This document shows, piece after piece, positions 1 through 64,000 of a stretch of 64,000 nucleotides of DNA (within the stretch, counting starts at the first letter, position 1; every line of letters starts with the position of its first letter). The position numbers and the translations under genes were made by a program. Origin of the DNA: Bdellovibrio sp. (GTDB taxonomy: Bacteria > Bdellovibrionota > Bacteriovoracia > Bacteriovoracales > Bacteriovoracaceae); assembly GCA_016187935.1 (NCBI GenBank), contig JACPIU010000026.1, positions 62,001-126,000 on the forward strand. The letters run 5' to 3'. The notes beneath the pieces are model-generated. The model worked only from the letters and a program-made list of their open reading frames with translations, had not been told where the DNA came from and made no database searches.

Positions 1-542
1 TATAATAATTTACCACTTGAATGTTTCTTCCCGCTGTCGTGCTCAAAAATAATACCAGGTGAACGGTGAAGCTGAGATACAATAACTCGCTCTGTACCGT
101 TGTATACAAATGAACCTGTCTCTGCCATCAAAGGGATATTTCCAAGATAGACTTCCTGTTCCTTGATTGAAGAAACTGTTCTGGTCTCGGAAACTTCTTT
201 GTCGGGCGATATATCGTAAAACACAAGCCGAACAATGACCTTAAGTGGTGCTTCATAGGAGAGACCACGCTGTCGGCATTCTTTAACATTGTATTTCGGT
301 TCCTCAAGACTGTAGCTCACGAACTCAAGTGAGACTGTCTTATTGAAATCGGTAATAGGAAAAACTGACTGAAAAACAGCCTGTAGACCTTTATTTTCCC
401 TCTTCGCTGGAGGAACGTCTTTCTGCAAAAACTCACTATATGAGTTGATCTGCAAGCGCATCAGCGGAGGTGTGTCTATCGCGACTAGGGTACTAGAGAA
501 ACTTTTGCGATACCATTCATTTGGAGAGAAAACCTGGGCCAT
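1..542 (-). CDS. rpoB: RNA polymerase beta subunit, N-terminal part (cut by window edge)
   Basis: Only the first 180 or so codons are present; the frame runs open off the left edge. The protein starts [15 protein letters not shown] and contains the RpoB protrusion/lobe start: [15 protein letters not shown] near residue 30 and the typical [20 protein letters not shown] stretch near residue 145, followed by LHRSPGIIF. RpoB is the catalytic beta subunit of RNA polymerase and the rifampicin target. The start at 542 is preceded by a good AGGAG site. It is the last visible gene of the rplKAJL-rpoB series and is separated from rplL by a strong hairpin. Confidence 0.97.
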
Positions 543-594
543 ATACGGGTCTCCTGGCACGAAGTAATAAATTTAGGACCAACAAACAGCAAAG

Positions 595-623
595 GGTGTG
601 AGGACACTACGTGTCTTCACACC
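595..623 (-). other. rplL-rpoB intergenic hairpin (attenuator or RNase III-type site)
   Basis: A near-perfect stem has outer arms GGTGTGA/TCACACC (7 pairs), an inner GACAC/GTGTC stem after one mismatch, and a 3-base loop. On the minus strand no U-run follows, so it is not a standard intrinsic terminator. In E. coli the same gap holds an attenuator and an RNase III cut site that set the ratio of L7/L12 to RNA polymerase; a similar role is inferred here. Confidence 0.6.
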
Positions 624-650
624 GCTAAAAAAACAATATCAATAATACGA

Positions 651-1016
651 CTACTTAAGCTCAACCTTGGCCCCAGCAGATTCTAATTTCTTCTTAATTT
701 CTTCTGCTTGAGCTTTAGGAAGTCCTTCTTTCACAGTTTTTGGAGCACCTTCAACCAGATCTTTCGCTTCTTTCAAGCCAAGACCGGTAATCGCACGAAC
801 TTCCTTAATAACATTAATCTTTGTTGCACCACCATCTTTCAAGATAACGGTGAATTCTGTTTGTTCAGCAGCAGCTGCCGCAGCTCCAGCTCCAGCAACA
901 GCTACAGGAGCAGCAGATACGCCAAAAGTTGTTTCCAACTGTTTCACTAAGTTTGCAAGATCAAGGACACTCATTTTAGAAATGTGTTCAATTACTTGTT
1001 CATTTGTTAAAGACAT
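651..1016 (-). CDS. rplL: 50S ribosomal protein L7/L12
   Basis: 121 residues, the usual length. It has the N-terminal dimerisation helix region ([16 protein letters not shown]), an Ala-rich hinge at about residues 35-50, and the C-terminal factor-binding domain with the hallmark [19 protein letters not shown] near residue 70. L7/L12 forms the flexible stalk that recruits EF-Tu, EF-G and IF2. It lies 31 bases downstream of rplJ, as in most bacteria. The GAAGGAGTTTC site precedes the start. Confidence 0.98.
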
Positions 1017-1047
1017 ACGAAACTCCTTCTATTTATAAGCAAAAAAA

Positions 1048-1557
1048 TTATTTAACTGTTAATGTACCTTTTTCTTTTTCTTCCCTTATCGTATTCAACA
1101 CACGGGCCAAAGAAGATACAGGGGCCATGAAAGTTGCGAGCAAAGTTCCAAGCATCTGATTGCGAGATGGTAAGTTACTTAACTGCATAAGCTCTGCAGC
1201 ATTTAATACCTGCTCGTTTAATAAGCCAGCTTTCAACTTTGCAAATTCCTCAAACTCTTCTCCCGCTTCCTTAAGACACTTCGCCACTGCCGCCGCATCA
1301 CCGTAGGCAAAAGCCACGGCATGGGGGCCTTTTAAATTCTTAAATATCGGTTCGCATTTTGTCCCTTTGGCGGCACGCTCAAAAAGCGAATTCCTTGTGA
1401 TCACCAACTTTCCATTGGCATCACGGACGCTTTTTCTAATCCGAACAGCATCGTTAGATTGCAATCCAACGAGGTTGGTTAGAAAAATCGCCTGGGCCTT
1501 ATCGATGTTTTGTTTTAATCCATCGATAATTGCCTCTTTTTCGGCACGAGTGAACAT
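1048..1557 (-). CDS. rplJ: 50S ribosomal protein L10
   Basis: 169 residues, normal for L10. The N-terminal rRNA-binding domain has the conserved region around residues 30-60 (VRIRKSVRDANGKLVITRNSL is close to the family pattern of R..lR.....y.v.KNtL). The C-terminal helix that carries the L7/L12 dimers ends ARVLNTIREEKE. L10 plus L7/L12 make the ribosomal stalk, and L10 usually represses its own operon by binding the mRNA leader, which is visible just upstream (1581-1640). An AGGAGG site sits in front of the start. Confidence 0.98.
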   Translation of the reverse strand: MFTRAEKEAIIDGLKQNIDKAQAIFLTNLVGLQSNDAVRIRKSVRDANGKLVITRNSLFERAAKGTKCEPIFKNLKGPHAVAFAYGDAAAVAKCLKEAGEEFEEFAKLKAGLLNEQVLNAAELMQLSNLPSRNQMLGTLLATFMAPVSSLARVLNTIREEKEKGTLTVK

Positions 1558-1580
1558 ATTGACCTCCTCTATATACTACT

Positions 1581-1640
1581 CAGAGGGAGATTTCAGGCAG
1601 GAATTATAGCAACTGTTTGCAACCGACCGTCTTCAACCTC
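1581..1640 (-). promoter_or_regulatory. L10 leader-type autoregulatory mRNA structure
   Basis: In the 100-base gap between rplA and rplJ the minus strand reads GTTGAAGACGGTCGGTTGC and, after a short loop, TAATTCCTGCCTGA. This pairing of an AGAC-G-CGGT strand with a TAAT-CCTGCC strand matches what is known of the L10 leader, where L10 (with L7/L12) binds a kink-turn and represses rplJL translation. Identification is by motif and position; a covariance model was not run. Confidence 0.7.
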
Positions 1641-1658
1641 AAAAATATTCTGTATCCC

Positions 1659-2360
1659 TTAAACTAATGTTGCTGCTTCTAAGACATCTACCCTAATACC
1701 AGGCCCCATAGAAGTACTTACGGTAAGGGATTTTAAATATGTACCCTTCGCGCTTGAAGGTTTAGCCCTCATTATCGCTGTTACAACCGCTAGAAAATTT
1801 TGCTTAATTTGGTCAACTGTAAAAGATTTTTTACCAATGACCACTTGAACGATCCCCGACTTCTCCGTTCGATATTCGACTTTGCCGGATTTCTGCTCAG
1901 CCACGGCCTTACCAATTTCGGTTGTTACAGTACCAAGTTTGGGGTTTGGCATTAATCCACGAGGACCTAGAACTCTACCAATTTTACCAAGTTTTCCCAT
2001 CATATCAGGCGAGGCAATGACCTTGTCGAATTCCATCCAGCCGCCTGCAATTTTAGCGATAAGGTCATCGCTGCCAAAAACATCGGCACCGGCAGTTTCG
2101 GCTTCTTTTAATTTTTCGCCAGCAGTAATAACTGCGATTCGAACTGATTTACCTGTACCTGCTGGTAGCGATAACGCACCTCTTACCATTTGATCTGCAT
2201 GCCTAGGATCAATGCCTAAACGAAATGAAATATCAATTGTCTCATCAAACTTCGCAAAGTTTGCTTCTTTGACTAATTTTACTGCTTCCTCAATTGAGTA
2301 AAACTTGGTGCGATCAATTTTGGCCATCGCTGCTAAATACTTTTTTGATCTCTTTTTCAT
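1659..2360 (-). CDS. rplA: 50S ribosomal protein L1
   Basis: 233 residues, the family length. Typical features are the start KKYLAAMAKIDRTKFYSIEEAV, the central LGPRGLMPNPKLGTVT signature at about residues 125-145 and the C-terminal SSMGPGIRVD-like end (STSMGPGIRVDVLEA). L1 lines the E-site stalk and helps tRNA exit; in many bacteria it also represses the L11-L1 mRNA. It is preceded by rplK with a 61-base gap. Confidence 0.98.
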   Translation of the reverse strand: MKKRSKKYLAAMAKIDRTKFYSIEEAVKLVKEANFAKFDETIDISFRLGIDPRHADQMVRGALSLPAGTGKSVRIAVITAGEKLKEAETAGADVFGSDDLIAKIAGGWMEFDKVIASPDMMGKLGKIGRVLGPRGLMPNPKLGTVTTEIGKAVAEQKSGKVEYRTEKSGIVQVVIGKKSFTVDQIKQNFLAVVTAIMRAKPSSAKGTYLKSLTVSTSMGPGIRVDVLEAATLV

Positions 2361-2421
2361 AATAGCAAACTCCCCATCGGTTCATGCGATTTCTAATTAA
2401 GAAATCTCCCGTATGAAATCT

Positions 2422-2847
2422 TTAATAATCTAATTGTAATCCCATGGAACGTGCAGATCCTTCAATAGTACGCATACCTGCTTCTAAAGAAGCTGCCGTC
2501 ATATCAGGTTGTTTTTTCTCGTAAATCTCTTTAACTATTTTTTTAGAAACTTTTCCTGCAACTTCATGCCCTGGCTTTTTTGCTCCACTTTCAAGCTTTA
2601 ATTTATCCTTTAAAAGATAAGATGCTGGCGGAGTTTTGGTAATAAAGGTGAAAGATCGATCAGAAAAAACAGTAATGATTGTGGGTAGTGTAACACCCAT
2701 ATCTTTCTGCGTTTTGGCATTGAAAGCCTTGCAGAATTCCATAATGTTGACACCACGCTGTCCTAACGCTGGACCAATAGGGGGTGAAGGGTTGGCCTTC
2801 CCACCAGGGATTTGCAACTTAATAAACCCAACCACTTTCTTAGCCAT
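2422..2847 (-). CDS. rplK: 50S ribosomal protein L11
   Basis: 141 residues, standard. The N-terminal domain has [20 protein letters not shown] (residues 9-28) and the region that binds the GTPase centre of 23S rRNA; the C-terminal RNA-binding domain contains the [15 protein letters not shown] signature. L11 works with the stalk in factor binding and stringent-response sensing. A GAAGGAGTC site precedes the ATG. The gene follows nusG in the conserved secE-nusG-rplK order. Confidence 0.98.
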
Positions 2848-2907
2848 AACAGACTCCTTCTTTCGATATATTTATATCTCCCAACTTTTTGAAACTTAGG
2901 TAATCCC

Positions 2908-3504
2908 TTAGATTTTCTCAATTTGAGTAAAATCTAGTTCCACTGGCGTTGGTCGTCCAAATATTGAAACACTAACTTTAACTTTTCCTTTCTCATTTAC
3001 TGCCTCAATCGTACCAACAAAAGAAGTAAATGGGCCTTCTATCACCTTTACAGAATCACCTTCAGAGAAATTGACACTCGTTTTGGGACGTTTAAAACCG
3101 TCTTCAGCTTGAGATGTCATGTATCTCGCTTCATCATCAGAAATTGGAGCAGGTTTATCCGATGTACCTCCCACAAAACCTGTGATTTTATCCGTATCTT
3201 TTACAAGGTGCCAGGTTGTATCATTGAGAATCATCTTTATCAAGACATACCCAGGGAAATACTTCCTCTTCGTGGTTCGCTTCTTACCATTGACGTTTGA
3301 AACAACTGTCTCTTCTGGAACTAAAATCTTAGAAAAATATTCGGTCATCTTGTGATTTAGAATATTCTCCTTCAACGCCTTCTGGACCTTATTCTCCTGC
3401 CCAGTCAGAGTTTTAACGATATACCACTTAAAATCAGGTGTTCCGCCTTCAGCGAGACCTACATTAATATCAGTTACTTCTTTTTGCTCTACAATATCGG
3501 TCAT
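2908..3504 (-). CDS. nusG: Transcription termination/antitermination factor NusG
   Basis: About 198 residues from the ATG at 3504 (MTDIVEQKEV). That start has an AGAGGA site; a longer in-frame extension to 3573 would overlap secE and is not needed. The NGN domain begins at DFKWYIVKTLTGQENKVQKA and includes FPGYVLIKM. The C-terminal KOW domain has FSEGDSVKVIEGPF and the fold-defining GTIEAVNEKGKVKVSVSIFGR, with TPVELDF near the end. NusG binds RNA polymerase to suppress pausing and couples it to the ribosome or Rho. The roughly 25-residue acidic N-terminal tail is slightly longer than in E. coli. Confidence 0.97.
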   Translation of the reverse strand: MTDIVEQKEVTDINVGLAEGGTPDFKWYIVKTLTGQENKVQKALKENILNHKMTEYFSKILVPEETVVSNVNGKKRTTKRKYFPGYVLIKMILNDTTWHLVKDTDKITGFVGGTSDKPAPISDDEARYMTSQAEDGFKRPKTSVNFSEGDSVKVIEGPFTSFVGTIEAVNEKGKVKVSVSIFGRPTPVELDFTQIEKI

Positions 3505-3523
3505 AACATTCCTCTGCGATATC

Positions 3524-3910
3524 TTAGTAAACGAGATCCAATAGTTTTTGAAAAATAAAATCGACACACACAAAAATACCGCTAATCACGATAAGACCGA
3601 TAATCACGCCAAAAGTCGCCTTTACAACCTCATCGCGACTAGGCCAAATCACCTTGATAAGCTCCTGATAAACTTCCTCAAGATGACCAAAAGCAGTCTT
3701 ATTTTTAAAAATAACAGCAAATGTAGCCACGCCAATCAGTACTCCAACACCTTGAGATACCAGAGTAAAATGTCCGACCTTAGCTTCAAGATCAAACCAT
3801 TCTCCTAACTGATCAAAGAGGCGAATAAACAAAAAGCCCACAAGAACGGATGCAAGTACAATAAAAGCATTGATCCATTTCTTGCCGTCTTCACTCTTAA
3901 TTTCAGACAT
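3524..3910 (-). CDS. secE: Preprotein translocase subunit SecE
   Basis: 128 residues from the ATG at 3910 (MSEIKSEDGKKW); the longer frame start at 3961 adds only unrelated residues. Three hydrophobic segments are visible (about residues 14-30, 50-66 and 100-122), like the three-helix SecE of enterobacteria. The conserved cytoplasmic amphipathic helix and hinge EVYQELIKVIWPSRDEVVKAT lies before the last helix. SecE clamps SecY in the inner-membrane translocon. It sits between tRNA-Trp and nusG as in many bacteria. Confidence 0.95.
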   Translation of the reverse strand: MSEIKSEDGKKWINAFIVLASVLVGFLFIRLFDQLGEWFDLEAKVGHFTLVSQGVGVLIGVATFAVIFKNKTAFGHLEEVYQELIKVIWPSRDEVVKATFGVIIGLIVISGIFVCVDFIFQKLLDLVY

Positions 3911-3999
3911 AGTTAATCCCAAGTAGTTTGTGAAAAAATGGCGCAAAACCTGTTTATGCAAAAAAATTAACAGCTTGTCTAGCAGTTAATAAAAAAAAT

Positions 4000-4075
4000 T
4001 GGCGGGCGCAGTAGGATTCGAACCTACAGCCTACGGATTTGGAATCCGCCGCTCTACCATTGGAGCTATACGCCC
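4000..4075 (-). tRNA. tRNA-Trp (CCA anticodon)
   Basis: The 76-base cloverleaf on the minus strand has acceptor GGGCGTA paired with TGCGCCC, D-stem GCTC/GAGC, anticodon loop TTCCAAA giving CCA, T-arm with GTTCGAATC, and an encoded CCA end. It lies between tuf and secE, a common location for trpT. Confidence 0.97.
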
Positions 4076-4081
4076 ACATAG

Positions 4082-4103
4082 AAAAAAGCCGGTGTTACCC
4101 GGC
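4082..4103 (-). terminator. Intrinsic terminator downstream of tuf
   Basis: On the minus strand GCCGG-GTAACA-CCGGC forms a 5-pair GC stem followed by six T residues. It lies about 33 bases past the tuf stop and just before tRNA-Trp, so it probably limits read-through from tuf into the secE-nusG unit. Confidence 0.75.
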
Positions 4104-4135
4104 CTTTCTCTGCCAAAATTCGTATTTTATGAACT

Positions 4136-5326
4136 CTAGTCTAAAATTTCACTTACAGTGCCAGCGCCGATAGTGCGACCACCTTCACGGATAGCAAAGC
4201 GTAAACCTTTCTCCATAGCTACAGGCGTAATCAATTCGACATCAAAATCTGTATTGTCGCCTGGCATAATCATTTCCACACCTTCTTTCAAAGTAACCGC
4301 TCCAGTCACATCCGTTGTGCGGAAATAAAACTGAGGGCGATAACCCTTGAAAATTGGGGTATGTCTTCCACCTTCTTCCTTTGTTAAAATATAAACCGTG
4401 CAGTGGAATTTTTTGTGTGGCGTCACAGTTCCAGGTTTTATCAAACACTGGCCACGTTCAACTTCCTCACGCTTCGTTCCACGAAGCAGAAGACCAACGT
4501 TATCACCTGCAATACCTTCGTCAAGCAGCTTGCGGAACATTTCCACGCCTGTAACAACAGTGCGCTGCTTTTCGCGAATACCAATGATTTCGATTTCTTC
4601 ACCGACCTTAACTTTTCCACGCTCAATACGTCCTGTGACTACTGTACCACGACCTGAAATCGAGAAAACATCTTCAACTGGCATCAAGAAATCTTTATCA
4701 ATACTACGAACAGGAGTAGGAATGTAAGAATCAACAGCATCCATCAAAGCCAAGATTTTATCGCGGCCGATAGCTGGATCACGATTCTCTAATGCTGCCA
4801 AAGCTGAACCGGCAATTATAGGAATTTCAGTTCCAGGGAATTCATAGAAAGTGAGAAGTTCGCGAACTTCCATTTCAACTAAGTCGAGTAGTTCTTTGTC
4901 ATCAACCATATCAACTTTATTCAAGTAAACAACAATTCGAGGAACACCTACCTGACGAGCAAGAAGAATGTGCTCACGAGTTTGAGGCATTGGACCATCA
5001 GCAGCAGAAACAACCAGAATCGCACCGTCCATCTGAGCAGCACCCGTAATCATGTTTTTAATGTAGTCAGCGTGCCCCGGGCAGTCGACGTGAGCATAGT
5101 GGCGCTTGTCTGTCTGATATTCGATATGCGCCGTATTAATGGTAATACCACGGGCCTTCTCTTCAGGAGAAGAGTCAATTTCATCATACTTTTTGCCAAC
5201 ACCACCTGTTTTGGCAGCGAGAGTACATGAAATGGCTGCAGTCAAAGTTGTTTTTCCATGGTCAACGTGTCCAATAGTTCCAATGTTTATGTGAGGTTTC
5301 GACCTATCAAATTTTTCCTTAGCCAT
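4136..5326 (-). CDS. tuf: Elongation factor Tu
   Basis: 396 residues. GTPase motifs are complete: GHVDHGKTT (about residue 19), the switch region with [17 protein letters not shown] (about 81) and NKVDM (about 136). Domains 2 and 3 follow, with the family C-terminus [18 protein letters not shown]-Tu delivers aminoacyl-tRNA to the ribosomal A site. The start has a GGAGAG site. It follows four tRNA genes in the order known from the E. coli thrU-tufB operon; several strong shadow frames on both strands reflect its biased codon use. Confidence 0.99.
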
Positions 5327-5470
5327 ACGATGCTCTCCTTTAAATAACGGTTATAGTTCGATTCTCAAATTATTAATACAGCTTGGTTCAACGAGTCACA
5401 TTATGTTTTATTACCCTGTTAAACGCAAGCGTTTCATCACCCAAAACACATCCAAACGTAGAAGAGAGGA

Positions 5471-5545
<75 letters not shown>

Positions 5546-5665
5546 AAACCTTTCTCTATTCCGCACACCCTGTTTTGGCAGGGTTCCCGTACTCCGACAC
5601 AGTCCTTGAGGACTGATATCACTTGGCGCTCCTGCGCCTCCGTCTCACAGTATAAAAAAAAGAAG

Positions 5666-5741
5666 TGGAGCGGGCGAAGAGGTTCGAACTCTCGACATCC
5701 AGCTTGGAAGGCTGGCACTCTACCAACTGAGCTACACCCGC
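5666..5741 (-). tRNA. tRNA-Gly (TCC anticodon)
   Basis: 76 bases on the minus strand: acceptor GCGGGTG/CGCCCGC, anticodon stem CCAGC/GCTGG, loop CTTCCAA (anticodon TCC), T-loop GTTCGAACC, encoded CCA. The roughly 120-base spacer to the following tRNA-Thr shows no convincing gene. Confidence 0.97.
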
Positions 5742-5766
5742 AGCACTTTCTTTATAATACCCTATT

Positions 5767-5853
5767 TGGTGGCGAGAGATGGATTCGAACCATCGAAGGT
5801 TAAAAACCGACAGATTTACAGTCTGTTGCCTTTGACCACTCGGCAATCTCGCC
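5767..5853 (-). tRNA. tRNA-Tyr (GTA anticodon)
   Basis: 87 bases, class II with a long variable arm. Acceptor GGCGAGA/TCTCGCC, anticodon stem CAGA/TCTG with loop CTGTAAA (anticodon GTA), variable arm CGGTTTTTAACCTTCG, T-loop GTTCGAATC and encoded CCA are visible on the minus strand. Confidence 0.97.
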
Positions 5854-5872
5854 CTCAATTCACTCCTAAAGC

Positions 5873-5948
5873 TGGAGCTGGCTATAGGACTTGAACCTAC
5901 GGCCTGCGGTTTACAAAACCGCTGCTCTACCAACTGAGCTAAGCCAGC
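5873..5948 (-). tRNA. tRNA-Thr (TGT anticodon)
   Basis: 76 bases on the minus strand: acceptor GCTGGCT/AGCCAGC, D-stem GCTC/GAGC, anticodon stem GCGGT/ACCGC, loop TTTGTAA (anticodon TGT), encoded CCA. It is the first tRNA of the Thr-Tyr-Gly-Thr-tuf series and lies just downstream of a consensus-like promoter. Confidence 0.97.
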
Positions 5949-5969
5949 ACGCTCTAAATGCGAATGAAC

Positions 5970-5998
5970 TTTATAAACTGTAACTATGTTAAAATCAA
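5970..5998 (-). promoter_or_regulatory. Sigma-70-type promoter of the tRNA-tuf operon
   Basis: On the minus strand a -35 box TTGATT is followed by exactly 17 bases and a -10 box TATAAA, ending about 22 bases before the tRNA-Thr(TGT) gene. The boxes and spacing fit the housekeeping sigma factor. The site lies between the end of the TrmH-family gene and the tRNA cluster. Confidence 0.7.
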
Positions 5999-6003
5999 GA
6001 AAT

Positions 6004-6777
6004 TTATTGGTGAACGGTTGAAGAACAAAAGCGCTCCATGGCCAATGCTGCCGCTACAGAGGCGTTAAGTGTTTTCAAAACTCCAGGACCTTCCAGACAG
6101 ACAGTATGTTGAAGAATACGTAATACAGCATTGGAAATTCCCTTGTCCTCCGCGCCAATTACTAAACAAATCGAAGAATCCTTCGGGGGAGATTGCTTCG
6201 TCTGACTAGCTCGGTCAGATAAACCAACGCAATAAACATTGGCCTCTTGGAGTTTTTGGATAAATGCCGGGAGTGACGAAGGTCTGATGAGTTTTGTGTA
6301 TTCAAGACCTCCTGATGAAATGCGATAAAAATGGGGTGAAATGGAAAAAATCCCCTTACTTGAAGTCACAATAGCATCCATTCCAAAAAAAGCGGCAGTA
6401 CGAATAATTGCAGCTCCATTATGAACATCGGTAAGACTATCCAAGCACAAAATCTTAAGTTTGTGCCCTTGCTTAAGCTCTGACAAAATCCAACCCACAT
6501 CGTAAGCGATACGTTCAGACGAAACCAAAAAAATATCTGAAGGACATCGCAAATATTGATGGCCTTCGCTTTGCAGCGCACAAGTCCATTCCTTTTCAAA
6601 TTCCTTTTTTCCTAAAACCACGGACTCATATTTATGCTTAAACGCAAGAATATCTCTAAACTCGGAATGAAAAGCTTCCTGACCTTCATGAGTAGCGATC
6701 AATTTAAGTCCTGATCTTTCAGGGTTTTTGATGGCGGCAGAAATTGAGTGCTTTCCAATAATAATGTCTACACTCAT
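6004..6777 (-). CDS. TrmH/SpoU-family RNA 2'-O-methyltransferase
   Basis: 257 residues. The C-terminal two-thirds is a SPOUT (trefoil-knot) methyltransferase with its three motifs: NGAAIIRTAAFFGMDAIV (near 119), LVIGAEDKGIS (about 208-218) and LNASVAAALAMERF near the end. Such enzymes use S-adenosylmethionine to methylate a ribose 2'-OH in rRNA or tRNA; RlmB, which acts on 23S rRNA, is the closest general type, but the target cannot be read from sequence. The N-terminal 90 residues are an L30e-like substrate domain by position. It overlaps proS by four bases and is likely co-translated with it. Confidence 0.88.
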   Translation of the reverse strand: MSVDIIIGKHSISAAIKNPERSGLKLIATHEGQEAFHSEFRDILAFKHKYESVVLGKKEFEKEWTCALQSEGHQYLRCPSDIFLVSSERIAYDVGWILSELKQGHKLKILCLDSLTDVHNGAAIIRTAAFFGMDAIVTSSKGIFSISPHFYRISSGGLEYTKLIRPSSLPAFIQKLQEANVYCVGLSDRASQTKQSPPKDSSICLVIGAEDKGISNAVLRILQHTVCLEGPGVLKTLNASVAAALAMERFCSSTVHQ

Positions 6778-8489
6778 CGGTTAATGGCCCGCTCAATCTC
6801 TGTGATCAAGTTTTCCGGTGAAGCTTCGATTATCTGAGCCGTTTTTCGATTGGTTAATTTGAATTTTCCCGTTTCGCCAAATTCCCTTTCACCTAAAGTT
6901 AACTGCCAAGGACACCCAAGTAAATCTGCATCCTTGAATTTAAAACCCGGTCCAACATCCCGATCATCAATAAGAATTTCAATTCCCCGCTCTCTTATCT
7001 GTTCATAAATCTTGAATGCTTTCATTCGAAATTCATCAGAACGACCAATCAAAACAGCATGAACCTTAAAGGGTGCAATGGACTCAGGCCAAATTATGCC
7101 TTTTTCATCATGATTCTGTTCGATAACTGCCGCAGCCAAGCGAGTAACTCCAATACCATAACATCCCATCAAAGGAACAACTGCCTTGCCAGTTTTATCG
7201 AGAACGGTTACTCCCATCGCCTTGGTGTATTTGTCACCTAATTGAAAAATATGTCCGACTTCGATACCACGAGTAATTTGCACTGGAAGATTATTACTTA
7301 AGGCAATGTCTCCATCTTTGGTTCTTCTGAGATCGGCAACTTCGAAATTATGAGTATCGCGTTTGGGTGAAAAATTCTTCAAATGAAAATCTTTTTGATT
7401 GGCCCCCACTATATAGAAAGCATCCAAATCGATAGCGGCATCAAATATTGTATGCATTTCCTGTGGATGCCCAAAAGGTCCAATAAATCCTCTCACACAT
7501 TTTAAGGATTCTAGCTCCCCCTCTGTCGCAGGCAGAACATGATCAGCATTGAGTAGGTTTTTTATCTTCGTTTCATTGAGTTCATCATCACCAAGAAGAA
7601 CAACTAATACTGGTCGAACTTGATTCCCTTTAACTCCCATTAAGGCCAGAGTTTTTAACGTCTCATGGGGTTTAACACCGAGAAGTTTACAAACTTCTTC
7701 GATTTTGCCCACATCTGGAGTAGATACTTTTTCGACCTCGCCTCCGTTGAATTTAAAGTCATTAATAACTCTTTTGGTCTTGGCCTTTTCAATATTGGCT
7801 GCATAACCTTCGTTGTAGACAAGTAAATCTTCTCCTGTTTTTGCTAGCAGTTGAAACTCATGTGTTTTTTGGTCAGAGGAAGCCATGGCCCCTGCATCAG
7901 CTTCAACAACTTTAAATTCAGTACCGATGCGATTTAAAATGGATGAATACACATTATAAAGTTGAAAATACGTTTTCTCCAAACAGCTTTTAGATTCATG
8001 AAAACTGTAGGCATCCTTCATAATAAACTCTCTTCCCCGCATTAAACCAAAGCGCGGACGAATTTCATCACGAAATTTAGTGTTTATTTGATAGTAAGTT
8101 ATAGGCAGATCTTTATATGATTTGATCAAGCGACGAAAAATATCGGTAACCGCTTCCTCGTTGGTTGGACTGATGCACAGATCTCGTCCCCCCTTGTCCT
8201 TCATTTTCACCATCTCGCCACCCATGGCCTGCCAACGGCCACTTTCTTGCCACAGCTCACCTGGTGTGATGACCGACATAAGAACTTCAAGGCATCCGGC
8301 CTTATCATGTTCTTCACGTATAATTTGCTCAATTTTTTTTACAACTTTAAGGCCAAAAGGCAAGAGATTATAAATTCCCGCACCAGCTTTATGAATTAAG
8401 CCAGCTCTTAACATCAATTGGTGAGATGGAATTTCTGCATCAGCGGGATTGTCTTTGTACGTTTGCCAACGGACTTGGGAAAGTTTCAT
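6774..8489 (-). CDS. proS: Prolyl-tRNA synthetase
   Basis: 571 residues, the bacterial type. Class II motif 2 appears as KFRDEIRPRFGLMRGREF (about 140) and motif 3 as GCYGIGVTRLAAAVIEQ (about 445). The middle region, about residues 225-400, is the YbaK-like insertion domain that edits mischarged Ala-tRNA(Pro), with PATEGEL and GANQKDFHLKNF visible. The C-terminal anticodon-binding domain follows. The enzyme charges tRNA-Pro with proline. The start follows an AAGG site. It lies 10 bases after lpxC and overlaps the methyltransferase gene. Confidence 0.98.
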   Translation of the reverse strand: MKLSQVRWQTYKDNPADAEIPSHQLMLRAGLIHKAGAGIYNLLPFGLKVVKKIEQIIREEHDKAGCLEVLMSVITPGELWQESGRWQAMGGEMVKMKDKGGRDLCISPTNEEAVTDIFRRLIKSYKDLPITYYQINTKFRDEIRPRFGLMRGREFIMKDAYSFHESKSCLEKTYFQLYNVYSSILNRIGTEFKVVEADAGAMASSDQKTHEFQLLAKTGEDLLVYNEGYAANIEKAKTKRVINDFKFNGGEVEKVSTPDVGKIEEVCKLLGVKPHETLKTLALMGVKGNQVRPVLVVLLGDDELNETKIKNLLNADHVLPATEGELESLKCVRGFIGPFGHPQEMHTIFDAAIDLDAFYIVGANQKDFHLKNFSPKRDTHNFEVADLRRTKDGDIALSNNLPVQITRGIEVGHIFQLGDKYTKAMGVTVLDKTGKAVVPLMGCYGIGVTRLAAAVIEQNHDEKGIIWPESIAPFKVHAVLIGRSDEFRMKAFKIYEQIRERGIEILIDDRDVGPGFKFKDADLLGCPWQLTLGEREFGETGKFKLTNRKTAQIIEASPENLITEIERAINR

Positions 8490-8499
8490 AAATAGTACC

Positions 8500-9420
8500 T
8501 TAGTGATAAGTCGGAATCATGGCCTTGGGAAGCTCAAAAGTTTCAAGCACTTCTTTTTTTAGAGATGAGGCTGAAACAATTTGATAGGCACTTGGTGTTT
8601 CAAATAATTTTCGACATAGGAGATTATGTAAATTGTGACCAGATTTGAAGGTGGTAACTTTGCCGGCCAACTCATGGCCAACCAAAGAAATATCTCCAAT
8701 CGTATCGAGGATTTTATGGCGGATAAATTCATCCTTAAAGCGCAGACCTTCAGTATTCATGACTTTAAAGTCATCAAGTACAATCGCGTTATCTAAGGAT
8801 CCTCCCTTGATTAGACCTTTTCTTTTTAAACTATCAACATCCTTCATCATCCCAAAGGTACGGGCCCGGCTAATTTCATTGATAAAATTTTCGCAAGAAA
8901 ACTCAAAATTATAGGTCTGTTTTTTAATGATGGGATGAGCAAAGACAATGGTTGAATTAATTTCAAGTTTTGAAGATGGCTCAATTTGGGCCCACTTATC
9001 ACCCACCTGGACACGAATAGTTTCAAGAATGACGAGAAATTTTTTGGATTTGTTAAGTGTAGCAACTCCCGTTTCTTTTAAAACAAAAACAAAAGATGCA
9101 CCGGAACCATCCATGATAGGAACTTCTGGACCATTAATCTCACAATAAACATTATTTATTCCAAGACCATAAAGTACGGCGAGTAAGTGCTCCACAGTAT
9201 GAACACAATTCTCACCTTGTCCAAGCGTTGTGTTGTTTTCTGTTGCCCCAACTGAAAAGGCGGATGCTTTGATCACGCTTGAATTGGGAAGATCAGTACG
9301 TTTGAATTGAATCCCAAAATCAGCTTCCGCTGGATATAAGGTTAAAGAAACTTTTTTACCGGAATGAATTCCAATGCCCGTAACTTGAACTCGCTTGGCC
9401 ATGGTCCGCTGATAAAGCAT
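8500..9420 (-). CDS. lpxC: UDP-3-O-acyl-N-acetylglucosamine deacetylase
   Basis: About 306 residues from the ATG at 9420 (MLYQRTMAKRVQVTGIGIHSGKKV), which lines up with the start of known LpxC proteins; an upstream TTG at 9435 is a less likely start. Zinc-site motifs are present: the HTVEHLLAVLYGLGINN segment near residue 80 and the HKILDTIGDISLVG segment near 235, followed by the conserved GH-S/N-type helix KSGHNLHNLL. It performs the first committed step of lipid A synthesis in the cytoplasm, so the organism very probably makes lipopolysaccharide. No strong Shine-Dalgarno site was found. Confidence 0.96.
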   Translation of the reverse strand: MLYQRTMAKRVQVTGIGIHSGKKVSLTLYPAEADFGIQFKRTDLPNSSVIKASAFSVGATENNTTLGQGENCVHTVEHLLAVLYGLGINNVYCEINGPEVPIMDGSGASFVFVLKETGVATLNKSKKFLVILETIRVQVGDKWAQIEPSSKLEINSTIVFAHPIIKKQTYNFEFSCENFINEISRARTFGMMKDVDSLKRKGLIKGGSLDNAIVLDDFKVMNTEGLRFKDEFIRHKILDTIGDISLVGHELAGKVTTFKSGHNLHNLLCRKLFETPSAYQIVSASSLKKEVLETFELPKAMIPTYH

Positions 9421-9600
9421 TGAAAATCCAAACAAAATAGAGGTTAAGAAAAGGGCATTCTAACTAATGCGAAAATTGATGGCAACACATCATTATATTA
9501 CTCAGAACTAAACTCTCAAAAGCATAAAAGAATTACAACCTTAGTCATGTTTGCCTGAAATAGTGCTATAGGCTGGCGATTCACTATGGAGGAGTATTGT

Positions 9601-10560
9601 ATGAAAAATTGTCTAAAGCTTTGTATCGTAATTTGCCTAACTCTATACATCCAAGGGACTTCTGCTGAGGATTTCAGTGATGTTGATCAAAGGCTTCGTG
9701 GCCTTGAAAACACCATGAACTCAATGGTTGATTCGATTCGTATTAATATTCAAAATCGCACGGCCAAATTTCCCGAATATGAGGAGGTATTCAAAGATTA
9801 TCTCACAAGGATCGATACTGGATCGGCACGATACAAAAGCGTATTGACTCAAATTAAAACTTTTATTGAAACAGAACTCACCAAAGTTTACAGTGAACTA
9901 AAGGCCATTGAGGAATTGCAACAGCAAAATCCAAACTCTGCAGCACTAAAGCGGCTCCTTAAGGATAAACGAGCACGTGTTGAAGATGTAAAAAAGGCAC
10001 TCATCAAGCAAGTGAATGACTCTTACCAATATTCTCTTCGTAAGCTTTATACTCTCGAAGACAAGTTGGTTTACCCCGCCAAACGTCCTTTCAACGGTCG
10101 TGTTCTTTTCTGGGCCTTAAATGTCGTTCCATTCATCGGTCAAATCGCAACTTTGATTCCTTGGTCAGAAATGAGCACATTCCAAAAGTCCAAGATCAAT
10201 GGACGTCGAACGATTAACAATCTCAATCAAGCGGTTGTCGCTTGTACGAGCTATTACTACGGAAGATGTGAGAGCGAAGCCGTCGCCTACTTCAGTAAAA
10301 AAGAGTATAAGCAACAGCAACAAACTGCGTCTCAAAATATTTATGGAACATGCAAGACTGCCGGTTGTGTCTACTTCATTGATGAAGATTTCACTCATTG
10401 GACAAGAGAGTTTAATAAGAGAATTAATCAAGATGTGCGACTGATGGATGGTGTAGTCCTTAAGAAAATTGATACAATTTCGAACAGTTTGGCCAAAAAA
10501 CGCCTATCTCAAATGGCCAATATCGCCGCTAAAAATCTTCCGATCGCTAATTTTCAATAG
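9601..10560 (+). CDS. Secreted coiled-coil protein of unknown function
   Basis: 319 residues from the ATG at 9601, chosen because GGAGGAG lies seven bases upstream. MKNCLKLCIVICLTLYIQGTSAED is a clear Sec signal peptide. Residues about 25-160 are charged and helical with coiled-coil character (LQQQNPNSAALKRLLKDKRARVEDVKKAL). A hydrophobic stretch RVLFWALNVVPFIGQIATLI at about 170 could insert in a membrane. The C-terminal half has four cysteines (CTSYYYGRCES and GTCKTAGCVYF) that could form disulfides in the periplasm. No family was recognised. It is followed by a strong terminator and is therefore probably transcribed alone. Confidence 0.8.
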   Translation: MKNCLKLCIVICLTLYIQGTSAEDFSDVDQRLRGLENTMNSMVDSIRINIQNRTAKFPEYEEVFKDYLTRIDTGSARYKSVLTQIKTFIETELTKVYSELKAIEELQQQNPNSAALKRLLKDKRARVEDVKKALIKQVNDSYQYSLRKLYTLEDKLVYPAKRPFNGRVLFWALNVVPFIGQIATLIPWSEMSTFQKSKINGRRTINNLNQAVVACTSYYYGRCESEAVAYFSKKEYKQQQQTASQNIYGTCKTAGCVYFIDEDFTHWTREFNKRINQDVRLMDGVVLKKIDTISNSLAKKRLSQMANIAAKNLPIANFQ

Positions 10561-10582
10561 TGATTGAAAAATAGTCTTTTTT

Positions 10583-10612
10583 AAAGGCCCAATTTTTTGG
10601 GCCTTTTTTTTG
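10583..10612 (+). terminator. Intrinsic terminator
   Basis: AAAGGCCC and GGGCCTTT arms (8 pairs) enclose an 8-base AT-rich loop and run into eight T residues, 23 bases after the stop of the preceding secreted-protein gene. Confidence 0.9.
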
Positions 10613-10654
10613 TTAACCCTTTGTTTTCATTTTGTAAGATAGTACAATCAACTA

Positions 10655-11197
10655 ATGGCGAATTCCTTCTTCTTAATCATCGCACTTTTTCTAAACTTTA
10701 CGTTATCTTCAACGAGCGGCGGATTTGAGATCCCAAAAACCATGCTTTTAGAAAAAGAAAAATTGGTTTTTTTTGCACCCAATATTATTAATACGAAGTA
10801 TTTTTGTTTTGAGTTTGGCTTTCGAAGTCAAAAGAAAATTGATAGTCTTCACTATCTCTACAATGCCTTCGCTGAAGCGTTTGTAGCAGAGGAATCATAT
10901 ACCACCAGTCAAGATCTCAGAGCAGGCGCTCTTGGATTTAAGGGCGGGGTAATTCTTCCTACCCAACCGTGGATAGATCTTTTTCTGCAATTCTCCCTAG
11001 GATATGCAAAAACTGCACTTCATGAAGACCCATGGTTGGGAAAACGTGAAGAAAGTCGCTCGATTCGAGATATGTTTTTAATAGAAGCAGGTGCCATGTA
11101 TAGATATAAGACTTTATTTTTGCGTTTTATTCATCAAGAAAATACAGTGAAATATTTTACAAGAAAAACCTTTATTGCTCTTGGAGTTAACTTTTAA
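10655..11197 (+). CDS. Predicted outer-membrane beta-barrel-like protein
   Basis: 180 residues with an N-terminal signal peptide (NSFFLIIALFLNFTLSSTSGG). The rest alternates polar and aromatic residues in short strands, for example FCFEFGFRSQKK, LGFKGGVILPT and FLQFSLGYAKTA, and the chain ends in FIALGVNF. A C-terminal Phe after alternating hydrophobics is the usual BAM recognition signal of outer-membrane barrels. No named family was recognised. It overlaps the next gene, so the two are probably expressed together. Beta-barrel assignment is inference from strand pattern. Confidence 0.7.
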   Translation: MANSFFLIIALFLNFTLSSTSGGFEIPKTMLLEKEKLVFFAPNIINTKYFCFEFGFRSQKKIDSLHYLYNAFAEAFVAEESYTTSQDLRAGALGFKGGVILPTQPWIDLFLQFSLGYAKTALHEDPWLGKREESRSIRDMFLIEAGAMYRYKTLFLRFIHQENTVKYFTRKTFIALGVNF

Positions 11198-12140
11198 AGT
11201 TTTACTATTACTCCCTATTCTTTTTTTCGCAATACCTTGTTTGGCAAAAGGAAAAAACCAAAAACAAGAAATGCAAAGTAATACTCTTGCGTTTATTGAT
11301 GAAACTCAGCAATTTATCTCCGATCAGTGGACTGATCTTAATTACAACGCAGACATATTCTTTTCAAATCACGGATATAAAAGGTCTGAAAATAAAAGCA
11401 TGATCATGGCTTATTATTCAATTTACAAGAAAGAAAGCATAAAACCTGAATACAATTTCGACCTTAAAATAAAAGTGCATCTGCCAAGTACCACCAAAAG
11501 AATGAAGATTGTCATTGAAAAAGAGCGTGATGAAATCTTAGAATCCACCAATAGTGACGCAGTTAACGCGAGAACCGGTGAAACAACTCCTACAAAGTCG
11601 AATTATGTTGCTGGATTGAATTATATACTCTCAAGTTCACCTTACTATGAAACATTTCTCGATCTTGGGATGAAGATTCTTTTACCACTTGATCCATTTG
11701 CAAAATTCAGAATCCAAAAAAATGTAATCACTTCTTATGTTAATATTTCTGCTGCTCAGAAATTCATCTATTACCGACAAGATGGTTTTCAAGAAATTTC
11801 TCAATTATCATTTTCGAGAAAATTTAATCCCACATTTCAAACTGAGCAGGCCAATTCACTTAGCTGGGAGGACAAAACCGATACATTTATTCTACGTAAT
11901 AGTCTTACCTTAAATCAAAATATCACAGATAAAAAAACTATGTCTTATAGTATCGGTGCCAATGCCCGCCTTTCTCCTGTTTTACATTATTATAGTTATG
12001 ATTGTGCCATTAGTTATCGGCAACTTATTCATTCAAAATGGCTCTATGCCTCGCTTGCAATCGGTGCCGATTTTCCCAAAGATCATGATTTCCAAATGGA
12101 AAAATTTATTTTAGGTCGGGTTGAAGTCTTTTTCAGATGA
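11175..12140 (+). CDS. Predicted secreted/outer-membrane protein of unknown function
   Basis: Up to 321 residues. The frame opens at a TTG (11175) inside the end of the previous gene; no better start gives the signal peptide LLLLPILFFAIPCLAKG, so a TTG start with translational coupling is assumed. After a charged region (residues 25-110) the protein shows repeated amphipathic beta strands (YVAGLNYILSSSPYYETFLDLGMKI, YSIGANARLSPVLHYYSYDCAISY) and ends GRVEVFFR, which fits a small outer-membrane barrel. No family was recognised. It may act with the preceding barrel-like protein. Confidence 0.65.
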   Translation: MLLELTFKVLLLLPILFFAIPCLAKGKNQKQEMQSNTLAFIDETQQFISDQWTDLNYNADIFFSNHGYKRSENKSMIMAYYSIYKKESIKPEYNFDLKIKVHLPSTTKRMKIVIEKERDEILESTNSDAVNARTGETTPTKSNYVAGLNYILSSSPYYETFLDLGMKILLPLDPFAKFRIQKNVITSYVNISAAQKFIYYRQDGFQEISQLSFSRKFNPTFQTEQANSLSWEDKTDTFILRNSLTLNQNITDKKTMSYSIGANARLSPVLHYYSYDCAISYRQLIHSKWLYASLAIGADFPKDHDFQMEKFILGRVEVFFR

Positions 12141-12147
12141 AAATTTT

Positions 12148-12780
12148 TTACTTGTCTTTACAACATCGAAAACCGGCTTCATAAGTTCGAAATTGGCCAC
12201 GCACGCCTGGATGTCCGGCATTGGTACCACGACAGATAGATAATTCTTTTCCTCTATTTTCTGCATAACAACCCGACCAATAACAACCCATCATAACATG
12301 AGCATGGTTAGTAGTATGAGGTTCCGTTCTCAACACCCATTCTGATACATTACCACCCAAATCATAAACTCCCTCGGGTGTGGAACACTCCACGAAATTT
12401 CCACTGGCCTCTACTTGATTAAGTCGAGCTATTTCGGCTTGACCGATTGGTAAAGGGAATTTTTGTATTAAAGACCATCTTGGTTCCCGCCATACCTTTT
12501 GATCATTACAGGCATGAGGAATATAGCTTGAACCGTAGGGATGTTTGCGTTTTTCAGCGCCCTCGCAAGCTAGCAGCCATTCACTTTCCCTGCATAATCG
12601 TTTTGAATGTGCCTGGCACCATTCTTCACCGTCAGTCGCGGTTTGAGCTACAAAAGGCCTTTGACCATACTGATTAGGTGCCTCATATCGATCAATACAA
12701 AACGTATCAAAATCCACCATGTCAGGGGAACAGGCAAAGGCCGGAGGCAAAAAACAGATAATCATTATTATAATGATCAT
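12148..12780 (-). CDS. Secreted SUMF1/formylglycine-generating-enzyme fold protein
   Basis: About 210 residues, Sec signal peptide MIIIIMIICFLPPAFA. The mature part follows the SUMF1 (FGE-sulfatase) pattern: FCIDRYEAPNQYG near the start, RLCRESEWLLACEG, VYDLGGNVSEWV and the terminal EAGFRCCKD. In true formylglycine-generating enzymes a CxxxxC copper site precedes the final motif; here only one cysteine (LSICRGTN) lies there. The protein is cysteine-rich, consistent with an oxidising periplasm. Its ATG overlaps the stop of the upstream gene as TGATG, so translation is coupled. No sulfatase gene is nearby; a binding or structural role is more likely than sulfatase activation. Confidence 0.8.
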   Translation of the reverse strand: MIIIIMIICFLPPAFACSPDMVDFDTFCIDRYEAPNQYGQRPFVAQTATDGEEWCQAHSKRLCRESEWLLACEGAEKRKHPYGSSYIPHACNDQKVWREPRWSLIQKFPLPIGQAEIARLNQVEASGNFVECSTPEGVYDLGGNVSEWVLRTEPHTTNHAHVMMGCYWSGCYAENRGKELSICRGTNAGHPGVRGQFRTYEAGFRCCKDK

Positions 12781-13346
12781 CAATACCTTCTAAAAATCAG
12801 CATCCCTTCGAGGCGGCGAGGCCGATCACCATTATGTAACTTGGGTAACGATGGGAAAGCGCCAAAACGCAGGGAATCATGCTCAATTGCAAGAATATCT
12901 GCAATGGGAATCAATCGCGTGGGCATCTGGAAAGGATTACAAAATCGGCCAGAAACATCTTTTGACACATTCAATTTCCAATCATCATGGCCACAACCTT
13001 TGTTGGTATTGTAATAGGCAACAACTTCAGGATTTGAAATAACCAAATTAATTTGTAACGGCAAAATATCAAATTCAATACCTTCACCAAAATTCCTTCC
13101 AAGAATATACCTGGAGGTATAATCAATTCTGAGGTTGTGTATCTCACATGCACTATCGGCGTAAAGATCAAGTGTTGTTGAGACGATCATATTGGAAGAA
13201 TTGAAAAATAAATTCGACTGAATTGAGTGTCGCCTAACCATTGGAGTGCAATCTGATTTCCATCCTCCAGATGGATCAAGTGCAAAAGCCATAGGAATAT
13301 ATGTTTGGAAAAACATTATAATAATAACAATAAGATTGGCCCACAT
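12780..13346 (-). CDS. Secreted protein of unknown function coupled to the SUMF1-fold gene
   Basis: About 188 residues from the ATG at 13346, which has GGAAG eight bases upstream; an earlier ATG at 13361 is possible. MWANLIVIIIMFFQTYIPMAFALD is a signal peptide. The mature domain is beta-rich with four cysteines (DCTPM, CEIHNLRIDY, GCGHDDWKLNV, RFCNPF). No family was recognised. Because its stop overlaps the start of the SUMF1-fold gene, the two products probably work together outside the cytoplasm. Confidence 0.7.
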   Translation of the reverse strand: MWANLIVIIIMFFQTYIPMAFALDPSGGWKSDCTPMVRRHSIQSNLFFNSSNMIVSTTLDLYADSACEIHNLRIDYTSRYILGRNFGEGIEFDILPLQINLVISNPEVVAYYNTNKGCGHDDWKLNVSKDVSGRFCNPFQMPTRLIPIADILAIEHDSLRFGAFPSLPKLHNGDRPRRLEGMLIFRRY

Positions 13347-13420
13347 CGTATTTACTTCCATCCGCTGTGTATAGACTAGGTCAGATCAGTTGTAAACAAA
13401 CGAGATAATAACGGCAGAGT

Positions 13421-14434
13421 TCAATAATCGTTTTTAGTCAGATGGTTCATTGCTTTCTCTGAGATTTCGCGCCCTCTGGGAGTTCGAATGAGAAGCCCCT
13501 CTTTAAGTAAAAAGGGTTCATAAACGTCCTCAATAGTCGTACGATCTTCATTCAAGGTGGCGCACAGGGCTTCAATCCCTATCGGTCCGCCTTGGTAATA
13601 ATCGCGAATGACTCGCAGAATTTTTCGATCCATTCTATCAAGACCACAAGCATCCACTTCCATGAGTTTCAAGGCCTGATCGATGTCTCCAAGTGCAGCG
13701 CTGCTTTTCCCATTTACTAAAATATAATCGCGCAGACGGCGTAAAATACGGTTTGCAATTCTTGGAGTACCTCGGGAGCAATAGGCCATCTTATCAATTG
13801 CCTCCTGTGAGATTTTGATTCCCAATTTGTTTTGGTTGGCGTTAATAATGCAACCTAATTCCTGAGCTGAGTAGAAATCAAAATGAAAATGGGCCAAAAA
13901 ACGATCGCGCAAGGGATTGGTCAAAAGACCACTCCTTGTTGTTGCGCCAATCAAAGTAAAAGGATTAATCTCAATTTGCATGGTCTTAGCACTCGCACCT
14001 TGTCCAATTAAGATGTCCAAACGATAATCTTCCATAGCGGCATAGAGTATTTCTTCCACTGTAACAGGCATGCGATGAATTTCATCTATGAAAAGAACAT
14101 CTCCATTATTTAAATTGGTAAGTAATGCTGCTAAATCCCCTTTTTTATCTAAGGATGGGCCACTTACGATATGCAACTCCACTCCCAATTCCTGTGCCAT
14201 GATCATAGCGAGCGAAGTTTTCCCCAGACCAGGGGGACCACTGAGCAGAATATGATCCAATGGGTTTTTTCTCAATTTCGCCGATTGAACCATGATCTTG
14301 ATATTTTCTTTAACCTTCTCTTGTCCTACAAATTCTTTAAAACATGTAGGACGCAAACGAGCATCTATTTTTTGCTCTTCAGGAATACAGACATCTGTCT
14401 GGGGGTTAAAAACTCTATTGTTTTCTAAATTCAT
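13421..14434 (-). CDS. ruvB: Holliday junction branch-migration ATPase RuvB
   Basis: 337 residues. AAA+ motifs are clear: RPTCFKEFVGQEKVKENI at the N-terminus, Walker A LSGPPGLGKTSLA (about 64), Walker B LFIDEIHR (about 113), sensor 1 GATTRSGLLTNPLRDRF and the C-terminal winged helix ending RTPRGREISEKAMNHL. RuvB hexamers drive branch migration on RuvA-bound junctions. Gene order is ruvC-ruvA-ruvB with a 12-base gap from ruvA, a single recombination-repair operon. Confidence 0.98.
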   Translation of the reverse strand: MNLENNRVFNPQTDVCIPEEQKIDARLRPTCFKEFVGQEKVKENIKIMVQSAKLRKNPLDHILLSGPPGLGKTSLAMIMAQELGVELHIVSGPSLDKKGDLAALLTNLNNGDVLFIDEIHRMPVTVEEILYAAMEDYRLDILIGQGASAKTMQIEINPFTLIGATTRSGLLTNPLRDRFLAHFHFDFYSAQELGCIINANQNKLGIKISQEAIDKMAYCSRGTPRIANRILRRLRDYILVNGKSSAALGDIDQALKLMEVDACGLDRMDRKILRVIRDYYQGGPIGIEALCATLNEDRTTIEDVYEPFLLKEGLLIRTPRGREISEKAMNHLTKNDY

Positions 14435-14446
14435 GATGGAAACTCC

Positions 14447-15046
14447 TTAGAGTTCTCGTAACACTAATTGCACTAACTGTTCTGGCTTTTTAATTTCAGT
14501 TTCATTGATAAGTTTTTGAACTATCGGCAAGATTTGATCATCACGAAAACCTAACTCCTTGCAGGCAAGAAGGGCTTCATGCACACAATCTGTAGGTCGA
14601 GATGAAGGAAGTTGTTGCGAAGCTAATTTGGGAGCTTTGGTCGATGAAATCGGTGTTTTTGAAAGTTTCGGGGCAAGATCGAGTAGTATCTGTGAAGCTG
14701 TTTTAGGACCAATGCCACTCACAGAACATAAAAGTTTTTTGTCTTCAAACATGATAGCATGATGTAAAGTGTCTTCTCCTAATTGACGAATTAACTGATA
14801 TGCAGTTCTCGGCCCAACTCCATTGACTTTCAGTAACAATTCAAAAAATTTTTTTTCACTCAATGATTGGAACGCGTATAAGGTCTCACTATCTTCTCTT
14901 ATGATTTGAGATAGAAACAATTGTACGATTTCTCCCTCATTCAAAATTTTGTAAAAGAAAACTTGCATCCCAAGTCCATTACTCAATTTGATAATTGTTT
15001 CTTCGCCATCGCTGAAAATCACTTGTCCTTCAATATATCCTAGCAA
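14447..15046 (-). CDS. ruvA: Holliday junction DNA helicase subunit RuvA
   Basis: 199 residues, typical. MLGYIEGQVIFSD begins the N-terminal OB domain. Two helix-hairpin-helix motifs are visible in the middle: LLKVNGVGPRTAYQLI and LCSVSGIGPKTASQIL. A flexible linker rich in Ser and Pro leads to the C-terminal RuvB-binding domain (ACKELGFRDDQILPIV). RuvA tetramers hold the four-way junction open. It overlaps ruvC by seven bases. Confidence 0.97.
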   Translation of the reverse strand: MLGYIEGQVIFSDGEETIIKLSNGLGMQVFFYKILNEGEIVQLFLSQIIREDSETLYAFQSLSEKKFFELLLKVNGVGPRTAYQLIRQLGEDTLHHAIMFEDKKLLCSVSGIGPKTASQILLDLAPKLSKTPISSTKAPKLASQQLPSSRPTDCVHEALLACKELGFRDDQILPIVQKLINETEIKKPEQLVQLVLREL

Positions 15047-15543
15047 GATAAACTCCTTATATTTTTATGCGCTGGAGCAGCATGAAGAAAATGACAAAGT
15101 GCAATTGCCAGCGCATCGCTTTCATCAGTTGTCTTGAAATCACGCTTTCCAAAAAAAAGTTGCAGTGCCTTCCCAACGGAATCTTTAGGGGAATGTCCAA
15201 ATCCAGTGACAGATGACTTAATAAGATTGGGTGCATATTCACAAACAGGAATTTCCCTATGATGCAAAACACCACTTAAGATAGCACCTCGCGCTTGTGC
15301 AAGTTTCGCAAGCGAAGAAGCATTTTTAACATAGATCAGTGATTCAAGTGCCAAGACATCAGGATTGTAGGCTTGGGCCAAGATCAGGCCCTGATTAAAT
15401 ATAGCTTTCAGTCGTTTGAAAAAATCTTCATCTTCAGCAAATTTAACAGCACTGGAATCAAGGTATTTAACCTTTCTCCCTTCAATCTGAATCACTCCAA
15501 AACCAGTGACGCGAGACCCTGGATCAATGCCTAGAACAATCAT
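15040..15543 (-). CDS. ruvC: Holliday junction resolvase RuvC
   Basis: 167 residues. The acidic catalytic residues sit in the expected places: the first Asp in VLGIDPGSRVTGFGVI, Glu in ALESLIYVKN near 66, and the final Asp cluster in TDESDALAIALCHF near 140. The enzyme cuts Holliday junctions symmetrically after RuvAB migration. It is the first gene of the ruvCAB operon; 160 bases without a gene separate it from the divergently read folD. Confidence 0.97.
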   Translation of the reverse strand: MIVLGIDPGSRVTGFGVIQIEGRKVKYLDSSAVKFAEDEDFFKRLKAIFNQGLILAQAYNPDVLALESLIYVKNASSLAKLAQARGAILSGVLHHREIPVCEYAPNLIKSSVTGFGHSPKDSVGKALQLFFGKRDFKTTDESDALAIALCHFLHAAPAHKNIRSLSC

Positions 15544-15704
15544 AGAGAAATTCTAGCTTCTTACAGATGAGTGAGTCTAGCAATCAGCCGATTATTTTAT
15601 CTTTATCTCATTTCTGACACAACACATAGCGCTGTAAGAAAATTACTGTCAAATTTGTCAACTCTCAACTATCATTCGCAAATTAACAATCATTGAGGTT
15701 TTTC

Positions 15705-16568
15705 ATGGCCGTTCTTTTAAAAAGTGACAGCGTCATTGATTCATTGAGTTTATCGCTCAGTGCTCGCTGTTTAAAGTTAAAGGAAAGGGGCGTAAACCCC
15801 AAAATGCACGTTTTCTTGGTTGGTGAAAACCCGGCCAGCGTTGTCTATGTCCGCAATAAAAAAAAATTGTGTGAAAAAATTGGAGCTATTTGCGAAGTCA
15901 ATCAATTGGCGGAATCTGTAGACCCATTAACATTCGAGAGACACCTCTTGCAAAGTGCTCAAAATTCCAGCGTCCACGGCATTTTCGTACAACTACCAGT
16001 ACCTAAGCAATTGAGCAGTATCTCGTTTGACCATCTCATTCCACCTGTCAAAGATGTCGATGGATTTCATGCCCAGAATATTTTTGGTGTTTTTTCAGGT
16101 TTTCCTGACAATTCCTACCTTCGTCCCTGTACACCAAAAGGAATTTTGACTTTACTCGATCATTATAAGATTCCTTTATCGGGAAAGAGTGTTCTCATCA
16201 TAGGCAGAAGTAAAATAGTGGGGCGCCCTTTGGCACTTCTCTTACTTCATCGAGATGCCACTGTTACCATGGCCCATTCCAAGACAACCAATCTTCGAGA
16301 ACTTTCGAGAAATAGTGACATTATCGTAGCAGCTTTGGGCAGAAGCGAAATGCTGGACGAGACCTATTTTCGTGCGACTTGCGATCAGACTGTCATAGAT
16401 GTTGGAATAAATAGAAGAGCTGACGGTAAATTGGTTGGTGATGTGAAATTTGATGCTGTTCAAGCCATCGTGGGGGCCATTACCCCGGTTCCTGGAGGCA
16501 TCGGCCCAATGACAGTCGTTTCATTAATTGATAACTTATTAATCGCCGCAGAATTGCAAAATGCTTGA
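15705..16568 (+). CDS. folD: Methylenetetrahydrofolate dehydrogenase/cyclohydrolase
   Basis: 287 residues from the ATG at 15705, chosen because GAGG is seven bases upstream; an in-frame TTG twelve bases earlier lies before that site. Substrate and catalytic features: YVRNKKKLCEKIGA with the active-site Lys, GIFVQLPVPKQL, KDVDGFHAQN, the PCTPKGILTLL motif and the Rossmann segment LIIGRSKIVGRPLALLL. FolD interconverts methylene-, methenyl- and formyl-tetrahydrofolate. Being directly upstream of gcvT, which produces methylene-tetrahydrofolate, it probably forms a one-carbon operon with the glycine cleavage genes. Confidence 0.97.
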   Translation: MAVLLKSDSVIDSLSLSLSARCLKLKERGVNPKMHVFLVGENPASVVYVRNKKKLCEKIGAICEVNQLAESVDPLTFERHLLQSAQNSSVHGIFVQLPVPKQLSSISFDHLIPPVKDVDGFHAQNIFGVFSGFPDNSYLRPCTPKGILTLLDHYKIPLSGKSVLIIGRSKIVGRPLALLLLHRDATVTMAHSKTTNLRELSRNSDIIVAALGRSEMLDETYFRATCDQTVIDVGINRRADGKLVGDVKFDAVQAIVGAITPVPGGIGPMTVVSLIDNLLIAAELQNA

Positions 16569-16583
16569 GCAGGAGGAAACGTT

Positions 16584-17666
16584 ATGAGTCTCAAAAAAAC
16601 ATCTTTATTTGAAAAGCATGTGTCACTCAAGGCCAAATTAGCAGAATTCGGCGGATACGAAATGCCCATTCAATACACAAGCGTAAAAGAGGAAGTGTTA
16701 GCGGTTCGAAACATGGTTGGCATGTTTGATGTCAGCCACATGGGTGAATTTTGGGTTAGTGGTCCTGAGGCGCTAAAATTCGTCGATTATCTTGTCACTA
16801 ACGATGTGGCATCCGCTCCAATAGGGAAAGCTATCTATTCTCCACTTTGCCGCCCCGATGGAACCATTGTAGATGACTTGATTGTATATAAATTAGAAAA
16901 TGAGCGCATTTTAATTTGCGTAAATGCTTCCAACATTGCAAAAGATTGGAGCTGGATTTCTAGTCACGTTGGAAGTTTCAATTGTTCCCTCATAAACAAA
17001 TCAGACGAGATTTCACTTTTGGCAGTACAAGGCCCTCTTGCCGAGGATGTGTTGTGCAGAATTGGTTTAGATTCGAACTTACTTAAGGAATTATCCTATT
17101 ATGAAGTTCGATCATCAACATATCGCAATGAAAAGATTGTATTGGCACGAACCGGATACACTGGTGAAGATGGTTTTGAGGTTTTTGCCCCTCATGCGAC
17201 CATTGCCATTTTGTGGGATAAGCTAATCGATGAAAAGACCACTCCGTGTGGTTTAGCGGCAAGGGATGTTCTTAGAACAGAAGTCTGCTATCCTCTATAT
17301 GGGCATGAAATTCACGACCATAATACACCATTAGATGCTGGGCTTAAATGGACCGTTCGCTTCCAAAAAGAAAAATTTATTGGGAAGGAAGCCTTGCTCA
17401 AACATACCCCAACTACGAAATTGATTAAGTTAACTTGTAAATCAGGAATTCCAAGACAGGGTCACAATATTGTCAACTTGCAACATGAATCCTTGGGTTC
17501 TGTGACAAGTGGAACACATTCTGTTACTTTAGGTATGGGTATTGGTTTGGCTTTGGTTGACGCTAAAAAATATATCGCTGAGCGCCCTTGCCATATCATA
17601 ATTAGGGACAAAGAACACGATATTGCAATACAAGACAAACCATTTGTAAAAGGGGGGCACAAATAA
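16584..17666 (+). CDS. gcvT: Glycine cleavage system T protein (aminomethyltransferase)
   Basis: 360 residues, preceded by AGGAGGAAACGTT. Typical motifs are the start KTSLFEKHVSLKAKLAEFGGYEMP, GMFDVSHMGEF near 46, the folate-site segment ARTGYTGEDGFEVF near 190, and LDAGLKWTVRFQKEKFIGKEAL. The enzyme transfers the methylene carbon from the lipoyl-bound aminomethyl group on GcvH to tetrahydrofolate and releases ammonia. Its stop overlaps the gcvH start (TAATG). Confidence 0.97.
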   Translation: MSLKKTSLFEKHVSLKAKLAEFGGYEMPIQYTSVKEEVLAVRNMVGMFDVSHMGEFWVSGPEALKFVDYLVTNDVASAPIGKAIYSPLCRPDGTIVDDLIVYKLENERILICVNASNIAKDWSWISSHVGSFNCSLINKSDEISLLAVQGPLAEDVLCRIGLDSNLLKELSYYEVRSSTYRNEKIVLARTGYTGEDGFEVFAPHATIAILWDKLIDEKTTPCGLAARDVLRTEVCYPLYGHEIHDHNTPLDAGLKWTVRFQKEKFIGKEALLKHTPTTKLIKLTCKSGIPRQGHNIVNLQHESLGSVTSGTHSVTLGMGIGLALVDAKKYIAERPCHIIIRDKEHDIAIQDKPFVKGGHK

Positions 17667-18046
17667 TGGCTAACAACATTCCTAACAATCTAAAATTTAC
17701 AAAAGAACATGAATGGATAAAAGTTGAAGGTACTACTGGAATTATTGGAATCACTGACTTTGCCCAATCGGCCCTTGGCGATATTGTTTTTGTAGAACTT
17801 CCTGAGATTGGTAAAAAGTTGGCTCTTGGCAAAACGTTTGGGGTTGTTGAATCAATAAAATCGGTTAGCGATCTTTATGCTCCTGTCTCTGGAGAAGTGA
17901 TCGAGCGTAATGAAAACGTTATAGAAAAACCAGACCTCATCAATAAATCCCCTTATGATCAATGGCTTATCAAAATTAAGATTCAAAATCCTTCAGAAAT
18001 TGCCACTTTACTCGGCCCAGAAGAATATTCCGGCGTTTGTCACTAA
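17666..18046 (+). CDS. gcvH: Glycine cleavage system H protein
   Basis: 126 residues, normal length. It has the opening KFTKEHEWIKVEGTTGIIGITDFAQ and the lipoylation site ESIKSVSDLYAPVSGEV, with the modified Lys at about residue 64. GcvH carries the aminomethyl intermediate between GcvP and GcvT. GcvP genes are not in this window; a 222-base gap and an unrelated small gene follow. The end of gcvH is followed by AT-rich sequence without a convincing terminator. Confidence 0.97.
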   Translation: MANNIPNNLKFTKEHEWIKVEGTTGIIGITDFAQSALGDIVFVELPEIGKKLALGKTFGVVESIKSVSDLYAPVSGEVIERNENVIEKPDLINKSPYDQWLIKIKIQNPSEIATLLGPEEYSGVCH

Positions 18047-18268
18047 TTATTTTAAAAATTTTTTATTTTTTGGGTGTCAATATTAATTTTGATCATGGGT
18101 GTTTTTTTTTGCTTTTGTGCAAAACATTTTTCTGATTTTGATTAGATAAAATTATAACGGAAAATGTTGTAGAAAAATTTTACTTTTCTCTTTACGAACA
18201 ATCTGAAAATCTTGATACTCACCGTGCTCAAAACGTAACGGTAGTAACGTACTTGGTAGGTCTCGGTC

Positions 18269-18574
18269 ATGCTTGAGAGTAAAGATAATAGAGAGTCAGT
18301 TCAGCTGTTAAATACAGCAATCATCAAAGCAAAAGAAAAAAAAATAGATACCGGATATGAGGAAAGACTAAAAGAAGCCTGTAATCGGCCAGCTGTTAAG
18401 GCGTTAGGTGTAGCTGTCGCACACCTTTCAGAAAATCAAAAAATTTCTCGCGATCAAGCAGCAATTCAAATAATTGAAACCGTTAAAGAACTTGAGTCTA
18501 TTTGGGCCGACTATGTCATCATGGAAGGAATAAATAATCTGAAAAACATTTTGAAAACGCCATCAGTACATTGA
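18269..18574 (+). CDS. Small helical protein of unknown function
   Basis: 101 residues, predicted mostly helical and charged (LLNTAIIKAKEKKIDTGYEERLKEA; ISRDQAAIQIIETVKELESIWADYVIM). No signal peptide or membrane segment. A GGTAGG-like site lies before the ATG. No family was recognised. The 222-base upstream region is AT-rich and could hold its promoter. Its stop codon lies inside a 14-base tandem repeat shared with the end of the convergent TonB-like gene. Coding status rests on codon pattern and start site. Confidence 0.65.
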   Translation: MLESKDNRESVQLLNTAIIKAKEKKIDTGYEERLKEACNRPAVKALGVAVAHLSENQKISRDQAAIQIIETVKELESIWADYVIMEGINNLKNILKTPSVH

Positions 18575-18598
18575 TCTATCACTATTGATCTATCACTA
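18571..18598. repeat. Perfect 14-base tandem duplication between convergent genes
   Basis: The unit TTGATCTATCACTA occurs twice in direct succession. The first copy carries the TGA stop of the plus-strand gene, and the end of the second copy carries the TAG stop of the minus-strand gene. Confidence 0.9.
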
Positions 18599-19531
18599 GC
18601 TTTTAACTACAAAACCCCATTCAATTTTCACTATTCCACCAACAACCATATCCCTTGGTGGATTCGGAAAAGGACCAGCTCGATTGAATGACTCCACTGC
18701 AGCATCATCTAGTTCTTTTACACCACTGGTACTTTTAACTGCCACTTCAATAATATTTCCTTTAGGATCAAGCAATATTGTTAAAGACGTGATTTTATCC
18801 TGATCGGCAGCCAATCTTCTCCCAGACTTGTATAAACTATTTGCCTTTTCACGCAAGGTCTTTCCCCAATATTGTTCCAGTTGCTGTCTAATGCGAAAAT
18901 AGAAACCATAAAACTTGAATTCAGCCGTATTCAGTAATGTCATATCCCCCAAGGGAACATCCTCTATATAGTCATTATTCGATGACAGCCCTTTTCCTTT
19001 TGATCCAATTCCCTGAATTGCGGCCATTGCCATACTATCAATCCGTTTTTCTGGAAGACTATCATGGGACAAATCCGAGAGTGAAACTTTACCGTGTGGC
19101 GATTTTTTCCTTTTCTCCTGAAAAACCTGCTGCTTTGGCTTCGCCCTTTGAGCAGCCCCCTTAGAACCACCGCCCCCTTGATTGAACGAATCAACAACCT
19201 TCGCAATTGTTTGTCGATTAACAGTTTGATTTTCGCGGCTTAAGAACTTTGCATCCTTAGGTGCTTCCTTATTTCGGCTCTCTTCCGTAGTGACAACTTG
19301 CAGATTTTGTCGCTTTTGATCCTGCAAAATAATTTTAATTCCCTTTTCTGGACTCTTCCGTTCTGCCCGTGACTTTTCAAGAATATTATTGAAATCCAAG
19401 ATATTTAAATTTTTAAAAATAAATATTAAATGCAATATTGCAGAAATTAGTAAAAATACATTCAATTTATTTTTAAAAATCAGTTTCACAGGTCTTTGCC
19501 CTAAGTGTTCCTTAGAGCTGATTCGGTACAA
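18596..19531 (-). CDS. TonB-type energy transducer-like protein
   Basis: Up to 311 residues from a TTG at 19531; a GTG at 19489 is an alternative start. One membrane helix near the N-terminus (LNVFLLISAILHLIFIF), then about 170 residues of charged, disordered spacer, then a TonB C-terminal domain: ITSLTILLDPKGNIIEVAVKS, GVKELDDAAVESFNRAGPFPNPP and VKIEWGFVV. TonB proteins pass proton-motive energy to outer-membrane receptors; TonB-like C-terminal domains also occur in gliding or motor proteins. No exbB/exbD or receptor is adjacent, so partner and substrate are unknown. The spacer is Lys/Gln-rich rather than the Pro-rich spacer of classic TonB. Confidence 0.82.
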   Translation of the reverse strand: MYRISSKEHLGQRPVKLIFKNKLNVFLLISAILHLIFIFKNLNILDFNNILEKSRAERKSPEKGIKIILQDQKRQNLQVVTTEESRNKEAPKDAKFLSRENQTVNRQTIAKVVDSFNQGGGGSKGAAQRAKPKQQVFQEKRKKSPHGKVSLSDLSHDSLPEKRIDSMAMAAIQGIGSKGKGLSSNNDYIEDVPLGDMTLLNTAEFKFYGFYFRIRQQLEQYWGKTLREKANSLYKSGRRLAADQDKITSLTILLDPKGNIIEVAVKSTSGVKELDDAAVESFNRAGPFPNPPRDMVVGGIVKIEWGFVVKS

Positions 19532-19616
19532 ATTGGTTTAATGATTAACAAACAACACATCAAAGTTCGAAGTGGAAAATTATACCCAATGTGGTAGCGT
19601 AAAAAAACATGATAAT

Positions 19617-19675
19617 GGCCGACAATCGCAAGCACTCTTGAGTTCATGAGTACATCATCTCTGTCGGCCGACAAT
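19617..19675. repeat. Palindrome plus distant half-site downstream of the class A PBP gene
   Basis: TGTCGGCCGACA at 19662-19673 is a perfect 12-base palindrome. A second half-site GGCCGACAAT at 19617-19626 repeats part of it, so the two can pair into a long hairpin with a loop of about 37 bases. On the minus strand, seven T residues follow the distal arm after about nine bases. It starts four bases after the PBP stop; it could be a terminator-like structure or a protein-binding site. Confidence 0.5.
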
Positions 19676-19677
19676 AA

Positions 19678-22392
19678 TTATTGAGTTTCTAGGAGTTCCT
19701 CCTCTTCAAAAAGAGGGCCTCCTTTTTCGCCTTGTTTAGACTCAGAATAGGTCGTTGACCCTGGCTCCATCCCTTCAACAAAAGACTCGAGGATAGCTTC
19801 CGGATTATTAGAATTTACTTGGCGACCAGTGCTTTTATGAACATACATGTTCACAATACCAGGGGGTTGGGGGAATTCTGAATCTCTAAACTTCTTTAGT
19901 CCCTGATTCATAAATTCGATCCAAACAGGAAGAGCAGAACGAGTTCCTGTCTCACCATGGCCCATCGTTTTGTTATTATCAAATCCAACCCAAACTCCTG
20001 TAGTCAACTTTGTGCTATAACCTAAAAACCAAGCATCTATATAGTTACTTGTTGTACCTGTTTTGCCTGCGATATTATTGCTTATATATTTCGCCGGTCT
20101 GCCAGTTCCATTCTGTATTACTCCCTTCAAGAGCCCTGTCATCACATAGGCCAATCGTGGATCATATACCTGGCGCCCCTTGAGTTCTTGCCTAAAATCA
20201 AAAGAGGCTGAAGAATCTGAATTCACTGGCGTGGGATCAATACTGCCATTCACCGGACGAATAATTCCTTTTTCCAGAAGACGTTTCTCCTTCTTCTTTT
20301 CATCAATCTGAAAACCTGTCCCATTTTTATCCGTAATAGACAAAATCGAGACAGGCTCCACTAAACGTCCACCATTTGGAAAAACAGCGTAAGCTGACAC
20401 CAAATCAAGTAGATTTACGCCAAATGAACCGAGTGCAATACTTAGATTTTCTTCAGTTACAATTTCAAGACCAAAACGCGAAAAGATATTCATTATTTTT
20501 CGTACTCCAACATCTTCCGCCAGTTTTATAGTTGTAATATTCCTACTCTGTTCCAAACTGTGTCGAAACGTAATCGGGCCTAAATATTTTCCATCATAGT
20601 TTTTTGGTTTCCAATTGAGTTCATTTTCCTCGCCTCCACTCAAGGCTTCTGGTGAATCTAAAATAATCGAATTAGGCCGATAGCCATTTTCAAGAGCTGC
20701 TGCGTATATCAATGGTTTTATAGAAGAACCAGGCTGGCGAAAGCTTTGAACTGCTCGATTGAATTGCGATTCAAGAAAATTATTACCCCCAACGAAAGTA
20801 AAGATTTCTCCGCTCTCTGGAGAAAGAGAAATCAAAGCACCTTGAGCTTCTGGAATTTGTTCAAGAACAACAGACAAATATTTCTGTTTCTTAATCGTCG
20901 GCATCCATTTAGTTGATTCAAACTTTTTCAATCCTGTCTGGGTTAAAAATTTTTGAATAGTCGATTCTTTATCCGAGACAGATACCCAAACAACATCACC
21001 CTGCTTAAGAATTGTCGATGGTTTAGACACTGTTATATAAAACTCATGTTCCTCTGACACTTCCCTTTTTCTTGCCCATTGAAAACCATCCTGTACAATA
21101 ATTCCTGGAATACCACCAAGAGATACAAATACCAGCTTGAGTTCATCATCAACACGTGTGACTAGAGCTTTATATAAGATATCTGGTTCAAGAATTTTAA
21201 TTAAATCATCGCTTTCCACTCGCCCCATTGGAAATTTAGCATCAGGATACGCAGTCGCAAATCTGATTGAAGAATCTTTGAGTTCATCATAAACACTTTG
21301 CACGAAAGGAATTTCGTTGATTCTATTGTAATGGTCATCAATATAGAAATAGTTTGATTTCTCTTCGAGCAAAAATTTGCGTTGGTCAATATCGAATTTC
21401 TCACGCTCAGACAATGTCTCAAGATGCTGTATGGGACCTTGATATCCCTGGCGTTTGTCTATCTCCCTTACACCTTTTAAGGCCGCTTTTTCTGCTGCAG
21501 TTTGAAGTTCATAGTCTAACGATGTAACTATTTTCAAGCCATCATTAAGAAGCTTCTCCTCCCCTATAAATTCAATAACTCTTTGTCTTACCCAGTCTGT
21601 AAAATAACCTGCCTTGAACTCACCTTTTTTCTTTACACGGAATTTAATTTTTTCTTGGATCGCATTTTCATATTCGTCCTGTGTAATTTTTTTCGTATCA
21701 TACAGACGACTAAGTACATATCGCTGCCTTTTGATGGCAAAATCAGGATTGAGATAGGGAGAATATTTACCAGGTGCCACGAGTAACCCTGCTACCATGG
21801 CAGCTTCCGCTGTAGTCACTTCTTCTAAGTCTTTGTCATAGTAACCCTTCACTGCTGTTTTAATTCCATAGTAACCGCCACCAAGATAAACTTGATTTAA
21901 ATAGAGAAATAGAATTTCATCTTTGCTAAACTTTTCCTCGATCTTGAGGGCCAGAAGAAAATCTTTTACTTTTCGCGAAACCGACCTTTCCTTCGTGAGA
22001 AGTAAGGATTTCGCGACCTGCTGGGTAATCGTGCTGCCACCCTGTACCACCTTTCCCGCTTTGATGTTCATAAGCATAGCACGTAAAACACCCCAGTAAT
22101 CCACACCATGGTGTTGGTAAAAGGCATCATCTTCAGCAGCTAAAAAAGCATCAATCACTAGCTTTGGGATTTTCTCCAAAGGAACGACATCACGTTTTTC
22201 GGTTCCTATCTCGGCCAGCACTTCGCCATCCCGAGATAGAATGATCGAATGAGTCGGCGGATTGTAATCAGTCAATGAATCAATTTTTGGAAGAACGAAA
22301 GAAAAATAGGTCAAGGCACCTACAACAGATAATAGGAGTATTATTGCAAGCGCTCCAAAGCAATAAATTAAACGCAAGATCGATGGTTGCAA
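19678..22392 (-). CDS. mrcA: Class A penicillin-binding protein (PBP1A type)
   Basis: 904 residues, beginning at a TTG with GGAG about nine bases upstream. One N-terminal helix anchors it in the inner membrane. The glycosyltransferase (GT51) domain has the catalytic EDDAFYQHHGVD (Glu near 90), GGSTITQQVAKSLLL and a second conserved Glu region LALKIEEKFSKDEIL. The transpeptidase domain has the active-site Ser in QPGSSIKPLIYAAAL, the SRN triad motif and AGKTGTTSNYIDAW. An insertion of about 180 residues with OB-like character lies between them. It polymerises and cross-links peptidoglycan. It reads on the same strand as the neighbouring lipoprotein and xseB genes. Confidence 0.97.
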   Translation of the reverse strand: MQPSILRLIYCFGALAIILLLSVVGALTYFSFVLPKIDSLTDYNPPTHSIILSRDGEVLAEIGTEKRDVVPLEKIPKLVIDAFLAAEDDAFYQHHGVDYWGVLRAMLMNIKAGKVVQGGSTITQQVAKSLLLTKERSVSRKVKDFLLALKIEEKFSKDEILFLYLNQVYLGGGYYGIKTAVKGYYDKDLEEVTTAEAAMVAGLLVAPGKYSPYLNPDFAIKRQRYVLSRLYDTKKITQDEYENAIQEKIKFRVKKKGEFKAGYFTDWVRQRVIEFIGEEKLLNDGLKIVTSLDYELQTAAEKAALKGVREIDKRQGYQGPIQHLETLSEREKFDIDQRKFLLEEKSNYFYIDDHYNRINEIPFVQSVYDELKDSSIRFATAYPDAKFPMGRVESDDLIKILEPDILYKALVTRVDDELKLVFVSLGGIPGIIVQDGFQWARKREVSEEHEFYITVSKPSTILKQGDVVWVSVSDKESTIQKFLTQTGLKKFESTKWMPTIKKQKYLSVVLEQIPEAQGALISLSPESGEIFTFVGGNNFLESQFNRAVQSFRQPGSSIKPLIYAAALENGYRPNSIILDSPEALSGGEENELNWKPKNYDGKYLGPITFRHSLEQSRNITTIKLAEDVGVRKIMNIFSRFGLEIVTEENLSIALGSFGVNLLDLVSAYAVFPNGGRLVEPVSILSITDKNGTGFQIDEKKKEKRLLEKGIIRPVNGSIDPTPVNSDSSASFDFRQELKGRQVYDPRLAYVMTGLLKGVIQNGTGRPAKYISNNIAGKTGTTSNYIDAWFLGYSTKLTTGVWVGFDNNKTMGHGETGTRSALPVWIEFMNQGLKKFRDSEFPQPPGIVNMYVHKSTGRQVNSNNPEAILESFVEGMEPGSTTYSESKQGEKGGPLFEEEELLETQ

Positions 22393-22404
22393 CCTAGCTC
22401 CGTA

Positions 22405-23361
22405 TTATAATAGCTGTTTCAAATTAGTGATCTCATCCGACATCGAATTAAAGCATCTTTGTACTAAATCTTCTGGCATATTAAATTCATCCAAGGGAAT
22501 ATCCTCTAAACGCGGCTTAACCATATAATCAGCATCTTTCCATAATTCTCGTACTGCTGTGGCCACTCGCCCATACCTACCCACAAGTTGCTCGCCTCTT
22601 TTTTTAAATTCAATTGAATCATCGAGAAAATCTACCCCAATAATAAAATTGACACCAATATGCCTTAAATATTCCGTAAGATTTTTATTACTCGTTTTTA
22701 AAATATTAATATCAACTACATTTGTATCAGGATACCAAAAGGAGAAATGATTTAATTTTATTTTTTCTAATATTTGACCTTTATAAATTGGTTTCAATTC
22801 CTTTGAAGAAAGATCAGGTATTACTAATACTTTTTTTAGGTCCTGTATTTGCTCCAATTTATTATGCTTCATTGCTACAAACCCAATTTCATCTGCAAGA
22901 TAATTCAAATCTACAATTCTCTCGTTGGTGCTGTTAAATTGACGAAAAAGTTCAAATTCGATTGAACCCATATTTTCGTTTCGAGCACCGAAGTAAGCAT
23001 ATATAAGTCCTATTTCGATTCCTGAAAAAGCACTTACTTCAATTTGAGCATCAAGAAGTGCGCGCAAAATCCCTAGTGCACACACTCCGCGGGACATCCC
23101 TGGGCCAAATATCACACCGATTAGTTTTTTTTTAGATAACTGAGATACATTTAATGGTCTCTCAGATACTTCATCTAAGGCTGGACCATATTGCGATGTA
23201 GAATTTTCAGAAATCACAATACTATTGTTGGAGTGATCATTTTCCAAGATGGGCACACCCTCGGCTTGGATGGGATTCTGCTTTGGAAGAGTTGTTGTAC
23301 ATCCTATGGCAAGGAAAAGAAGTATGAATTCAGTTAAATTCATTTTCATCCAAATTTTCAT
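22405..23361 (-). CDS. Patatin-fold lipoprotein lacking the catalytic serine
   Basis: 318 residues. A lipoprotein signal peptide ends in LFLAIGC (Cys21). After a linker, residues 79-125 follow the patatin/RssA pattern: IGVIFGPGMSRGVCALGILRA (oxyanion-hole segment GPGMSRG) and SGIEIGLIYAYFGA. The nucleophile elbow G-x-S-x-G reads G-I-E-I-G, so Ser is replaced by Glu116. The C-terminus keeps the RssA-like end ADYMVKPRLEDIPLDEFN, but a DG[GA] catalytic Asp was not found. It is therefore probably a non-hydrolytic envelope protein. It overlaps xseB by 32 bases and lies 12 bases before the PBP gene, suggesting co-expression with peptidoglycan synthesis. Confidence 0.75.
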   Translation of the reverse strand: MKIWMKMNLTEFILLFLAIGCTTTLPKQNPIQAEGVPILENDHSNNSIVISENSTSQYGPALDEVSERPLNVSQLSKKKLIGVIFGPGMSRGVCALGILRALLDAQIEVSAFSGIEIGLIYAYFGARNENMGSIEFELFRQFNSTNERIVDLNYLADEIGFVAMKHNKLEQIQDLKKVLVIPDLSSKELKPIYKGQILEKIKLNHFSFWYPDTNVVDINILKTSNKNLTEYLRHIGVNFIIGVDFLDDSIEFKKRGEQLVGRYGRVATAVRELWKDADYMVKPRLEDIPLDEFNMPEDLVQRCFNSMSDEITNLKQLL

Positions 23362-23548
23362 TTAGTTGAGTTATCTTCTTTTCAATTTCGCCAAGTCTTT
23401 TCCGACATTGCTGGTACAGTTTTACGCCTTCTTCATAGAGACCAACTCCCTCATCGAGCTTCAATTTTCCAGATTCCAATTTAGCTACGATTGCTTCAAG
23501 TTGACTTAGATTCTCTTCAAAGTCTAACTGCTGTTTATCCTTTTTCAT
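23330..23548 (-). CDS. xseB: Exodeoxyribonuclease VII small subunit
   Basis: 72 residues, typical. The conserved core is FEENLSQLEAIVAKLESGKLKLDEGVGLYEEGVKL, forming the helical hairpin that wraps the large subunit XseA, with a short acidic tail. Exonuclease VII degrades single-stranded DNA from both ends. The xseA gene is not in this window. The 3' end overlaps the start of the patatin-fold lipoprotein gene. Confidence 0.93.
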   Translation of the reverse strand: MKKDKQQLDFEENLSQLEAIVAKLESGKLKLDEGVGLYEEGVKLYQQCRKRLGEIEKKITQLNENLDENEFN

Positions 23549-23710
23549 ATAAATCCATAAAATTACACGTTTTTGTGATGATAGCTCAAATATCTAAATT
23601 AGGCGAATAGCTTTGACACATATCTAGGCACAATTTTGCCCTCTAACAATAAGTGACTGAAAAATATTAGCATTAGTAAGTGATCTTATACCCCAAGGGG
23701 TTTTTAAAAA

Positions 23711-24526
23711 ATGAAAGAGCTTTGGGTACCACTTTCCGGCGCAATTTCACAGCAAAAGCTGCTTGATACAGTGTCAAACAATATTGCCAATATAAATACC
23801 GCTGGATTTAAAAAAGATGATTTAGTTTTTAAAGAGTATCTTACTGCTTTGGATAAAGGACATGATGAAATTGATCTCCCAAATAAAGAGTGGGCCCCGG
23901 AAGATTTTTATAAATCTTACGGAGCTGAAAATTCTTTTGTAAAAGTAGATGGCACCTATACTAATTTTTCTCAAGGTGAACTTCGGCCTACTGGTAACCC
24001 ACTTGATATAGCTATAAAAGGTAATGGGATGTTCGAGGTGCTGGCACCTAATGGTGTTCGTTTCTCCCGCGATGGAGCCTTCTCTGTTAATCGTGATGGT
24101 ATCCTTGTCAACAAGGATGGTTTCCCTGTCTTATCTAAATTTGAATCTTCAAACAGTCAGATCTCTAATAATCCAATTGATCGTCTCATTCATTTAGATT
24201 CTGGTAAGATCGTTATTAACGACGGTGGCGATATTTTTGTAAATGATATGAAGGCTTCCTCTCTTTCAATTGTAGAGTTCGAAGATCAGAATGCCTTAAT
24301 GAAGGAAGGCCAGGGCCTCTTTATCAACAGATCTGCTGACAACGTCAAAAAAGGTGAAATGAATTCATCTGTTCGCCAGGGCTTTATTGAAAATTCGAAC
24401 GTTAATGCCCTAGAAGAAATGACCAACATGATTAAGGCCCATCGAAATTTTGAATCAATACAAAAAGTCATTAAGGCATACGATAATATGTCGTCAAGGT
24501 CGTATAGTGAATTGACGAAATTCTGA
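23711..24526 (+). CDS. flgF: Flagellar basal-body rod protein FlgF
   Basis: 271 residues. The N-terminal rod motif LLDTVSNNIANINTAGFKKD (about 18-37) and the C-terminal helix SNVNALEEMTNMIKAHRNFESIQKVI are diagnostic of the rod/hook family; the middle domain (NPLDIAIKGNGMFEV) is of the FlgF/FlgG type. FlgF joins the proximal and distal rod. It starts a plus-strand flagellar block; the proximal rod genes flgB/flgC and the hook gene flgE are not here. No signal peptide, as expected for export through the flagellar type III route. Confidence 0.93.
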   Translation: MKELWVPLSGAISQQKLLDTVSNNIANINTAGFKKDDLVFKEYLTALDKGHDEIDLPNKEWAPEDFYKSYGAENSFVKVDGTYTNFSQGELRPTGNPLDIAIKGNGMFEVLAPNGVRFSRDGAFSVNRDGILVNKDGFPVLSKFESSNSQISNNPIDRLIHLDSGKIVINDGGDIFVNDMKASSLSIVEFEDQNALMKEGQGLFINRSADNVKKGEMNSSVRQGFIENSNVNALEEMTNMIKAHRNFESIQKVIKAYDNMSSRSYSELTKF

Positions 24527-24533
24527 GGTAACT

Positions 24534-25376
24534 ATGAAAATTTTTTACTCACTGCTTGTAATCTTGCTTCTGTCCAATGAAAGCTTTTGCATGATGAAGG
24601 CATTAAATATTTCCGCGACAGGAATGGCGGCGCAAGAAATCAACGTAAGCACTATTTCAAATAATATTGCGAACATCAATACTACCGGGTATAAGAAAGA
24701 TCGTGCTGAATTTGATGATCTTCTGTATGAAACAGTAACAATAGCAGGCGGTCGTTCTAGCAATAATACTCGTTATAATGTTGGTACTCAAATTGGTACC
24801 GGTTCTAAAGTTTCAGCAATCAGAAAGGAGCATTCTACCGGCAACCCAGTGATAACTAATAATCCCTTTGATCTTATGATTAATGGCGATGGTTTTTTTG
24901 GAATTATTTTGCCGAACAATGAGATAAAATACACCCGCGATGGGTCTTTTAATCTCGATCATGAGGGAAATTTAGTAACCCGATTGGGATTTAAAGTATT
25001 CCCCGGCATTACATTTCCCCAAGGAACTACGACAACTACTATTGGTGAGAATGGTAACGTTGAAGCCTTTTTGAAAAATCAGATTGAGCCTGTCAATTTG
25101 GGTATTTTACCAATATTCAATTTCACTAATCCCGTTGGTCTTAAATCTGAAGGTGGAAACCTGTACCAAATTACCCAGGCCAGTGGTCCACCTATCCAGC
25201 AAATCCCTGGCCAGAACAGCGCTGGAAAAATAATGCAAGGTGCGTTGGAGTCAAGCAATGTGAGTATTATGGTTGAAATGACGAATCTGATTAAAGCGCA
25301 GCGGGCCTACGAAATGAATTCAAAGGTAATGGGTGTTGCCGATCAAATGTTGCAAACTGTTAATAATATTCGATGA
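24534..25376 (+). CDS. flgG: Flagellar distal rod protein FlgG with an N-terminal signal-like extension
   Basis: 280 residues from the ATG at 24534, which has GAGG five bases upstream. Usual FlgG sequence begins at the Met-Met pair at residue 20 (MMKALNISATGMAAQEINV) and includes the NNIANINTTGYKKDRAEFDD rod motif, NPFDLMINGDGFF, and the C-terminal SNVSIMVEMTNLIKAQRAYEM. The first 19 residues, KIFYSLLVILLLSNESFC, look like a Sec signal peptide, which rod proteins normally lack. A start at 24591 would remove it but has no good ribosome site. FlgG forms the distal rod inside the L and P rings. Confidence 0.95.
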   Translation: MKIFYSLLVILLLSNESFCMMKALNISATGMAAQEINVSTISNNIANINTTGYKKDRAEFDDLLYETVTIAGGRSSNNTRYNVGTQIGTGSKVSAIRKEHSTGNPVITNNPFDLMINGDGFFGIILPNNEIKYTRDGSFNLDHEGNLVTRLGFKVFPGITFPQGTTTTTIGENGNVEAFLKNQIEPVNLGILPIFNFTNPVGLKSEGGNLYQITQASGPPIQQIPGQNSAGKIMQGALESSNVSIMVEMTNLIKAQRAYEMNSKVMGVADQMLQTVNNIR

Positions 25377-26245
25377 AATATTTTTTTATAACCACATTTG
25401 TGATCTCAATGTTAATTGTCAATCATGCATTGGCTTGCGAGATAGAGCTATGCTCGAAGTTTTTGATTCTTGATAGCGCCAATGCGAAGTCAGGGAGCGT
25501 CTCTGACGACATTATCAAGAATTCCAATTGCGAAAAGCAAGATCAAAAAAGAGTTGTTCAATTTCTAACGCAATCTCAAGGTATTTTTCAGTCAAACATC
25601 TTGGGAAAATATTTCAATAATATTATTTTCCGCCCCAAGCAAATTGAAATTCGAAAAATTTCTTATGAGATTTCAGAGGAACATTCCAGCACTCAGCATT
25701 TTGCTTTTGTAGAGAAGGTTCATTTCCATAAAGCTAGTTTGTGTGTTGAAGATTCTGACATATTGACGTCTTGCGAATCCTGCAGCTCCACTGGGAAAAA
25801 AAATATTACTCTCTCGATTCGCGGAGACAAATTAAATTACACTATACCCATTGAAGCTGTTATAAAAACGAAAGTCCGGGCCTACATCACCGAGCGCTCT
25901 TTTGCACCAGGCGAACTTCTTTCCCCTTCATATCTGAGAGAAATTGAGATTCTAACAGATGCACCAGCACAAACTCAGATCAATATTGAAAAAATAAAAT
26001 TTTACTCCACTACCCATCTCTTAAATAAAGGTGACATCGTTAAAACGACGGATATCATGCCTATGACAATCGTTAAGCCGGGAAAATATTCTCGTGTTAT
26101 TTTGAAAAGTGGGAATTTGAGTTTGCAAAGCGAGGGTCATGCTCTTCATGGAGCTACTCTTGGTGAGACAGTGCAAGTTAAGCTTAAAAATAAAACGATA
26201 AGTGCTGTCGCGACAGATTTTGATGAGGTGATGGTGGAGCTATGA
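25373..26245 (+). CDS. flgA: Flagellar P-ring assembly chaperone FlgA
   Basis: 290 residues, overlapping flgG by four bases. A Sec signal peptide (YFFITTFVISMLIVNHALA) precedes a variable region with a cysteine cluster (SCESCSS). The C-terminal half is the FlgA/SAF domain: KVRAYITERSFAPGELLSPSYL, LLNKGDIVKTTDI, VKPGKYSRVILKSGNLSL and the terminal LGETVQVKLKN. FlgA helps FlgI assemble around the rod in the periplasm. Position between flgG and flgH supports the call. Confidence 0.87.
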   Translation: MKYFFITTFVISMLIVNHALACEIELCSKFLILDSANAKSGSVSDDIIKNSNCEKQDQKRVVQFLTQSQGIFQSNILGKYFNNIIFRPKQIEIRKISYEISEEHSSTQHFAFVEKVHFHKASLCVEDSDILTSCESCSSTGKKNITLSIRGDKLNYTIPIEAVIKTKVRAYITERSFAPGELLSPSYLREIEILTDAPAQTQINIEKIKFYSTTHLLNKGDIVKTTDIMPMTIVKPGKYSRVILKSGNLSLQSEGHALHGATLGETVQVKLKNKTISAVATDFDEVMVEL

Positions 26246-26991
26246 AAATTATTCTCTTACTTTTTCTGGTTACAGGATGTGCCTCGTATATCGAATCTTT
26301 ACATCGACAAATGGATAAAGGTTCCGGGCGTAACACTGGTCAAATATCACCGCGCAATGATAAGTTTGATGTATATAGAAAACGCCGCAATGGCTCGAAT
26401 TTGGTTTCCACCTCCACACAGAAGAATATAGATCCCACGGTCAAGCGACAATATGGTCCAGAAAGCGAAGTCAAAAGACGCTATACGTCTGATGAAATAT
26501 ACGACAACGGATCAGATAATAGCTTGTGGAATGGTCAAGGAAAGGACAGTTTTCTTTTCACACAAGATTCAAAAAAACGTCAGGGCGATATTATCTTAGT
26601 TAATGTAATGACTCGTTTAAAAAATGATATCACTGCTGAATTAAAACGCGTGTTTCCGGCTCCCCGTATGGCAAGTGCTAAAAAACCAAAAAAGAAAGGT
26701 AAGGAGAAACCCGGCGAGGAAGAAAAAGCTGAGGCAGAGACAGAAAACAAGCCAGAGGAGCCAAATACTGCAGAAAAGGAAGATGAGGCAATTCATGACA
26801 AGATCTCAACAGTTGTCATTGAAGAAATAAACAGAGATCACGTTTTGCTCTCAGGCAGAAAAAACATTCTCTTTAGAAATAGAAAGCATTTAGTTGAAGT
26901 TCAGGCCCTGGTACCTCGAAGAAATATTTCTGCAGAGGATTTTATCAATTCTGATGACATCATTGAAACAAATATCACAGTACTGAGGTAG
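26242..26991 (+). CDS. flgH: Flagellar L-ring lipoprotein FlgH
   Basis: 249 residues, overlapping flgA by four bases. A short lipoprotein signal ends LLFLVTGC. The conserved FlgH core SLWNGQGKDSFLFTQDSKKRQGDIILV appears at about residues 92-118, and the C-terminal part has VVIEEINRDHVLLSGRKNILF and the strand LVEVQALVPRRNISAEDFINSDDI. A Lys/Glu-rich insertion of about 40 residues (near 147-185) interrupts the usual domain. FlgH forms the outer-membrane L ring that lets the rod rotate. Confidence 0.9.
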   Translation: MKIILLLFLVTGCASYIESLHRQMDKGSGRNTGQISPRNDKFDVYRKRRNGSNLVSTSTQKNIDPTVKRQYGPESEVKRRYTSDEIYDNGSDNSLWNGQGKDSFLFTQDSKKRQGDIILVNVMTRLKNDITAELKRVFPAPRMASAKKPKKKGKEKPGEEEKAEAETENKPEEPNTAEKEDEAIHDKISTVVIEEINRDHVLLSGRKNILFRNRKHLVEVQALVPRRNISAEDFINSDDIIETNITVLR

Positions 26992-26994
26992 TTC

Positions 26995-28008
26995 ATGATA
27001 AGAATTTTATGCGCTCTGTTTCTTGTCCTTACAATGAATGTTCAAGCTACGGAAAGCCGTCTTAAGGATTTAGTTACCGTAAAAGGTGTACGCCCAAATC
27101 CAGTATTAGGCTACGGCCTCGTGATTGGTTTGAATGGAACAGGCGATGCGGGAGGGGAAATAACCAATAATTCCTTAAAACTTCTTTTTCAAAAACTCGG
27201 GCTAGATCCTAAGCGCGAAATTGTGTCTAAAAATGTTGCCGCAGTTGTTGTCACTGGAGACCTACCACCTTTTGCTCGTTTAGGGCAAAAAGTTGATATA
27301 AAAGTATCTTCGATTGGAGATGCATCGAGCCTTGCAGGTGGAACACTTCTCATTACCCCCCTTAAAGGTGGCGATGGACAAATTTATGCCCTTGCCAGTG
27401 GTAGCATTTCTATTGGTGGTCTCAAGCAGGGTGAGAAATTCGCCACAATTGGAACTATTCCGAATGGTGCTATCATCGAAAAGGAACTCGCTACTGACTT
27501 TGAAAAGAAAAAATCTGTTCGCCTCGGTCTAAATAATTCTGATTTTACAACCGCAGCACGCATTGAAAAAATACTGAATACTGAACTTGGCGGGAAATAT
27601 GCGATGGCGCGAGATGCTTCAACTATTGATCTCATAATTCCTTTCGAATATCAGAGAAATGTGGTCCAGCTAATGGCGTTAATTGAAAATTTTAAAATTC
27701 ACTCCGATCAAAAAGCAAAAATTGTAATGAATGAAAGAACGGGTACCATCGTTGCTGGTGGCGATGTTGTGCTTAAACCTGTTGCCATTGCTCATGGATC
27801 ATTGACGATTGAAATCAAGGATTCTGATGCTAATGTCAGCGGTGGCAAGAAAAAGGGTGACTCTCTCTACTATATTGATAAAAAGGCAACTCTTAGCGAC
27901 CTGGTTAAGGCCCTCAATGCGTTTGGCGCATCTCCAGAGGATTTAATTTCGATATTTCAAGCACTTAAGCACAACGGCTCTCTTGTTGCTGACATTGAAT
28001 TGCTTTAA
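26995..28008 (+). CDS. flgI: Flagellar P-ring protein FlgI
   Basis: 337 residues with a signal peptide (ILCALFLVLTMNVQA). Family signatures are RLKDLVTVKGVRPNPVLGYG, LVIGLNGTGDAGG, LGQKVDIKVSSIGDASSLAGG, and the C-terminal ADIELL-like end (NGSLVADIEL). FlgI subunits form the periplasmic P ring around the rod. It is three bases downstream of flgH. The 3' side carries a promoter-like site for the genes that follow. Confidence 0.97.
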   Translation: MIRILCALFLVLTMNVQATESRLKDLVTVKGVRPNPVLGYGLVIGLNGTGDAGGEITNNSLKLLFQKLGLDPKREIVSKNVAAVVVTGDLPPFARLGQKVDIKVSSIGDASSLAGGTLLITPLKGGDGQIYALASGSISIGGLKQGEKFATIGTIPNGAIIEKELATDFEKKKSVRLGLNNSDFTTAARIEKILNTELGGKYAMARDASTIDLIIPFEYQRNVVQLMALIENFKIHSDQKAKIVMNERTGTIVAGGDVVLKPVAIAHGSLTIEIKDSDANVSGGKKKGDSLYYIDKKATLSDLVKALNAFGASPEDLISIFQALKHNGSLVADIELL

Positions 28009-28040
28009 ATCCAGCTAAAATTTCCCACTTAATCTGTATT

Positions 28041-28069
28041 TTGTTCCCCCTGTGCAATTCTGCTAGAAT
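28041..28069 (+). promoter_or_regulatory. Promoter-like site upstream of flgJ
   Basis: TTGTTC, 17 bases, then TAGAAT with an extended -10 TGC just before it. It lies 43 bases before the flgJ TTG start. TTTCCCACTT occurs just upstream at 28021-28030, a 10-mer also found upstream of the fliW promoter-like site. Confidence 0.5.
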
Positions 28070-28111
28070 GTTATGAGGTACCTGTAGTGGGTCCATTTCC
28101 AGGAAGGAAAT

Positions 28112-28462
28112 TTGAGCATAAGTATACCTCCCTCACATCCATCCAAACGTGATTCGAATGGTATCGAATATATTCCGAAGGATTATGTTGCTGTGGCCGA
28201 ATCTCAAGAGGCCAACTTTTTAAAATTGATGTTCGATGAAATGCATAAATCAATTGAGCATGCAGAGGACCCCAGCTCTGCTGAGGACATCTATCAGTCC
28301 TTGCTAACAGATGAGCGCGCAAAGGCGCTTGCAGCACATCCTAATGGTGTGGGTATCAAAAATCTTATCCTGGATCAAATATATCCTCAAAAATTTCGCT
28401 CAAAAGAGGCTTATGAAGCCTATCAAGCGATGGTAAAAGGAAACGGAAAACCAAGGGAGTAA
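28112..28462 (+). CDS. flgJ: FlgJ-type rod-binding protein
   Basis: 116 residues starting at a TTG that has AGGAAGGAAA just upstream. It is the N-terminal rod-binding domain of FlgJ only: VAESQEANFLKLMFDEMHKSI (family E-x-x-F/L-x-x-M core), YQSLLTDERAKALAAHPNGVGIKNLILDQI. No C-terminal muramidase domain is present, so a separate enzyme must open the peptidoglycan for the rod, as in many bacteria outside the gamma group. It lies between flgI and a FlgM-like gene. Confidence 0.85.
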   Translation: MSISIPPSHPSKRDSNGIEYIPKDYVAVAESQEANFLKLMFDEMHKSIEHAEDPSSAEDIYQSLLTDERAKALAAHPNGVGIKNLILDQIYPQKFRSKEAYEAYQAMVKGNGKPRE

Positions 28463-28465
28463 TTT

Positions 28466-28786
28466 ATGGCAGGGCCAGTTGAAAATAACACAAAAGCACC
28501 GTTCTTTCCTGATAAGAAAGTCGGAAACTTGCGAGGCAAGACTCCCATTTCAAACAGAAATGAAGCAACCCGCAAAGCTGCCATTGAAAAAACCACTGCG
28601 AAAGATGCAAAGGTTGATATCAGTGATGGCATTAAAGATTTTGCCAGAATTAAGAAGGCGGCGGTTGCCGCACCACCGCTTGATAATTCTAACAAAATCG
28701 CTGGTCTCAAGGAGGCCATCAAAAATGGAAGCTATGAAATTGACTACGATGCCGTTGCTGAAAAAATGATGGCATCAGAATTTTAA
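28466..28786 (+). CDS. flgM: Anti-sigma-28 factor FlgM
   Basis: 106 residues. The C-terminal half matches FlgM: VDISDGIKDFARIKKA, then LDNSNKIAGLKEAIKNGSYEI and DAVAEKMMASEF. FlgM holds the flagellar sigma factor FliA inactive until the hook is complete, then leaves through the flagellar export channel. The N-terminal 45 residues are basic and probably disordered, which suits export. Presence here implies that a FliA-type sigma factor is encoded elsewhere in the genome. Confidence 0.85.
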   Translation: MAGPVENNTKAPFFPDKKVGNLRGKTPISNRNEATRKAAIEKTTAKDAKVDISDGIKDFARIKKAAVAAPPLDNSNKIAGLKEAIKNGSYEIDYDAVAEKMMASEF

Positions 28787-28789
28787 CAT

Positions 28790-29299
28790 ATGAGAAACGT
28801 AGATATATCGATTGATTCTGAAACATATCAAGATGCCATTGCAATATGGCATGAATTTTGTGAACTCCATTTCAGTCTCTTCGAAGCAACAGCAGCTGAA
28901 TATTCTTGTTTGCTGAATAGTGATATCGAAAAACTTGAAATCACTACAGCAGAGAAAAATAAAATAATAACGGCCATTGATTTAGCAGATGCCAAGAGAC
29001 AATCTTTTATTTTAAACTTGCAAGAGCAGTATGATCTTAACAACATTGCTTCGGTTTCTGATCTAATTATCTTTCTAGAAAAAACAGCACCTGAACCTTT
29101 GGTGAAAAATTTCATTGGATATAATTCTCTTCTTAAGGATTTAATTGAAAAAATCAAGGAGCAGAATAAAAAAAATCAGATTTTTTTGAATAAGGCGATT
29201 TATCACTTACAAGAACTGCGCGAAAATGCGACAGGAAAGAAGACGGTGCATACATATAATGCCAAGGGCAAGCTTGCTGCGCCAGCAGGAACCAAATAG
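28790..29299 (+). CDS. flgN: FlgN-like flagellar export chaperone
   Basis: 169 residues, predicted all-helical with long coiled stretches, as expected of FlgN: WHEFCELHFSLFEATAAEYSCLLNSDIEKLEITTAE is close to the FlgN pattern of an N-terminal helix ending in a charged repeat, and the C-terminal KEQNKKNQIFLNKAIYHLQELR corresponds to the FlgK/FlgL-binding helix. Call depends largely on its place between flgM and flgK. FlgN escorts hook-filament junction proteins to the export gate. Confidence 0.8.
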   Translation: MRNVDISIDSETYQDAIAIWHEFCELHFSLFEATAAEYSCLLNSDIEKLEITTAEKNKIITAIDLADAKRQSFILNLQEQYDLNNIASVSDLIIFLEKTAPEPLVKNFIGYNSLLKDLIEKIKEQNKKNQIFLNKAIYHLQELRENATGKKTVHTYNAKGKLAAPAGTK

Positions 29300-29308
29300 G
29301 AGCACACC

Positions 29309-30754
29309 TTGACTGACATCCTAAGCATAGGCAAATCAGGATTGGGTGCCAGCAAAAAATCAATGGAGGTTGCTGGCCATAACGTTGCCAATGCCAACAC
29401 TGAAGGATATTCGAGGCAACGAGTCAAGCAAACGACAGGCGTGCCCATTACTAAGGACGGATTAGTGATGGGGTCTGGTGCTCGTGTTCATGGTGTGGAA
29501 AGAATTGATGCCAAGCATATTGAGCAACGCTTAGTTGAAGCAGTCACTGGCCATGAATACAATCGAGAGCGCCTTGATCAACTAGAACAAATAGAAATTA
29601 TTTTTAATGAAACGGAATCCGAAGGACTCAATAAAATCATTAATAAATTTTTTAATTCTTTTCGTGAACTCGCCAACCAACCTGAAAACGAGACTATGCG
29701 CTCTGTAGTGCGTGATAATGCAAAATTAATTATCAAGGATTTCAACAGAATACGTTCAACGCTTGATGATCAAGCACGTGGTGTGGATAAACGTCTTGAA
29801 AGGGAGATTGTGAATATCAATCAAATTTCCTACCACTTAGCTGATCTAAATAAGAAAATTTCTAATCTTGAAGCTCTTGGCGGTGAAAGCGGAGATTTGC
29901 GTGACCAACGTGACGTGGCACTCAAGTCTCTAGCTGAATATTTTGAAGTCAGTACATACCATGATAATAAAAATAATTTCATCGTAAACGCCGAGGGAGT
30001 CGGCACTATCGTATGTGCCACTGAAGTGCAAGAACTAGCGGTGAGGGGGCAACCGGCCGAAACTTCTTCTAACGGTATGAGTGGCGCAGTTGAAATTTAT
30101 TTCAAAAATCGTCCAAGTGGTTTTATCTCGGAAAAATTTGCGAATGGAAAATTGGCTTCCCTGCTTAAAGTGCGAAATGAAGATCTTCGTAAAATGCAAA
30201 CCGATATTGATCAGATCGCCTATACCTTAACAAAAGGTGTGAACGCAATCCATTCACGAGGTTTCATTTACAAACCCGGCATATCCATTGAGGGCGAGAA
30301 TGCCCATGAATTTACCAATATTAATTTTTTTAAAGACGTGTCCTCTAGTGAAAATGCGGCTTCAGAGATGTCCCTCAGCGATGAGGTCCGAAATGATTTA
30401 GCAAATATTGCTACCGCATTGGCACCCAACGCTCCTGGTGACAATAGGGTGGCCCTGGCCATCAGCAAATTAGAGAATGCTAAAATCATGTGCAATGAGA
30501 CAGCTACAATCGAGGAGCAGTACCTTAAAAGCATCGGTAACGTCGGTGTTCAAACAGGCAAAGCGCGTGTTGATACTGAACAGTCAGAAGGCCTGCTTGC
30601 ACAAACACGCGCCATCAAAGAGCGAATTACCGGGGTATCTCTTGATGAGGAAGCGGCAAATATGATCAAGTTTCAGCATGCTTATGAAGCTTCAGCAAGA
30701 GTTTTGAAAGCAGCTGATGAAATGTTTCAAACAGTATTAGGAATTAAGAGGTAG
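29309..30754 (+). CDS. flgK: Flagellar hook-associated protein 1 (FlgK)
   Basis: 481 residues, starting at TTG with AGGAG eight bases upstream. N-terminal rod/hook motif SGLGASKKSMEVAGHNVANANTEGYSRQRV and GARVHGVERIDAKHIEQRL; a long coiled coil near 150-190 (DKRLEREIVNINQISYHLADLN); C-terminal GVSLDEEAANMIKFQHAYEASARVLKA. FlgK is the first hook-filament junction protein. No signal peptide, consistent with type III export. Confidence 0.96.
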   Translation: MTDILSIGKSGLGASKKSMEVAGHNVANANTEGYSRQRVKQTTGVPITKDGLVMGSGARVHGVERIDAKHIEQRLVEAVTGHEYNRERLDQLEQIEIIFNETESEGLNKIINKFFNSFRELANQPENETMRSVVRDNAKLIIKDFNRIRSTLDDQARGVDKRLEREIVNINQISYHLADLNKKISNLEALGGESGDLRDQRDVALKSLAEYFEVSTYHDNKNNFIVNAEGVGTIVCATEVQELAVRGQPAETSSNGMSGAVEIYFKNRPSGFISEKFANGKLASLLKVRNEDLRKMQTDIDQIAYTLTKGVNAIHSRGFIYKPGISIEGENAHEFTNINFFKDVSSSENAASEMSLSDEVRNDLANIATALAPNAPGDNRVALAISKLENAKIMCNETATIEEQYLKSIGNVGVQTGKARVDTEQSEGLLAQTRAIKERITGVSLDEEAANMIKFQHAYEASARVLKAADEMFQTVLGIKR

Positions 30755-30766
30755 AGAGTTTAAACG

Positions 30767-31768
30767 ATGACAAGAGTGTCAGAAAATTCAAATTCGGCCT
30801 CGCTTAAGTTTTCCATTGATAAAACCAAGGAAAGACTTGAGGATCTTCAATTAAAGGGCACCTCATTAAAAAAGGTAAGACGTCCGTCGGATAATCCTAT
30901 AAGCAACGTTGAATCCATGACATTGGGTTCCGTTTTAGCTGATAATCAACAATTTCTGCGCAATTCTGATGTAGCATTATTACAACTGAACCAGACCGAG
31001 CAGTCTCTTGACCAAATCTCAGATATTCTCCTTCGGGCCAAAGATCTAGCTATCCAGCAATCTTCTGATTTCTACGACCAAGATATCCGCAAGAATGTCG
31101 CAAATGATATTATCCAAATGCGAAACCAACTCTTAGCGATTTCCAATAAACGCATAGGTAATAAATACATTTTTTCTGGCTTCAATACTTTGAAAATTCC
31201 TTTCGATGTCGAAGGTAATTATGCCGGGGATGATGGTCAAATTAAGCTAGAAATTTCTAAGGATTTTTTTATCCCGATGAATCTTACAGGCAAGGAAGTC
31301 TTTTATTCAGATCAACTGGTTGCGCCAAGCACAATTCCTGAGCCTGGCCCAAATGCGGAGCCAGAACTTGACCAGGATGCAGCCTCAAGAGATTTGGCCT
31401 CAAGTAATACTCTTGATACAAAATTTCACAAACGCGATAATCTATTCAACCAGCTCACGACTCTCATTTCAGCACTTGAAAATAATGATCCAAAGCTTGT
31501 ACAGGACCTCTTAGAGAAATTTGATAATTCCATTAATCGTATTATTACTCTTCGAACTCGCGTAGGTTCACTTGTAAACACCATAATGACCACACGCTCA
31601 CAGATTGAATCGGAAAATGTAGATAAACAGGCCCATAAGAGTAAACTTACTGATGCTGATGTTGCAGAATTATTCAGCGACATCACAAAGCAACAGCAAA
31701 TACTGCGAACGACGTATCAGTCAGGCAAGGCAATGCTCAACCAGAGTCTTCTCGACTTCCTGCGATAA
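30767..31768 (+). CDS. flgL: Flagellar hook-associated protein 3 (FlgL)
   Basis: 333 residues. The N-terminal flagellin-like domain has LKKVRRPSDNPISNVESMTLGSVLADNQQFLRN in pattern, LNQTEQSLDQISDILLRAKDLAIQQSS and KYIFSGFNT, and the C-terminal helix has DITKQQQILRTTYQSGKAMLNQSLLDFL. FlgL is the junction protein that caps FlgK before flagellin. It follows flgK by 12 bases. A proline-rich insert (STIPEPGPNAEPELDQD) marks the surface domain. Confidence 0.95.
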   Translation: MTRVSENSNSASLKFSIDKTKERLEDLQLKGTSLKKVRRPSDNPISNVESMTLGSVLADNQQFLRNSDVALLQLNQTEQSLDQISDILLRAKDLAIQQSSDFYDQDIRKNVANDIIQMRNQLLAISNKRIGNKYIFSGFNTLKIPFDVEGNYAGDDGQIKLEISKDFFIPMNLTGKEVFYSDQLVAPSTIPEPGPNAEPELDQDAASRDLASSNTLDTKFHKRDNLFNQLTTLISALENNDPKLVQDLLEKFDNSINRIITLRTRVGSLVNTIMTTRSQIESENVDKQAHKSKLTDADVAELFSDITKQQQILRTTYQSGKAMLNQSLLDFLR

Positions 31769-31797
31769 TTTGTTTTTACAAATATAAAATATTTTGG

Positions 31798-31826
31798 TTG
31801 CAATTTATGAATGGTCATAATATAGA
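31798..31826 (+). promoter_or_regulatory. Promoter-like site upstream of csrA
   Basis: TTGCAA, 17 bases, then TATAGA, 56 bases before the csrA ATG. The box sequence and spacing fit the housekeeping sigma factor. The resulting leader would carry three GGA motifs. Confidence 0.55.
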
Positions 31827-31840
31827 ATGCCAGTCGCCAC

Positions 31841-31876
31841 GGATAAGGTGGGCCAGGAGGGTCTGTTACTAGAGGA
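31841..31876 (+). promoter_or_regulatory. Possible CsrA-binding leader of csrA
   Basis: Three GGA motifs lie at 31841, 31856 and 31874, spaced 15 and 18 bases apart; the last is part of the ribosome-binding site AGAGGA ahead of the csrA start. CsrA is known to bind paired GGA sites overlapping the ribosome site and repress translation, so autorepression is plausible. Structure was not folded. Confidence 0.45.
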
Positions 31877-31881
31877 TTTTT

Positions 31882-32121
31882 ATGCTAGTTTTGACACGGA
31901 AGCTTGGTGAAAGCATTGCCATTGATGATCATATTAAGATTATTGTCATACAAATCAAGGGAAAGCAGGTTCGGCTTGGAATCAAAGCGCCCAAAGAGAC
32001 AAAAATTCACCGCGAAGAGGTATACCAGGCCATTCAGGATCAAAACGAACTCGCCGCCCAATCTGATTATGAAGGCTTAGGTCAGCTCACAGAAGAACTT
32101 AAAGAGCTTAACAAGAAGTAA
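31882..32121 (+). CDS. csrA: Carbon storage regulator CsrA
   Basis: 79 residues. The whole CsrA fold is present: MLVLTRKLGESIAIDDHIKI, VIQIKGKQVRLGIKAPKETKIHREE and the conserved Arg of the HREEVYQAI end that contacts RNA. CsrA dimers bind GGA motifs in mRNA leaders; in flagellated bacteria the main target is often flagellin mRNA. It stands directly before fliW, its protein antagonist, which supports a FliW-CsrA flagellin-sensing switch. Confidence 0.98.
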   Translation: MLVLTRKLGESIAIDDHIKIIVIQIKGKQVRLGIKAPKETKIHREEVYQAIQDQNELAAQSDYEGLGQLTEELKELNKK

Positions 32122-32129
32122 TTTCCCAC

Positions 32130-32159
32130 TTGCCCTTTCATGGGGCCGATTGCTAGAAT
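32130..32159 (+). promoter_or_regulatory. Promoter-like site upstream of fliW
   Basis: TTGCCC, 18 bases, then TAGAAT with extended -10 TGC. TTTCCCACTT at 32122-32131 precedes it and also occurs before the flgJ promoter-like site. A short hairpin (CAGC-ATTAC-GCTG) and the GGAGG ribosome site follow in the leader. Confidence 0.5.
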
Positions 32160-32200
32160 TTCTTTGGCAGCATTACGCTGCTGGTTATCTGGAGGCTTGA

Positions 32201-32773
32201 GTGAAAGTCACAACAACGCGTTTTGGCGAACTTGAAGTGGATAAAAAAGACGTTATCAATTTCGCAGAAGGGCTTCTAGGATTTGACAATTTTAAGCGGT
32301 TTTTCATAGTTGATCCAGGTGATCAGACACTCATTTTGTGGCTTCAGAGTCTTGAAGATGCATCAATTGCATTTCCAATTATCGAACCCAAAATTTTCAC
32401 TCCGGATTATGCAGTACGCTTATTGCCCCCAGAGCTTATCAGCCTTGAATTAGAGACGTTAAGCGATGCTAGTATTTATACTATTCTCACAATTCCACAA
32501 AACATTGTTGAAATGTCTGCAAATCTGAAGGCACCAATTATTATTAATAATAAAACACGAGTTGCTCGTCAGATTGTTCTACAAGATAGCAAATTAGAAG
32601 TTCGTCACAAAATGTATGTAGAATTAAAAAAATATATTGTGACATACAACTCAGATGATGCGCGAAGATCTAATGCTCAAACTATTACGCAAGAAACAAA
32701 TCGCAATCAGACACAAGAAGTTGATACAGCAAAAACAACAAAGAATACACCTGATACTTCAGTTGATATCTGA
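32201..32773 (+). CDS. fliW: Flagellar assembly factor FliW
   Basis: 190 residues starting at GTG with GGAGG six bases upstream. Conserved parts: VTTTRFGELEVDKKDVINFAEGLLGFD, FFIVDPGDQTLILWLQSLEDASIAFP, and NLKAPIIINNKTRVARQIVL. FliW binds either flagellin or CsrA; free FliW inhibits CsrA and so relieves flagellin repression when filament is being exported. The last 40 residues are Gln/Thr/Asn-rich and not part of the family core. Confidence 0.95.
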   Translation: MKVTTTRFGELEVDKKDVINFAEGLLGFDNFKRFFIVDPGDQTLILWLQSLEDASIAFPIIEPKIFTPDYAVRLLPPELISLELETLSDASIYTILTIPQNIVEMSANLKAPIIINNKTRVARQIVLQDSKLEVRHKMYVELKKYIVTYNSDDARRSNAQTITQETNRNQTQEVDTAKTTKNTPDTSVDI

Positions 32774-32813
32774 TATTTAATAGAAAGATTTGCACAATTC
32801 ACTTAATAACCGA

Positions 32814-33542
32814 TCAATTAAGAAGTGTCTCAGTGGCATTATCTGCAAGAGACAGGTAGGTCTTGGCTTCACCATTATCTGGAGCAATAGCAAGAATTTT
32901 CATCCACTCTTGTTGTGCTTCAATAATTTTACCAGATCCATAGTAGATTAAGCCGAGGGCCAGTCTTGCAGGAATGTAATTAGGACGTTCAGTTTTCAAC
33001 TTACGCAATTCTTCAGAGGCCTTATTTATCAAGCCTTTTTTGGCATAAACTTTTGCTATTTTTAATTTAATCTCAGCATTTTCAATATCGAGAGAGGAAG
33101 CCTTTGAATATTCGAATAGAGCATCATCATATTTGCAATACGTAAAGTATTGCTCTGCGAGTTCAAAGTGTCTTTGTGCAAATTTCTTGTTAACATGGAC
33201 ATCATCCACAGGTCCTGTCGTTGACGCTGTTTTAACTCGATCAGAAGCCGCTTCAAAAATTTTTTTTGCTTCTTCATATTTACCGATATCATTATAGATG
33301 ACTGATAAACTAATCGCTGCTTCTGTATGACAGGGATCTAACTCAAGTACCTTTGAAAAAGCTTTAATGGCCTTACCTATTTCTCCGCGACGATGATAGA
33401 TATTTGCCAATGCGAAAAATGGTTTTGGATTTTTCGCATTTAAGATAATGCTCTCTTGAAAAAGTTCTTCTGCCTCTTTGACGTTTCCTATCTTGTTGGC
33501 CTGGAAAGCATTATCGAGAAGATCCTTTTCCTGAAGATTCAA
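32814..33542 (-). CDS. TPR-repeat protein
   Basis: 242 residues without signal peptide. At least five tetratricopeptide repeats are readable, for example KEAEELFQESIILNAKNPKPFFALANIYHRRG, IGKAIKAFSKVLELDPCHTEAAISLSVIYND and FEYSKASSLDIENAEIKLKIAKVYAKKG in overlapping order. TPR proteins serve as binding scaffolds; the partner is unknown. It is 15 bases downstream of the bamD-like gene in the same operon. Confidence 0.85.
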   Translation of the reverse strand: MNLQEKDLLDNAFQANKIGNVKEAEELFQESIILNAKNPKPFFALANIYHRRGEIGKAIKAFSKVLELDPCHTEAAISLSVIYNDIGKYEEAKKIFEAASDRVKTASTTGPVDDVHVNKKFAQRHFELAEQYFTYCKYDDALFEYSKASSLDIENAEIKLKIAKVYAKKGLINKASEELRKLKTERPNYIPARLALGLIYYGSGKIIEAQQEWMKILAIAPDNGEAKTYLSLADNATETLLN

Positions 33543-33557
33543 GCTAAACCCCTTTGG

Positions 33558-34316
33558 TTAGTTGGTCTTACATTGATCTAGCACTTTTTCAAATTGATCG
33601 ACCGCAGATGCACTTAATTTTTTACGTAGTATCTTTGCATATTGCACACATTCAGGCTTCTCCCCAAGCTCAAGAGACGATAGCAAGACCCTAATGATTG
33701 AATGATCAAGAATATTTGATTCTTTAAACTCATCGATCATGGCCAGATAGCGATATCGAGCAGCATCAAAGATCTTTGTCTTAAAATAAAAATCAGCTAT
33801 ATATTGCTCTTTTTCCTTGAACATTTCACTAATCACTGTGCTTCGTTCTCTGGCTTGATCGACGTATTCACTTTTTGGATATTTTGCAACAACTTCTTGG
33901 TAATATTTGAGAGCTTCATATCCTTGCGACAAATCCCGATCAGCAGTTGATGGTAGTTGGTTATAAAAAGATTCAGCTATCATCCATACCACATAAGCAA
34001 TCTTTTCATGCTTTGGATGGAAATCGCGAAAAAGAATATATGCTGATGCTGATTCTATGAAATTCTCTTGTTTATATAAAATATCGGCCTGAATTAACTC
34101 TGCAGGCGTAGCATAATAGCTGTAAGGATGTTGTGAACGAAGGGTATTTAGTTTTTCATTTGCAAGGATATATTGCTTTTTATCAATATATTTCTGGGCT
34201 TCTTTAAAAAGAATTTCAGCTTCAGTGGTACCAGAAGGTCTAGTACCGCTGCATGCACAAATTAAAATGCACAATAAAGCTAAACAGTAACTATTAAAAG
34301 ATGGCTTCATTGCCAC
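33558..34316 (-). CDS. bamD: Outer-membrane assembly lipoprotein BamD
   Basis: 252 residues. The signal peptide ends in LLCILICAC, a lipobox. The mature part has the BamD/YfiO tetratricopeptide arrangement: ILFKEAQKYIDKKQYILANEKL, LRSQHPYSYYATPAELIQADILYKQENFIESASAYILFRDFHPKHE in sequence, followed by the conserved loop with QLPSTADRDLSQGYEALKYYQEVVAKYPKSEYVDQARE. BamD works with BamA to insert beta-barrels into the outer membrane. Transcribed with a permease and regulatory-domain protein, an unusual setting. Confidence 0.88.
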   Translation of the reverse strand: MAMKPSFNSYCLALLCILICACSGTRPSGTTEAEILFKEAQKYIDKKQYILANEKLNTLRSQHPYSYYATPAELIQADILYKQENFIESASAYILFRDFHPKHEKIAYVVWMIAESFYNQLPSTADRDLSQGYEALKYYQEVVAKYPKSEYVDQARERSTVISEMFKEKEQYIADFYFKTKIFDAARYRYLAMIDEFKESNILDHSIIRVLLSSLELGEKPECVQYAKILRKKLSASAVDQFEKVLDQCKTN

Positions 34317-34333
34317 AATTTAACACATCCGCA

Positions 34334-35374
34334 TCAAAGAGGTGAATAGATTTTTTTATAAAACTCAAGCGCAATCAACTTAACAGCTGCCGCGATTGGA
34401 ATTGATACAATCATACCAACAAAGCCAAAAAATTGAGAGCCCAATATTACCGAGATAACGACTACGATTGGATGCAAATCAACGATCTTGGAGATCATGA
34501 CCGGAAAAACAATTGCGATATCGATTATATTGGCGATGAGATACAGCATGAGTACTCCACCAAAACTAGAACCCAAGCCGTTATCAAAATATACAATAAT
34601 CAATGCAGGAATCGCACCTAAAATAGGACCAATATAGGGTACTACGTTTGTGATACCGGCCAAAATACCCAACAATACCCAGAATCTAACTCCCAAGATG
34701 AGCAAGCCTATCGTAATTATCCCCCCGACGATACTCGCCTCAACAAATTTTGCAAAAATATAGTCCCCTATTTTAGTATTGAGTTCATGAAGGATGTGAT
34801 AAAAGCGTTCAAAAATACTATTTGGTGTTATCTTAAGTAATAGTCTTGTAAAAGACGTTGAGTCTTTCATCAAAAAAAATAAAAAAAGTGGAACAAGAAA
34901 CGCCCATTCCAGTGTATTGGCCAAAAAAGATGGTAAGTTCCACAATAGCTTTGCAGAAAAAGATTTAATCTTGGCCATTGTATCCTGGAAATAAATATCT
35001 TCGATAGTAATAGCAAATTTATTCTGAACAAGAAGTTTGATTTCAAAAAATTTTGACTGAATCAAGCCTTCTAGCTTTGGCAGATAATACTGCACTCTCT
35101 CTATTTCCGATCGCAGGGAAGGCAAGAGGTAAAAGAGTGGAATAAGCGCGACTACCGTAAAAACAATGAGCAAAAATACAATGGCAACATTTCGATTATG
35201 AAAAATTCTGGTGAAAAAAGGTAGCAGGGGAGCAGCCATTAAATAACATACATAAGAGAGGCTCAATGGAATGGAAATTCTTGGTAGTAAAGTCAATCCC
35301 AGCAAGCACAAGCTTAAAATTGACGCAAAATAAGCGAATCTGAAAATTTCCTTATTTTTGGCAATAGAACTCAT
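34334..35374 (-). CDS. AI-2E family transporter-like membrane protein
   Basis: 346 residues from the ATG at 35374, which starts one base after the stop of the upstream gene (TAACATG); a TTG at 35401 is also in frame. Seven to eight membrane helices. The family signature region ITNVVPYIGPILGAIPALIIVY lies near residue 245, and the C-terminal block has LHPIVVVISVILGSQFFGFVGMIVSIPIAA. Members of this group (PerM/YhhT/TqsA) export small signals or act as Na+/H+ antiporters; the substrate here is unknown. Confidence 0.88.
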   Translation of the reverse strand: MSSIAKNKEIFRFAYFASILSLCLLGLTLLPRISIPLSLSYVCYLMAAPLLPFFTRIFHNRNVAIVFLLIVFTVVALIPLFYLLPSLRSEIERVQYYLPKLEGLIQSKFFEIKLLVQNKFAITIEDIYFQDTMAKIKSFSAKLLWNLPSFLANTLEWAFLVPLFLFFLMKDSTSFTRLLLKITPNSIFERFYHILHELNTKIGDYIFAKFVEASIVGGIITIGLLILGVRFWVLLGILAGITNVVPYIGPILGAIPALIIVYFDNGLGSSFGGVLMLYLIANIIDIAIVFPVMISKIVDLHPIVVVISVILGSQFFGFVGMIVSIPIAAAVKLIALEFYKKIYSPL

Positions 35375-35375
35375 G

Positions 35376-35990
35376 TTATTTGTTTGATTCTCTATCTTCA
35401 AGTTTTGATTTTAGGAATCTCACCTCTTGAGTAAGGAAAGAAAGACGATTTGCAATGATCATGGAAACTGACTGCAAAAGCCGTGCGGCTACGACTGGAT
35501 ATTGTAAAATCAAATCATCCAAATCAGGCTTAAAGATACCAAATAATATGCAATCATCTTTTGCTGTCGCCGTTGCATTGCGAATAGCATTTTCCTGCAA
35601 AAGTGCCAATTCGCCGAAAAAATCATATCTTTCGAGATTCAACGAATATCGCCCCTTTGCAATATTTTCATCTATATCAAATTTATTATCATCGATTGAA
35701 ATTTCAACTTGACCTGAGAAAATAAGATAAAATCCTATTCCGACATCACCTTGCTGAAATATTAATTCCCCACGCCTAAAATTCCTCTCATTTAAATATT
35801 TTGAGAGAATAAACAATTCTCCATCCGAAAAATTCTTAAGTACTTTTATTTTTCTGAGAAACCGTGGAATAGAATCTTGCTTACTAAAATTTAGTGGGCC
35901 GGCTTGCCAAAAATATTTAAGCAACGATAGATCAATTTTTTTCTCGCGCGCATCAGCATTCTGATTCTGACGATCTTTTTCATAAGTCAT
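35376..35990 (-). CDS. Cyclic-nucleotide-binding-domain protein
   Basis: 204 residues, soluble. Residues about 45-165 form a CRP-type nucleotide-binding beta-roll: IPRFLRKIKVLKNFSDGELFILSKYL, RGELIFQQGDVGIGFYLIFSGQVEISI, and the phosphate-binding cassette region YDFFGELALLQENAIRNATATA. The cassette (FGELALL....RNATA) is close to consensus (FGE.aLL...pR.AtV), with Asn-Ala in place of the Ala after Arg. No DNA-binding helix-turn-helix is seen, so it is not a classical CRP regulator. It overlaps the upstream gene by four bases. Confidence 0.85.
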   Translation of the reverse strand: MTYEKDRQNQNADAREKKIDLSLLKYFWQAGPLNFSKQDSIPRFLRKIKVLKNFSDGELFILSKYLNERNFRRGELIFQQGDVGIGFYLIFSGQVEISIDDNKFDIDENIAKGRYSLNLERYDFFGELALLQENAIRNATATAKDDCILFGIFKPDLDDLILQYPVVAARLLQSVSMIIANRLSFLTQEVRFLKSKLEDRESNK

Positions 35991-36643
35991 ATGTCTATTA
36001 TGCCTATATTCCTTAAATTTACCCAGCCCATTTTATATGCCGGATAAACAATCAATCCCCACCCTTCATCTGCATTTTTTAGTAAAATTTTATAACCACT
36101 AGGAAGCTTGCCCATATCTTTAAAAATACCACTCGGGCCCTCATGCAACGTTAACTCTTCGAGCGCTATACCCATTTGATATTGTGAATCAACAACTGAT
36201 TTGAAGGCCAAAGGCAGATATGCGCATAATAACATTATCAATAATAAAGAATAATTTCTTATCATCCTTCGCCAGAAAAATATTAGCACCAATAGGGAAA
36301 GGGCCAAACAGAACAACAATACTGACGGGAATGAGATTTCTCTATAAAAGTAAAACAGTTGATTAAATAGGTCACTATCAATGCCTCCGATTTGCTGGCC
36401 TATTTTCTCTTTCACGTGACTTAGATTATTTCTCAGAATCTCATTGTTTAATCCGTAAGCTTTGGCCATTTCAAAATTGTATCGCGCTGGGCCATACATC
36501 TCAAGCTTGGCCTGTCCTGTTCCAAGATTCAGATGGAAAACATCCCGGGGAATTGAATCTTTCATTTCGAGTAATTTATTAATGAAGAATTGATAATTTC
36601 CTTGAAGGTAGTCTTGCTCTAATGACTTTAATGGACTGATCAT
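35987..36643 (-). CDS. BatE-like membrane protein with TPR and SH3-like regions
   Basis: 218 residues. The N-terminal part resembles tetratricopeptide repeats (DYLQGNYQFFINKLLEMKDS; FHLNLGTGQAKLEMYGPARYNFEMAKAYG). Two membrane helices follow (PSVLLFCLALSLLVLIFF and LLLIMLLCAYLPLAF). The C-terminal 70 residues look like a periplasmic bacterial SH3 domain (ELTLHEGPSGIFKDMGKLPSGYKILL, GWGLIVYPAYKMGWV). This layout is like BatE proteins of aerotolerance operons, but no other bat genes are present. First gene of the bamD operon. Confidence 0.65.
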   Translation of the reverse strand: MISPLKSLEQDYLQGNYQFFINKLLEMKDSIPRDVFHLNLGTGQAKLEMYGPARYNFEMAKAYGLNNEILRNNLSHVKEKIGQQIGGIDSDLFNQLFYFYREISFPSVLLFCLALSLLVLIFFWRRMIRNYSLLLIMLLCAYLPLAFKSVVDSQYQMGIALEELTLHEGPSGIFKDMGKLPSGYKILLKNADEGWGLIVYPAYKMGWVNLRNIGIIDI

Positions 36644-36758
36644 GCTAACATCTTTATCAGGTTTTCTAAATTATCCATGTCTTTTAGAATTATTCAAGTT
36701 ATCTGACCATTATTTTTTATAGATTGCTACCAAATAGATAACTTGTTTTGGGCGTTAT

Positions 36759-37790
36759 ATGTACTTAATTAGAAATGTAGACCCAAGCGATCTGAATGAT
36801 CTCTATGAACTTAGTGGACTAGTCACCTTTATCAATTTGCCAAGAGATATTGATCTGATCAAAAAGAAGATTGCGAGTTCTGTACGAACTTTCAAGCGAG
36901 CCGATAAAGATAAATCAAAAAACAATTATATTTTTGTCCTTGAAGATACCGAAAATAAAAAGGTCATCGGTGTTTCAATGATTCATGGACAGCACGGAAC
37001 AGATGAAGAGCCTCACTATTATTTGACAGTCGGACAGGAAGAAAAGTTTAGCGAAACAATTAATACAGGTTTCATTCATGGCACCTTAAAATTGGATTAT
37101 GAATGTAATGGTTACACTGAAATTGGGGGCCTGGTGCTTCATCCTGATTATCGCAGCAATGTCGCTAAACTTGGCAAGCAAATTTCTTTTGTGCGTTTCC
37201 TCTATATAGGAATGCATCCTAATCAGTTTACATCTCTTATACACTCAGAACTTATGCCCCCTTTTGACAAGGATGGAAACAGCCCTCTATGGGAGGCAAT
37301 TGGCAGGAAATTCATGAATGTTGACTATCATGAAGCCGATGTATTAAGTCGTCAGAACAAAGAATTCATTCTTAGTCTTTTTCCATCTGAGATTATTTAT
37401 ACTTCACTGCTACCAATTGAGGCCCGAGATGCTATTGGAAAAGTTGGCGACGATACCAAGCCTGTGAAAAAGATGTTGGAATCAATCGGATTTAAATACA
37501 CTAAAGAAGTAGATCCTTTCGATGGAGGACCTCACTATCGTGCGCCTAAAAATGAAATCAAACCCATTCGTGAAATGTTTGCATTTAAAATTCTTGCCGA
37601 AGCCATTTGCACAGCAAATGAAGCTCATACATTTCTGATCACTCTTCCGAGTGATCCAGGAAAATTCAAAGCCATGAAAGTAGAGGGAAAGCTTGAAGAG
37701 AATGTCAGGAAAAATCTTATCCTGACATCAGAATATGGTCACATTATCGATGAATTTGGAGAATTTATCGGTAATGGTATTCATCTTTAG
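36759..37790 (+). CDS. astA: Arginine N-succinyltransferase
   Basis: 343 residues, the family length. AstA features: MYLIRNVDPSDLNDLYELS at the start, IGVSMIHGQHGTDEEPHYYL, YTEIGGLVLHPDYRSN, LGKQISFVRFLYIGMHP, and the GPHYRAPKNEIKPI block with the conserved His. It transfers succinyl from succinyl-CoA to the alpha-amino group of arginine, first step of the AST pathway for arginine degradation. astD follows 11 bases later; astB, astC and astE are not in the window. Confidence 0.92.
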   Translation: MYLIRNVDPSDLNDLYELSGLVTFINLPRDIDLIKKKIASSVRTFKRADKDKSKNNYIFVLEDTENKKVIGVSMIHGQHGTDEEPHYYLTVGQEEKFSETINTGFIHGTLKLDYECNGYTEIGGLVLHPDYRSNVAKLGKQISFVRFLYIGMHPNQFTSLIHSELMPPFDKDGNSPLWEAIGRKFMNVDYHEADVLSRQNKEFILSLFPSEIIYTSLLPIEARDAIGKVGDDTKPVKKMLESIGFKYTKEVDPFDGGPHYRAPKNEIKPIREMFAFKILAEAICTANEAHTFLITLPSDPGKFKAMKVEGKLEENVRKNLILTSEYGHIIDEFGEFIGNGIHL

Positions 37791-37801
37791 GAAAAACAAA
37801 T

Positions 37802-39319
37802 ATGAAATATCAACTTAAAGGCAATTATTACCAAGGAAAATTTCATAACCCCCATTCCCATGAAAAATCACCAGATCGCACCATCTCCAAATCTTGTCCC
37901 GCTGATCTAGAATCAAACCTTTGGGAACTCCACATCCGCTATGAAGTTATAGATAAGATTGTAGCAAGTGCAGTCGACGGTCAATATCGCTGGCGCAAAA
38001 CATCAATAGATGAGAGAGTCAATGCCTTAAGACGATTCAAAGAGTGTGTGCTGGTTAAGTCAGACGCTCTCTCTGAAGCAATTGCACTTGAAACAGGGAA
38101 ACCATTGTGGGAAGCCAAGACCGAGGTCCTTGCACTCGTAAATAAAGTCGATATTGTTATCAGCTATAGTCTTCCGCGCATTCTGCCAAAGCACTTTAAT
38201 GATATTTCACCCGGAACCCATGGGCATATTTATTATCGTCCAATTGGCCCATGCTTAATTATTGGCCCGTTTAATTTTCCCTGCAACATTGCCAACAATC
38301 AGATTGCAAACGCCCTCATTGCAGGTAACAGTATTATTTTTAAACCATCTGAAAAAACATGCTATAGTGGGCAACTTCTCATTGAGTGTTATCATGAAGC
38401 TGGGTTTCCATCAGGAGTTATTAACCTTGCTCAAGGTGATGGTGAGTTGGCCAGAAGAATACTTAAAGAGAAGGCAGTAAAAGGAATTTTCTTCACTGGA
38501 AGTCTCGAAGTTGGGAAAAAGATTCTAAACAATACATCTCATGATCTTTCGAAACTGGTTTCCCTAGAATTGGGTGGGAAAAATAATAGTATTCTGTGCC
38601 AAGATGCTAATCTTGATTTAGCTCTGCGAGAATTAATTAAGTCCTGCTTTCTCACCTGTGGTCAGCGTTGTATTTCAACAGCTATTGTTCCTATACATCG
38701 TACTCACTATGAGGAATTTATAGAAAAGTTTCATCGTGTGGCCAAAACTATTATCATTGATCATCCAATAATTCATGATCTTGAGCCCTTTATGGGACCA
38801 CTCGTTGATCAGCAATCCCTGGACAATTATCTCTTATACATGGGTATGGCAAAACGAGAAGGTATTGAGGAAATTATGCGTGGCAAGCACCTTGAGAGAA
38901 AACATAGTGGATATTATGTGAGTCCTTCAATTCATCTTGCTAAGTCTTTTAACAAAAACTCCCATTTCCTCACCAATGAAATATTCGGACCTAATTGTAC
39001 CTTTATCCCTTTTGATGAAATAGAGGAAGCAATTCAAATTTCAAATAGCACAGAGTTTGGTCTGGCCGCTTCAGTCTTTTCGAGTGATATTAATAATTAT
39101 CATAAATGCTTAGAAGATATTGATGCCGGTCAAATAAATTTCAATCGTTCCACCATTGGCGCTAATCCACAATTGCCTTTTGGCGGTATAAAGAACTCAG
39201 GAAATTATCGGCCGGCAGGAATCACTACGATTGATTCCTGCATCTTTCAATTGGCCAGCCTTGAGTCACATGATCTACAAGATTTAAAGGAGGAGGCCAT
39301 TAAGGGTGTTTCTTTCTAA
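37802..39319 (+). CDS. astD: Succinylglutamate-semialdehyde dehydrogenase
   Basis: 505 residues. Aldehyde dehydrogenase features: GPCLIIGPFNFPCNIANNQI (NAD-binding), FKPSEKTCYSGQLL, FFTGSLEVGKKI, catalytic Glu in LVSLELGGKNNSI, and catalytic Cys in CFLTCGQRCIS. The pattern (FNFP..., GGKN, CGQRC) is that of the AstD group rather than betaine or succinate semialdehyde enzymes, and the neighbour astA supports it. It oxidises succinylglutamate semialdehyde to succinylglutamate. Its stop overlaps the end of a convergent gene by four bases. Confidence 0.9.
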   Translation: MKYQLKGNYYQGKFHNPHSHEKSPDRTISKSCPADLESNLWELHIRYEVIDKIVASAVDGQYRWRKTSIDERVNALRRFKECVLVKSDALSEAIALETGKPLWEAKTEVLALVNKVDIVISYSLPRILPKHFNDISPGTHGHIYYRPIGPCLIIGPFNFPCNIANNQIANALIAGNSIIFKPSEKTCYSGQLLIECYHEAGFPSGVINLAQGDGELARRILKEKAVKGIFFTGSLEVGKKILNNTSHDLSKLVSLELGGKNNSILCQDANLDLALRELIKSCFLTCGQRCISTAIVPIHRTHYEEFIEKFHRVAKTIIIDHPIIHDLEPFMGPLVDQQSLDNYLLYMGMAKREGIEEIMRGKHLERKHSGYYVSPSIHLAKSFNKNSHFLTNEIFGPNCTFIPFDEIEEAIQISNSTEFGLAASVFSSDINNYHKCLEDIDAGQINFNRSTIGANPQLPFGGIKNSGNYRPAGITTIDSCIFQLASLESHDLQDLKEEAIKGVSF

Positions 39320-39747
39320 TATTGCTTTTTATTAATCAATATACCAAGATTGCTAGATTTTTTTAAATCATCCTTATTCGCTTTTGAGAAATCTACATCC
39401 AATCCTGCGGCTTTCTGATAGAGACCCAATATCTCCTTTTCCTTTAAAATTCTCTGTCCTTTTTCTAATTTTCTCTTGAGATCCAAGATGAAAACTACAC
39501 CTTTTTTAATTTCATTATCAGATGGTTGTTCAGTATGGTTTTCACCTTGAGAAGGTTTATCCTCTATTGATTTCTCTTTCTGATCGGTGGTAGTACAAAT
39601 CACCTCGCTTGTTTCAACATCTACTCGTTCAACCAGATATTCTGTTAATGGTCGATTATTCGCACCATAAAAAATCGTGCTTAATTCCTGAATTTCATCA
39701 GGCGTTAGCAATCGCATTACGTTTCTCAATAAATTCGTTGTTGACAT
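39316..39747 (-). CDS. Protein of unknown function
   Basis: 143 residues, soluble and charged. N-terminus NLLRNVMRLLTPDEIQELSTIFYG looks like a short helical region; the middle (residues 55-85) is low-complexity with many Glu, Lys, Asp and Gln; the C-terminus VVFILDLKRKLEKGQRILKEKEILGLYQKA is helical. No family recognised. It ends convergently against astD with a four-base overlap. Confidence 0.6.
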   Translation of the reverse strand: MSTTNLLRNVMRLLTPDEIQELSTIFYGANNRPLTEYLVERVDVETSEVICTTTDQKEKSIEDKPSQGENHTEQPSDNEIKKGVVFILDLKRKLEKGQRILKEKEILGLYQKAAGLDVDFSKANKDDLKKSSNLGILINKKQY

Positions 39748-39926
39748 AATTCCTCAAATTTCTTGTCGGTACTCTTGAGCAAAGTATTTAGCTTAAATAT
39801 CAATCTCCCTAATTTCAATTAGTTAACTTTACTAAAGAGCTACCATGTCTCCAATATTATCAAGTATTTACCCTGGACATTCCTATCATTTAATTTTATA
39901 AATTTACAAACATATCAGCAATCTGT

Positions 39927-40001
39927 TGGGGCGTGGCGCAGTGGTAGCGCAGTAGACTGTTAATCTATTGGTCGTGGGTTCGAGTCCCACCGCCCCAGCC
40001 A
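39927..40001 (+). tRNA. tRNA-Asn (GTT anticodon)
   Basis: 75 bases: acceptor TGGGGCG/CGCCCCA, D-stem GCGC/GCGC, anticodon stem TAGA/TCTA with loop CTGTTAA (anticodon GTT), T-loop GTTCGAGTC, encoded CCA. About 180 bases without a gene lie upstream; no attachment-site repeat or integrase was seen nearby. Confidence 0.96.
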
Positions 40002-40015
40002 TCATCCTGGAATTA

Positions 40016-41446
40016 ATGAAACTAGTTCTTCCGACTGGTCCTTTTGTAAGCATTCAGAATGAATTTGCTAAAAAATTTAATCTTTTGCATGAAATGGTCT
40101 GTGCTGAGATCATGCAACCTGAATTAAGCGTTTTGTGCCGACAGGAATTTATTGCCACTCTGCAAATGTTGCTTAATACGTGTGAGGCAAAGGAATATTC
40201 TACTGCAAACTACTATTGGCATACAAAAATAGATGATCTGTTAAGTGTTTACTTTCTCCATTTAGAACTACTCTCAGATGATGCTGATGATGGGAGTAAT
40301 GCTGATAATGGTTTAAGCGCAAAAGATGAGCTATATGAATTTTGGATGAATTGTGAGTTAGCAGGGCCATTTCAAGAGAAAATTAAAACTCTACCTTTAC
40401 TCGATTCTTCTGAATTCGTTCTGGCTTTATTTGAACAAAATCTTTTGGGATTTTTCTATGTACAGCTTTCTCGAACTCCCAATGTGATTGATTCTTTGAT
40501 TTATCCAATCACTATGGAAATAGGTGATTCTCGCAAACAAATTTACCTGCTTTCTCGCAATCAACTTGTTTCCTTCGATATACCTACTGAAACATTTCCA
40601 GTTGTAGTGATTAAAGATTTTTTACCAACGTTAAATAAAGTCTCTTACCTAGACAAAGGAAGATGGTATTCTGCAGAAGTTTCCCCAAGTCGCTTTCGCA
40701 ATAGCGATGTTGCTCCTATAAAAATACTTCATCAAGGCCAGCTAAACGATGCTCAATATACCGAAGTCATCACTCAAATCAACAATGCTTTAACACTTAT
40801 ACGGGGAACTGAAGAAAATATTTTTAGTTTTATCTGTGTATTTACTTCTTTCATCTGTATCACATCAGAACTTGCTGATACCTCCGCTACTTTTGATGCC
40901 GCTCCAGGAATCTCTTTTTTATGCTTAGAAAAAAGCAACGTAATAGCTAACGCAACAAGAATAATGCAAAGTAATGCTCTTCATTTTCTCAATGCCACAT
41001 TAGTGCTCAATGATTTTGTGATTGATGACAGTGAAAAAGTTTATTTTGACCTTGAATTAAATTGCCCTTGCTCTATTTTAGATGTCTTGCGTAATATTCA
41101 GATATCTTATTGGCCGCTTATTTTTCTTCTAAAAAAATTTGATCTAATGTCACCTTCAGAAGTTGCAGATGTTGGAATCGAAAAATTGCTAATACTTATC
41201 CTGGAATACAACTTTATGACTCTGGTCTATGAGGACTATCTTGAACATGCTTTTCAAACGTTTAAAATAACTCGAGATGGAAAAGATTTTTGCGAACAAT
41301 TTATTAGGAGTGTAAAGACATTGAACTCCAAAATGTTGTCTTTTGATGAACATTTGAAAAATAAATTTTCCGAAGATTATCTGAAACTGCAACAGAAATT
41401 AAAAAACTGGCAGGGCATTAAGAATCAACATTCTCTCAATCATTAA
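40016..41446 (+). CDS. Protein of unknown function, possibly a divergent relative of HExxH peptide-modification proteins
   Basis: 476 residues from the ATG at 40016; the frame also runs back through tRNA-Asn and that part is not coding. No signal peptide. Residues about 250-345 recall the HEXXH-motif family linked to peptide modification: a helix ITQINNALTLIRGTEENIF, SATFDAAPGISFLCLEKSN, then ATRIMQSNALHFLNATLVLNDF where HExxH would fall. Only the second His (His323) is kept; the first His-Glu pair is Ser-Asn. The match is by eye and weak. Neighbours (tRNA, B12 genes) give no hint of function. Confidence 0.6.
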   Translation: MKLVLPTGPFVSIQNEFAKKFNLLHEMVCAEIMQPELSVLCRQEFIATLQMLLNTCEAKEYSTANYYWHTKIDDLLSVYFLHLELLSDDADDGSNADNGLSAKDELYEFWMNCELAGPFQEKIKTLPLLDSSEFVLALFEQNLLGFFYVQLSRTPNVIDSLIYPITMEIGDSRKQIYLLSRNQLVSFDIPTETFPVVVIKDFLPTLNKVSYLDKGRWYSAEVSPSRFRNSDVAPIKILHQGQLNDAQYTEVITQINNALTLIRGTEENIFSFICVFTSFICITSELADTSATFDAAPGISFLCLEKSNVIANATRIMQSNALHFLNATLVLNDFVIDDSEKVYFDLELNCPCSILDVLRNIQISYWPLIFLLKKFDLMSPSEVADVGIEKLLILILEYNFMTLVYEDYLEHAFQTFKITRDGKDFCEQFIRSVKTLNSKMLSFDEHLKNKFSEDYLKLQQKLKNWQGIKNQHSLNH

Positions 41447-41452
41447 CAAGAG

Positions 41453-42013
41453 TCACGGCCAGGTAATTTCATTGGTTTTCATTTTTAAATTTAAACAGCG
41501 GGATAAAATAAATAAATAATCTGATAATCTGTTAAAATATTCTATTGAAAATGCGATTTTCCAATCAGGTGTTAATTCAAAGCAACGAATAACATCTCTC
41601 TCGCCGCGACGTGCAACAGTTCTGGCCAAATGAGCATAAGCTGCAGTGATATGACCTCCTGCCAAAATAAAAGAAGAAAGTGGTGAAACCTCTGCAGCCA
41701 TTTGATCAATCCATCCCTCTATCTGTTTCACATCCTCCGCTGCTAATGGCCCAATTTTCAACTTGGCGCGCTTATCAGGAGGAGAGGCCAAATATGAACT
41801 CACGATAAAAAGATTTCTCTGAATAGATTGCAATTGTGTAACACATTCGGCGCATATGCTTGATGCATTCAGATATGAAAGCAAAACACCAATGATTGCA
41901 GAAAGTTCATCTACCGTTCCGTACGCATATAAAATTTCCGAAGATTTTGATATCCGTTGGCCACCAAACAATGTAGTTAATCCTTGATCACCAGTTTTAG
42001 TATAAATCTTCAT
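41453..42013 (-). CDS. pduO: Cob(I)alamin adenosyltransferase, PduO/MMAB type
   Basis: 186 residues with AAGGGG before the start. Diagnostic motifs are TKTGDQGLTTLFGGQRISK (ATP site, residues 5-23), YGTVDELSAIIGVLLS, and RTVARRGERDVI with the conserved Arg residues near 140. It makes adenosylcobalamin from cob(I)alamin and ATP. It lies 21 bases after the adenosylcobalamin-dependent mutase gene, so it probably supplies and loads that enzyme's cofactor. Confidence 0.93.
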   Translation of the reverse strand: MKIYTKTGDQGLTTLFGGQRISKSSEILYAYGTVDELSAIIGVLLSYLNASSICAECVTQLQSIQRNLFIVSSYLASPPDKRAKLKIGPLAAEDVKQIEGWIDQMAAEVSPLSSFILAGGHITAAYAHLARTVARRGERDVIRCFELTPDWKIAFSIEYFNRLSDYLFILSRCLNLKMKTNEITWP

Positions 42014-42034
42014 TAGGACCCCTTGATGTTGGTA

Positions 42035-45000
42035 TTACATATTCCGTCTATAACTACCACCAACACTATAGAGTACTTCGGTAATTTGACCAAGTGAGCA
42101 GTAGTTTACGGTTGTGAGCATCTCTTCAAATATATTGCCGCCGTTTAATGCAACCTCTCTAAGTTTTGCCAATGCATTTTTTGCTTTATCTTCGTTTTTG
42201 TTATGGAATTTTTTCAGTCGATCGATTTGATCATTTTTTTCCTGATCTGTGCAACGACTTAATTGAATCGGAGTATCGAAATGCTCATTTGCTCTTGTTG
42301 CCAAATATGTATTAACACCAACGATAGGAAATTCTCCTGAATCCTTTTGCATTTCATAAAATAACGATTCTTCTTGAATTTTACTGCGCTGATACATGGC
42401 CTCCATGGCACCGAGGACTCCGCCTCTAGCAGAAATACGCTCAAATTCACTCAAAATTGCCTCTTCAACGAGTTGGCAAAGTTCGTTAAAAATATATGAA
42501 CCTTGCAATGGATTGTCCGTTTTATTAAAACCAAATTCTTTATTTATGATAAGCTGAATAGCGATAGCACGTCTCACCGATTCCTCGGTCGGAGTTGTTA
42601 TAGCTTCATCATAAGCATTTGTATGCAAAGAATTACAATTATCACTCAAAGCAAGAAAGGCCTGCAACGTGGTCCGAATATCATTGAAATTAATTTCCTG
42701 AGCGTGCAGTGAACGTCCAGATGTCTGAATATGGTATTTCAATTTCTGCGATTTATCATTCGCACCATAACGATCTCTCAGTGCTATGGCCCAAATTTTT
42801 CGAGCGACAGAACCGATGACAGTGTACTCTGGATCAAGGCCATTGCTAAAAAAGAACGATAGATTTTCCGCAAAATCATCAATCTTCATCCCGCGCGATA
42901 AGTAATATTCAACATATGTAAATCCATTGGCCAAGGTAAAAGCAACTTGAGAAATGGGATTAGCACCTGCCTCAGCAATATGATACCCGCTAATAGAAAC
43001 TGTATAGTAGTTGCGAATTTTATTTTTACAAAAATACTCTTGCACATCACCCATCATTTTTAATGCAAAATCTAAAGAGAAAATACATGTATTTTGTGCT
43101 TGGTCTTCCTTTAAAATATCTGCTTGAACTGTTCCTCTAACTTGTCGCATGATCTCCAAGCGTTTTTCTGTATTCCAAAAATCATGATCGGTAAGTTTAT
43201 TTTTAATTGCAACATTGAAGAACATTGCAAGAATGATTGCAGCAGGTCCATTAATCGTCATTGACACTGATGTTTGTGGAGCTGTCAAATCAAACCCACG
43301 ATAAAGATCATCCATATCATCAAGCGTTGCGATCGAAACACCTGCCTCTCCAATCTTTCCAAAAATATCCAATCTTGTATCAGGGTCCTGTCCATACAAA
43401 GTCACAGAATCGAAAGCAGTCGACAATCTTTTTGCTTGATCATTCTTGGATAAAAAATGAAAGCGTTTATTCGTACGTATAGGTCCGCCCTCACCCGCAA
43501 ACATTCTTTTTGCATCTTCATCCGTGCGCTTAAAAGGATAAATTCCTGCGGAGTAAGGAAAATGTCCTGGTAAATTAGATTCCCGCAGAAACTGAACAAT
43601 CTGTGCCTTGCTGGAAATTGTAGGAATTGCAACTTTAGAAATATTGAGACCAGATAATGAGGTATACTTGGATTGAACTTTTATCTCTTTGCCACGCACG
43701 CTATATAAAAATTCACCACTTTTAAGTTTCTCAGTATTTTCCTCGTAACATTTAATTTGTTTAAATATTTCGGAGTCAATCTTAGCGCAAAGTAATTTGC
43801 AGTATTTTTCAACTTCCTTGCTTTTTGTCAACTCAACAGCACGTTCGCATGCTTCGAAATCTGCAATCAAAGAGACGATTTCTTTTGTCTTATTATTATA
43901 GTCTCGCACTGCTTGAACAACATCCCATAAATAATTAACCCGCTCATGACGAATAATTGGCGCAACAGATGTCGAAGCCTTAGATTTTTTTAGCCCCTTT
44001 ACAGTCGAATTATCAAGCCCTAAGCCAAGGATTAAATCACAAAAAAGTGCGTTAACACCATCATCATTAAAACGAGACGCTACAGTGCCATAGATGGGAA
44101 GTTCTTCATCGCGAACAAAACCCTTTCCTGTGCCAAGCAAATTTTTATTACGACGATATTGCTTCCGGACATCTCTTAAGGCATCTTCAGAGCGAGGTCT
44201 CTCGTACTTATTTATAACAATATAATCAGCCGCATCTAACATTTCAATTTTCTCCAACTGCGATGGTGCGCCAAACTCTGGTGTCATCACATAAACACTT
44301 TGAGTGGCCACTTTGGTAATGGCATCGCTTGCTTGACCTATTCCTGAACTCTCAACAATGATGAGATCAAAATCTAATGCCTTCAAATATGAAATTACTT
44401 GTTTAATCTGCGGGCTCAACTCATCGCTTGACTGCCTTGTTGCCAATGATCGTACAAACAAATTTTTGTTCGATACACTACTAAGTCTTATTCTATCTCC
44501 AAGTAGGGCCCCCCCAGTTTTCTTTCTTGTCGGGTCTACGGAGATCAAAGCAATTTTCATCTGAGGATAGTAGAGATGAAATCTAGAAATTAATTCATCA
44601 ATTAAGCTAGATTTTCCAGCGCCTCCAGTTCCTGTTAAACCAAGCACTTGAATATTTTTCTCCTCGACATGAAATTGTAAGGCTCCCTTTGCTTCTATAT
44701 AAGAAATTGCTTTGCCTAAGAGCATATGATCCATCGTGCTTAAAAAAGAATGACAAGAATAACTCTCGATTGTTGAATAATCAGATTGCGAAATCATGTC
44801 TTTAACAATTCCATCAAGGCCCAGGGACACACCATCCGCAGGAGTATAAATTTTTGTAATTCCAATTTCATGTAAATATCGAACTTCATCAGTCGTAATC
44901 ACTCCACCGCCACCACCAAAAATCCGAATATTCTTGCCACCATTGTCATTAAGACATTTTCGCAAAAATGAAAAATATTGAATGTGTCCACCTTGATATG

Positions 45001-45184
45001 AACTTACCGCGACAGCATGGGCATCTTCTTGAATCGCGGCACCCACGATTTCATCGACTGAACGATTGTGACCGAGATGAATCACCTCAACTCCTTGAGA
45101 TTGTAAAATTCTCCTCATGATATTGATTGAAACGTCATGCCCGTCAAAAAGACTTGCTGCAGTGACAAAACGTAAATTGCTCAT
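42035..45184 (-). CDS. icmF: Fused adenosylcobalamin-dependent acyl-CoA mutase (IcmF)
   Basis: 1049 residues in the IcmF order. Residues 1-130: B12-binding domain with the cofactor His in LFDGHDVSINIMRR. Residues about 175-410: MeaB-type G-protein chaperone with P-loop GLTGTGGAGKSSLIDEL, the SVDPTRKKTGGALLGDRIR switch and the NKYERP specificity motif. Residues about 545-1049: mutase TIM barrel with YPFKRTDEDAKRMFAGEGGP, ISGYHIAEAGANPISQVAF and FTYVEYYLSRG. Known IcmF enzymes interconvert isobutyryl-CoA and n-butyryl-CoA; activity on other acyl-CoAs is possible. Start has GGTGGT upstream. Confidence 0.95.
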   Translation of the reverse strand: MSNLRFVTAASLFDGHDVSINIMRRILQSQGVEVIHLGHNRSVDEIVGAAIQEDAHAVAVSSYQGGHIQYFSFLRKCLNDNGGKNIRIFGGGGGVITTDEVRYLHEIGITKIYTPADGVSLGLDGIVKDMISQSDYSTIESYSCHSFLSTMDHMLLGKAISYIEAKGALQFHVEEKNIQVLGLTGTGGAGKSSLIDELISRFHLYYPQMKIALISVDPTRKKTGGALLGDRIRLSSVSNKNLFVRSLATRQSSDELSPQIKQVISYLKALDFDLIIVESSGIGQASDAITKVATQSVYVMTPEFGAPSQLEKIEMLDAADYIVINKYERPRSEDALRDVRKQYRRNKNLLGTGKGFVRDEELPIYGTVASRFNDDGVNALFCDLILGLGLDNSTVKGLKKSKASTSVAPIIRHERVNYLWDVVQAVRDYNNKTKEIVSLIADFEACERAVELTKSKEVEKYCKLLCAKIDSEIFKQIKCYEENTEKLKSGEFLYSVRGKEIKVQSKYTSLSGLNISKVAIPTISSKAQIVQFLRESNLPGHFPYSAGIYPFKRTDEDAKRMFAGEGGPIRTNKRFHFLSKNDQAKRLSTAFDSVTLYGQDPDTRLDIFGKIGEAGVSIATLDDMDDLYRGFDLTAPQTSVSMTINGPAAIILAMFFNVAIKNKLTDHDFWNTEKRLEIMRQVRGTVQADILKEDQAQNTCIFSLDFALKMMGDVQEYFCKNKIRNYYTVSISGYHIAEAGANPISQVAFTLANGFTYVEYYLSRGMKIDDFAENLSFFFSNGLDPEYTVIGSVARKIWAIALRDRYGANDKSQKLKYHIQTSGRSLHAQEINFNDIRTTLQAFLALSDNCNSLHTNAYDEAITTPTEESVRRAIAIQLIINKEFGFNKTDNPLQGSYIFNELCQLVEEAILSEFERISARGGVLGAMEAMYQRSKIQEESLFYEMQKDSGEFPIVGVNTYLATRANEHFDTPIQLSRCTDQEKNDQIDRLKKFHNKNEDKAKNALAKLREVALNGGNIFEEMLTTVNYCSLGQITEVLYSVGGSYRRNM

Positions 45185-45255
45185 ATTACCACCATAAATT
45201 AATTCAAAATAATTTTTGAAAACTATACTCCATCTTTGTTGATTTCTGAATACTT

Positions 45256-46002
45256 TCAGGCGACTTTGGCTGATTGCTTACCCTTATCTCGGAGGAACAA
45301 AATGCTTGAAACAAGCATAATTGCTATTGATACCCACTGGGAGGACGAAAATGGCCCATAAACACCACGAATAGCGTCTGCCCTCATAAATTCAAGCAGA
45401 AAACGCGCCCCTGCATAAAGCAAAAAATAGGACAAAATGACCTGCATCTTTTGGATATTGTTTTTTTTAACAACTCTACGGAAGTAAAAAAATAAAGCAA
45501 TCAATATGAACATTTCATAAAATTGAACAGGATGTTTATCCAATTCATGACCAAAAATATTGAGAGGTGTACCAAGTTTTCTTCCAAAACAACAGCCTGC
45601 TAGAAAACAGCCAACTCTACCGAGAGCATGACCCAAGCAAAGGCCGGGTAATAGTCTTATTGCAAGATCCAAATTTATTAATTTAAAGTAATAATTATGG
45701 ACTGTCGTAAAGATTGTACCAAAAACTAATCCTCCAAAAAAAACAAACCCTCCTCCCATCCAAAAATTTATTGATGTAAGTACTGTTTGATTTCTCTCGG
45801 CCGAAAAAATCCAAAAAAACATCTTTGCTCCCAACCAAGCCGATATAAAAATTCCTAATAAAAAAAATTTAAATTTAAGTGCATCCACTTTAACTTCATC
45901 TGCTGCAGCCAAACTGTAGGTATAGGCAATACCCCAGGCAAATCCTAAAAAAAGCGGATACGAATATATCGGAAATGGCCAATCAAAGAGTATGGGCATC
46001 AT
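45256..46002 (-). CDS. lgt: Prolipoprotein diacylglyceryl transferase
   Basis: 248 residues with six to seven membrane helices. The Lgt signature is present in the form GHALGRVGCFLAGCCFGR (near 125), with the essential Gly-Arg, and YSYPLFLGFAWGIAY at the N-terminus carries the first conserved segment; HPVQFYE near 155 holds another conserved block. It transfers diacylglycerol to the lipobox cysteine of prolipoproteins in the inner membrane. It follows lspA by nine bases, so both lipoprotein-maturation steps are together. Confidence 0.92.
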   Translation of the reverse strand: MMPILFDWPFPIYSYPLFLGFAWGIAYTYSLAAADEVKVDALKFKFFLLGIFISAWLGAKMFFWIFSAERNQTVLTSINFWMGGGFVFFGGLVFGTIFTTVHNYYFKLINLDLAIRLLPGLCLGHALGRVGCFLAGCCFGRKLGTPLNIFGHELDKHPVQFYEMFILIALFFYFRRVVKKNNIQKMQVILSYFLLYAGARFLLEFMRADAIRGVYGPFSSSQWVSIAIMLVSSILFLRDKGKQSAKVA

Positions 46003-46011
46003 GAAAAGCTT

Positions 46012-46548
46012 TTACGACTTATATTGATCAACAGAATTTTCAATTGAATTATTGGTAAGTTTATGATCCTTTTTGTGCTTGATTTCCAATAAGAAATCAT
46101 AAATTAACAAAAAAGCGGCAATTGTGATTGCACTATCGGCAACATTAAATGCCGGAAAATGATGATCCATTAGGTGGAAATCAGCAAAGTCCACCACATA
46201 ACCAAGGAGGAAACGATCAATCAAATTACCAATCGCCCCAGCAAGAATTAGACCATAACTTAAGAATAATATTTTGTTTTTATCTCGAGTTTTCCAGATA
46301 AGAACGACAAGCCAGGCACAAGCAATTATTGGTATTAAGAGAAATAAAGGTTTTCGTACTGAATCATCAGCGTTGGCCATAAAACCAAAGGCTGCTCCAG
46401 GGTTGCGCACGTAAGTTATGCTAAAAAATCCTTTGATTACTGCGAGAGATTCACCATGGTGAAATCTTGCTTGAATCACATTTTTTGAAACTTGATCAAT
46501 GATAATTAGCCCGACAATGAGCGCGAGTAACATCAAAATTTTACGCAT
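46012..46548 (-). CDS. lspA: Lipoprotein signal peptidase (signal peptidase II)
   Basis: About 178 residues from the ATG at 46548; a TTG at 46554 is equally well placed relative to the AGGA site. Four membrane helices. Catalytic Asp residues sit in GNLIDRFLLGYVVDFADF and FNVADSAI; the N-terminal signature IIDQVSKNVIQARF and the NPGAAFGFM loop are also typical. It cleaves the signal peptide of lipid-modified prolipoproteins. Its 5' end overlaps or abuts the stop of the response-regulator gene. A C-terminal basic tail of about 25 residues is longer than usual. Confidence 0.95.
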   Translation of the reverse strand: MRKILMLLALIVGLIIIDQVSKNVIQARFHHGESLAVIKGFFSITYVRNPGAAFGFMANADDSVRKPLFLLIPIIACAWLVVLIWKTRDKNKILFLSYGLILAGAIGNLIDRFLLGYVVDFADFHLMDHHFPAFNVADSAITIAAFLLIYDFLLEIKHKKDHKLTNNSIENSVDQYKS

Positions 46549-46564
46549 AATCAATGTAGATCCT

Positions 46565-48070
46565 TTAATAGTAATCCTTTGCATTTATTTCATATTTTTC
46601 GATTTTTCGAAGCAAGGTTTTCTTTGGAATATTTGCACGCAACGCAGTTTGGTTTATTTTCCCTTTATTACTTTTTAATGCATGAACAATAAATTCTCTC
46701 TCAAACATCTCTTTTGCGACTTGAAAATCCATTCTTTTATCTTCGGGACCAAGACCAAGAAAATTAAATTGATAGACCTTGGCAGCATCAACGACCATTT
46801 CTGGATCAAGTACTGAATCTTTAATCCCCTTGAAATCTATAACTGAATTACTGTCATCTTCCTCCGAAGTAACAATATTTTGAACAACCTGACGTCCACC
46901 TTTTTTTACTGAATCCGGCAATGCTGCCACCGTTATGTAATCTGTCGATTCTATGATAAAGGCATGTTCAATCACGTTTCTTAACTCCCGAATATTACCG
47001 GGCCATGAATAGCCTTTAATTAACTCATAAGCTTCTGGTGAAAATCCCTTGATGTTCAAATTATGAACATTATTAAAGTAATCAATATAATATTGCGCTA
47101 ACACTTGAATATCTGAAATTCTCTCCCGCAATGGTGGCAGATACACAGGCAGAACGTTCAAGCGATAAAATAAGTCTTCGCGAAAAGTTCCTGCCTTAAT
47201 CATTTCCTCAAAATTTTTATGAGAAGCTGCTATAATTCGAACATCAACTTTGATATCCCTGTTAGCACCAACCGGTGTAAAATTCTTTTCCTGTAGCACT
47301 CGAAGAAGTTTGACTTGCATACCCGGTGAGATATCTCCAATTTCATCCAGAAAAATTGTTCCTGAATCTGCATATTGAAATTTACCAATTTTTCTTTCTG
47401 AAGCTCCGGTGAATGCTCCCTTTTCATGTCCAAAAAGCTCTGATTCAATCAAGTTTTCGGGTATTGCAGCCAAATTTATTGTTACAAATTTATTATCTTT
47501 ACGAGGACCATTAAAGTGAATGGCCTTTGCTACCAATTCTTTACCAGTTCCGCTTTCACCCCGTATTAGGACAGGTGTATTAACTTGCGCAAGTCGTGAA
47601 ATAACTGAAAAAACTTTTTGCATGACATCTGATTCACCAACAAATTTATCTTCAGTATTCCCTCCAAGGCTTAAACGTGGCGCTGAAAAAGCTGATGTTT
47701 CAACTAACGATCTTGCCTTGAGGGCCCTTTTTATTAATGCGACTAAATTATCTGAAGTGATCGGTTTCTCAAGATAGTTATAAGCACCTTCCTTAACCGC
47801 TGTAACTGCATCACTCACATTGGAATATGCAGTAAGAATAAGAATAATCAAAGATTGATCAAACTTTTTCATTTCTTTTAATGCTTCCATGCCATCCATC
47901 TCAGGCATGTTCACATCCATGACAACCATGTCATATTTCTGCTTATAAACCGCGTGCAAGGCCTCTTTACCGTTAGTGGCGGTATCAACCAAAAAATTAT
48001 GGAACTGCAAAGCTTGCTTCACACTTTCACGGAGAACTTGATCATCATCAACAACAAGTACTTTATGCAT
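46565..48070 (-). CDS. NtrC-family sigma-54-dependent response regulator
   Basis: 501 residues from the ATG at 48070, preceded by AAGGG. Receiver domain (1-120): KVLVVDDDQVLRES, phospho-acceptor Asp in MVVMDVNMPEMDGM, and LEKPIT with the conserved Lys. AAA+ domain (about 150-390): Walker A RGESGTGKELVAKAI, the sigma-54 contact GAFTGA in GHEKGAFTGASERK, and FLDEIGDISPGMQVKLLRVLQ. C-terminal Fis-type helix-turn-helix: HALKSNKGKINQTALRANIPKKTLLRKI. It activates sigma-54 promoters when phosphorylated, most likely by the CHASE2 kinase encoded just upstream. Confidence 0.95.
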   Translation of the reverse strand: MHKVLVVDDDQVLRESVKQALQFHNFLVDTATNGKEALHAVYKQKYDMVVMDVNMPEMDGMEALKEMKKFDQSLIILILTAYSNVSDAVTAVKEGAYNYLEKPITSDNLVALIKRALKARSLVETSAFSAPRLSLGGNTEDKFVGESDVMQKVFSVISRLAQVNTPVLIRGESGTGKELVAKAIHFNGPRKDNKFVTINLAAIPENLIESELFGHEKGAFTGASERKIGKFQYADSGTIFLDEIGDISPGMQVKLLRVLQEKNFTPVGANRDIKVDVRIIAASHKNFEEMIKAGTFREDLFYRLNVLPVYLPPLRERISDIQVLAQYYIDYFNNVHNLNIKGFSPEAYELIKGYSWPGNIRELRNVIEHAFIIESTDYITVAALPDSVKKGGRQVVQNIVTSEEDDSNSVIDFKGIKDSVLDPEMVVDAAKVYQFNFLGLGPEDKRMDFQVAKEMFEREFIVHALKSNKGKINQTALRANIPKKTLLRKIEKYEINAKDYY

Positions 48071-48090
48071 ATAAAAACCCTTATTCAAAA

Positions 48091-49968
48091 TTAGGCATTT
48101 TTCAATTTAATCTCAAATGATGTTCCCTTACCTAATGTAGACTGCACCGAAATTTGCCCACCATGTAACTCAACAAAGTATTTTACCAAGTAAAGTCCAA
48201 GACCAGTACCTTTTATTGAGTGAGTCGATTCATTTTTTACCCTATAAAATTTATCAAAGATATATCCCAAATCTTCTGGGGGGATACCTCTTCCATTATC
48301 ACTGATTTTGACATAGACCCACTGCGCATCGTCCCATGTTTTAATAGTAATTTGCGTTCCTTCACCAGAATATTTTATGGCATTCTCAACAAGATTGTGG
48401 AAAACCCTAACCATTAAATTCGGATCTATTTCAATTGGGTAAAGTGGAGACAAATCCAAGATAACAGCAATTTGCTTTGCGCTTGCTTCAAATTTGAGCC
48501 CATTAGTCACTGTTTCAATCAATTGATTTATATCTTTATTACCCTTATTAAGGGTCAAATTCTGCGATTCTATTTTCGTCAAATCCAAAATTGAAGTGAT
48601 ATATTTATTAAGGTCTTTAGTTGAATTAATAATCGAGTGCAATCCATTTACTAATTCCGGTGTTCCTCTATTTTTCTGGATAAGTACATCGGCCATTCCT
48701 GCAATTTTAGCAACGGGGGTTTTTAAATCATGGGACATCAATGAGATGAAATTCTGCTTGAGACTTTCTACCTTTTTCAAAATTTTAGTTTCTTCCTGAA
48801 TGGCAAATCTAGTCTGGTATTCAGCAATTGCCCGAAAAGGTACCCAAATATAATAGACGACAAAAATTGTTAAAATTAGATGTGTAAGATAAATCCAAAG
48901 ACCAAAGAGGCTAAACAACAAGTGACCGATAATAAAAACACCCGCTATTGTCATAAAAGTCACTAATAGTCCCGTAGTCGGCTTTACTCTTGAAATAACT
49001 AATGACAAGAAGAGACCAAGAACAAGGGCAAGCACATAACTAACCCAACGTGGAACTGCCAAGATCGTCTTATTTTGAATAAGCGCTTCAATAATCTGTG
49101 CATGCACTATAGCTTTTGGCGCTTTTAATTCATCTTTATCAAAAGGTGTTAAAACATAATTGGATGGATTTGAGAGATATTTAGGAGCGATTAATACAAT
49201 TTTATCTTTGAAAGTTTTTTCAGGAAAATTGCCCACCAATACTCTATGGAAAGGAATTTCTTTGATGTTATGCTTGCCATCGCTTGGATTCGAAAAATAT
49301 GGGAACATAGCAAAGAAGGCATCAGCTTCACGAACATAGTACGCACCAAATAAATTATTCACATCAATTGCTTGGCCACCATGCAGTTTTCTGTATTGAC
49401 TCGCAGTCCACACATGAAGCGTACTTTCTCCTGAAATGTTCAATATTGCTCTTCTTGCCACATCATCTTTAGCAAAAAAATTATCAATATTTATCAAGGC
49501 CAATGAATATCCTATATTTTGTAAATCCCGCGGGGGCTTCAGTTCACCCCACGCATCCATCTCGGACCCAAATCTAAACATCCCACCATGCGACGTGAAA
49601 TCTTCAATCGCAGTTTCAAAATAATTTAAATTTTCAATATCCGTATCGGATTCTGGTTCATTTAGGGTGCTGATATAATTAATTATTGCAGGTTTATCTT
49701 GATTTAATCGCTTGATCATCCTGGCGTGGCTGGCATAAGTGTATGGATATTTTTCACCAAGATATTCGTCACTATCCTCGTCCATATAAATAACAACAAT
49801 ATTATCTTGCTGTGTTGAGACGAGATCATATTTAATTCTCATGTCATAAAAAATTGCTTCAATGCTCGAGAATGAATATTGAAATAAAATGACAATAAAA
49901 ATGACGGTAAATAATAACGGATAATAGTTGCTTAAATCATAGAACTCGTCATTTATTTTAATCTTCAT
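48091..49968 (-). CDS. CHASE2-domain sensor histidine kinase
   Basis: 625 residues from the ATG at 49968. One N-terminal membrane helix (PLLFTVIFIVILFQYSF), an extracytoplasmic CHASE2 sensor domain (about 30-285; IVVIYMDEDSDEYLGEKYPYT pattern with KDKIVLIAP at its end), then three membrane helices (about 295-385). The kinase core has the phospho-acceptor His in NFISLMSHDLKTPVAKIAG, N-box HNLVENAIKYSG, G1 DNGRGIPPED and GTGLGLYLVKYFVELHGG. The stimulus is unknown. It is 20 bases upstream of the NtrC-type regulator, its likely partner. Confidence 0.93.
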   Translation of the reverse strand: MKIKINDEFYDLSNYYPLLFTVIFIVILFQYSFSSIEAIFYDMRIKYDLVSTQQDNIVVIYMDEDSDEYLGEKYPYTYASHARMIKRLNQDKPAIINYISTLNEPESDTDIENLNYFETAIEDFTSHGGMFRFGSEMDAWGELKPPRDLQNIGYSLALINIDNFFAKDDVARRAILNISGESTLHVWTASQYRKLHGGQAIDVNNLFGAYYVREADAFFAMFPYFSNPSDGKHNIKEIPFHRVLVGNFPEKTFKDKIVLIAPKYLSNPSNYVLTPFDKDELKAPKAIVHAQIIEALIQNKTILAVPRWVSYVLALVLGLFLSLVISRVKPTTGLLVTFMTIAGVFIIGHLLFSLFGLWIYLTHLILTIFVVYYIWVPFRAIAEYQTRFAIQEETKILKKVESLKQNFISLMSHDLKTPVAKIAGMADVLIQKNRGTPELVNGLHSIINSTKDLNKYITSILDLTKIESQNLTLNKGNKDINQLIETVTNGLKFEASAKQIAVILDLSPLYPIEIDPNLMVRVFHNLVENAIKYSGEGTQITIKTWDDAQWVYVKISDNGRGIPPEDLGYIFDKFYRVKNESTHSIKGTGLGLYLVKYFVELHGGQISVQSTLGKGTSFEIKLKNA

Positions 49969-49982
49969 TCCGTAGTCACCGT

Positions 49983-50702
49983 TTAATGGGAAAGTCCGGC
50001 AACTTTCTCGATTCGGCAAAATGAAAATACTTCTTCCAGATAAGAGTAATTAGAATTCTCACACTTCTCTCTTAACCTTTTTAATTTCGGAAGAATTATA
50101 GATAATTCTTGGCCTACATTTAACTCGCTCGACAAGGCCCTCGCTAAATATAAGGGAGGATAACCCATGAATTTCAACAAATTGTGGCGAAGGGCCCTAT
50201 TTCGAATAAATGGACCAAACATTGTATCGATTATCATAAGTGGAAAAGTGAATAGAAATACAAAGGATGTTAAATTTGTTCTGACATATGATCGATTTGA
50301 TTTCAATTCTAAAATAAGATTTTCAAACAATTTTTCCAGCTCGTATGTAGTCAATTCATTGGCAATTAATGTCCCAATAATAAGCTGTGGTCTTCCCCAA
50401 ATAGACTGAATCAGAAAGATTGAAGATGGATAGATTGGAGATAAAAAGGCCCTTGTTGATCTAACACCGAAACGATTCGATAATTTTGAAATAATCTTTG
50501 TCTCTCGTGAAATCGTTTTAAAAGGACGAAGGCCCATAAATAGAATCAACCAAAATGATGATGTAGATACAAGAATTACGATAATTGGAAAAAGAAAACC
50601 AAAAACTATCCAGCTGGAAAATTCCAGGGTCACAAGAAAATAAAGTAAAGAACTCAAAATGATGGCCCCGACAAAAAGAATGAATATGCTTTTCGCTCTC
50701 AA
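49983..50702 (-). CDS. HtpX-like M48-fold membrane protein without the zinc motif
   Basis: 239 residues. Two N-terminal membrane helices (about 5-27 and 32-57) and a third at about 146-166 match the HtpX layout. Residues 92-140 follow the M48 pattern: an IWGRPQLIIGTLIANELTTYELEKLF stretch corresponds to the strand and helix that lead into HExxH, but the motif itself reads Asn128-Leu-x-x-Glu132, so both zinc His residues and the catalytic Glu are lost. It is therefore probably a non-proteolytic relative. It overlaps the CHASE2 kinase gene, suggesting a role in signalling or membrane sensing. Assignment to the M48 fold is inference. Confidence 0.55.
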   Translation of the reverse strand: MRAKSIFILFVGAIILSSLLYFLVTLEFSSWIVFGFLFPIIVILVSTSSFWLILFMGLRPFKTISRETKIISKLSNRFGVRSTRAFLSPIYPSSIFLIQSIWGRPQLIIGTLIANELTTYELEKLFENLILELKSNRSYVRTNLTSFVFLFTFPLMIIDTMFGPFIRNRALRHNLLKFMGYPPLYLARALSSELNVGQELSIILPKLKRLREKCENSNYSYLEEVFSFCRIEKVAGLSH

Positions 50703-50845
50703 TGAACCCAGTTTTTGTTATGCCTTATTTAGGTGCAATATAACCATTTGATTTTAGGCGGTTTTTGTAGAAATTACAAGATCACTTCTAACTCCTCATT
50801 TTTTTGAAATAATCTCTTGATTTGCACCGCGTTAATGAAGTACAT

Positions 50846-50861
50846 GTTTCAAATCTGAAAC
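50846..50861. promoter_or_regulatory. Inverted repeat upstream of the endonuclease IV-like gene
   Basis: GTTTCA-AATC-TGAAAC is a perfect 6-base inverted repeat 29 bases before the ATG. It could be an operator. The sequence TTGATT at about 50818 lies 18 bases before a poor -10 candidate, so the promoter is unclear. Confidence 0.35.
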
Positions 50862-50889
50862 GTAATTACTTAGTTAAACGGAGATTCTC

Positions 50890-51729
50890 ATGAAGTTTGA
50901 TCGATTATTGTTTGGAACTGCTGGGATTCCACATAGCACAGCTAAAAAAGGCAATCCTATCGAAGGTGTCCGACAAATCCATGCACTTGGACTTGATTGT
51001 ATGCAGCTTGAATTTGCTCATGGCGTGCGGATGAAGGATGAGGTCTCCTCAGGGCTTCGCAAAGTATCATATGAATTGGGTATTCCTCTCACAAGTCATG
51101 GGCCTTATTATATTAATTTGAACGCCAGAGAGCAGGATAAAATCGATTCATCTGTAGAGCGTATAATTCAAACTGCCAAGATTTCTGATCTTTGCGGCGC
51201 AGAGTCAATGACTTTCCACGCTGCCTTTTACATGAAGGATTCCCCTTTTGATGTTTTTGATCTAGTTGAAAAGAGCCTTAGTGTCATACAGGAACGTTTA
51301 AGCCGTCTAGATATTGAAATTGAGCTTCGGCCAGAATTAACAGGTAAGACGAGTCAATTTGGAAGCCTCGAGGAGCTTATCACCCTGACAAAAAATGTTA
51401 ACTCGTGTCAACCTTGTATGGATTTTTCTCATTTGTATGCGCGCACAGGAGAATGCAATTCTTACAGTGAATTTGTGGATATATTAAACAGATTAAAGAA
51501 TGAACTCGGTGCAAATGCTTTGCAGAATATGCATATTCATATTTCCGGCATTAGCTCAAATAGTAAGGGTGATTTGAAGCACCTTAACTTAAATAACTCC
51601 GATTTTAACTGGCAGGACTTAATGAAGGCGCTTAAAGATAATGATTGCCGAGGTTATATTATTTGCAACAGTCCGAATCTTGAAAAAGATGCATTGATGC
51701 TCAAAGATTATTATAGCAAGATTCAATAA
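50890..51729 (+). CDS. Endonuclease IV-like TIM-barrel protein
   Basis: 279 residues. Endonuclease IV (Nfo) pattern: FGTAGIPHST at the start, LTSHGPYYINLNAREQDK near 70 (the H-x-PY-x-INL motif), FHAAFYMKD, ELRPELTGKTSQFGSLEEL (metal-ligand Glu), CMDFSHLYARTGE and NMHIHISGIS. The enzyme cuts DNA at abasic sites with three zinc ions. The final DRHxxIGxG motif of classic Nfo is replaced by KGDLKHLNLNNSDF, as in some archaeal-like members, so activity on DNA is probable but not certain. Confidence 0.8.
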   Translation: MKFDRLLFGTAGIPHSTAKKGNPIEGVRQIHALGLDCMQLEFAHGVRMKDEVSSGLRKVSYELGIPLTSHGPYYINLNAREQDKIDSSVERIIQTAKISDLCGAESMTFHAAFYMKDSPFDVFDLVEKSLSVIQERLSRLDIEIELRPELTGKTSQFGSLEELITLTKNVNSCQPCMDFSHLYARTGECNSYSEFVDILNRLKNELGANALQNMHIHISGISSNSKGDLKHLNLNNSDFNWQDLMKALKDNDCRGYIICNSPNLEKDALMLKDYYSKIQ

Positions 51730-51740
51730 AACAATGTTCA

Positions 51741-52220
51741 CTAAGCCGCTGTTGAAATTTTATCGGAATCTAGATGAGTACTAGTTGAATTGAATTCCAC
51801 AATCTTTCGGGCGTTGTCATCTAAAAATTGATTCAAAGTTAAATTGAATTTTTGCACCCCAAAAAAATAGTGTCGATTATTGTAATTATAAATTCCTATC
51901 ACATCAGCTTTTAATATTTTACAAAGATATTGAACATCTGCTCTTGAAGAGACAAAAACAATTTCATTGGTTGCAAGTCCTTTTTTTACATCATAGAAGG
52001 GTTTCCAATTAATAGGAAAATCAAGCGGACCATTTGGAGAATTTATTCGCCAAAATTTGGCATACTCCACGATTGACGACGATTGCACACCATTTGCTTG
52101 CAATATTTCCAATAATGCGTCAACAAGATGATCTGAACTGTCGTTCTGCTCGACATCTCGAAATGTCTCATTGAGCATTTTCCCTATTAGGGAATCATCA
52201 AACATTGAATTATTTGTCAT
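51741..52220 (-). CDS. Protein of unknown function
   Basis: 159 residues from the ATG at 52220, which has GGTAGG seven bases upstream; the longer TTG start at 52235 lacks a site. Soluble, mixed alpha/beta; MFDDSLIGKMLNETFRDVEQ is an amphipathic start, and the middle has KKGLATNEIVFVSSRADVQYLCKIL and VIGIYNYNNRHYFFGVQKFNL. No family recognised. It is convergent with the endonuclease IV-like gene. Confidence 0.6.
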   Translation of the reverse strand: MTNNSMFDDSLIGKMLNETFRDVEQNDSSDHLVDALLEILQANGVQSSSIVEYAKFWRINSPNGPLDFPINWKPFYDVKKGLATNEIVFVSSRADVQYLCKILKADVIGIYNYNNRHYFFGVQKFNLTLNQFLDDNARKIVEFNSTSTHLDSDKISTAA

Positions 52221-52312
52221 CAGTTTACCTACCAAACAAGCTGATAAACAACTTTTGCATCGACTATCTTTTCGGGTAAAACTAAAATTAAATGAAGGAC
52301 AAAGCAGCGATA

Positions 52313-52744
52313 TTAGATCGGTGTTTTAAATTCGAAAAAGGTCTTAATATCATCGACATCGATAATCAGCCATCCTGTGTCTTTTTTACGCATTTGAGCG
52401 CTTTTTTTAGCATACACTTGTACTCGATCTTTACTCTCAAGCTTGTCCTCATACTGTATTAAATAGGTCAACAAACATGTCTCATCAGTACAAGTTTCAG
52501 AGTGAATTTTCAATTTCATAAGCTTACGCTTATTTATTCCGAAAAATTTATCAATTTCAGCAGCAGGAAGCTCACTTATTTTATTGAACAAGTCGTCTGC
52601 AAGATAAGGTCGCAATCTTTCCAAGGATTGAGAATTACTAAAGCGAAAGTTTACAAATTCTACCAATGTATCTTTAGCTGTTTTTTCGCTTTTAGTACAA
52701 GAAAGTTGAACGATCAAAAAACTAAGCAATAGAAATCTTATCAT
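52313..52744 (-). CDS. Small lipoprotein of unknown function
   Basis: 143 residues. The signal peptide RFLLLSFLIVQLSC ends in a lipobox Cys. The mature domain (about 120 residues) could be an NTF2-like fold: helix TLVEFVNFRFSNSQSLERLRPYLADDLF, then strands LKIHSETC..., TYLIQYEDKL and GWLIIDVDDIKTF. Two cysteines (SETCTDETC) may form a disulfide. No named family recognised. Confidence 0.65.
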   Translation of the reverse strand: MIRFLLLSFLIVQLSCTKSEKTAKDTLVEFVNFRFSNSQSLERLRPYLADDLFNKISELPAAEIDKFFGINKRKLMKLKIHSETCTDETCLLTYLIQYEDKLESKDRVQVYAKKSAQMRKKDTGWLIIDVDDIKTFFEFKTPI

Positions 52745-52758
52745 TGCAAAAACCTTGA

Positions 52759-53472
52759 TTAACTTTTTAAAAAGAAACCTCTTTGACCCGCAACAAAAAA
52801 TAAATCAGACCATCTTAAATAGGTCTGTGAAACTAAAATTTCATAGGCCCTAATTCCATAACCATTTTTACACATCGACATGACTTTTCCCATACAACGA
52901 AACTTTTTACCCAACCAACTTACTTCGAGATCGACCGTGCCACTCAAGGTTATTAACTCACCAACAACAATAAAACAACTAGTTGGCCCCATGTTCGATA
53001 TCCAACCTGAAACATTTCGTCCATTTGCATCTTTCACAGTAACACTGAGATTATAAATGCTGTAATTTTGAATTTGCTTTGCTGCAATACCTGGTGAATA
53101 AATTGGATCTTTCAGTTCCAAGAACCATAGTTGACAGAAAAAATATGCTGTAAAAACGTAAATTAACAAAATAAGCAATAAGACCATATCAGAAGACTTA
53201 ATAAATAAAAGACCCAATTTGATGCATATTAAAATAGTAAAAGATACCAACAATACTATTGATATTTTTTTTCCCATGTAAATCGTTATTGCTGTGAGTA
53301 TAGCTATGAACAGCAAATAACCATGCTGCTGTAAAAAATCTATGAATTTAATTAAGGAAAAAGATGAATGTCCATGAAAGAGAGAAAGGCAAGCATGATA
53401 GGTGAAAGACGAAAGGAGGCAAAATCCCATCAAATTAAATAATATTATTTCTCTCTTTAAAATTTTTATCAT
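52759..53472 (-). CDS. Membrane protein with a PilZ-like domain
   Basis: 237 residues. Four hydrophobic segments in the first 120 residues (FNLMGFCLLSSFTYHACLSLF; YLLFIAILTAITIYM; IVLLVSFTILICIKLGLLFI; MVLLLILLIYVFTAYFFCQLW). The C-terminal 100 residues have the PilZ beta-barrel pattern: NGRNVSGWISNMGPTSCFIVV, ITLSGTVDLEVSWLGKKFRC and KNGYGIRAYEI. The cyclic-di-GMP motif RxxxR before D/NxSxxG is only partly visible (NVSGW/NMGPTSC), so ligand binding is uncertain. Confidence 0.65.
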   Translation of the reverse strand: MIKILKREIILFNLMGFCLLSSFTYHACLSLFHGHSSFSLIKFIDFLQQHGYLLFIAILTAITIYMGKKISIVLLVSFTILICIKLGLLFIKSSDMVLLLILLIYVFTAYFFCQLWFLELKDPIYSPGIAAKQIQNYSIYNLSVTVKDANGRNVSGWISNMGPTSCFIVVGELITLSGTVDLEVSWLGKKFRCMGKVMSMCKNGYGIRAYEILVSQTYLRWSDLFFVAGQRGFFLKS

Positions 53473-53495
53473 TTAGATGATATAATATAACTATA

Positions 53496-53711
53496 ATGCC
53501 CAACCTTCAAATCACATCTCGCTGTATTTCTTGTGACAATTGCCGATTGATTTGTCCTGAGAATTCAATTTTCTGCCAAAATGGTAATTATATTATTGAG
53601 ACTAGTAGCTGTACTTTTTGTTTTTATTGCATAGCAGTTTGTCCATCTGATGCGATTAAAATTCAGAATCAGGAAAGTTCTCAATTTTTGTCTACGTACT
53701 CACCAAAGTAA
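53496..53711 (+). CDS. Ferredoxin-like protein with two 4Fe-4S motifs
   Basis: 71 residues. Two CxxCxxCxxxCP motifs are complete: CISCDNCRLICP (residues 10-21) and CTFCFYCIAVCP (near 39-50), so two [4Fe-4S] clusters are expected. Its 3' end overlaps the 3' end of the MurU-like gene on the opposite strand by 31 bases. Partner enzyme unknown; it stands alone between two minus-strand genes. Confidence 0.85.
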   Translation: MPNLQITSRCISCDNCRLICPENSIFCQNGNYIIETSSCTFCFYCIAVCPSDAIKIQNQESSQFLSTYSPK

Positions 53712-54622
53712 AGACCTGAAGCTTTAATTGGAAGGACCGGGGCCTTAAGTATAAAAGTATCTGATGGTATTATGTCTGGACATGACCAATTGGAATCAAA
53801 ATTAAATACCCTAGAACATACGGGAGCAGCCCCATAAGACCCTAACGGGGATATTTTATTGGGAATGACAAAAGAGTGATTAGAAAGGATCTCTATTAAT
53901 GTATTTTTGTTGCCGCCAATCCAATTGGCGACAAAGCGGTAATAAAAATCTTGATAACTTTGTTTCGTTCCAACATCGTACCACTCAATCGAATAGTCGG
54001 AAAATACTCGAACATTTGTGCTTTGAAAATTAGCAACAGTATCAAAAAAATTTGAAATACCCTCCCTATATTCCATAGCACCCAAGTTCAAAATACATAC
54101 TCCTGCATATGTTTCATAAAATGCACATGACTTTATCAATGAAGAATGGATAATATTTTTTAACAATCCGTTCATTACACATATTTGATTAAGACCTGCC
54201 CCAAACGGAACAGTAATACTGAATAATAAACTCAGTTCATTTTTCATTTCATTCAGAGCCAGCTTTAATATTTGCGGCGTAAGTAGAAAAAAAAAGTCTG
54301 CATTAAGAACAAGTATTTTTTTTAACCAGGGAAAATGCTTCTTAACATTATGAATGGCTCCACCACTTCCTAGCAGAATGGGCTCATGAAGCACGTGAAT
54401 TCCTACATCGTAAGTATTTTTTATATGTTCTTCGATTTTATTCGAAAGATGATGGGTATTAATAATAATATTATTAATACTGAGCGCTTTCACTTGTAGA
54501 ATTACTAAATCAAGACATGTTTTCTCAAATAACGGCCAAAGTGGTTTAGGCAGGACGGTTCCAATCGGCCCCATCCGGGTGCCAAGCCCCGCACATAGAA
54601 TGTACGCTGCATCAATTCCCAT
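53681..54622 (-). CDS. murU: Nucleotidyltransferase, MurU-like
   Basis: 313 residues. Sugar nucleotidyltransferase signature near the start: AAYILCAGLGTRMGP, then VLPKPLWPL; substrate segments EPILLGSGGAIHN and VLNADFFFLL follow. MurU makes UDP-MurNAc from MurNAc-1-phosphate and UTP in peptidoglycan recycling. The call rests on the coupling with the AmgK-like kinase gene (11-base overlap), a pair known from cell-wall salvage; mannose-1-phosphate or glucose-1-phosphate would be alternative substrates. About 70 extra C-terminal residues extend beyond typical MurU. Confidence 0.72.
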   Translation of the reverse strand: MGIDAAYILCAGLGTRMGPIGTVLPKPLWPLFEKTCLDLVILQVKALSINNIIINTHHLSNKIEEHIKNTYDVGIHVLHEPILLGSGGAIHNVKKHFPWLKKILVLNADFFFLLTPQILKLALNEMKNELSLLFSITVPFGAGLNQICVMNGLLKNIIHSSLIKSCAFYETYAGVCILNLGAMEYREGISNFFDTVANFQSTNVRVFSDYSIEWYDVGTKQSYQDFYYRFVANWIGGNKNTLIEILSNHSFVIPNKISPLGSYGAAPVCSRVFNFDSNWSCPDIIPSDTFILKAPVLPIKASGLYFGEYVDKN

Positions 54623-55640
54623 AGTACATTCCGAATAGATTTTTTCTCAAGGTAATAAACTCTGGTCTTCGGAACAAAACCGCCTTAATTTTTTCCATAG
54701 CAAAACCAATATATTTTAAATATCTCTTATCATTTCTTGTAATATATATGTAAGCGAAACTCCCGATGGCCTTAAAGACTCTCTGTATTTTGCTAAGCTC
54801 ATAAAAATAATCAAAATCTACTGCATTTGTGATTCCTAGATGATCTCGCAAGATGCTGTAATAGTATTTTTTTAAAGTTACGATATTCGCTTCATCAATT
54901 TGGTAATAGCAATCTTCAAGTAAAGACACCAAATCATAAAAAGGCGTGCCAATGCGTGCATCTTGAAAATCTATAACAATTAATTCTCCATTCTTCACCA
55001 TAATATTGCGGGAATGATAATCTCGATGACAAAGAACTTTGACAGGATATTCTTCCAGAGCTTGACATATTTTTTTGAATTCTGATTCCAAAATTAACAT
55101 CCTTGGGTCATCTTTATGAACTTCTAAAATGCCATTGCAAAAATAATTCAAAGTCATTTGAATTTCCGAATAGAGTTTTTCAAAATCAAAAAATCTATTT
55201 CGAACTTGTTCTCGCGCTATACTACCTATATTAATTTTATGAATCTTAATTATTTCATCAAGACATTTGGTGTAATAACTTAGTTCATCATTAATCGAAT
55301 CTATTTCTGAGAGGAACTTAATAAATGTTATATCTCCAAGATCCTCTTCCAAAATATACCCCATTGAAAGATCGTTATCATATATTAAGGGTACCCTGAC
55401 ATGATTTTCTCTTAGCAATTTGCACACATACAAAAAATCATTATCCGGAGATGTGATTGGATTGTCCAAACATGCTACGAAGCTGCTTTTTTGATTACAG
55501 ACTCTAAAATATTTTCTTGTCGATGCATCGCCAGTTAATCGTATTACATTTAATTGACTTTCTATCGGCCAATTATTTTTTTCACAACTACGCCTAAACA
55601 TTTCTTCAACATAGATTTTCTCTGTTTGCTCTGGTCTCAC
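54612..55640 (-). CDS. amgK: AmgK-like sugar kinase (APH-fold phosphotransferase)
   Basis: 342 residues. The APH/ChoK fold shows the catalytic loop LCHRDYHSRNIMVKNG (near 201), the metal-binding IVIDFQDARIGTPFYDLVSLL, and the N-terminal STRKYFRVCNQKSSFVACLD nucleotide-binding part. AmgK phosphorylates the anomeric OH of N-acetylmuramic acid and N-acetylglucosamine, bypassing early peptidoglycan synthesis. The FQDARIGTP-x-YDLVSLLED pattern is that of the AmgK group rather than antibiotic kinases. It is 2 bases downstream of the M48-like lipoprotein gene and overlaps the MurU-like gene. Confidence 0.75.
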   Translation of the reverse strand: MRPEQTEKIYVEEMFRRSCEKNNWPIESQLNVIRLTGDASTRKYFRVCNQKSSFVACLDNPITSPDNDFLYVCKLLRENHVRVPLIYDNDLSMGYILEEDLGDITFIKFLSEIDSINDELSYYTKCLDEIIKIHKINIGSIAREQVRNRFFDFEKLYSEIQMTLNYFCNGILEVHKDDPRMLILESEFKKICQALEEYPVKVLCHRDYHSRNIMVKNGELIVIDFQDARIGTPFYDLVSLLEDCYYQIDEANIVTLKKYYYSILRDHLGITNAVDFDYFYELSKIQRVFKAIGSFAYIYITRNDKRYLKYIGFAMEKIKAVLFRRPEFITLRKNLFGMYYGN

Positions 55641-55642
55641 TT

Positions 55643-56452
55643 TTATAAGCCCCTTATTAAATTGTAAAAGCCAACAGATGAATTCCTTGATTCTTCTGCA
55701 ATATCTGTTGAAAGACTTTCTTTCACAATAAAACTTTTAAAAAGATACTCCTCTCGAGACAAGGAAGTATGTTCTCCATTGTGAAAAGAAAATTCGAGAG
55801 CGTGTTTGTTAATTATTTGTATCAGACTCAATACAGCGGTTGGGTCCATCCCGCTTCGCTTTAGAAGATAAAATGCCCATTTGTCTATCTCAACTTTTAA
55901 CTCTATTGGCAGTCTTGAAATAGCAATTAGTTGATTAAGATTTGTATAGCCAATAGGCACGACAGGTTTTCGTATAAATGTTCCGTGCGAAATTTTATAA
56001 ATTTCCAGGGCAATAATCGCCTGAAAAACTCTTTCACTTTTGATATATTTTTTCAATAAAGAGGATGAAAAAAAAATTATGCCACTCGGCAGAGAGAAAA
56101 AAAACGGCAAATCATCATCTAAAATCACAAATTCAAGATCACGGCTTTCCCTTAGAAATATTTCATTGTATTTAAAAATTTTAGCCACTATGCCGGCCAA
56201 ATATTTTTTTGTGTCATTATCAATATTTAATAACTTAGATTTGTTTTGAGTTTTAAATATTTGGGAGAGGTTCTCATATTGATCAACATAATCTTTAGAG
56301 AGGGTCGACTTGAGATCATTTGCACTCTTCCCTCTGTTATCACTAATAAATAAATTTGAGCATGATTGAATTATTGCAAAAGAAAAAAATACAAAATAAA
56401 GCGAATAATTTCGTTTTAATTTATTGCTTCTCTGATGCGACACTACGTTCAT
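55643..56452 (-). CDS. M48-like lipoprotein without the catalytic zinc motif
   Basis: About 269 residues; starts at 56452, 56461 or 56482 are possible. The signal peptide YFVFFSFAIIQSC ends in a lipobox-like Cys. Residues 105-160 follow the BepA/M48 pattern: LPSGIIFFSSSLLKKYIKSE corresponds to the strand and helix ahead of the zinc site, and then AIIALEIYKISHG replaces HExxH with Leu149-Glu-x-x-Lys153. The later segment VEIDKWAFYLLKRSGMDP matches the third-ligand helix E-x-D and GxDP loop. So both His ligands are missing and protease activity is unlikely. It overlaps the LysM lipoprotein gene and precedes the AmgK-like gene. Confidence 0.6.
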   Translation of the reverse strand: MNVVSHQRSNKLKRNYSLYFVFFSFAIIQSCSNLFISDNRGKSANDLKSTLSKDYVDQYENLSQIFKTQNKSKLLNIDNDTKKYLAGIVAKIFKYNEIFLRESRDLEFVILDDDLPFFFSLPSGIIFFSSSLLKKYIKSERVFQAIIALEIYKISHGTFIRKPVVPIGYTNLNQLIAISRLPIELKVEIDKWAFYLLKRSGMDPTAVLSLIQIINKHALEFSFHNGEHTSLSREEYLFKSFIVKESLSTDIAEESRNSSVGFYNLIRGL

Positions 56453-57056
56453 CTGGGACATAGTAAATAGTAAAACCAGCAAAAATTAGATTTGGATTCT
56501 TAATCATTGGCCGATTATTTTCAAATATATCTTTCCATTTTGAAATGATACCGTACTTGTCCTTGGAAATGGAACCTAAAGTTTCTGCCGGACGTATCAA
56601 GTGCGGGTCTCCTTGAGGGGCCCAGGTGAATTTTTCTGAGGGAGTTTGATATTTTATGACCATCCCTTGCGCAAGACCTGATTCACTAAGATTTGGATTG
56701 TAACCTGCCAATAACTTCCACTTTGCATAATCTCCGTAGAGTTTGAAAGCAATCAGCATTAATGTGTCACCCTTTTCAACGGTATATTCTGCAGCATCAC
56801 CCGATATTTCAACTGGGGCAATTGCTGCCGATTCTTTTTTGGACTTTCCAACTTTTTTTTCAGGCTTAGATTCGAAAAGGTTCACATCACTTTCCTCATC
56901 TTTTTCATCATCAAACAAATCATCATCACCTGCATCAGATTCCATTGCGGTTGTGGTTCCTGAAGCGCTTGCTGCCGTTTCAGCTTTCTTTTCATTGGAG
57001 GAACAGGCCATTAAAATTAAAATGAGAAAGAGTGTATGACCAATTGAGCGAAACAT
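56421..57056 (-). CDS. LysM-domain lipoprotein
   Basis: 211 residues. Lipoprotein signal GHTLFLILILMAC, then a long acidic Ser/Glu-rich linker (residues 25-80). First LysM domain: YTVEKGDTLMLIAFKLYGDYAKWKLLAGYN; second: HLIRPAETLGSISKDKYGIISKWKDIFENN. LysM domains bind peptidoglycan or chitin-like glycans. It is probably an outer-membrane or periplasmic protein tethered by lipid and bound to the cell wall. Its 3' end overlaps the following gene. Confidence 0.9.
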   Translation of the reverse strand: MFRSIGHTLFLILILMACSSNEKKAETAASASGTTTAMESDAGDDDLFDDEKDEESDVNLFESKPEKKVGKSKKESAAIAPVEISGDAAEYTVEKGDTLMLIAFKLYGDYAKWKLLAGYNPNLSESGLAQGMVIKYQTPSEKFTWAPQGDPHLIRPAETLGSISKDKYGIISKWKDIFENNRPMIKNPNLIFAGFTIYYVPDERSVASEKQ

Positions 57057-57144
57057 ATATAACTCCCAATAGAAGATTTTCTAAGGAGCTAATCGGCATA
57101 TCTTTTATTTTATTAAAGGGTACTAGTAAAAAAATACCCAAATT

Positions 57145-57834
57145 CTATTGTTGCCAAAAAGTATAAAACAGATCTTTTTGGTCAATTGCATCATGCATTC
57201 TTTTTACTAATTCATCAAAATGAACTTGATTGTTTAAAAAATCTAATTCGTCTGTATCTATCAATAGGCACTTTCCAGCATCATAGGATTTAAACCAATC
57301 CTCATAATAAGTATTTAATCTTTCAATGTAATCCAAAGGAATATTTTTTTCACAATCGCGTCCGCGTAAACTAATTCTCTCCATTAATTTTTTTACTGAG
57401 CGTCGCAAAAAAATCATCAACGTTGGCGGACTAATATAGTCAATCATGGTTCTATAGAGACCTAAATAATTCTGATAATCTCGCGCAGTCATTTCTCCGG
57501 ATTCGTAAAGTGCACGGGCAAATATATGAGCATCCTCATAGATCGATCTATCCTGAATTGAACTACTGTTAGATCGTTCAATACTGCGATGACCATTAAA
57601 TCTATGAGTCAGAAAATACACTTGCAATGGAAATGAAAAAGCACGCATGTCCTTGTAGAAATCTGATAAATAAGGATTATCCTCCACGCTCTCGAAATGA
57701 GGGTGCCAACCCAGCTTCTCAGAGAGCTTTCTCGTCAATGTCGTTTTGCCACAACCAATATTGCCAGCAACAGCAATAAAAACTTTATTATTATCGTCAG
57801 CCAACGTTCTGTAAGCCAAATCAAAATGATTCAT
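57145..57834 (-). CDS. Deoxynucleoside kinase (dGK/dAK type)
   Basis: 229 residues, soluble. P-loop AVAGNIGCGKTTLTRKL (residues 22-38), FESVEDNPYLSDFYKDM with the conserved substrate Glu, the RSIYEDAHIFARALYESG segment near 100, and the lid ERISLRGRDCEKNIPLDYIERLN with Arg residues. These enzymes phosphorylate deoxyadenosine, deoxyguanosine or deoxycytidine for salvage. Exact nucleoside preference cannot be read. It stands alone between the LysM gene and a divergently transcribed barrel protein. Confidence 0.92.
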   Translation of the reverse strand: MNHFDLAYRTLADDNNKVFIAVAGNIGCGKTTLTRKLSEKLGWHPHFESVEDNPYLSDFYKDMRAFSFPLQVYFLTHRFNGHRSIERSNSSSIQDRSIYEDAHIFARALYESGEMTARDYQNYLGLYRTMIDYISPPTLMIFLRRSVKKLMERISLRGRDCEKNIPLDYIERLNTYYEDWFKSYDAGKCLLIDTDELDFLNNQVHFDELVKRMHDAIDQKDLFYTFWQQ

Positions 57835-58001
57835 AGTTCACCAAAATAAAATTATGCTTTACCATTCTAGTACGAAATGCAAAACGTCCGTCAATACTTA
57901 CCTTGAATAAATCTTTATTTTCTTTGATATCAAGCATTTGTTATTAGGATAGAAAAATTTTATGGCCAGACTACTTTCTTATAGCATGATAGGATTCGAC
58001 T

Positions 58002-58982
58002 ATGGTAATCAGGGTAGTTGCGTTCCTGCCAGTTTTTATAGGTCTTTTTTTTAATCCTCTTCAAGCACAGGTAGTGGATGAACTTGAGGCCACAAGCACA
58101 GCAGCTCCTGCCAATTTGCCAACAGAAAAAATCGAAAGCATTTCTCCCAGTAAGCGCATTTTTCTTGTAACCAATACCAATAATTCTTTCGAACGCGGTG
58201 ACTATATTTCACTAATCATAAATTCAAAAATTGTCGCTCGTGCACTCGTCGCCAAAATGCAAAACGAGATTGCAGGAATTAAAATTTTAAGAATTCACTC
58301 TTTGTCTCTTTGGAATACTTTGAAAGTTGGTTCAGATGTTCAGATTTTACGTGGCGATGATAGTTATTTTAATCGTCCTATTAAAAAGGAATTAAAGGAA
58401 GATGTTGCGGCGAGTTCAAAAATCGAAGATGAGGATGATTTATATTCTGAAACTGCAATTGGAGATGATGATCTATCGCTCGAAGAAAATAAAAATCGTG
58501 CTATCAAAAATGACAATCTCGTAACAGGATCTTACGGTAGAGTCGAAGGTGTGAACAACGATGGTAGCTCTCAATATTATGGCCAATTTATGGCCCAATG
58601 GGCCTATCAAATTGAGGATAATATATGGGTTGAAGGAGGCTATGGTCAGGGAGTCGTCAATGATTTCCCTTCCGCTGGATTAGATACTGTACTACGAAAT
58701 ATTACTTTTCGCGCCAAGTACACTGTTTCAGCACCACTCTATTCATTTATCCAACCTTATATTGGTTATCAAATGCTTACTGCGACAAGCGATTCAGCGG
58801 GTGAACCCGATGGAACAGTGAACCAAGAGCAGCTTGATGAGGAAAATGATTTAATGGAAAAAATGAATAAAAACCGTCCTATTTTTGGTGTATCTTGGCT
58901 CAAACGCCTTGTTCCTGGATGGTTTATGAAGGTTGATTTAGGCACAGATGTAATGAACCTTGGTTTTACCCTTGAATTTTAA
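58002..58982 (+). CDS. Predicted periplasmic/outer-membrane protein of unknown function
   Basis: 326 residues. A signal peptide (AFLPVFIGLFFNPLQAQ) leads to an N-terminal domain of short strands (KRIFLVTNTNNSFERGDYISLIINSKIVARALVA), an acidic linker near 135-170, and a C-terminal part with the alternating pattern of a barrel (QFMAQWAYQIEDNIWVEGGYGQG; FIQPYIGYQML). It ends MNLGFTLEF, a C-terminal Phe that fits an outer-membrane barrel. No named family recognised. The 3' end overlaps a small lipoprotein gene. Confidence 0.7.
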   Translation: MVIRVVAFLPVFIGLFFNPLQAQVVDELEATSTAAPANLPTEKIESISPSKRIFLVTNTNNSFERGDYISLIINSKIVARALVAKMQNEIAGIKILRIHSLSLWNTLKVGSDVQILRGDDSYFNRPIKKELKEDVAASSKIEDEDDLYSETAIGDDDLSLEENKNRAIKNDNLVTGSYGRVEGVNNDGSSQYYGQFMAQWAYQIEDNIWVEGGYGQGVVNDFPSAGLDTVLRNITFRAKYTVSAPLYSFIQPYIGYQMLTATSDSAGEPDGTVNQEQLDEENDLMEKMNKNRPIFGVSWLKRLVPGWFMKVDLGTDVMNLGFTLEF

Positions 58983-59142
58983 GTATATTCTTCTCACATT
59001 AATTATCACAATTGGCTGCGGTGTAAAGTCAGACTTAATACCTCCAAAAGGGACCGGATTACCTCTTTATGAAAGGCAATTTTTTGCTAAACCTTACCCC
59101 ATAAGACCAGATGAAAGCGATGATGCTAGCTCTCGGGACTAA
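58960..59142 (+). CDS. LptM-like small lipoprotein
   Basis: 60 residues from a TTG; a later TTG at 58972 gives a neater signal peptide (FKYILLTLIITIGC). After the lipobox Cys the sequence GVKSDLIPPKGTGLPLYERQ is similar to the CGxKGPLxxP pattern of LptM (YifL), a short lipoprotein that helps the LptD LPS translocon fold. The fit is modest. It overlaps the previous and the next genes. Confidence 0.5.
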   Translation: MVLPLNFKYILLTLIITIGCGVKSDLIPPKGTGLPLYERQFFAKPYPIRPDESDDASSRD

Positions 59143-59584
59143 TCTAGGCGATAAAGTAGGCCACCTAAGAAAGGCGATTGCGAATATTGGCCGACAATTT
59201 GTGATTAAGGAAATCTCTCGCGTTTATCGAAGCAATCCGATCGGTTATTTGCAACAACCGGATTTTTATAATTTAGTTATGTTGTGTGACCCCCCTCCCT
59301 ACTCTCCCTTAAAATGCTTAAGCATCTTGCAGGAGATTGAAATCGAGATGGGGCGCATTAGATCAATTCCGCAGGGGCCAAGGATTATAGATATTGATAT
59401 GCTTTTTTTTGGCATGATGAAAATACAAACTTTGGCGCTAACTTTACCGCATCCACAATGGCAATTGAGAGCTTTCACTCTTTACCCGTTAATGGAACTT
59501 GTAGTCTATGATAAAATCAAAATGAATTACACCATACAGACATTACCTGATCGCAAGGGACTCTTGCCTGTTGGATTTATTTAG
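59111..59584 (+). CDS. folK: 2-amino-4-hydroxy-6-hydroxymethyldihydropteridine pyrophosphokinase
   Basis: 157 residues from 59111; starts at 59120 or 59123 would match the usual M-x-x-alGsNlGd opening better. HPPK motifs: MLALGTNLGDKVGHLRKAI, SNPIGYLQQPDFYNLVMLC, IEIEMGRIRSIPQGPRIIDIDMLFFG with the two catalytic Asp residues, and LPHPQWQLRAFTLYPL. It transfers pyrophosphate from ATP to the pterin in folate synthesis. It overlaps the LptM-like gene and is followed 12 bases later by the acyl-CoA dehydrogenase gene. Confidence 0.95.
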   Translation: MKAMMLALGTNLGDKVGHLRKAIANIGRQFVIKEISRVYRSNPIGYLQQPDFYNLVMLCDPPPYSPLKCLSILQEIEIEMGRIRSIPQGPRIIDIDMLFFGMMKIQTLALTLPHPQWQLRAFTLYPLMELVVYDKIKMNYTIQTLPDRKGLLPVGFI

Positions 59585-59596
59585 GAGCAGTTACAT

Positions 59597-60736
59597 ATGA
59601 TTAACTTTCAATTAAACGACGATCAACTTGCCGTAAAAGAGACTGCACTAAAATTTGCAATCAATGAAATGAGACCTGCAGCGGCCCATCATGATCAAAC
59701 TGCTGAATTTCCAAAAAATATTATTCACAAGGCATGGGAACTAGGTTTGATTAATACATGTATTCCTGCAGAATATGGTGGCGTTGGTTTTGGACATGTC
59801 GATGGTACTGTCATTACAGAATGTTTGGCCTACGGTTGTCTAGGGATGAACACCAGTATTATGTCAAACGACCTTGCCTTACTCCCCATTGTTATTGCTG
59901 GTAACCATGAGCAAAAGGAAAAATTCTTAAGACCTTTTACTGAAAAATTTCAGATTGCTTCTTTTTGTCTGACTGAACCTGCTAACGGATCTGATGCAGC
60001 TGGAATTAAAACTTCCATTAAAGACATGGGCGATCATTTTTTGCTCAATGGAAATAAAATGTGGATCACAAATGCAGGCTTTGCCGAAATTTTTGTTGTT
60101 TATTGCACTTTCGACAGCAAGCAAAAACATAAGGGTTTATGCGCGGTGATTGTTGAGCACGATCGTGATGGAATTGAAATTGGCAAACCGGAGAAAAAGA
60201 TGGGCCATCGATGTTCGGACACCCGGGCCATGACTTTCAAGAACGTTAAAGTCCCTAAGGAAAATTTGTTGGGAAAACTGGGAGATGGCTGGAAAATTGC
60301 CATGAAGACACTTGATCATTCCAGACCTCTTATAGGATCTTCTGCCGTGGGAGGGGCCCAAGCCGCTCTCGATCATTCACTACGATATGCTAAAGAGCGA
60401 ATTCAGTTTGATGTTCCTATAGCCAACCATCAAGCGATACAAATGATAATTGCCGATATGACAATGAAGGTTGAGGCTTCGCGCTTACTAGTTCAGAAGG
60501 CGGCATGGTTACTTGATAATGGTCAAAAGAATACTCAATATGCATCCATGGCCAAAGCCATGGCTTCAGACACATGTATGGAAGTGGCCACTAATGCAGT
60601 CCAAATTTTTGGCGGTTATGGATATAGCGTTGAATATCCTGTTGAAAAAATCATGCGGGATGCCAAGCTTATCCAAATTTATGAAGGAACATCTCAGATC
60701 CAAAGAATTGTCATAGCACGCGAAGGCCTTTCATGA
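59597..60736 (+). CDS. Acyl-CoA dehydrogenase
   Basis: 379 residues with AGGAG upstream. Short-/medium-chain acyl-CoA dehydrogenase motifs: FCLTEPANGSDAAGIKTSI, MWITNAGFAEIFVVYC (FAD site), KMGHRCSDTRAMTFKNVKVP, and the C-terminal FGGYGYSVEYPVEKIMRDAKL with the catalytic Glu in IYEGTSQIQRIVIAREG. It makes the first alpha-beta oxidation of an acyl-CoA and passes electrons to ETF, whose genes follow directly (70 bases). The chain-length specificity cannot be read from sequence. Confidence 0.95.
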   Translation: MINFQLNDDQLAVKETALKFAINEMRPAAAHHDQTAEFPKNIIHKAWELGLINTCIPAEYGGVGFGHVDGTVITECLAYGCLGMNTSIMSNDLALLPIVIAGNHEQKEKFLRPFTEKFQIASFCLTEPANGSDAAGIKTSIKDMGDHFLLNGNKMWITNAGFAEIFVVYCTFDSKQKHKGLCAVIVEHDRDGIEIGKPEKKMGHRCSDTRAMTFKNVKVPKENLLGKLGDGWKIAMKTLDHSRPLIGSSAVGGAQAALDHSLRYAKERIQFDVPIANHQAIQMIIADMTMKVEASRLLVQKAAWLLDNGQKNTQYASMAKAMASDTCMEVATNAVQIFGGYGYSVEYPVEKIMRDAKLIQIYEGTSQIQRIVIAREGLS

Positions 60737-60806
60737 TTTATGTTATTGGACGATAGTTTAGTTTTTAGATATATTTAAGCACTTTTGTCACTTCCCAGGA
60801 GAATCT

Positions 60807-61595
60807 ATGAATATTTTTGTTTGTATTAAACAAGTTCCCGACACAGAGACCAAGGTTGTTCCTAACAAAGACGGAAGTTTTATTGAAACTAGCTCAATCA
60901 AATGGATTATGAATCCTTATGATGAATTCGCGGTTGAGCAAGCTTTGCTTGTAAAAGGAACTAACGCTAACATTAATGTCACTGTTGCTAGAGTCGGTTC
61001 AGTGCAGAGTTCTGAAGCCTTGCGCACAGCACTTGCAATGGGTGCCGATGATGCAATCCTTGTTGAAGCTGCAGATAATCTCGACAGCTATACAACAGCT
61101 AAGGCACTAAAATTAGCAATTGAAAAATCAGGTAAAAAACCTGATCTGATTTTAACCGGGAAACAGGCCATCGATTCGGATTGTCTGCAAGTTCCGCAAT
61201 TGCTAGCGCAAATGATGGGTCTGCCATCTGTGAGTGTTGTTGTCGGTTTTGAATTAAATGGTGAAAATCTTGTTCTCAAGCGTGAAATTGAAGGTGGTGC
61301 CCTAGAAATTTACAATGTCGGCCTTCCATGTCTTGTTGCTTGCGGAAAAGGTCTGAATACTCCCAGATACGCTTCCTTGCCTGGGATCATGAAGGCAAAG
61401 AAGAAGCCTCTTACACAACATACACTCGCGGCACTTGGAATTAGCGATGCTGATCGCAAGGTTAAATATAGTGAGTTCAAGCTTCCTCCGGAGAAACCAG
61501 CAGGTAAGAAATTTGATGCATCTGAAGAACAGAATATTGGTAAAGTCGTAAAGGAAGTTGTGACATTACTTAGAAATGAGGCAAAAGTTATTTAA
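60807..61595 (+). CDS. etfB: Electron transfer flavoprotein beta subunit
   Basis: 262 residues with AGGAG site. EtfB motifs: MNIFVCIKQVPDTETKVV, IMNPYDEFAVEQALLVKG, and the signature region with VARVGSVQSSEALRTALAMGADDAILVE, plus TGKQAIDSDCLQVPQLLAQ. It binds AMP and forms ETF with EtfA, accepting electrons from acyl-CoA dehydrogenases and delivering them to the quinone pool through ETF-quinone oxidoreductase. Gene order acyl-CoA dehydrogenase-etfB-etfA indicates one fatty- or branched-chain acid oxidation unit. Confidence 0.97.
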   Translation: MNIFVCIKQVPDTETKVVPNKDGSFIETSSIKWIMNPYDEFAVEQALLVKGTNANINVTVARVGSVQSSEALRTALAMGADDAILVEAADNLDSYTTAKALKLAIEKSGKKPDLILTGKQAIDSDCLQVPQLLAQMMGLPSVSVVVGFELNGENLVLKREIEGGALEIYNVGLPCLVACGKGLNTPRYASLPGIMKAKKKPLTQHTLAALGISDADRKVKYSEFKLPPEKPAGKKFDASEEQNIGKVVKEVVTLLRNEAKVI

Positions 61596-61611
61596 CTAAA
61601 TGGAGAATTAT

Positions 61612-62574
61612 ATGGCGAAAGTATTGGTGTTTGCAGAACCACATGGGACCACTGTTAAGTCGGTCACTTTTGAAATATTAGGAAAGGCCCAAGGCCACAA
61701 TCTGGAAGTTGTTACTATTGGTAACTTAGGTGCTGGCACTCTTCAAGATTTGGCCAAGTATGGCGCACAAAAAGTTCATACAATAAAGGGTAAAAATCTT
61801 GAAAAATATAGTCCTGAAGGCTATGCAGAGGCACTTCATGATTTTATCTCAAAAGGAAATTATGATTACGTTTTTGCAGGGGCGACCTCTGCAGGCAAAG
61901 ACTTTTTTCCCCGACTAGCTGGGATGTTTAATTCCGGCATGGCAAGCGATGTTGTAAATTTCCTTTTTGAAGGAGACAAGTGGTATGGCACTCGTCCTCT
62001 TTTTGCTGGAAAATGTCTTGCAAAAGTTGAATTACAGGGATCAAAGCCACACTTTATAACCATTCGGCCAAATGCTTTAGGCCTACCAAGTGCACCGAAA
62101 TCAGCATCACCAACAACTTCTGAATTCTCACATGATGTCACATCAATGCGCGCCGTGATTAAAGAGATAGTTAAAGGTGCTTCAGAAAAATTAGATCTGA
62201 CCGAAGCCAATATCATTGTAAGCGGTGGTCGTGCCATGGGAAATGCTGATAATTTTAAAGTTTTAAATCAATTGGCCGATGTCATTGGAGCAACTGTAGG
62301 AGCTAGCCGTGCTGCTGTTGATTCAGGTTTTGCACCTCACTCTATGCAGGTCGGACAAACGGGTAGAACCGTTTCTCCCTCACTTTACATTGCATGTGGG
62401 ATTTCTGGGGCCATTCAGCACTTGGCAGGAATGCGTACATCTAAAGTCATTGTTGCCATCAATACAGATAAAGATGCACCTATCTTTACTAAAGCCGATT
62501 ATGGAATCGTTGGGGATTTATTTAAAGTCGTACCTGTTTTGACGCAAGAATTAAAAAATCTACTTGGGAAATAG
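61612..62574 (+). CDS. etfA: Electron transfer flavoprotein alpha subunit
   Basis: 320 residues from the ATG at 61612, which has GGAG seven bases before it; an ATG at 61600 overlaps that site. The C-terminal FAD-binding motif is clear: GASRAAVDSGFAPHSMQVGQTG, then PSLYIACGISGAIQHLAGM and VIVAINTDKDAPIFTKADYGIVGDLF. The N-terminal part (MAKVLVFAEPHGTTVKSV) is the usual EtfA start. A strong bidirectional terminator follows. Confidence 0.97.
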   Translation: MAKVLVFAEPHGTTVKSVTFEILGKAQGHNLEVVTIGNLGAGTLQDLAKYGAQKVHTIKGKNLEKYSPEGYAEALHDFISKGNYDYVFAGATSAGKDFFPRLAGMFNSGMASDVVNFLFEGDKWYGTRPLFAGKCLAKVELQGSKPHFITIRPNALGLPSAPKSASPTTSEFSHDVTSMRAVIKEIVKGASEKLDLTEANIIVSGGRAMGNADNFKVLNQLADVIGATVGASRAAVDSGFAPHSMQVGQTGRTVSPSLYIACGISGAIQHLAGMRTSKVIVAINTDKDAPIFTKADYGIVGDLFKVVPVLTQELKNLLGK

Positions 62575-62588
62575 TGAAATGATATCCC

Positions 62589-62618
62589 TAAAAAAGGCTG
62601 CTTTTGCAGCCTTTTTTA
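62589..62618. terminator. Bidirectional intrinsic terminator
   Basis: AAAAAAGGCTGC-TTTT-GCAGCCTTTTTT: a 6-pair GC-rich stem flanked by A-run and T-run, so it can end both the plus-strand etfA transcript and the convergent minus-strand transcript. Confidence 0.9.
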
Positions 62619-63779
62619 TTTACTGGCAATATCTCTTGCTGTTTTAGCTCCGAAATCAAAACCACTTGCTTGGATTTTTTCTGCCATCTCTTCTGGAGTT
62701 ACAGTTTCAGTGGTCACTTCTTCAACGGGCGGAGCTGATTCTATTTTGGTATTCTGCAATTCACGCTGTTCAGCAGCTTGTTCTTGTTCTTCTATTTTTG
62801 CACGTACCATTTCTTGCGCATTATCAACACGATCCTCGACTACATTCTCAACTGCAGGAGTCTGTGACATGTCTTCTCTTAAATCTTGCTGCTTTTCAAA
62901 TTCACTTTGAGTTATAAAATTCAGGATTGCACCGGCCATAGGCCCTGTTGCGAAACGAACTCTAAAGGCACTTTGGCCGTTGTTGGTCAGAATTCCTGAT
63001 ACCGACTGACCTTCTAAATCAGCCGTAAACTGTCCACCGTCATTAATTTCAGCAAATGGAATTTCTATAGAATAGCTCTGGCCGTTGGCCGAAACTCTCA
63101 CATCAACATATTGAAGAACACCATCTCTAATTGTAGCTTTACCAGAGATAGCATCTCCTTCTAAAATTACATTCGTGACAGAGGGTAATAAAGCCTTCTC
63201 TAAAACTAATTCAACATCACTCAGAATCAAACCTTTCTTTTCTTCCTGCACAGAGGTTTTTGAAGTCTTATTTTCCTTATATTTCCCAACTGCTACTGCC
63301 ACTCTAGATTTTTCTTCATTTATCTTTCTAGCTTCGAGGATTTCAAAACCATTTTTCAATTTCTTAAAAATAGCTATCGTTTCCTGTTCTGAATAGAAGC
63401 TAATCCAGAAGATTTGCTGTTCATCATTATCAAGTTTGATTTGGCCATTTCCGATGAGTTCAAGTTTTACTTTAACATTCATGGCTTCATCTTCATCGCG
63501 AGTATTGATAAAATTATAGACCTGCCATGTACCAGTTATCTTACTATAATTTTCAGGGTTCAAAGGCATATAGCGGATGGCCGGTTCCTTTTTAAAGCCT
63601 GAAGCTACCTGCCGGGTAGAATCGTCGATGCGCTTTGAAAGAACCTGTGGCTTGTGTGCCATCATGAACTGACGAGAATGAAAGCTGAGATCATTAACCA
63701 TTCCCCAGGCCACGTATGCGCTACACAGAGGTATTAACCACAAGCAAGAGCGCATTTGATTTTTTTTGGCCTTGGCCAT
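62616..63779 (-). CDS. Membrane-anchored protein of unknown function
   Basis: 387 residues from the ATG at 63779, preceded by GGAG; a start at 63824 adds 15 residues without such a site. One N-terminal hydrophobic segment (SCLWLIPLCSAYVAWGMV) probably anchors the protein in the inner membrane. Residues about 85-145 and 205-290 are beta-rich domains (KITGTWQVYNFINTRDEDEAMN; GQSYSIEIPFAEINDGGQF). The C-terminal 90 residues are a charged Glu/Gln-rich coil (ENVVEDRVDNAQEMVRAKIEE). No family recognised. It is separated from etfA by a two-way terminator. Confidence 0.65.
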   Translation of the reverse strand: MAKAKKNQMRSCLWLIPLCSAYVAWGMVNDLSFHSRQFMMAHKPQVLSKRIDDSTRQVASGFKKEPAIRYMPLNPENYSKITGTWQVYNFINTRDEDEAMNVKVKLELIGNGQIKLDNDEQQIFWISFYSEQETIAIFKKLKNGFEILEARKINEEKSRVAVAVGKYKENKTSKTSVQEEKKGLILSDVELVLEKALLPSVTNVILEGDAISGKATIRDGVLQYVDVRVSANGQSYSIEIPFAEINDGGQFTADLEGQSVSGILTNNGQSAFRVRFATGPMAGAILNFITQSEFEKQQDLREDMSQTPAVENVVEDRVDNAQEMVRAKIEEQEQAAEQRELQNTKIESAPPVEEVTTETVTPEEMAEKIQASGFDFGAKTARDIASK

Positions 63780-63971
63780 GCAAAACTCCACGTTTGGATG
63801 TAACTTGTGCACAATTGATGCCATGTGCCCAAACGGAGTCCCAATGACCTAAAAATACTCAATTTGTCTGGTAAGTTCTCGATTTTATTTAATTAGATTA
63901 GGTACAAATTTAAACACTCAAAATTTTGAAGTGTCTCTTTTTTTGACAGTCACATCTGAGTTCGACAAAAA

Positions 63972-63992
63972 GGCCCAGGAAATACCTGGGCC
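63972..63992 (-). terminator. Intrinsic terminator of a minus-strand gene beyond the window
   Basis: GGCCCAGG-TATTT-CCTGGGCC on the minus strand is an 8-pair stem followed by five T residues. The gene it ends would lie to the right of the window. The preceding gap 63825-63971 shows no gene. Confidence 0.8.
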
Positions 63993-64000
63993 TTCAGTTA

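Follow-up and report, generated by a model that had tools for sequence, protein, structure and literature searches.

A patatin-fold envelope lipoprotein family of Bdellovibrionota without the catalytic dyad, encoded beside PBP1A in part of the phylum

INTRODUCTION

In Gram-negative bacteria, outer-membrane lipoproteins that do not share a fold control the class A PBPs. The activators LpoA, LpoB and LpoP have in common a lipobox, a flexible or extended N-terminal part and a globular domain. LpoB has an unstructured N terminus of 54 residues (PMC9593243), and LpoP combines a disordered N terminus with a globular domain for binding to its PBP (PMC7267771). The Bdellovibrionota must build and remodel their wall during growth inside or on prey, and we found no lipoprotein assigned to PBP1A in this phylum. 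In B. bacteriovorus HD100, xseA and xseB correspond to bd0197 and bd0198 (PMC3593177), and bd0199 is expressed in the growth phase only (PMC5430801); for the locus tags bd0196 to bd0203, the open-access literature yielded nothing beyond these names and this expression pattern.

The protein described here has a predicted layout resembling that of the Lpo activators and, by predicted fold, belongs with the patatins. Two kinds of described patatin are relevant: PlpD, the patatin-like phospholipase of Pseudomonas aeruginosa (PDB 5fya/5fqu), and the cytoplasmic patatins of the RssA/YchK type (NCBIfam NF007623). With PlpD, it has in common the strand-elbow-helix core and the G-x-x-x-G setting of the elbow; however, PlpD retains GTSMG and the Asp of DGG, whereas the family reported here consists of tethered lipoproteins that have Glu or Gly at the nucleophile position and lack DG[GA]. 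In the open-access literature searched, no earlier description of this pseudo-patatin family was found.

RESULTS

The gene and its product

The gene lies at 22405..23361 on the minus strand of the window (the whole 64,000-nucleotide stretch of DNA that was analysed), as do all window features given below. The open reading frame and its translation, together with orthologues from a set of 160 relatives, define a protein of 318 amino acids; alternative starts exist a few codons further in, at Met5 or Met7. The signal peptide (residues 1-20, 23302..23361) consists of a hydrophobic run up to the lipobox AIGC (residues 18-21), with a helix at residues 9-19 in the structural model. The lipobox Cys21 (23299..23301) is followed by Thr, not Asp, at position +2. 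A flexible tether (residues 22-78, 23128..23298) shows low pLDDT (about 56-67) and no secondary structure in the model, and the patatin-like domain begins at about residue 79, after this disordered stretch.

Within the domain, the order of motifs is F-GPGMSRG as oxyanion loop, followed by the elbow, SGIEIGLIYAYFGA. The equivalent of the oxyanion loop, GPGMSRG (residues 86-92, 23086..23106; canonical GGGxxKG), was assigned by alignment with PlpD and canonical patatins, and the nucleophile-elbow equivalent GIEIG (residues 114-118, 23008..23022) by alignment and by its strand-turn-helix conformation in the model. The codon at the position of the catalytic Ser is GAA (23014..23016), encoding Glu116. 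Further on, Glu135-Phe136 (22954..22959) corresponds in the 160-member alignment to a family signature, EW, with Phe in the window. Asp217 of VVDIN (22711..22713) falls roughly at the place of the dyad Asp (DG[GA]) of active patatins, in a region where the alignment has low certainty; it is not part of a DG[GA] motif and is not retained across the family.

Assignment to the patatin superfamily

The window protein scores below threshold against the Pfam Patatin model (PF01734; 12.8 of 27.7 bits, E 0.13) and reaches 15.3 bits (E 0.008) against the RssA model NF007623, for which the equivalog cut-off is 272. Since both matches are weak, the curated models nearly miss this protein. Its relatives are matched by Patatin at E<=0.001 in all 55 of the 55 scanned from outside its own family, and 56 of the 69 proteins in a mixed relative set also match; against NF007623 the relatives score at most 100 bits, again below 272, so that scores of the family against the RssA-type model run from weak to moderate (15 to 100 bits). 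In a sequence-profile search, the family profile reached PlpD at E 6.8e-35.

An AlphaFold2 model of the window protein, computed from 69 relatives, has a mean pLDDT of 81.6 and places residue 116 in a strand-turn-helix elbow (strand 111-114, helix 117-127). When this model was searched against the PDB with Foldseek, PlpD was the first hit (E 1.1e-10), followed by CapE, CapV and other patatin-type phospholipases. A second model, of a relative in genome G146 (pLDDT 85.5), matches PlpD at E 2.0e-13 and has its Glu138 in the elbow turn between strand 131-136 and helix 140-150. By sequence and modelled fold, the window protein and its relatives thus belong to the patatin superfamily. The preliminary description had recognised a patatin fold, which is sub-threshold in the window protein alone and is borne out by its relatives and by PlpD as the best profile and fold match. 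It had also pointed to RssA/YchK for comparison: the RssA model does match, weakly, but the closest solved relative is PlpD. RssA-like paralogues are present in related genomes; the canonical paralogues in the phylum form a separate clade and carry GTSxG and DGG.

Loss of the catalytic residues

A total of 160 distinct relatives were extracted across the Bdellovibrionota: 83 from the GTDB-style family of the window (f1), five from a third family (f4) and 72 from other families (members outside f1 are called non-f1 below). At the nucleophile column, f1 has Gly in 68 members, Glu in 11, Asp in two and Ser in two; the 72 proteins of other families have Glu in 68, Gly in two, Asn in one and Gln in one; all five f4 members have Gly. 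The catalytic Ser of GxSxG is thus absent from the window protein, and Ser occupies the column in 2/160 members. No member of the 160 combines GxSxG with DG[GA], and a DG[GA] string of any kind after the elbow occurs in four, none of them with GxSxG; both motifs are present in all eight of the canonical RssA-like paralogues checked from the phylum. Alignment of the family profile with PlpD gives the same picture, with GTSMG and DGG in PlpD, and G-x-G/E-x-G without DGG in the family.

The two proteins with Ser at the elbow are close relatives from genus g49, GKSFG in L113:4054-4767(+) and GESFG in L116:3821-4552(-), both with TCN codons. They are shortened (about 240 aa) and lack DG[GA], and their sister species carry Gly.

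The preliminary description had read Glu in place of the nucleophile Ser, and this stands after the codon was re-read. It had asked whether homologues in related genomes also lack Ser and the DG[GA] Asp: a phylum-wide clade lacks Ser, the Asp has been lost as well, and none of the 160 members pairs a GxSxG with a DG[GA]. A single-lineage oddity was considered and rejected, Ser loss being a property of the whole clade. Two same-genus orthologues, 79% and 70% identical to the window protein, both have GAA, which shows that the Glu116 codon is not a sequencing error. Judging from alignments and models, the patatin catalytic dyad is gone from the family; it is very probably not an active patatin, and the absence of patatin-type hydrolysis can be inferred with good support.

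Distribution and history of the family

A profile search of f1 gave matches in 89/129 genomes, some of the weaker ones being canonical RssA-like patatins, and a search of the phylum gave matches at E<=1e-30 in 239/369 genomes. Identity between genera is about 16-25%. A careful tree built from 44 proteins has a branch with support 99/96 that separates the Ser-less group from the canonical patatins of the phylum. On a larger, rougher tree, parsimony puts Glu or Gly, not Ser, at the root of the Ser-less clade and implies several separate origins or retentions of Glu within f1, at least four of them forced by well-supported branches. The codons for Gly and Glu in f1 are GGN and GAR, and GGA/GGG is one base from GAR, so that the two residues interchange by one base. 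The argument of the preliminary description, that going from Ser to Glu takes two base changes and speaks against a sequencing error, reached the right conclusion on the error, as GAA is found in three genomes of the genus, but missed the history: with Glu or Gly as the basal state, the Glu of the window need not derive straight from Ser.

For several matches (genomes G165, G153, G167, G151, G154, G166 and G163) open frames of about 800 aa were reported around the match. In the two loci read, L291 and L292, counting from the first start codon gives a gene of only about 360 aa; thus, long upstream open frames are the likely explanation.

Constraint and signature residues

Pairwise dN/dS within the genus of the window is 0.09-0.11 at dS of 1.3-1.75, a rough value because dS is near saturation. 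Among 55 non-f1 members, the Glu at the nucleophile position is 96% conserved and the Trp of the EW motif 98%, as high as the structural Gly of GPG and alongside the lipobox Cys. This Trp is found in 155 of the 160 members, the genus of the window having Phe. The conservation indicates that selection maintains this Glu across most of the phylum. Most f1 members have Gly in its place (68/83) and retain the EW motif, from which it follows that Glu is dispensable in f1 and for a function common to the family.

Lipoprotein anchor and tether

Sequence features identify the protein as a bacterial lipoprotein, with a signal peptide and a lipobox Cys that is 99% conserved in f1, as the preliminary description had predicted. 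A strict lipobox rule fired in 133 members, none with Asp at +2; the rule is too strict, since most of the 27 members that it missed carry a lipobox-like Cys. The lack of the Asp+2 inner-membrane signal would point to sorting to the outer membrane if the Lol +2 rule applies in this phylum. Measured from Cys to domain, the tether is Pro-, Ser-, Glu- and Thr-rich, with a median length of 58 residues in f1 and of 57 outside it. Its length is near the 54 residues of LpoB, and the layout is like that of LpoP. In 66/85 members of the f1 set, the tether (window 23128-23298) contains a GP motif, often as YGP; this could represent a short binding motif.

Gene neighbourhood

Twelve bases downstream of the lipoprotein gene lies the gene for a class A PBP of the PBP1A type (19678..22392; GT51, PCB_OB and transpeptidase domains by Pfam), followed by a TonB-C-like protein gene (18596..19531; Pfam TonB_2/TonB_C and synteny). 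Upstream, xseB (23330..23548; Pfam Exonuc_VII_S and synteny) overlaps the lipoprotein ORF by 32 bases. The PBP neighbour already reported for the window adjoins in all f1 members whose flanks extend far enough, in the order xseB, lipoprotein gene, PBP1A and TonB-like gene, with flg genes divergent, and the neighbours in f1 often overlap the lipoprotein gene by 4 bases on either side. No terminator-like site was found between the lipoprotein gene and PBP1A. Because the whole neighbourhood is conserved in f1, including the flg genes, synteny alone is weak to moderate evidence of a functional link.

In other families, the gene stays in the xseB operon, with xseB, ispA, dxs or tlyA upstream. The next gene in 74 non-f1 members is PBP1A in 14, a pepP-like aminopeptidase gene in 52 and neither in eight, pepP being the downstream gene in Bdellovibrio-like families. 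The f4 members adjoin sbcC, and a TonB-like gene lies just downstream in the two with that region in view. A TonB-C-like gene follows PBP1A in f1, f8, f24, f25 and f27, and is found just downstream of the f4 lipoprotein gene.

In some f1 lineages (g5 with g56, g12/g51 and g45/g20) xseB is directly followed by PBP1A and the lipoprotein gene is absent. Since the outgroup has the gene, this adjacency represents at least three losses on the PBP1A tree. These clean, repeated losses, with xseB and PBP1A left adjoining (L120-L142), amount to a natural knock-out set. When PBP1A proteins encoded beside the lipoprotein gene were compared, by domain and by site, with those lacking this neighbour, no domain was lost and only a few scattered sites differed, which gives no support for co-change of PBP1A. 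In genome G005, a 282-aa lipoprotein too divergent for the family profile occupies the same slot between xseB and PBP1A (L147:3648-4496(-)). Among 80 loci, a small set obtained by a PBP1A alignment search of named genomes, no patatin-like neighbour was seen outside the Bdellovibrionota.

The genome of the window encodes three GT51 proteins. Two lie outside the locus, at G000:C29:22551-23060 and G000:C19:136030-136530, in frames of 292 and 639 aa, and are likely to be a monofunctional transglycosylase and another class A PBP. LpoA (PF04348) had no match in the genome or genus of the window, and a search of 16 f1 genomes gave none over the cut-off. An LpoB-family gene is present elsewhere in the genome and could serve a PBP. 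For the lipoprotein itself, neither LppC nor LpoB (PF13036) was matched when the window protein and its relatives were scanned with Pfam.

DISCUSSION

The best reading of these data is an ancient pseudo-patatin lipoprotein of the outer membrane that may have been reused as a non-hydrolytic envelope factor. As for what this factor does, we favour, with a probability of roughly 0.4, a phylum-wide pseudoenzyme acting as an Lpo-like partner of the co-encoded class A PBP. A hydrolase of the PlpD/RssA type with a patatin fold would have lost both catalytic residues near the base of the Bdellovibrionota, Ser giving way to Glu or Gly and DG[GA] disappearing. The resulting envelope lipoprotein, on a tether of ~57 residues, would leave lipids uncleaved by the patatin mechanism and act by binding. 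From its outer-membrane anchor, the patatin domain would reach into the periplasm and through the peptidoglycan and dock on PBP1A, so as to stimulate or place it. LpoA, LpoB and LpoP could serve as the model for such docking, although their folds are unrelated: a patatin here, versus TPR plus a second domain in LpoA, the fold of LpoB and TPR in LpoP. If this model is right, the pseudo-patatin would work in the manner of an Lpo activator while belonging to none of these three families.

This partnership draws on the Lpo-like build (lipobox, no Asp+2 in the 133 scored, median tether of 57-58 aa) on the position next to PBP1A in f1 members with enough flank and in 14 non-f1 members, and on the lack of an LpoA match over the cut-off in the genomes searched. 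The family is a candidate Lpo-type factor in f1, and part of it is not encoded beside a PBP; PBP1A may be the partner in f1, f8, f24, f25 and f27, where we infer it with moderate support. Against the partnership count the 52/74 non-f1 members followed by pepP and the f1 lineages, at least three, that lost the gene and kept xseB-PBP1A with no change in the domains of PBP1A. The LpoB-family protein of the window genome and the conservation of the whole f1 neighbourhood count against it too. Given pepP downstream in the Bdellovibrio-like families, a PBP role would remain tentative despite the strong link in f1 and in several other families. The regulator proposed for the lipoprotein in the preliminary description was a reasonable guess.

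The main rival, in our view rather unlikely, is a lipid-binding pseudoenzyme whose pocket, empty with Gly or filled by Glu, would hold a phospholipid or an isoprenoid lipid carrier, making it a lipid sensor or transfer factor of the envelope with PBP1A as operon neighbour, not partner. The link to PBP1A is younger and narrower than the xseB-ispA-(dxs)-tlyA setting: members outside f1 follow TlyA, with IspA or Dxs often close by. In addition, the oxyanion loop G-P/G-G is retained. The gene also persists without an adjoining PBP1A in the Bdellovibrio-like families (the pepP setting), and it was lost at least three times with xseB-PBP1A retained. However, the housekeeping operon may be just the ancestral landing place.

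It appears improbable that the site has been rebuilt around the conserved Glu and EW for another chemistry (e.g., acid-base), as an active site or a ligand site in an enzyme that is no longer a patatin. Such a site would explain conservation of Glu and Trp in the non-f1 members beyond the need for structural fillers, but the f1 members with Gly keep EW, so the shared function can do without Glu, and no pattern for a second catalytic residue was found. Retained lipase activity through another Ser is far less credible still. The oxyanion loop of the window contains a chance GxSxG string, GMSRG (residues 88-92), which was considered as an alternative nucleophile and rejected as not conserved: one of the two orthologues from the genus has Ala instead of this Ser, which is rare at position 90 in the family, and no GxSxG member has a DG[GA] partner. 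Finally, a decaying gene or a sequencing error, for which only the high divergence between genera could speak, can be practically dismissed, given frames that are open in nearly all matches, a dN/dS of about 0.1, the conservation of signature residues and of synteny, and GAA in three genomes of the genus.

Going one step beyond an Lpo-like partnership with PBP1A, a predatory phylum may have made a patatin phospholipase into an outer-membrane factor dedicated to the control of its class A PBP, with the Glu or Gly as a ligand- or partner-binding element; we consider this version doubtful. If true, it would add the patatin to the PBP activators as a fold so far unknown among them. A conserved pseudo-patatin beside PBP1A, also in a Bdellovibrio-like genome, is a directly testable candidate for such control. 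The family also offers a large natural set in which a hydrolase fold has been kept after loss of its dyad, with one replacement, Glu, constant over most of the phylum.
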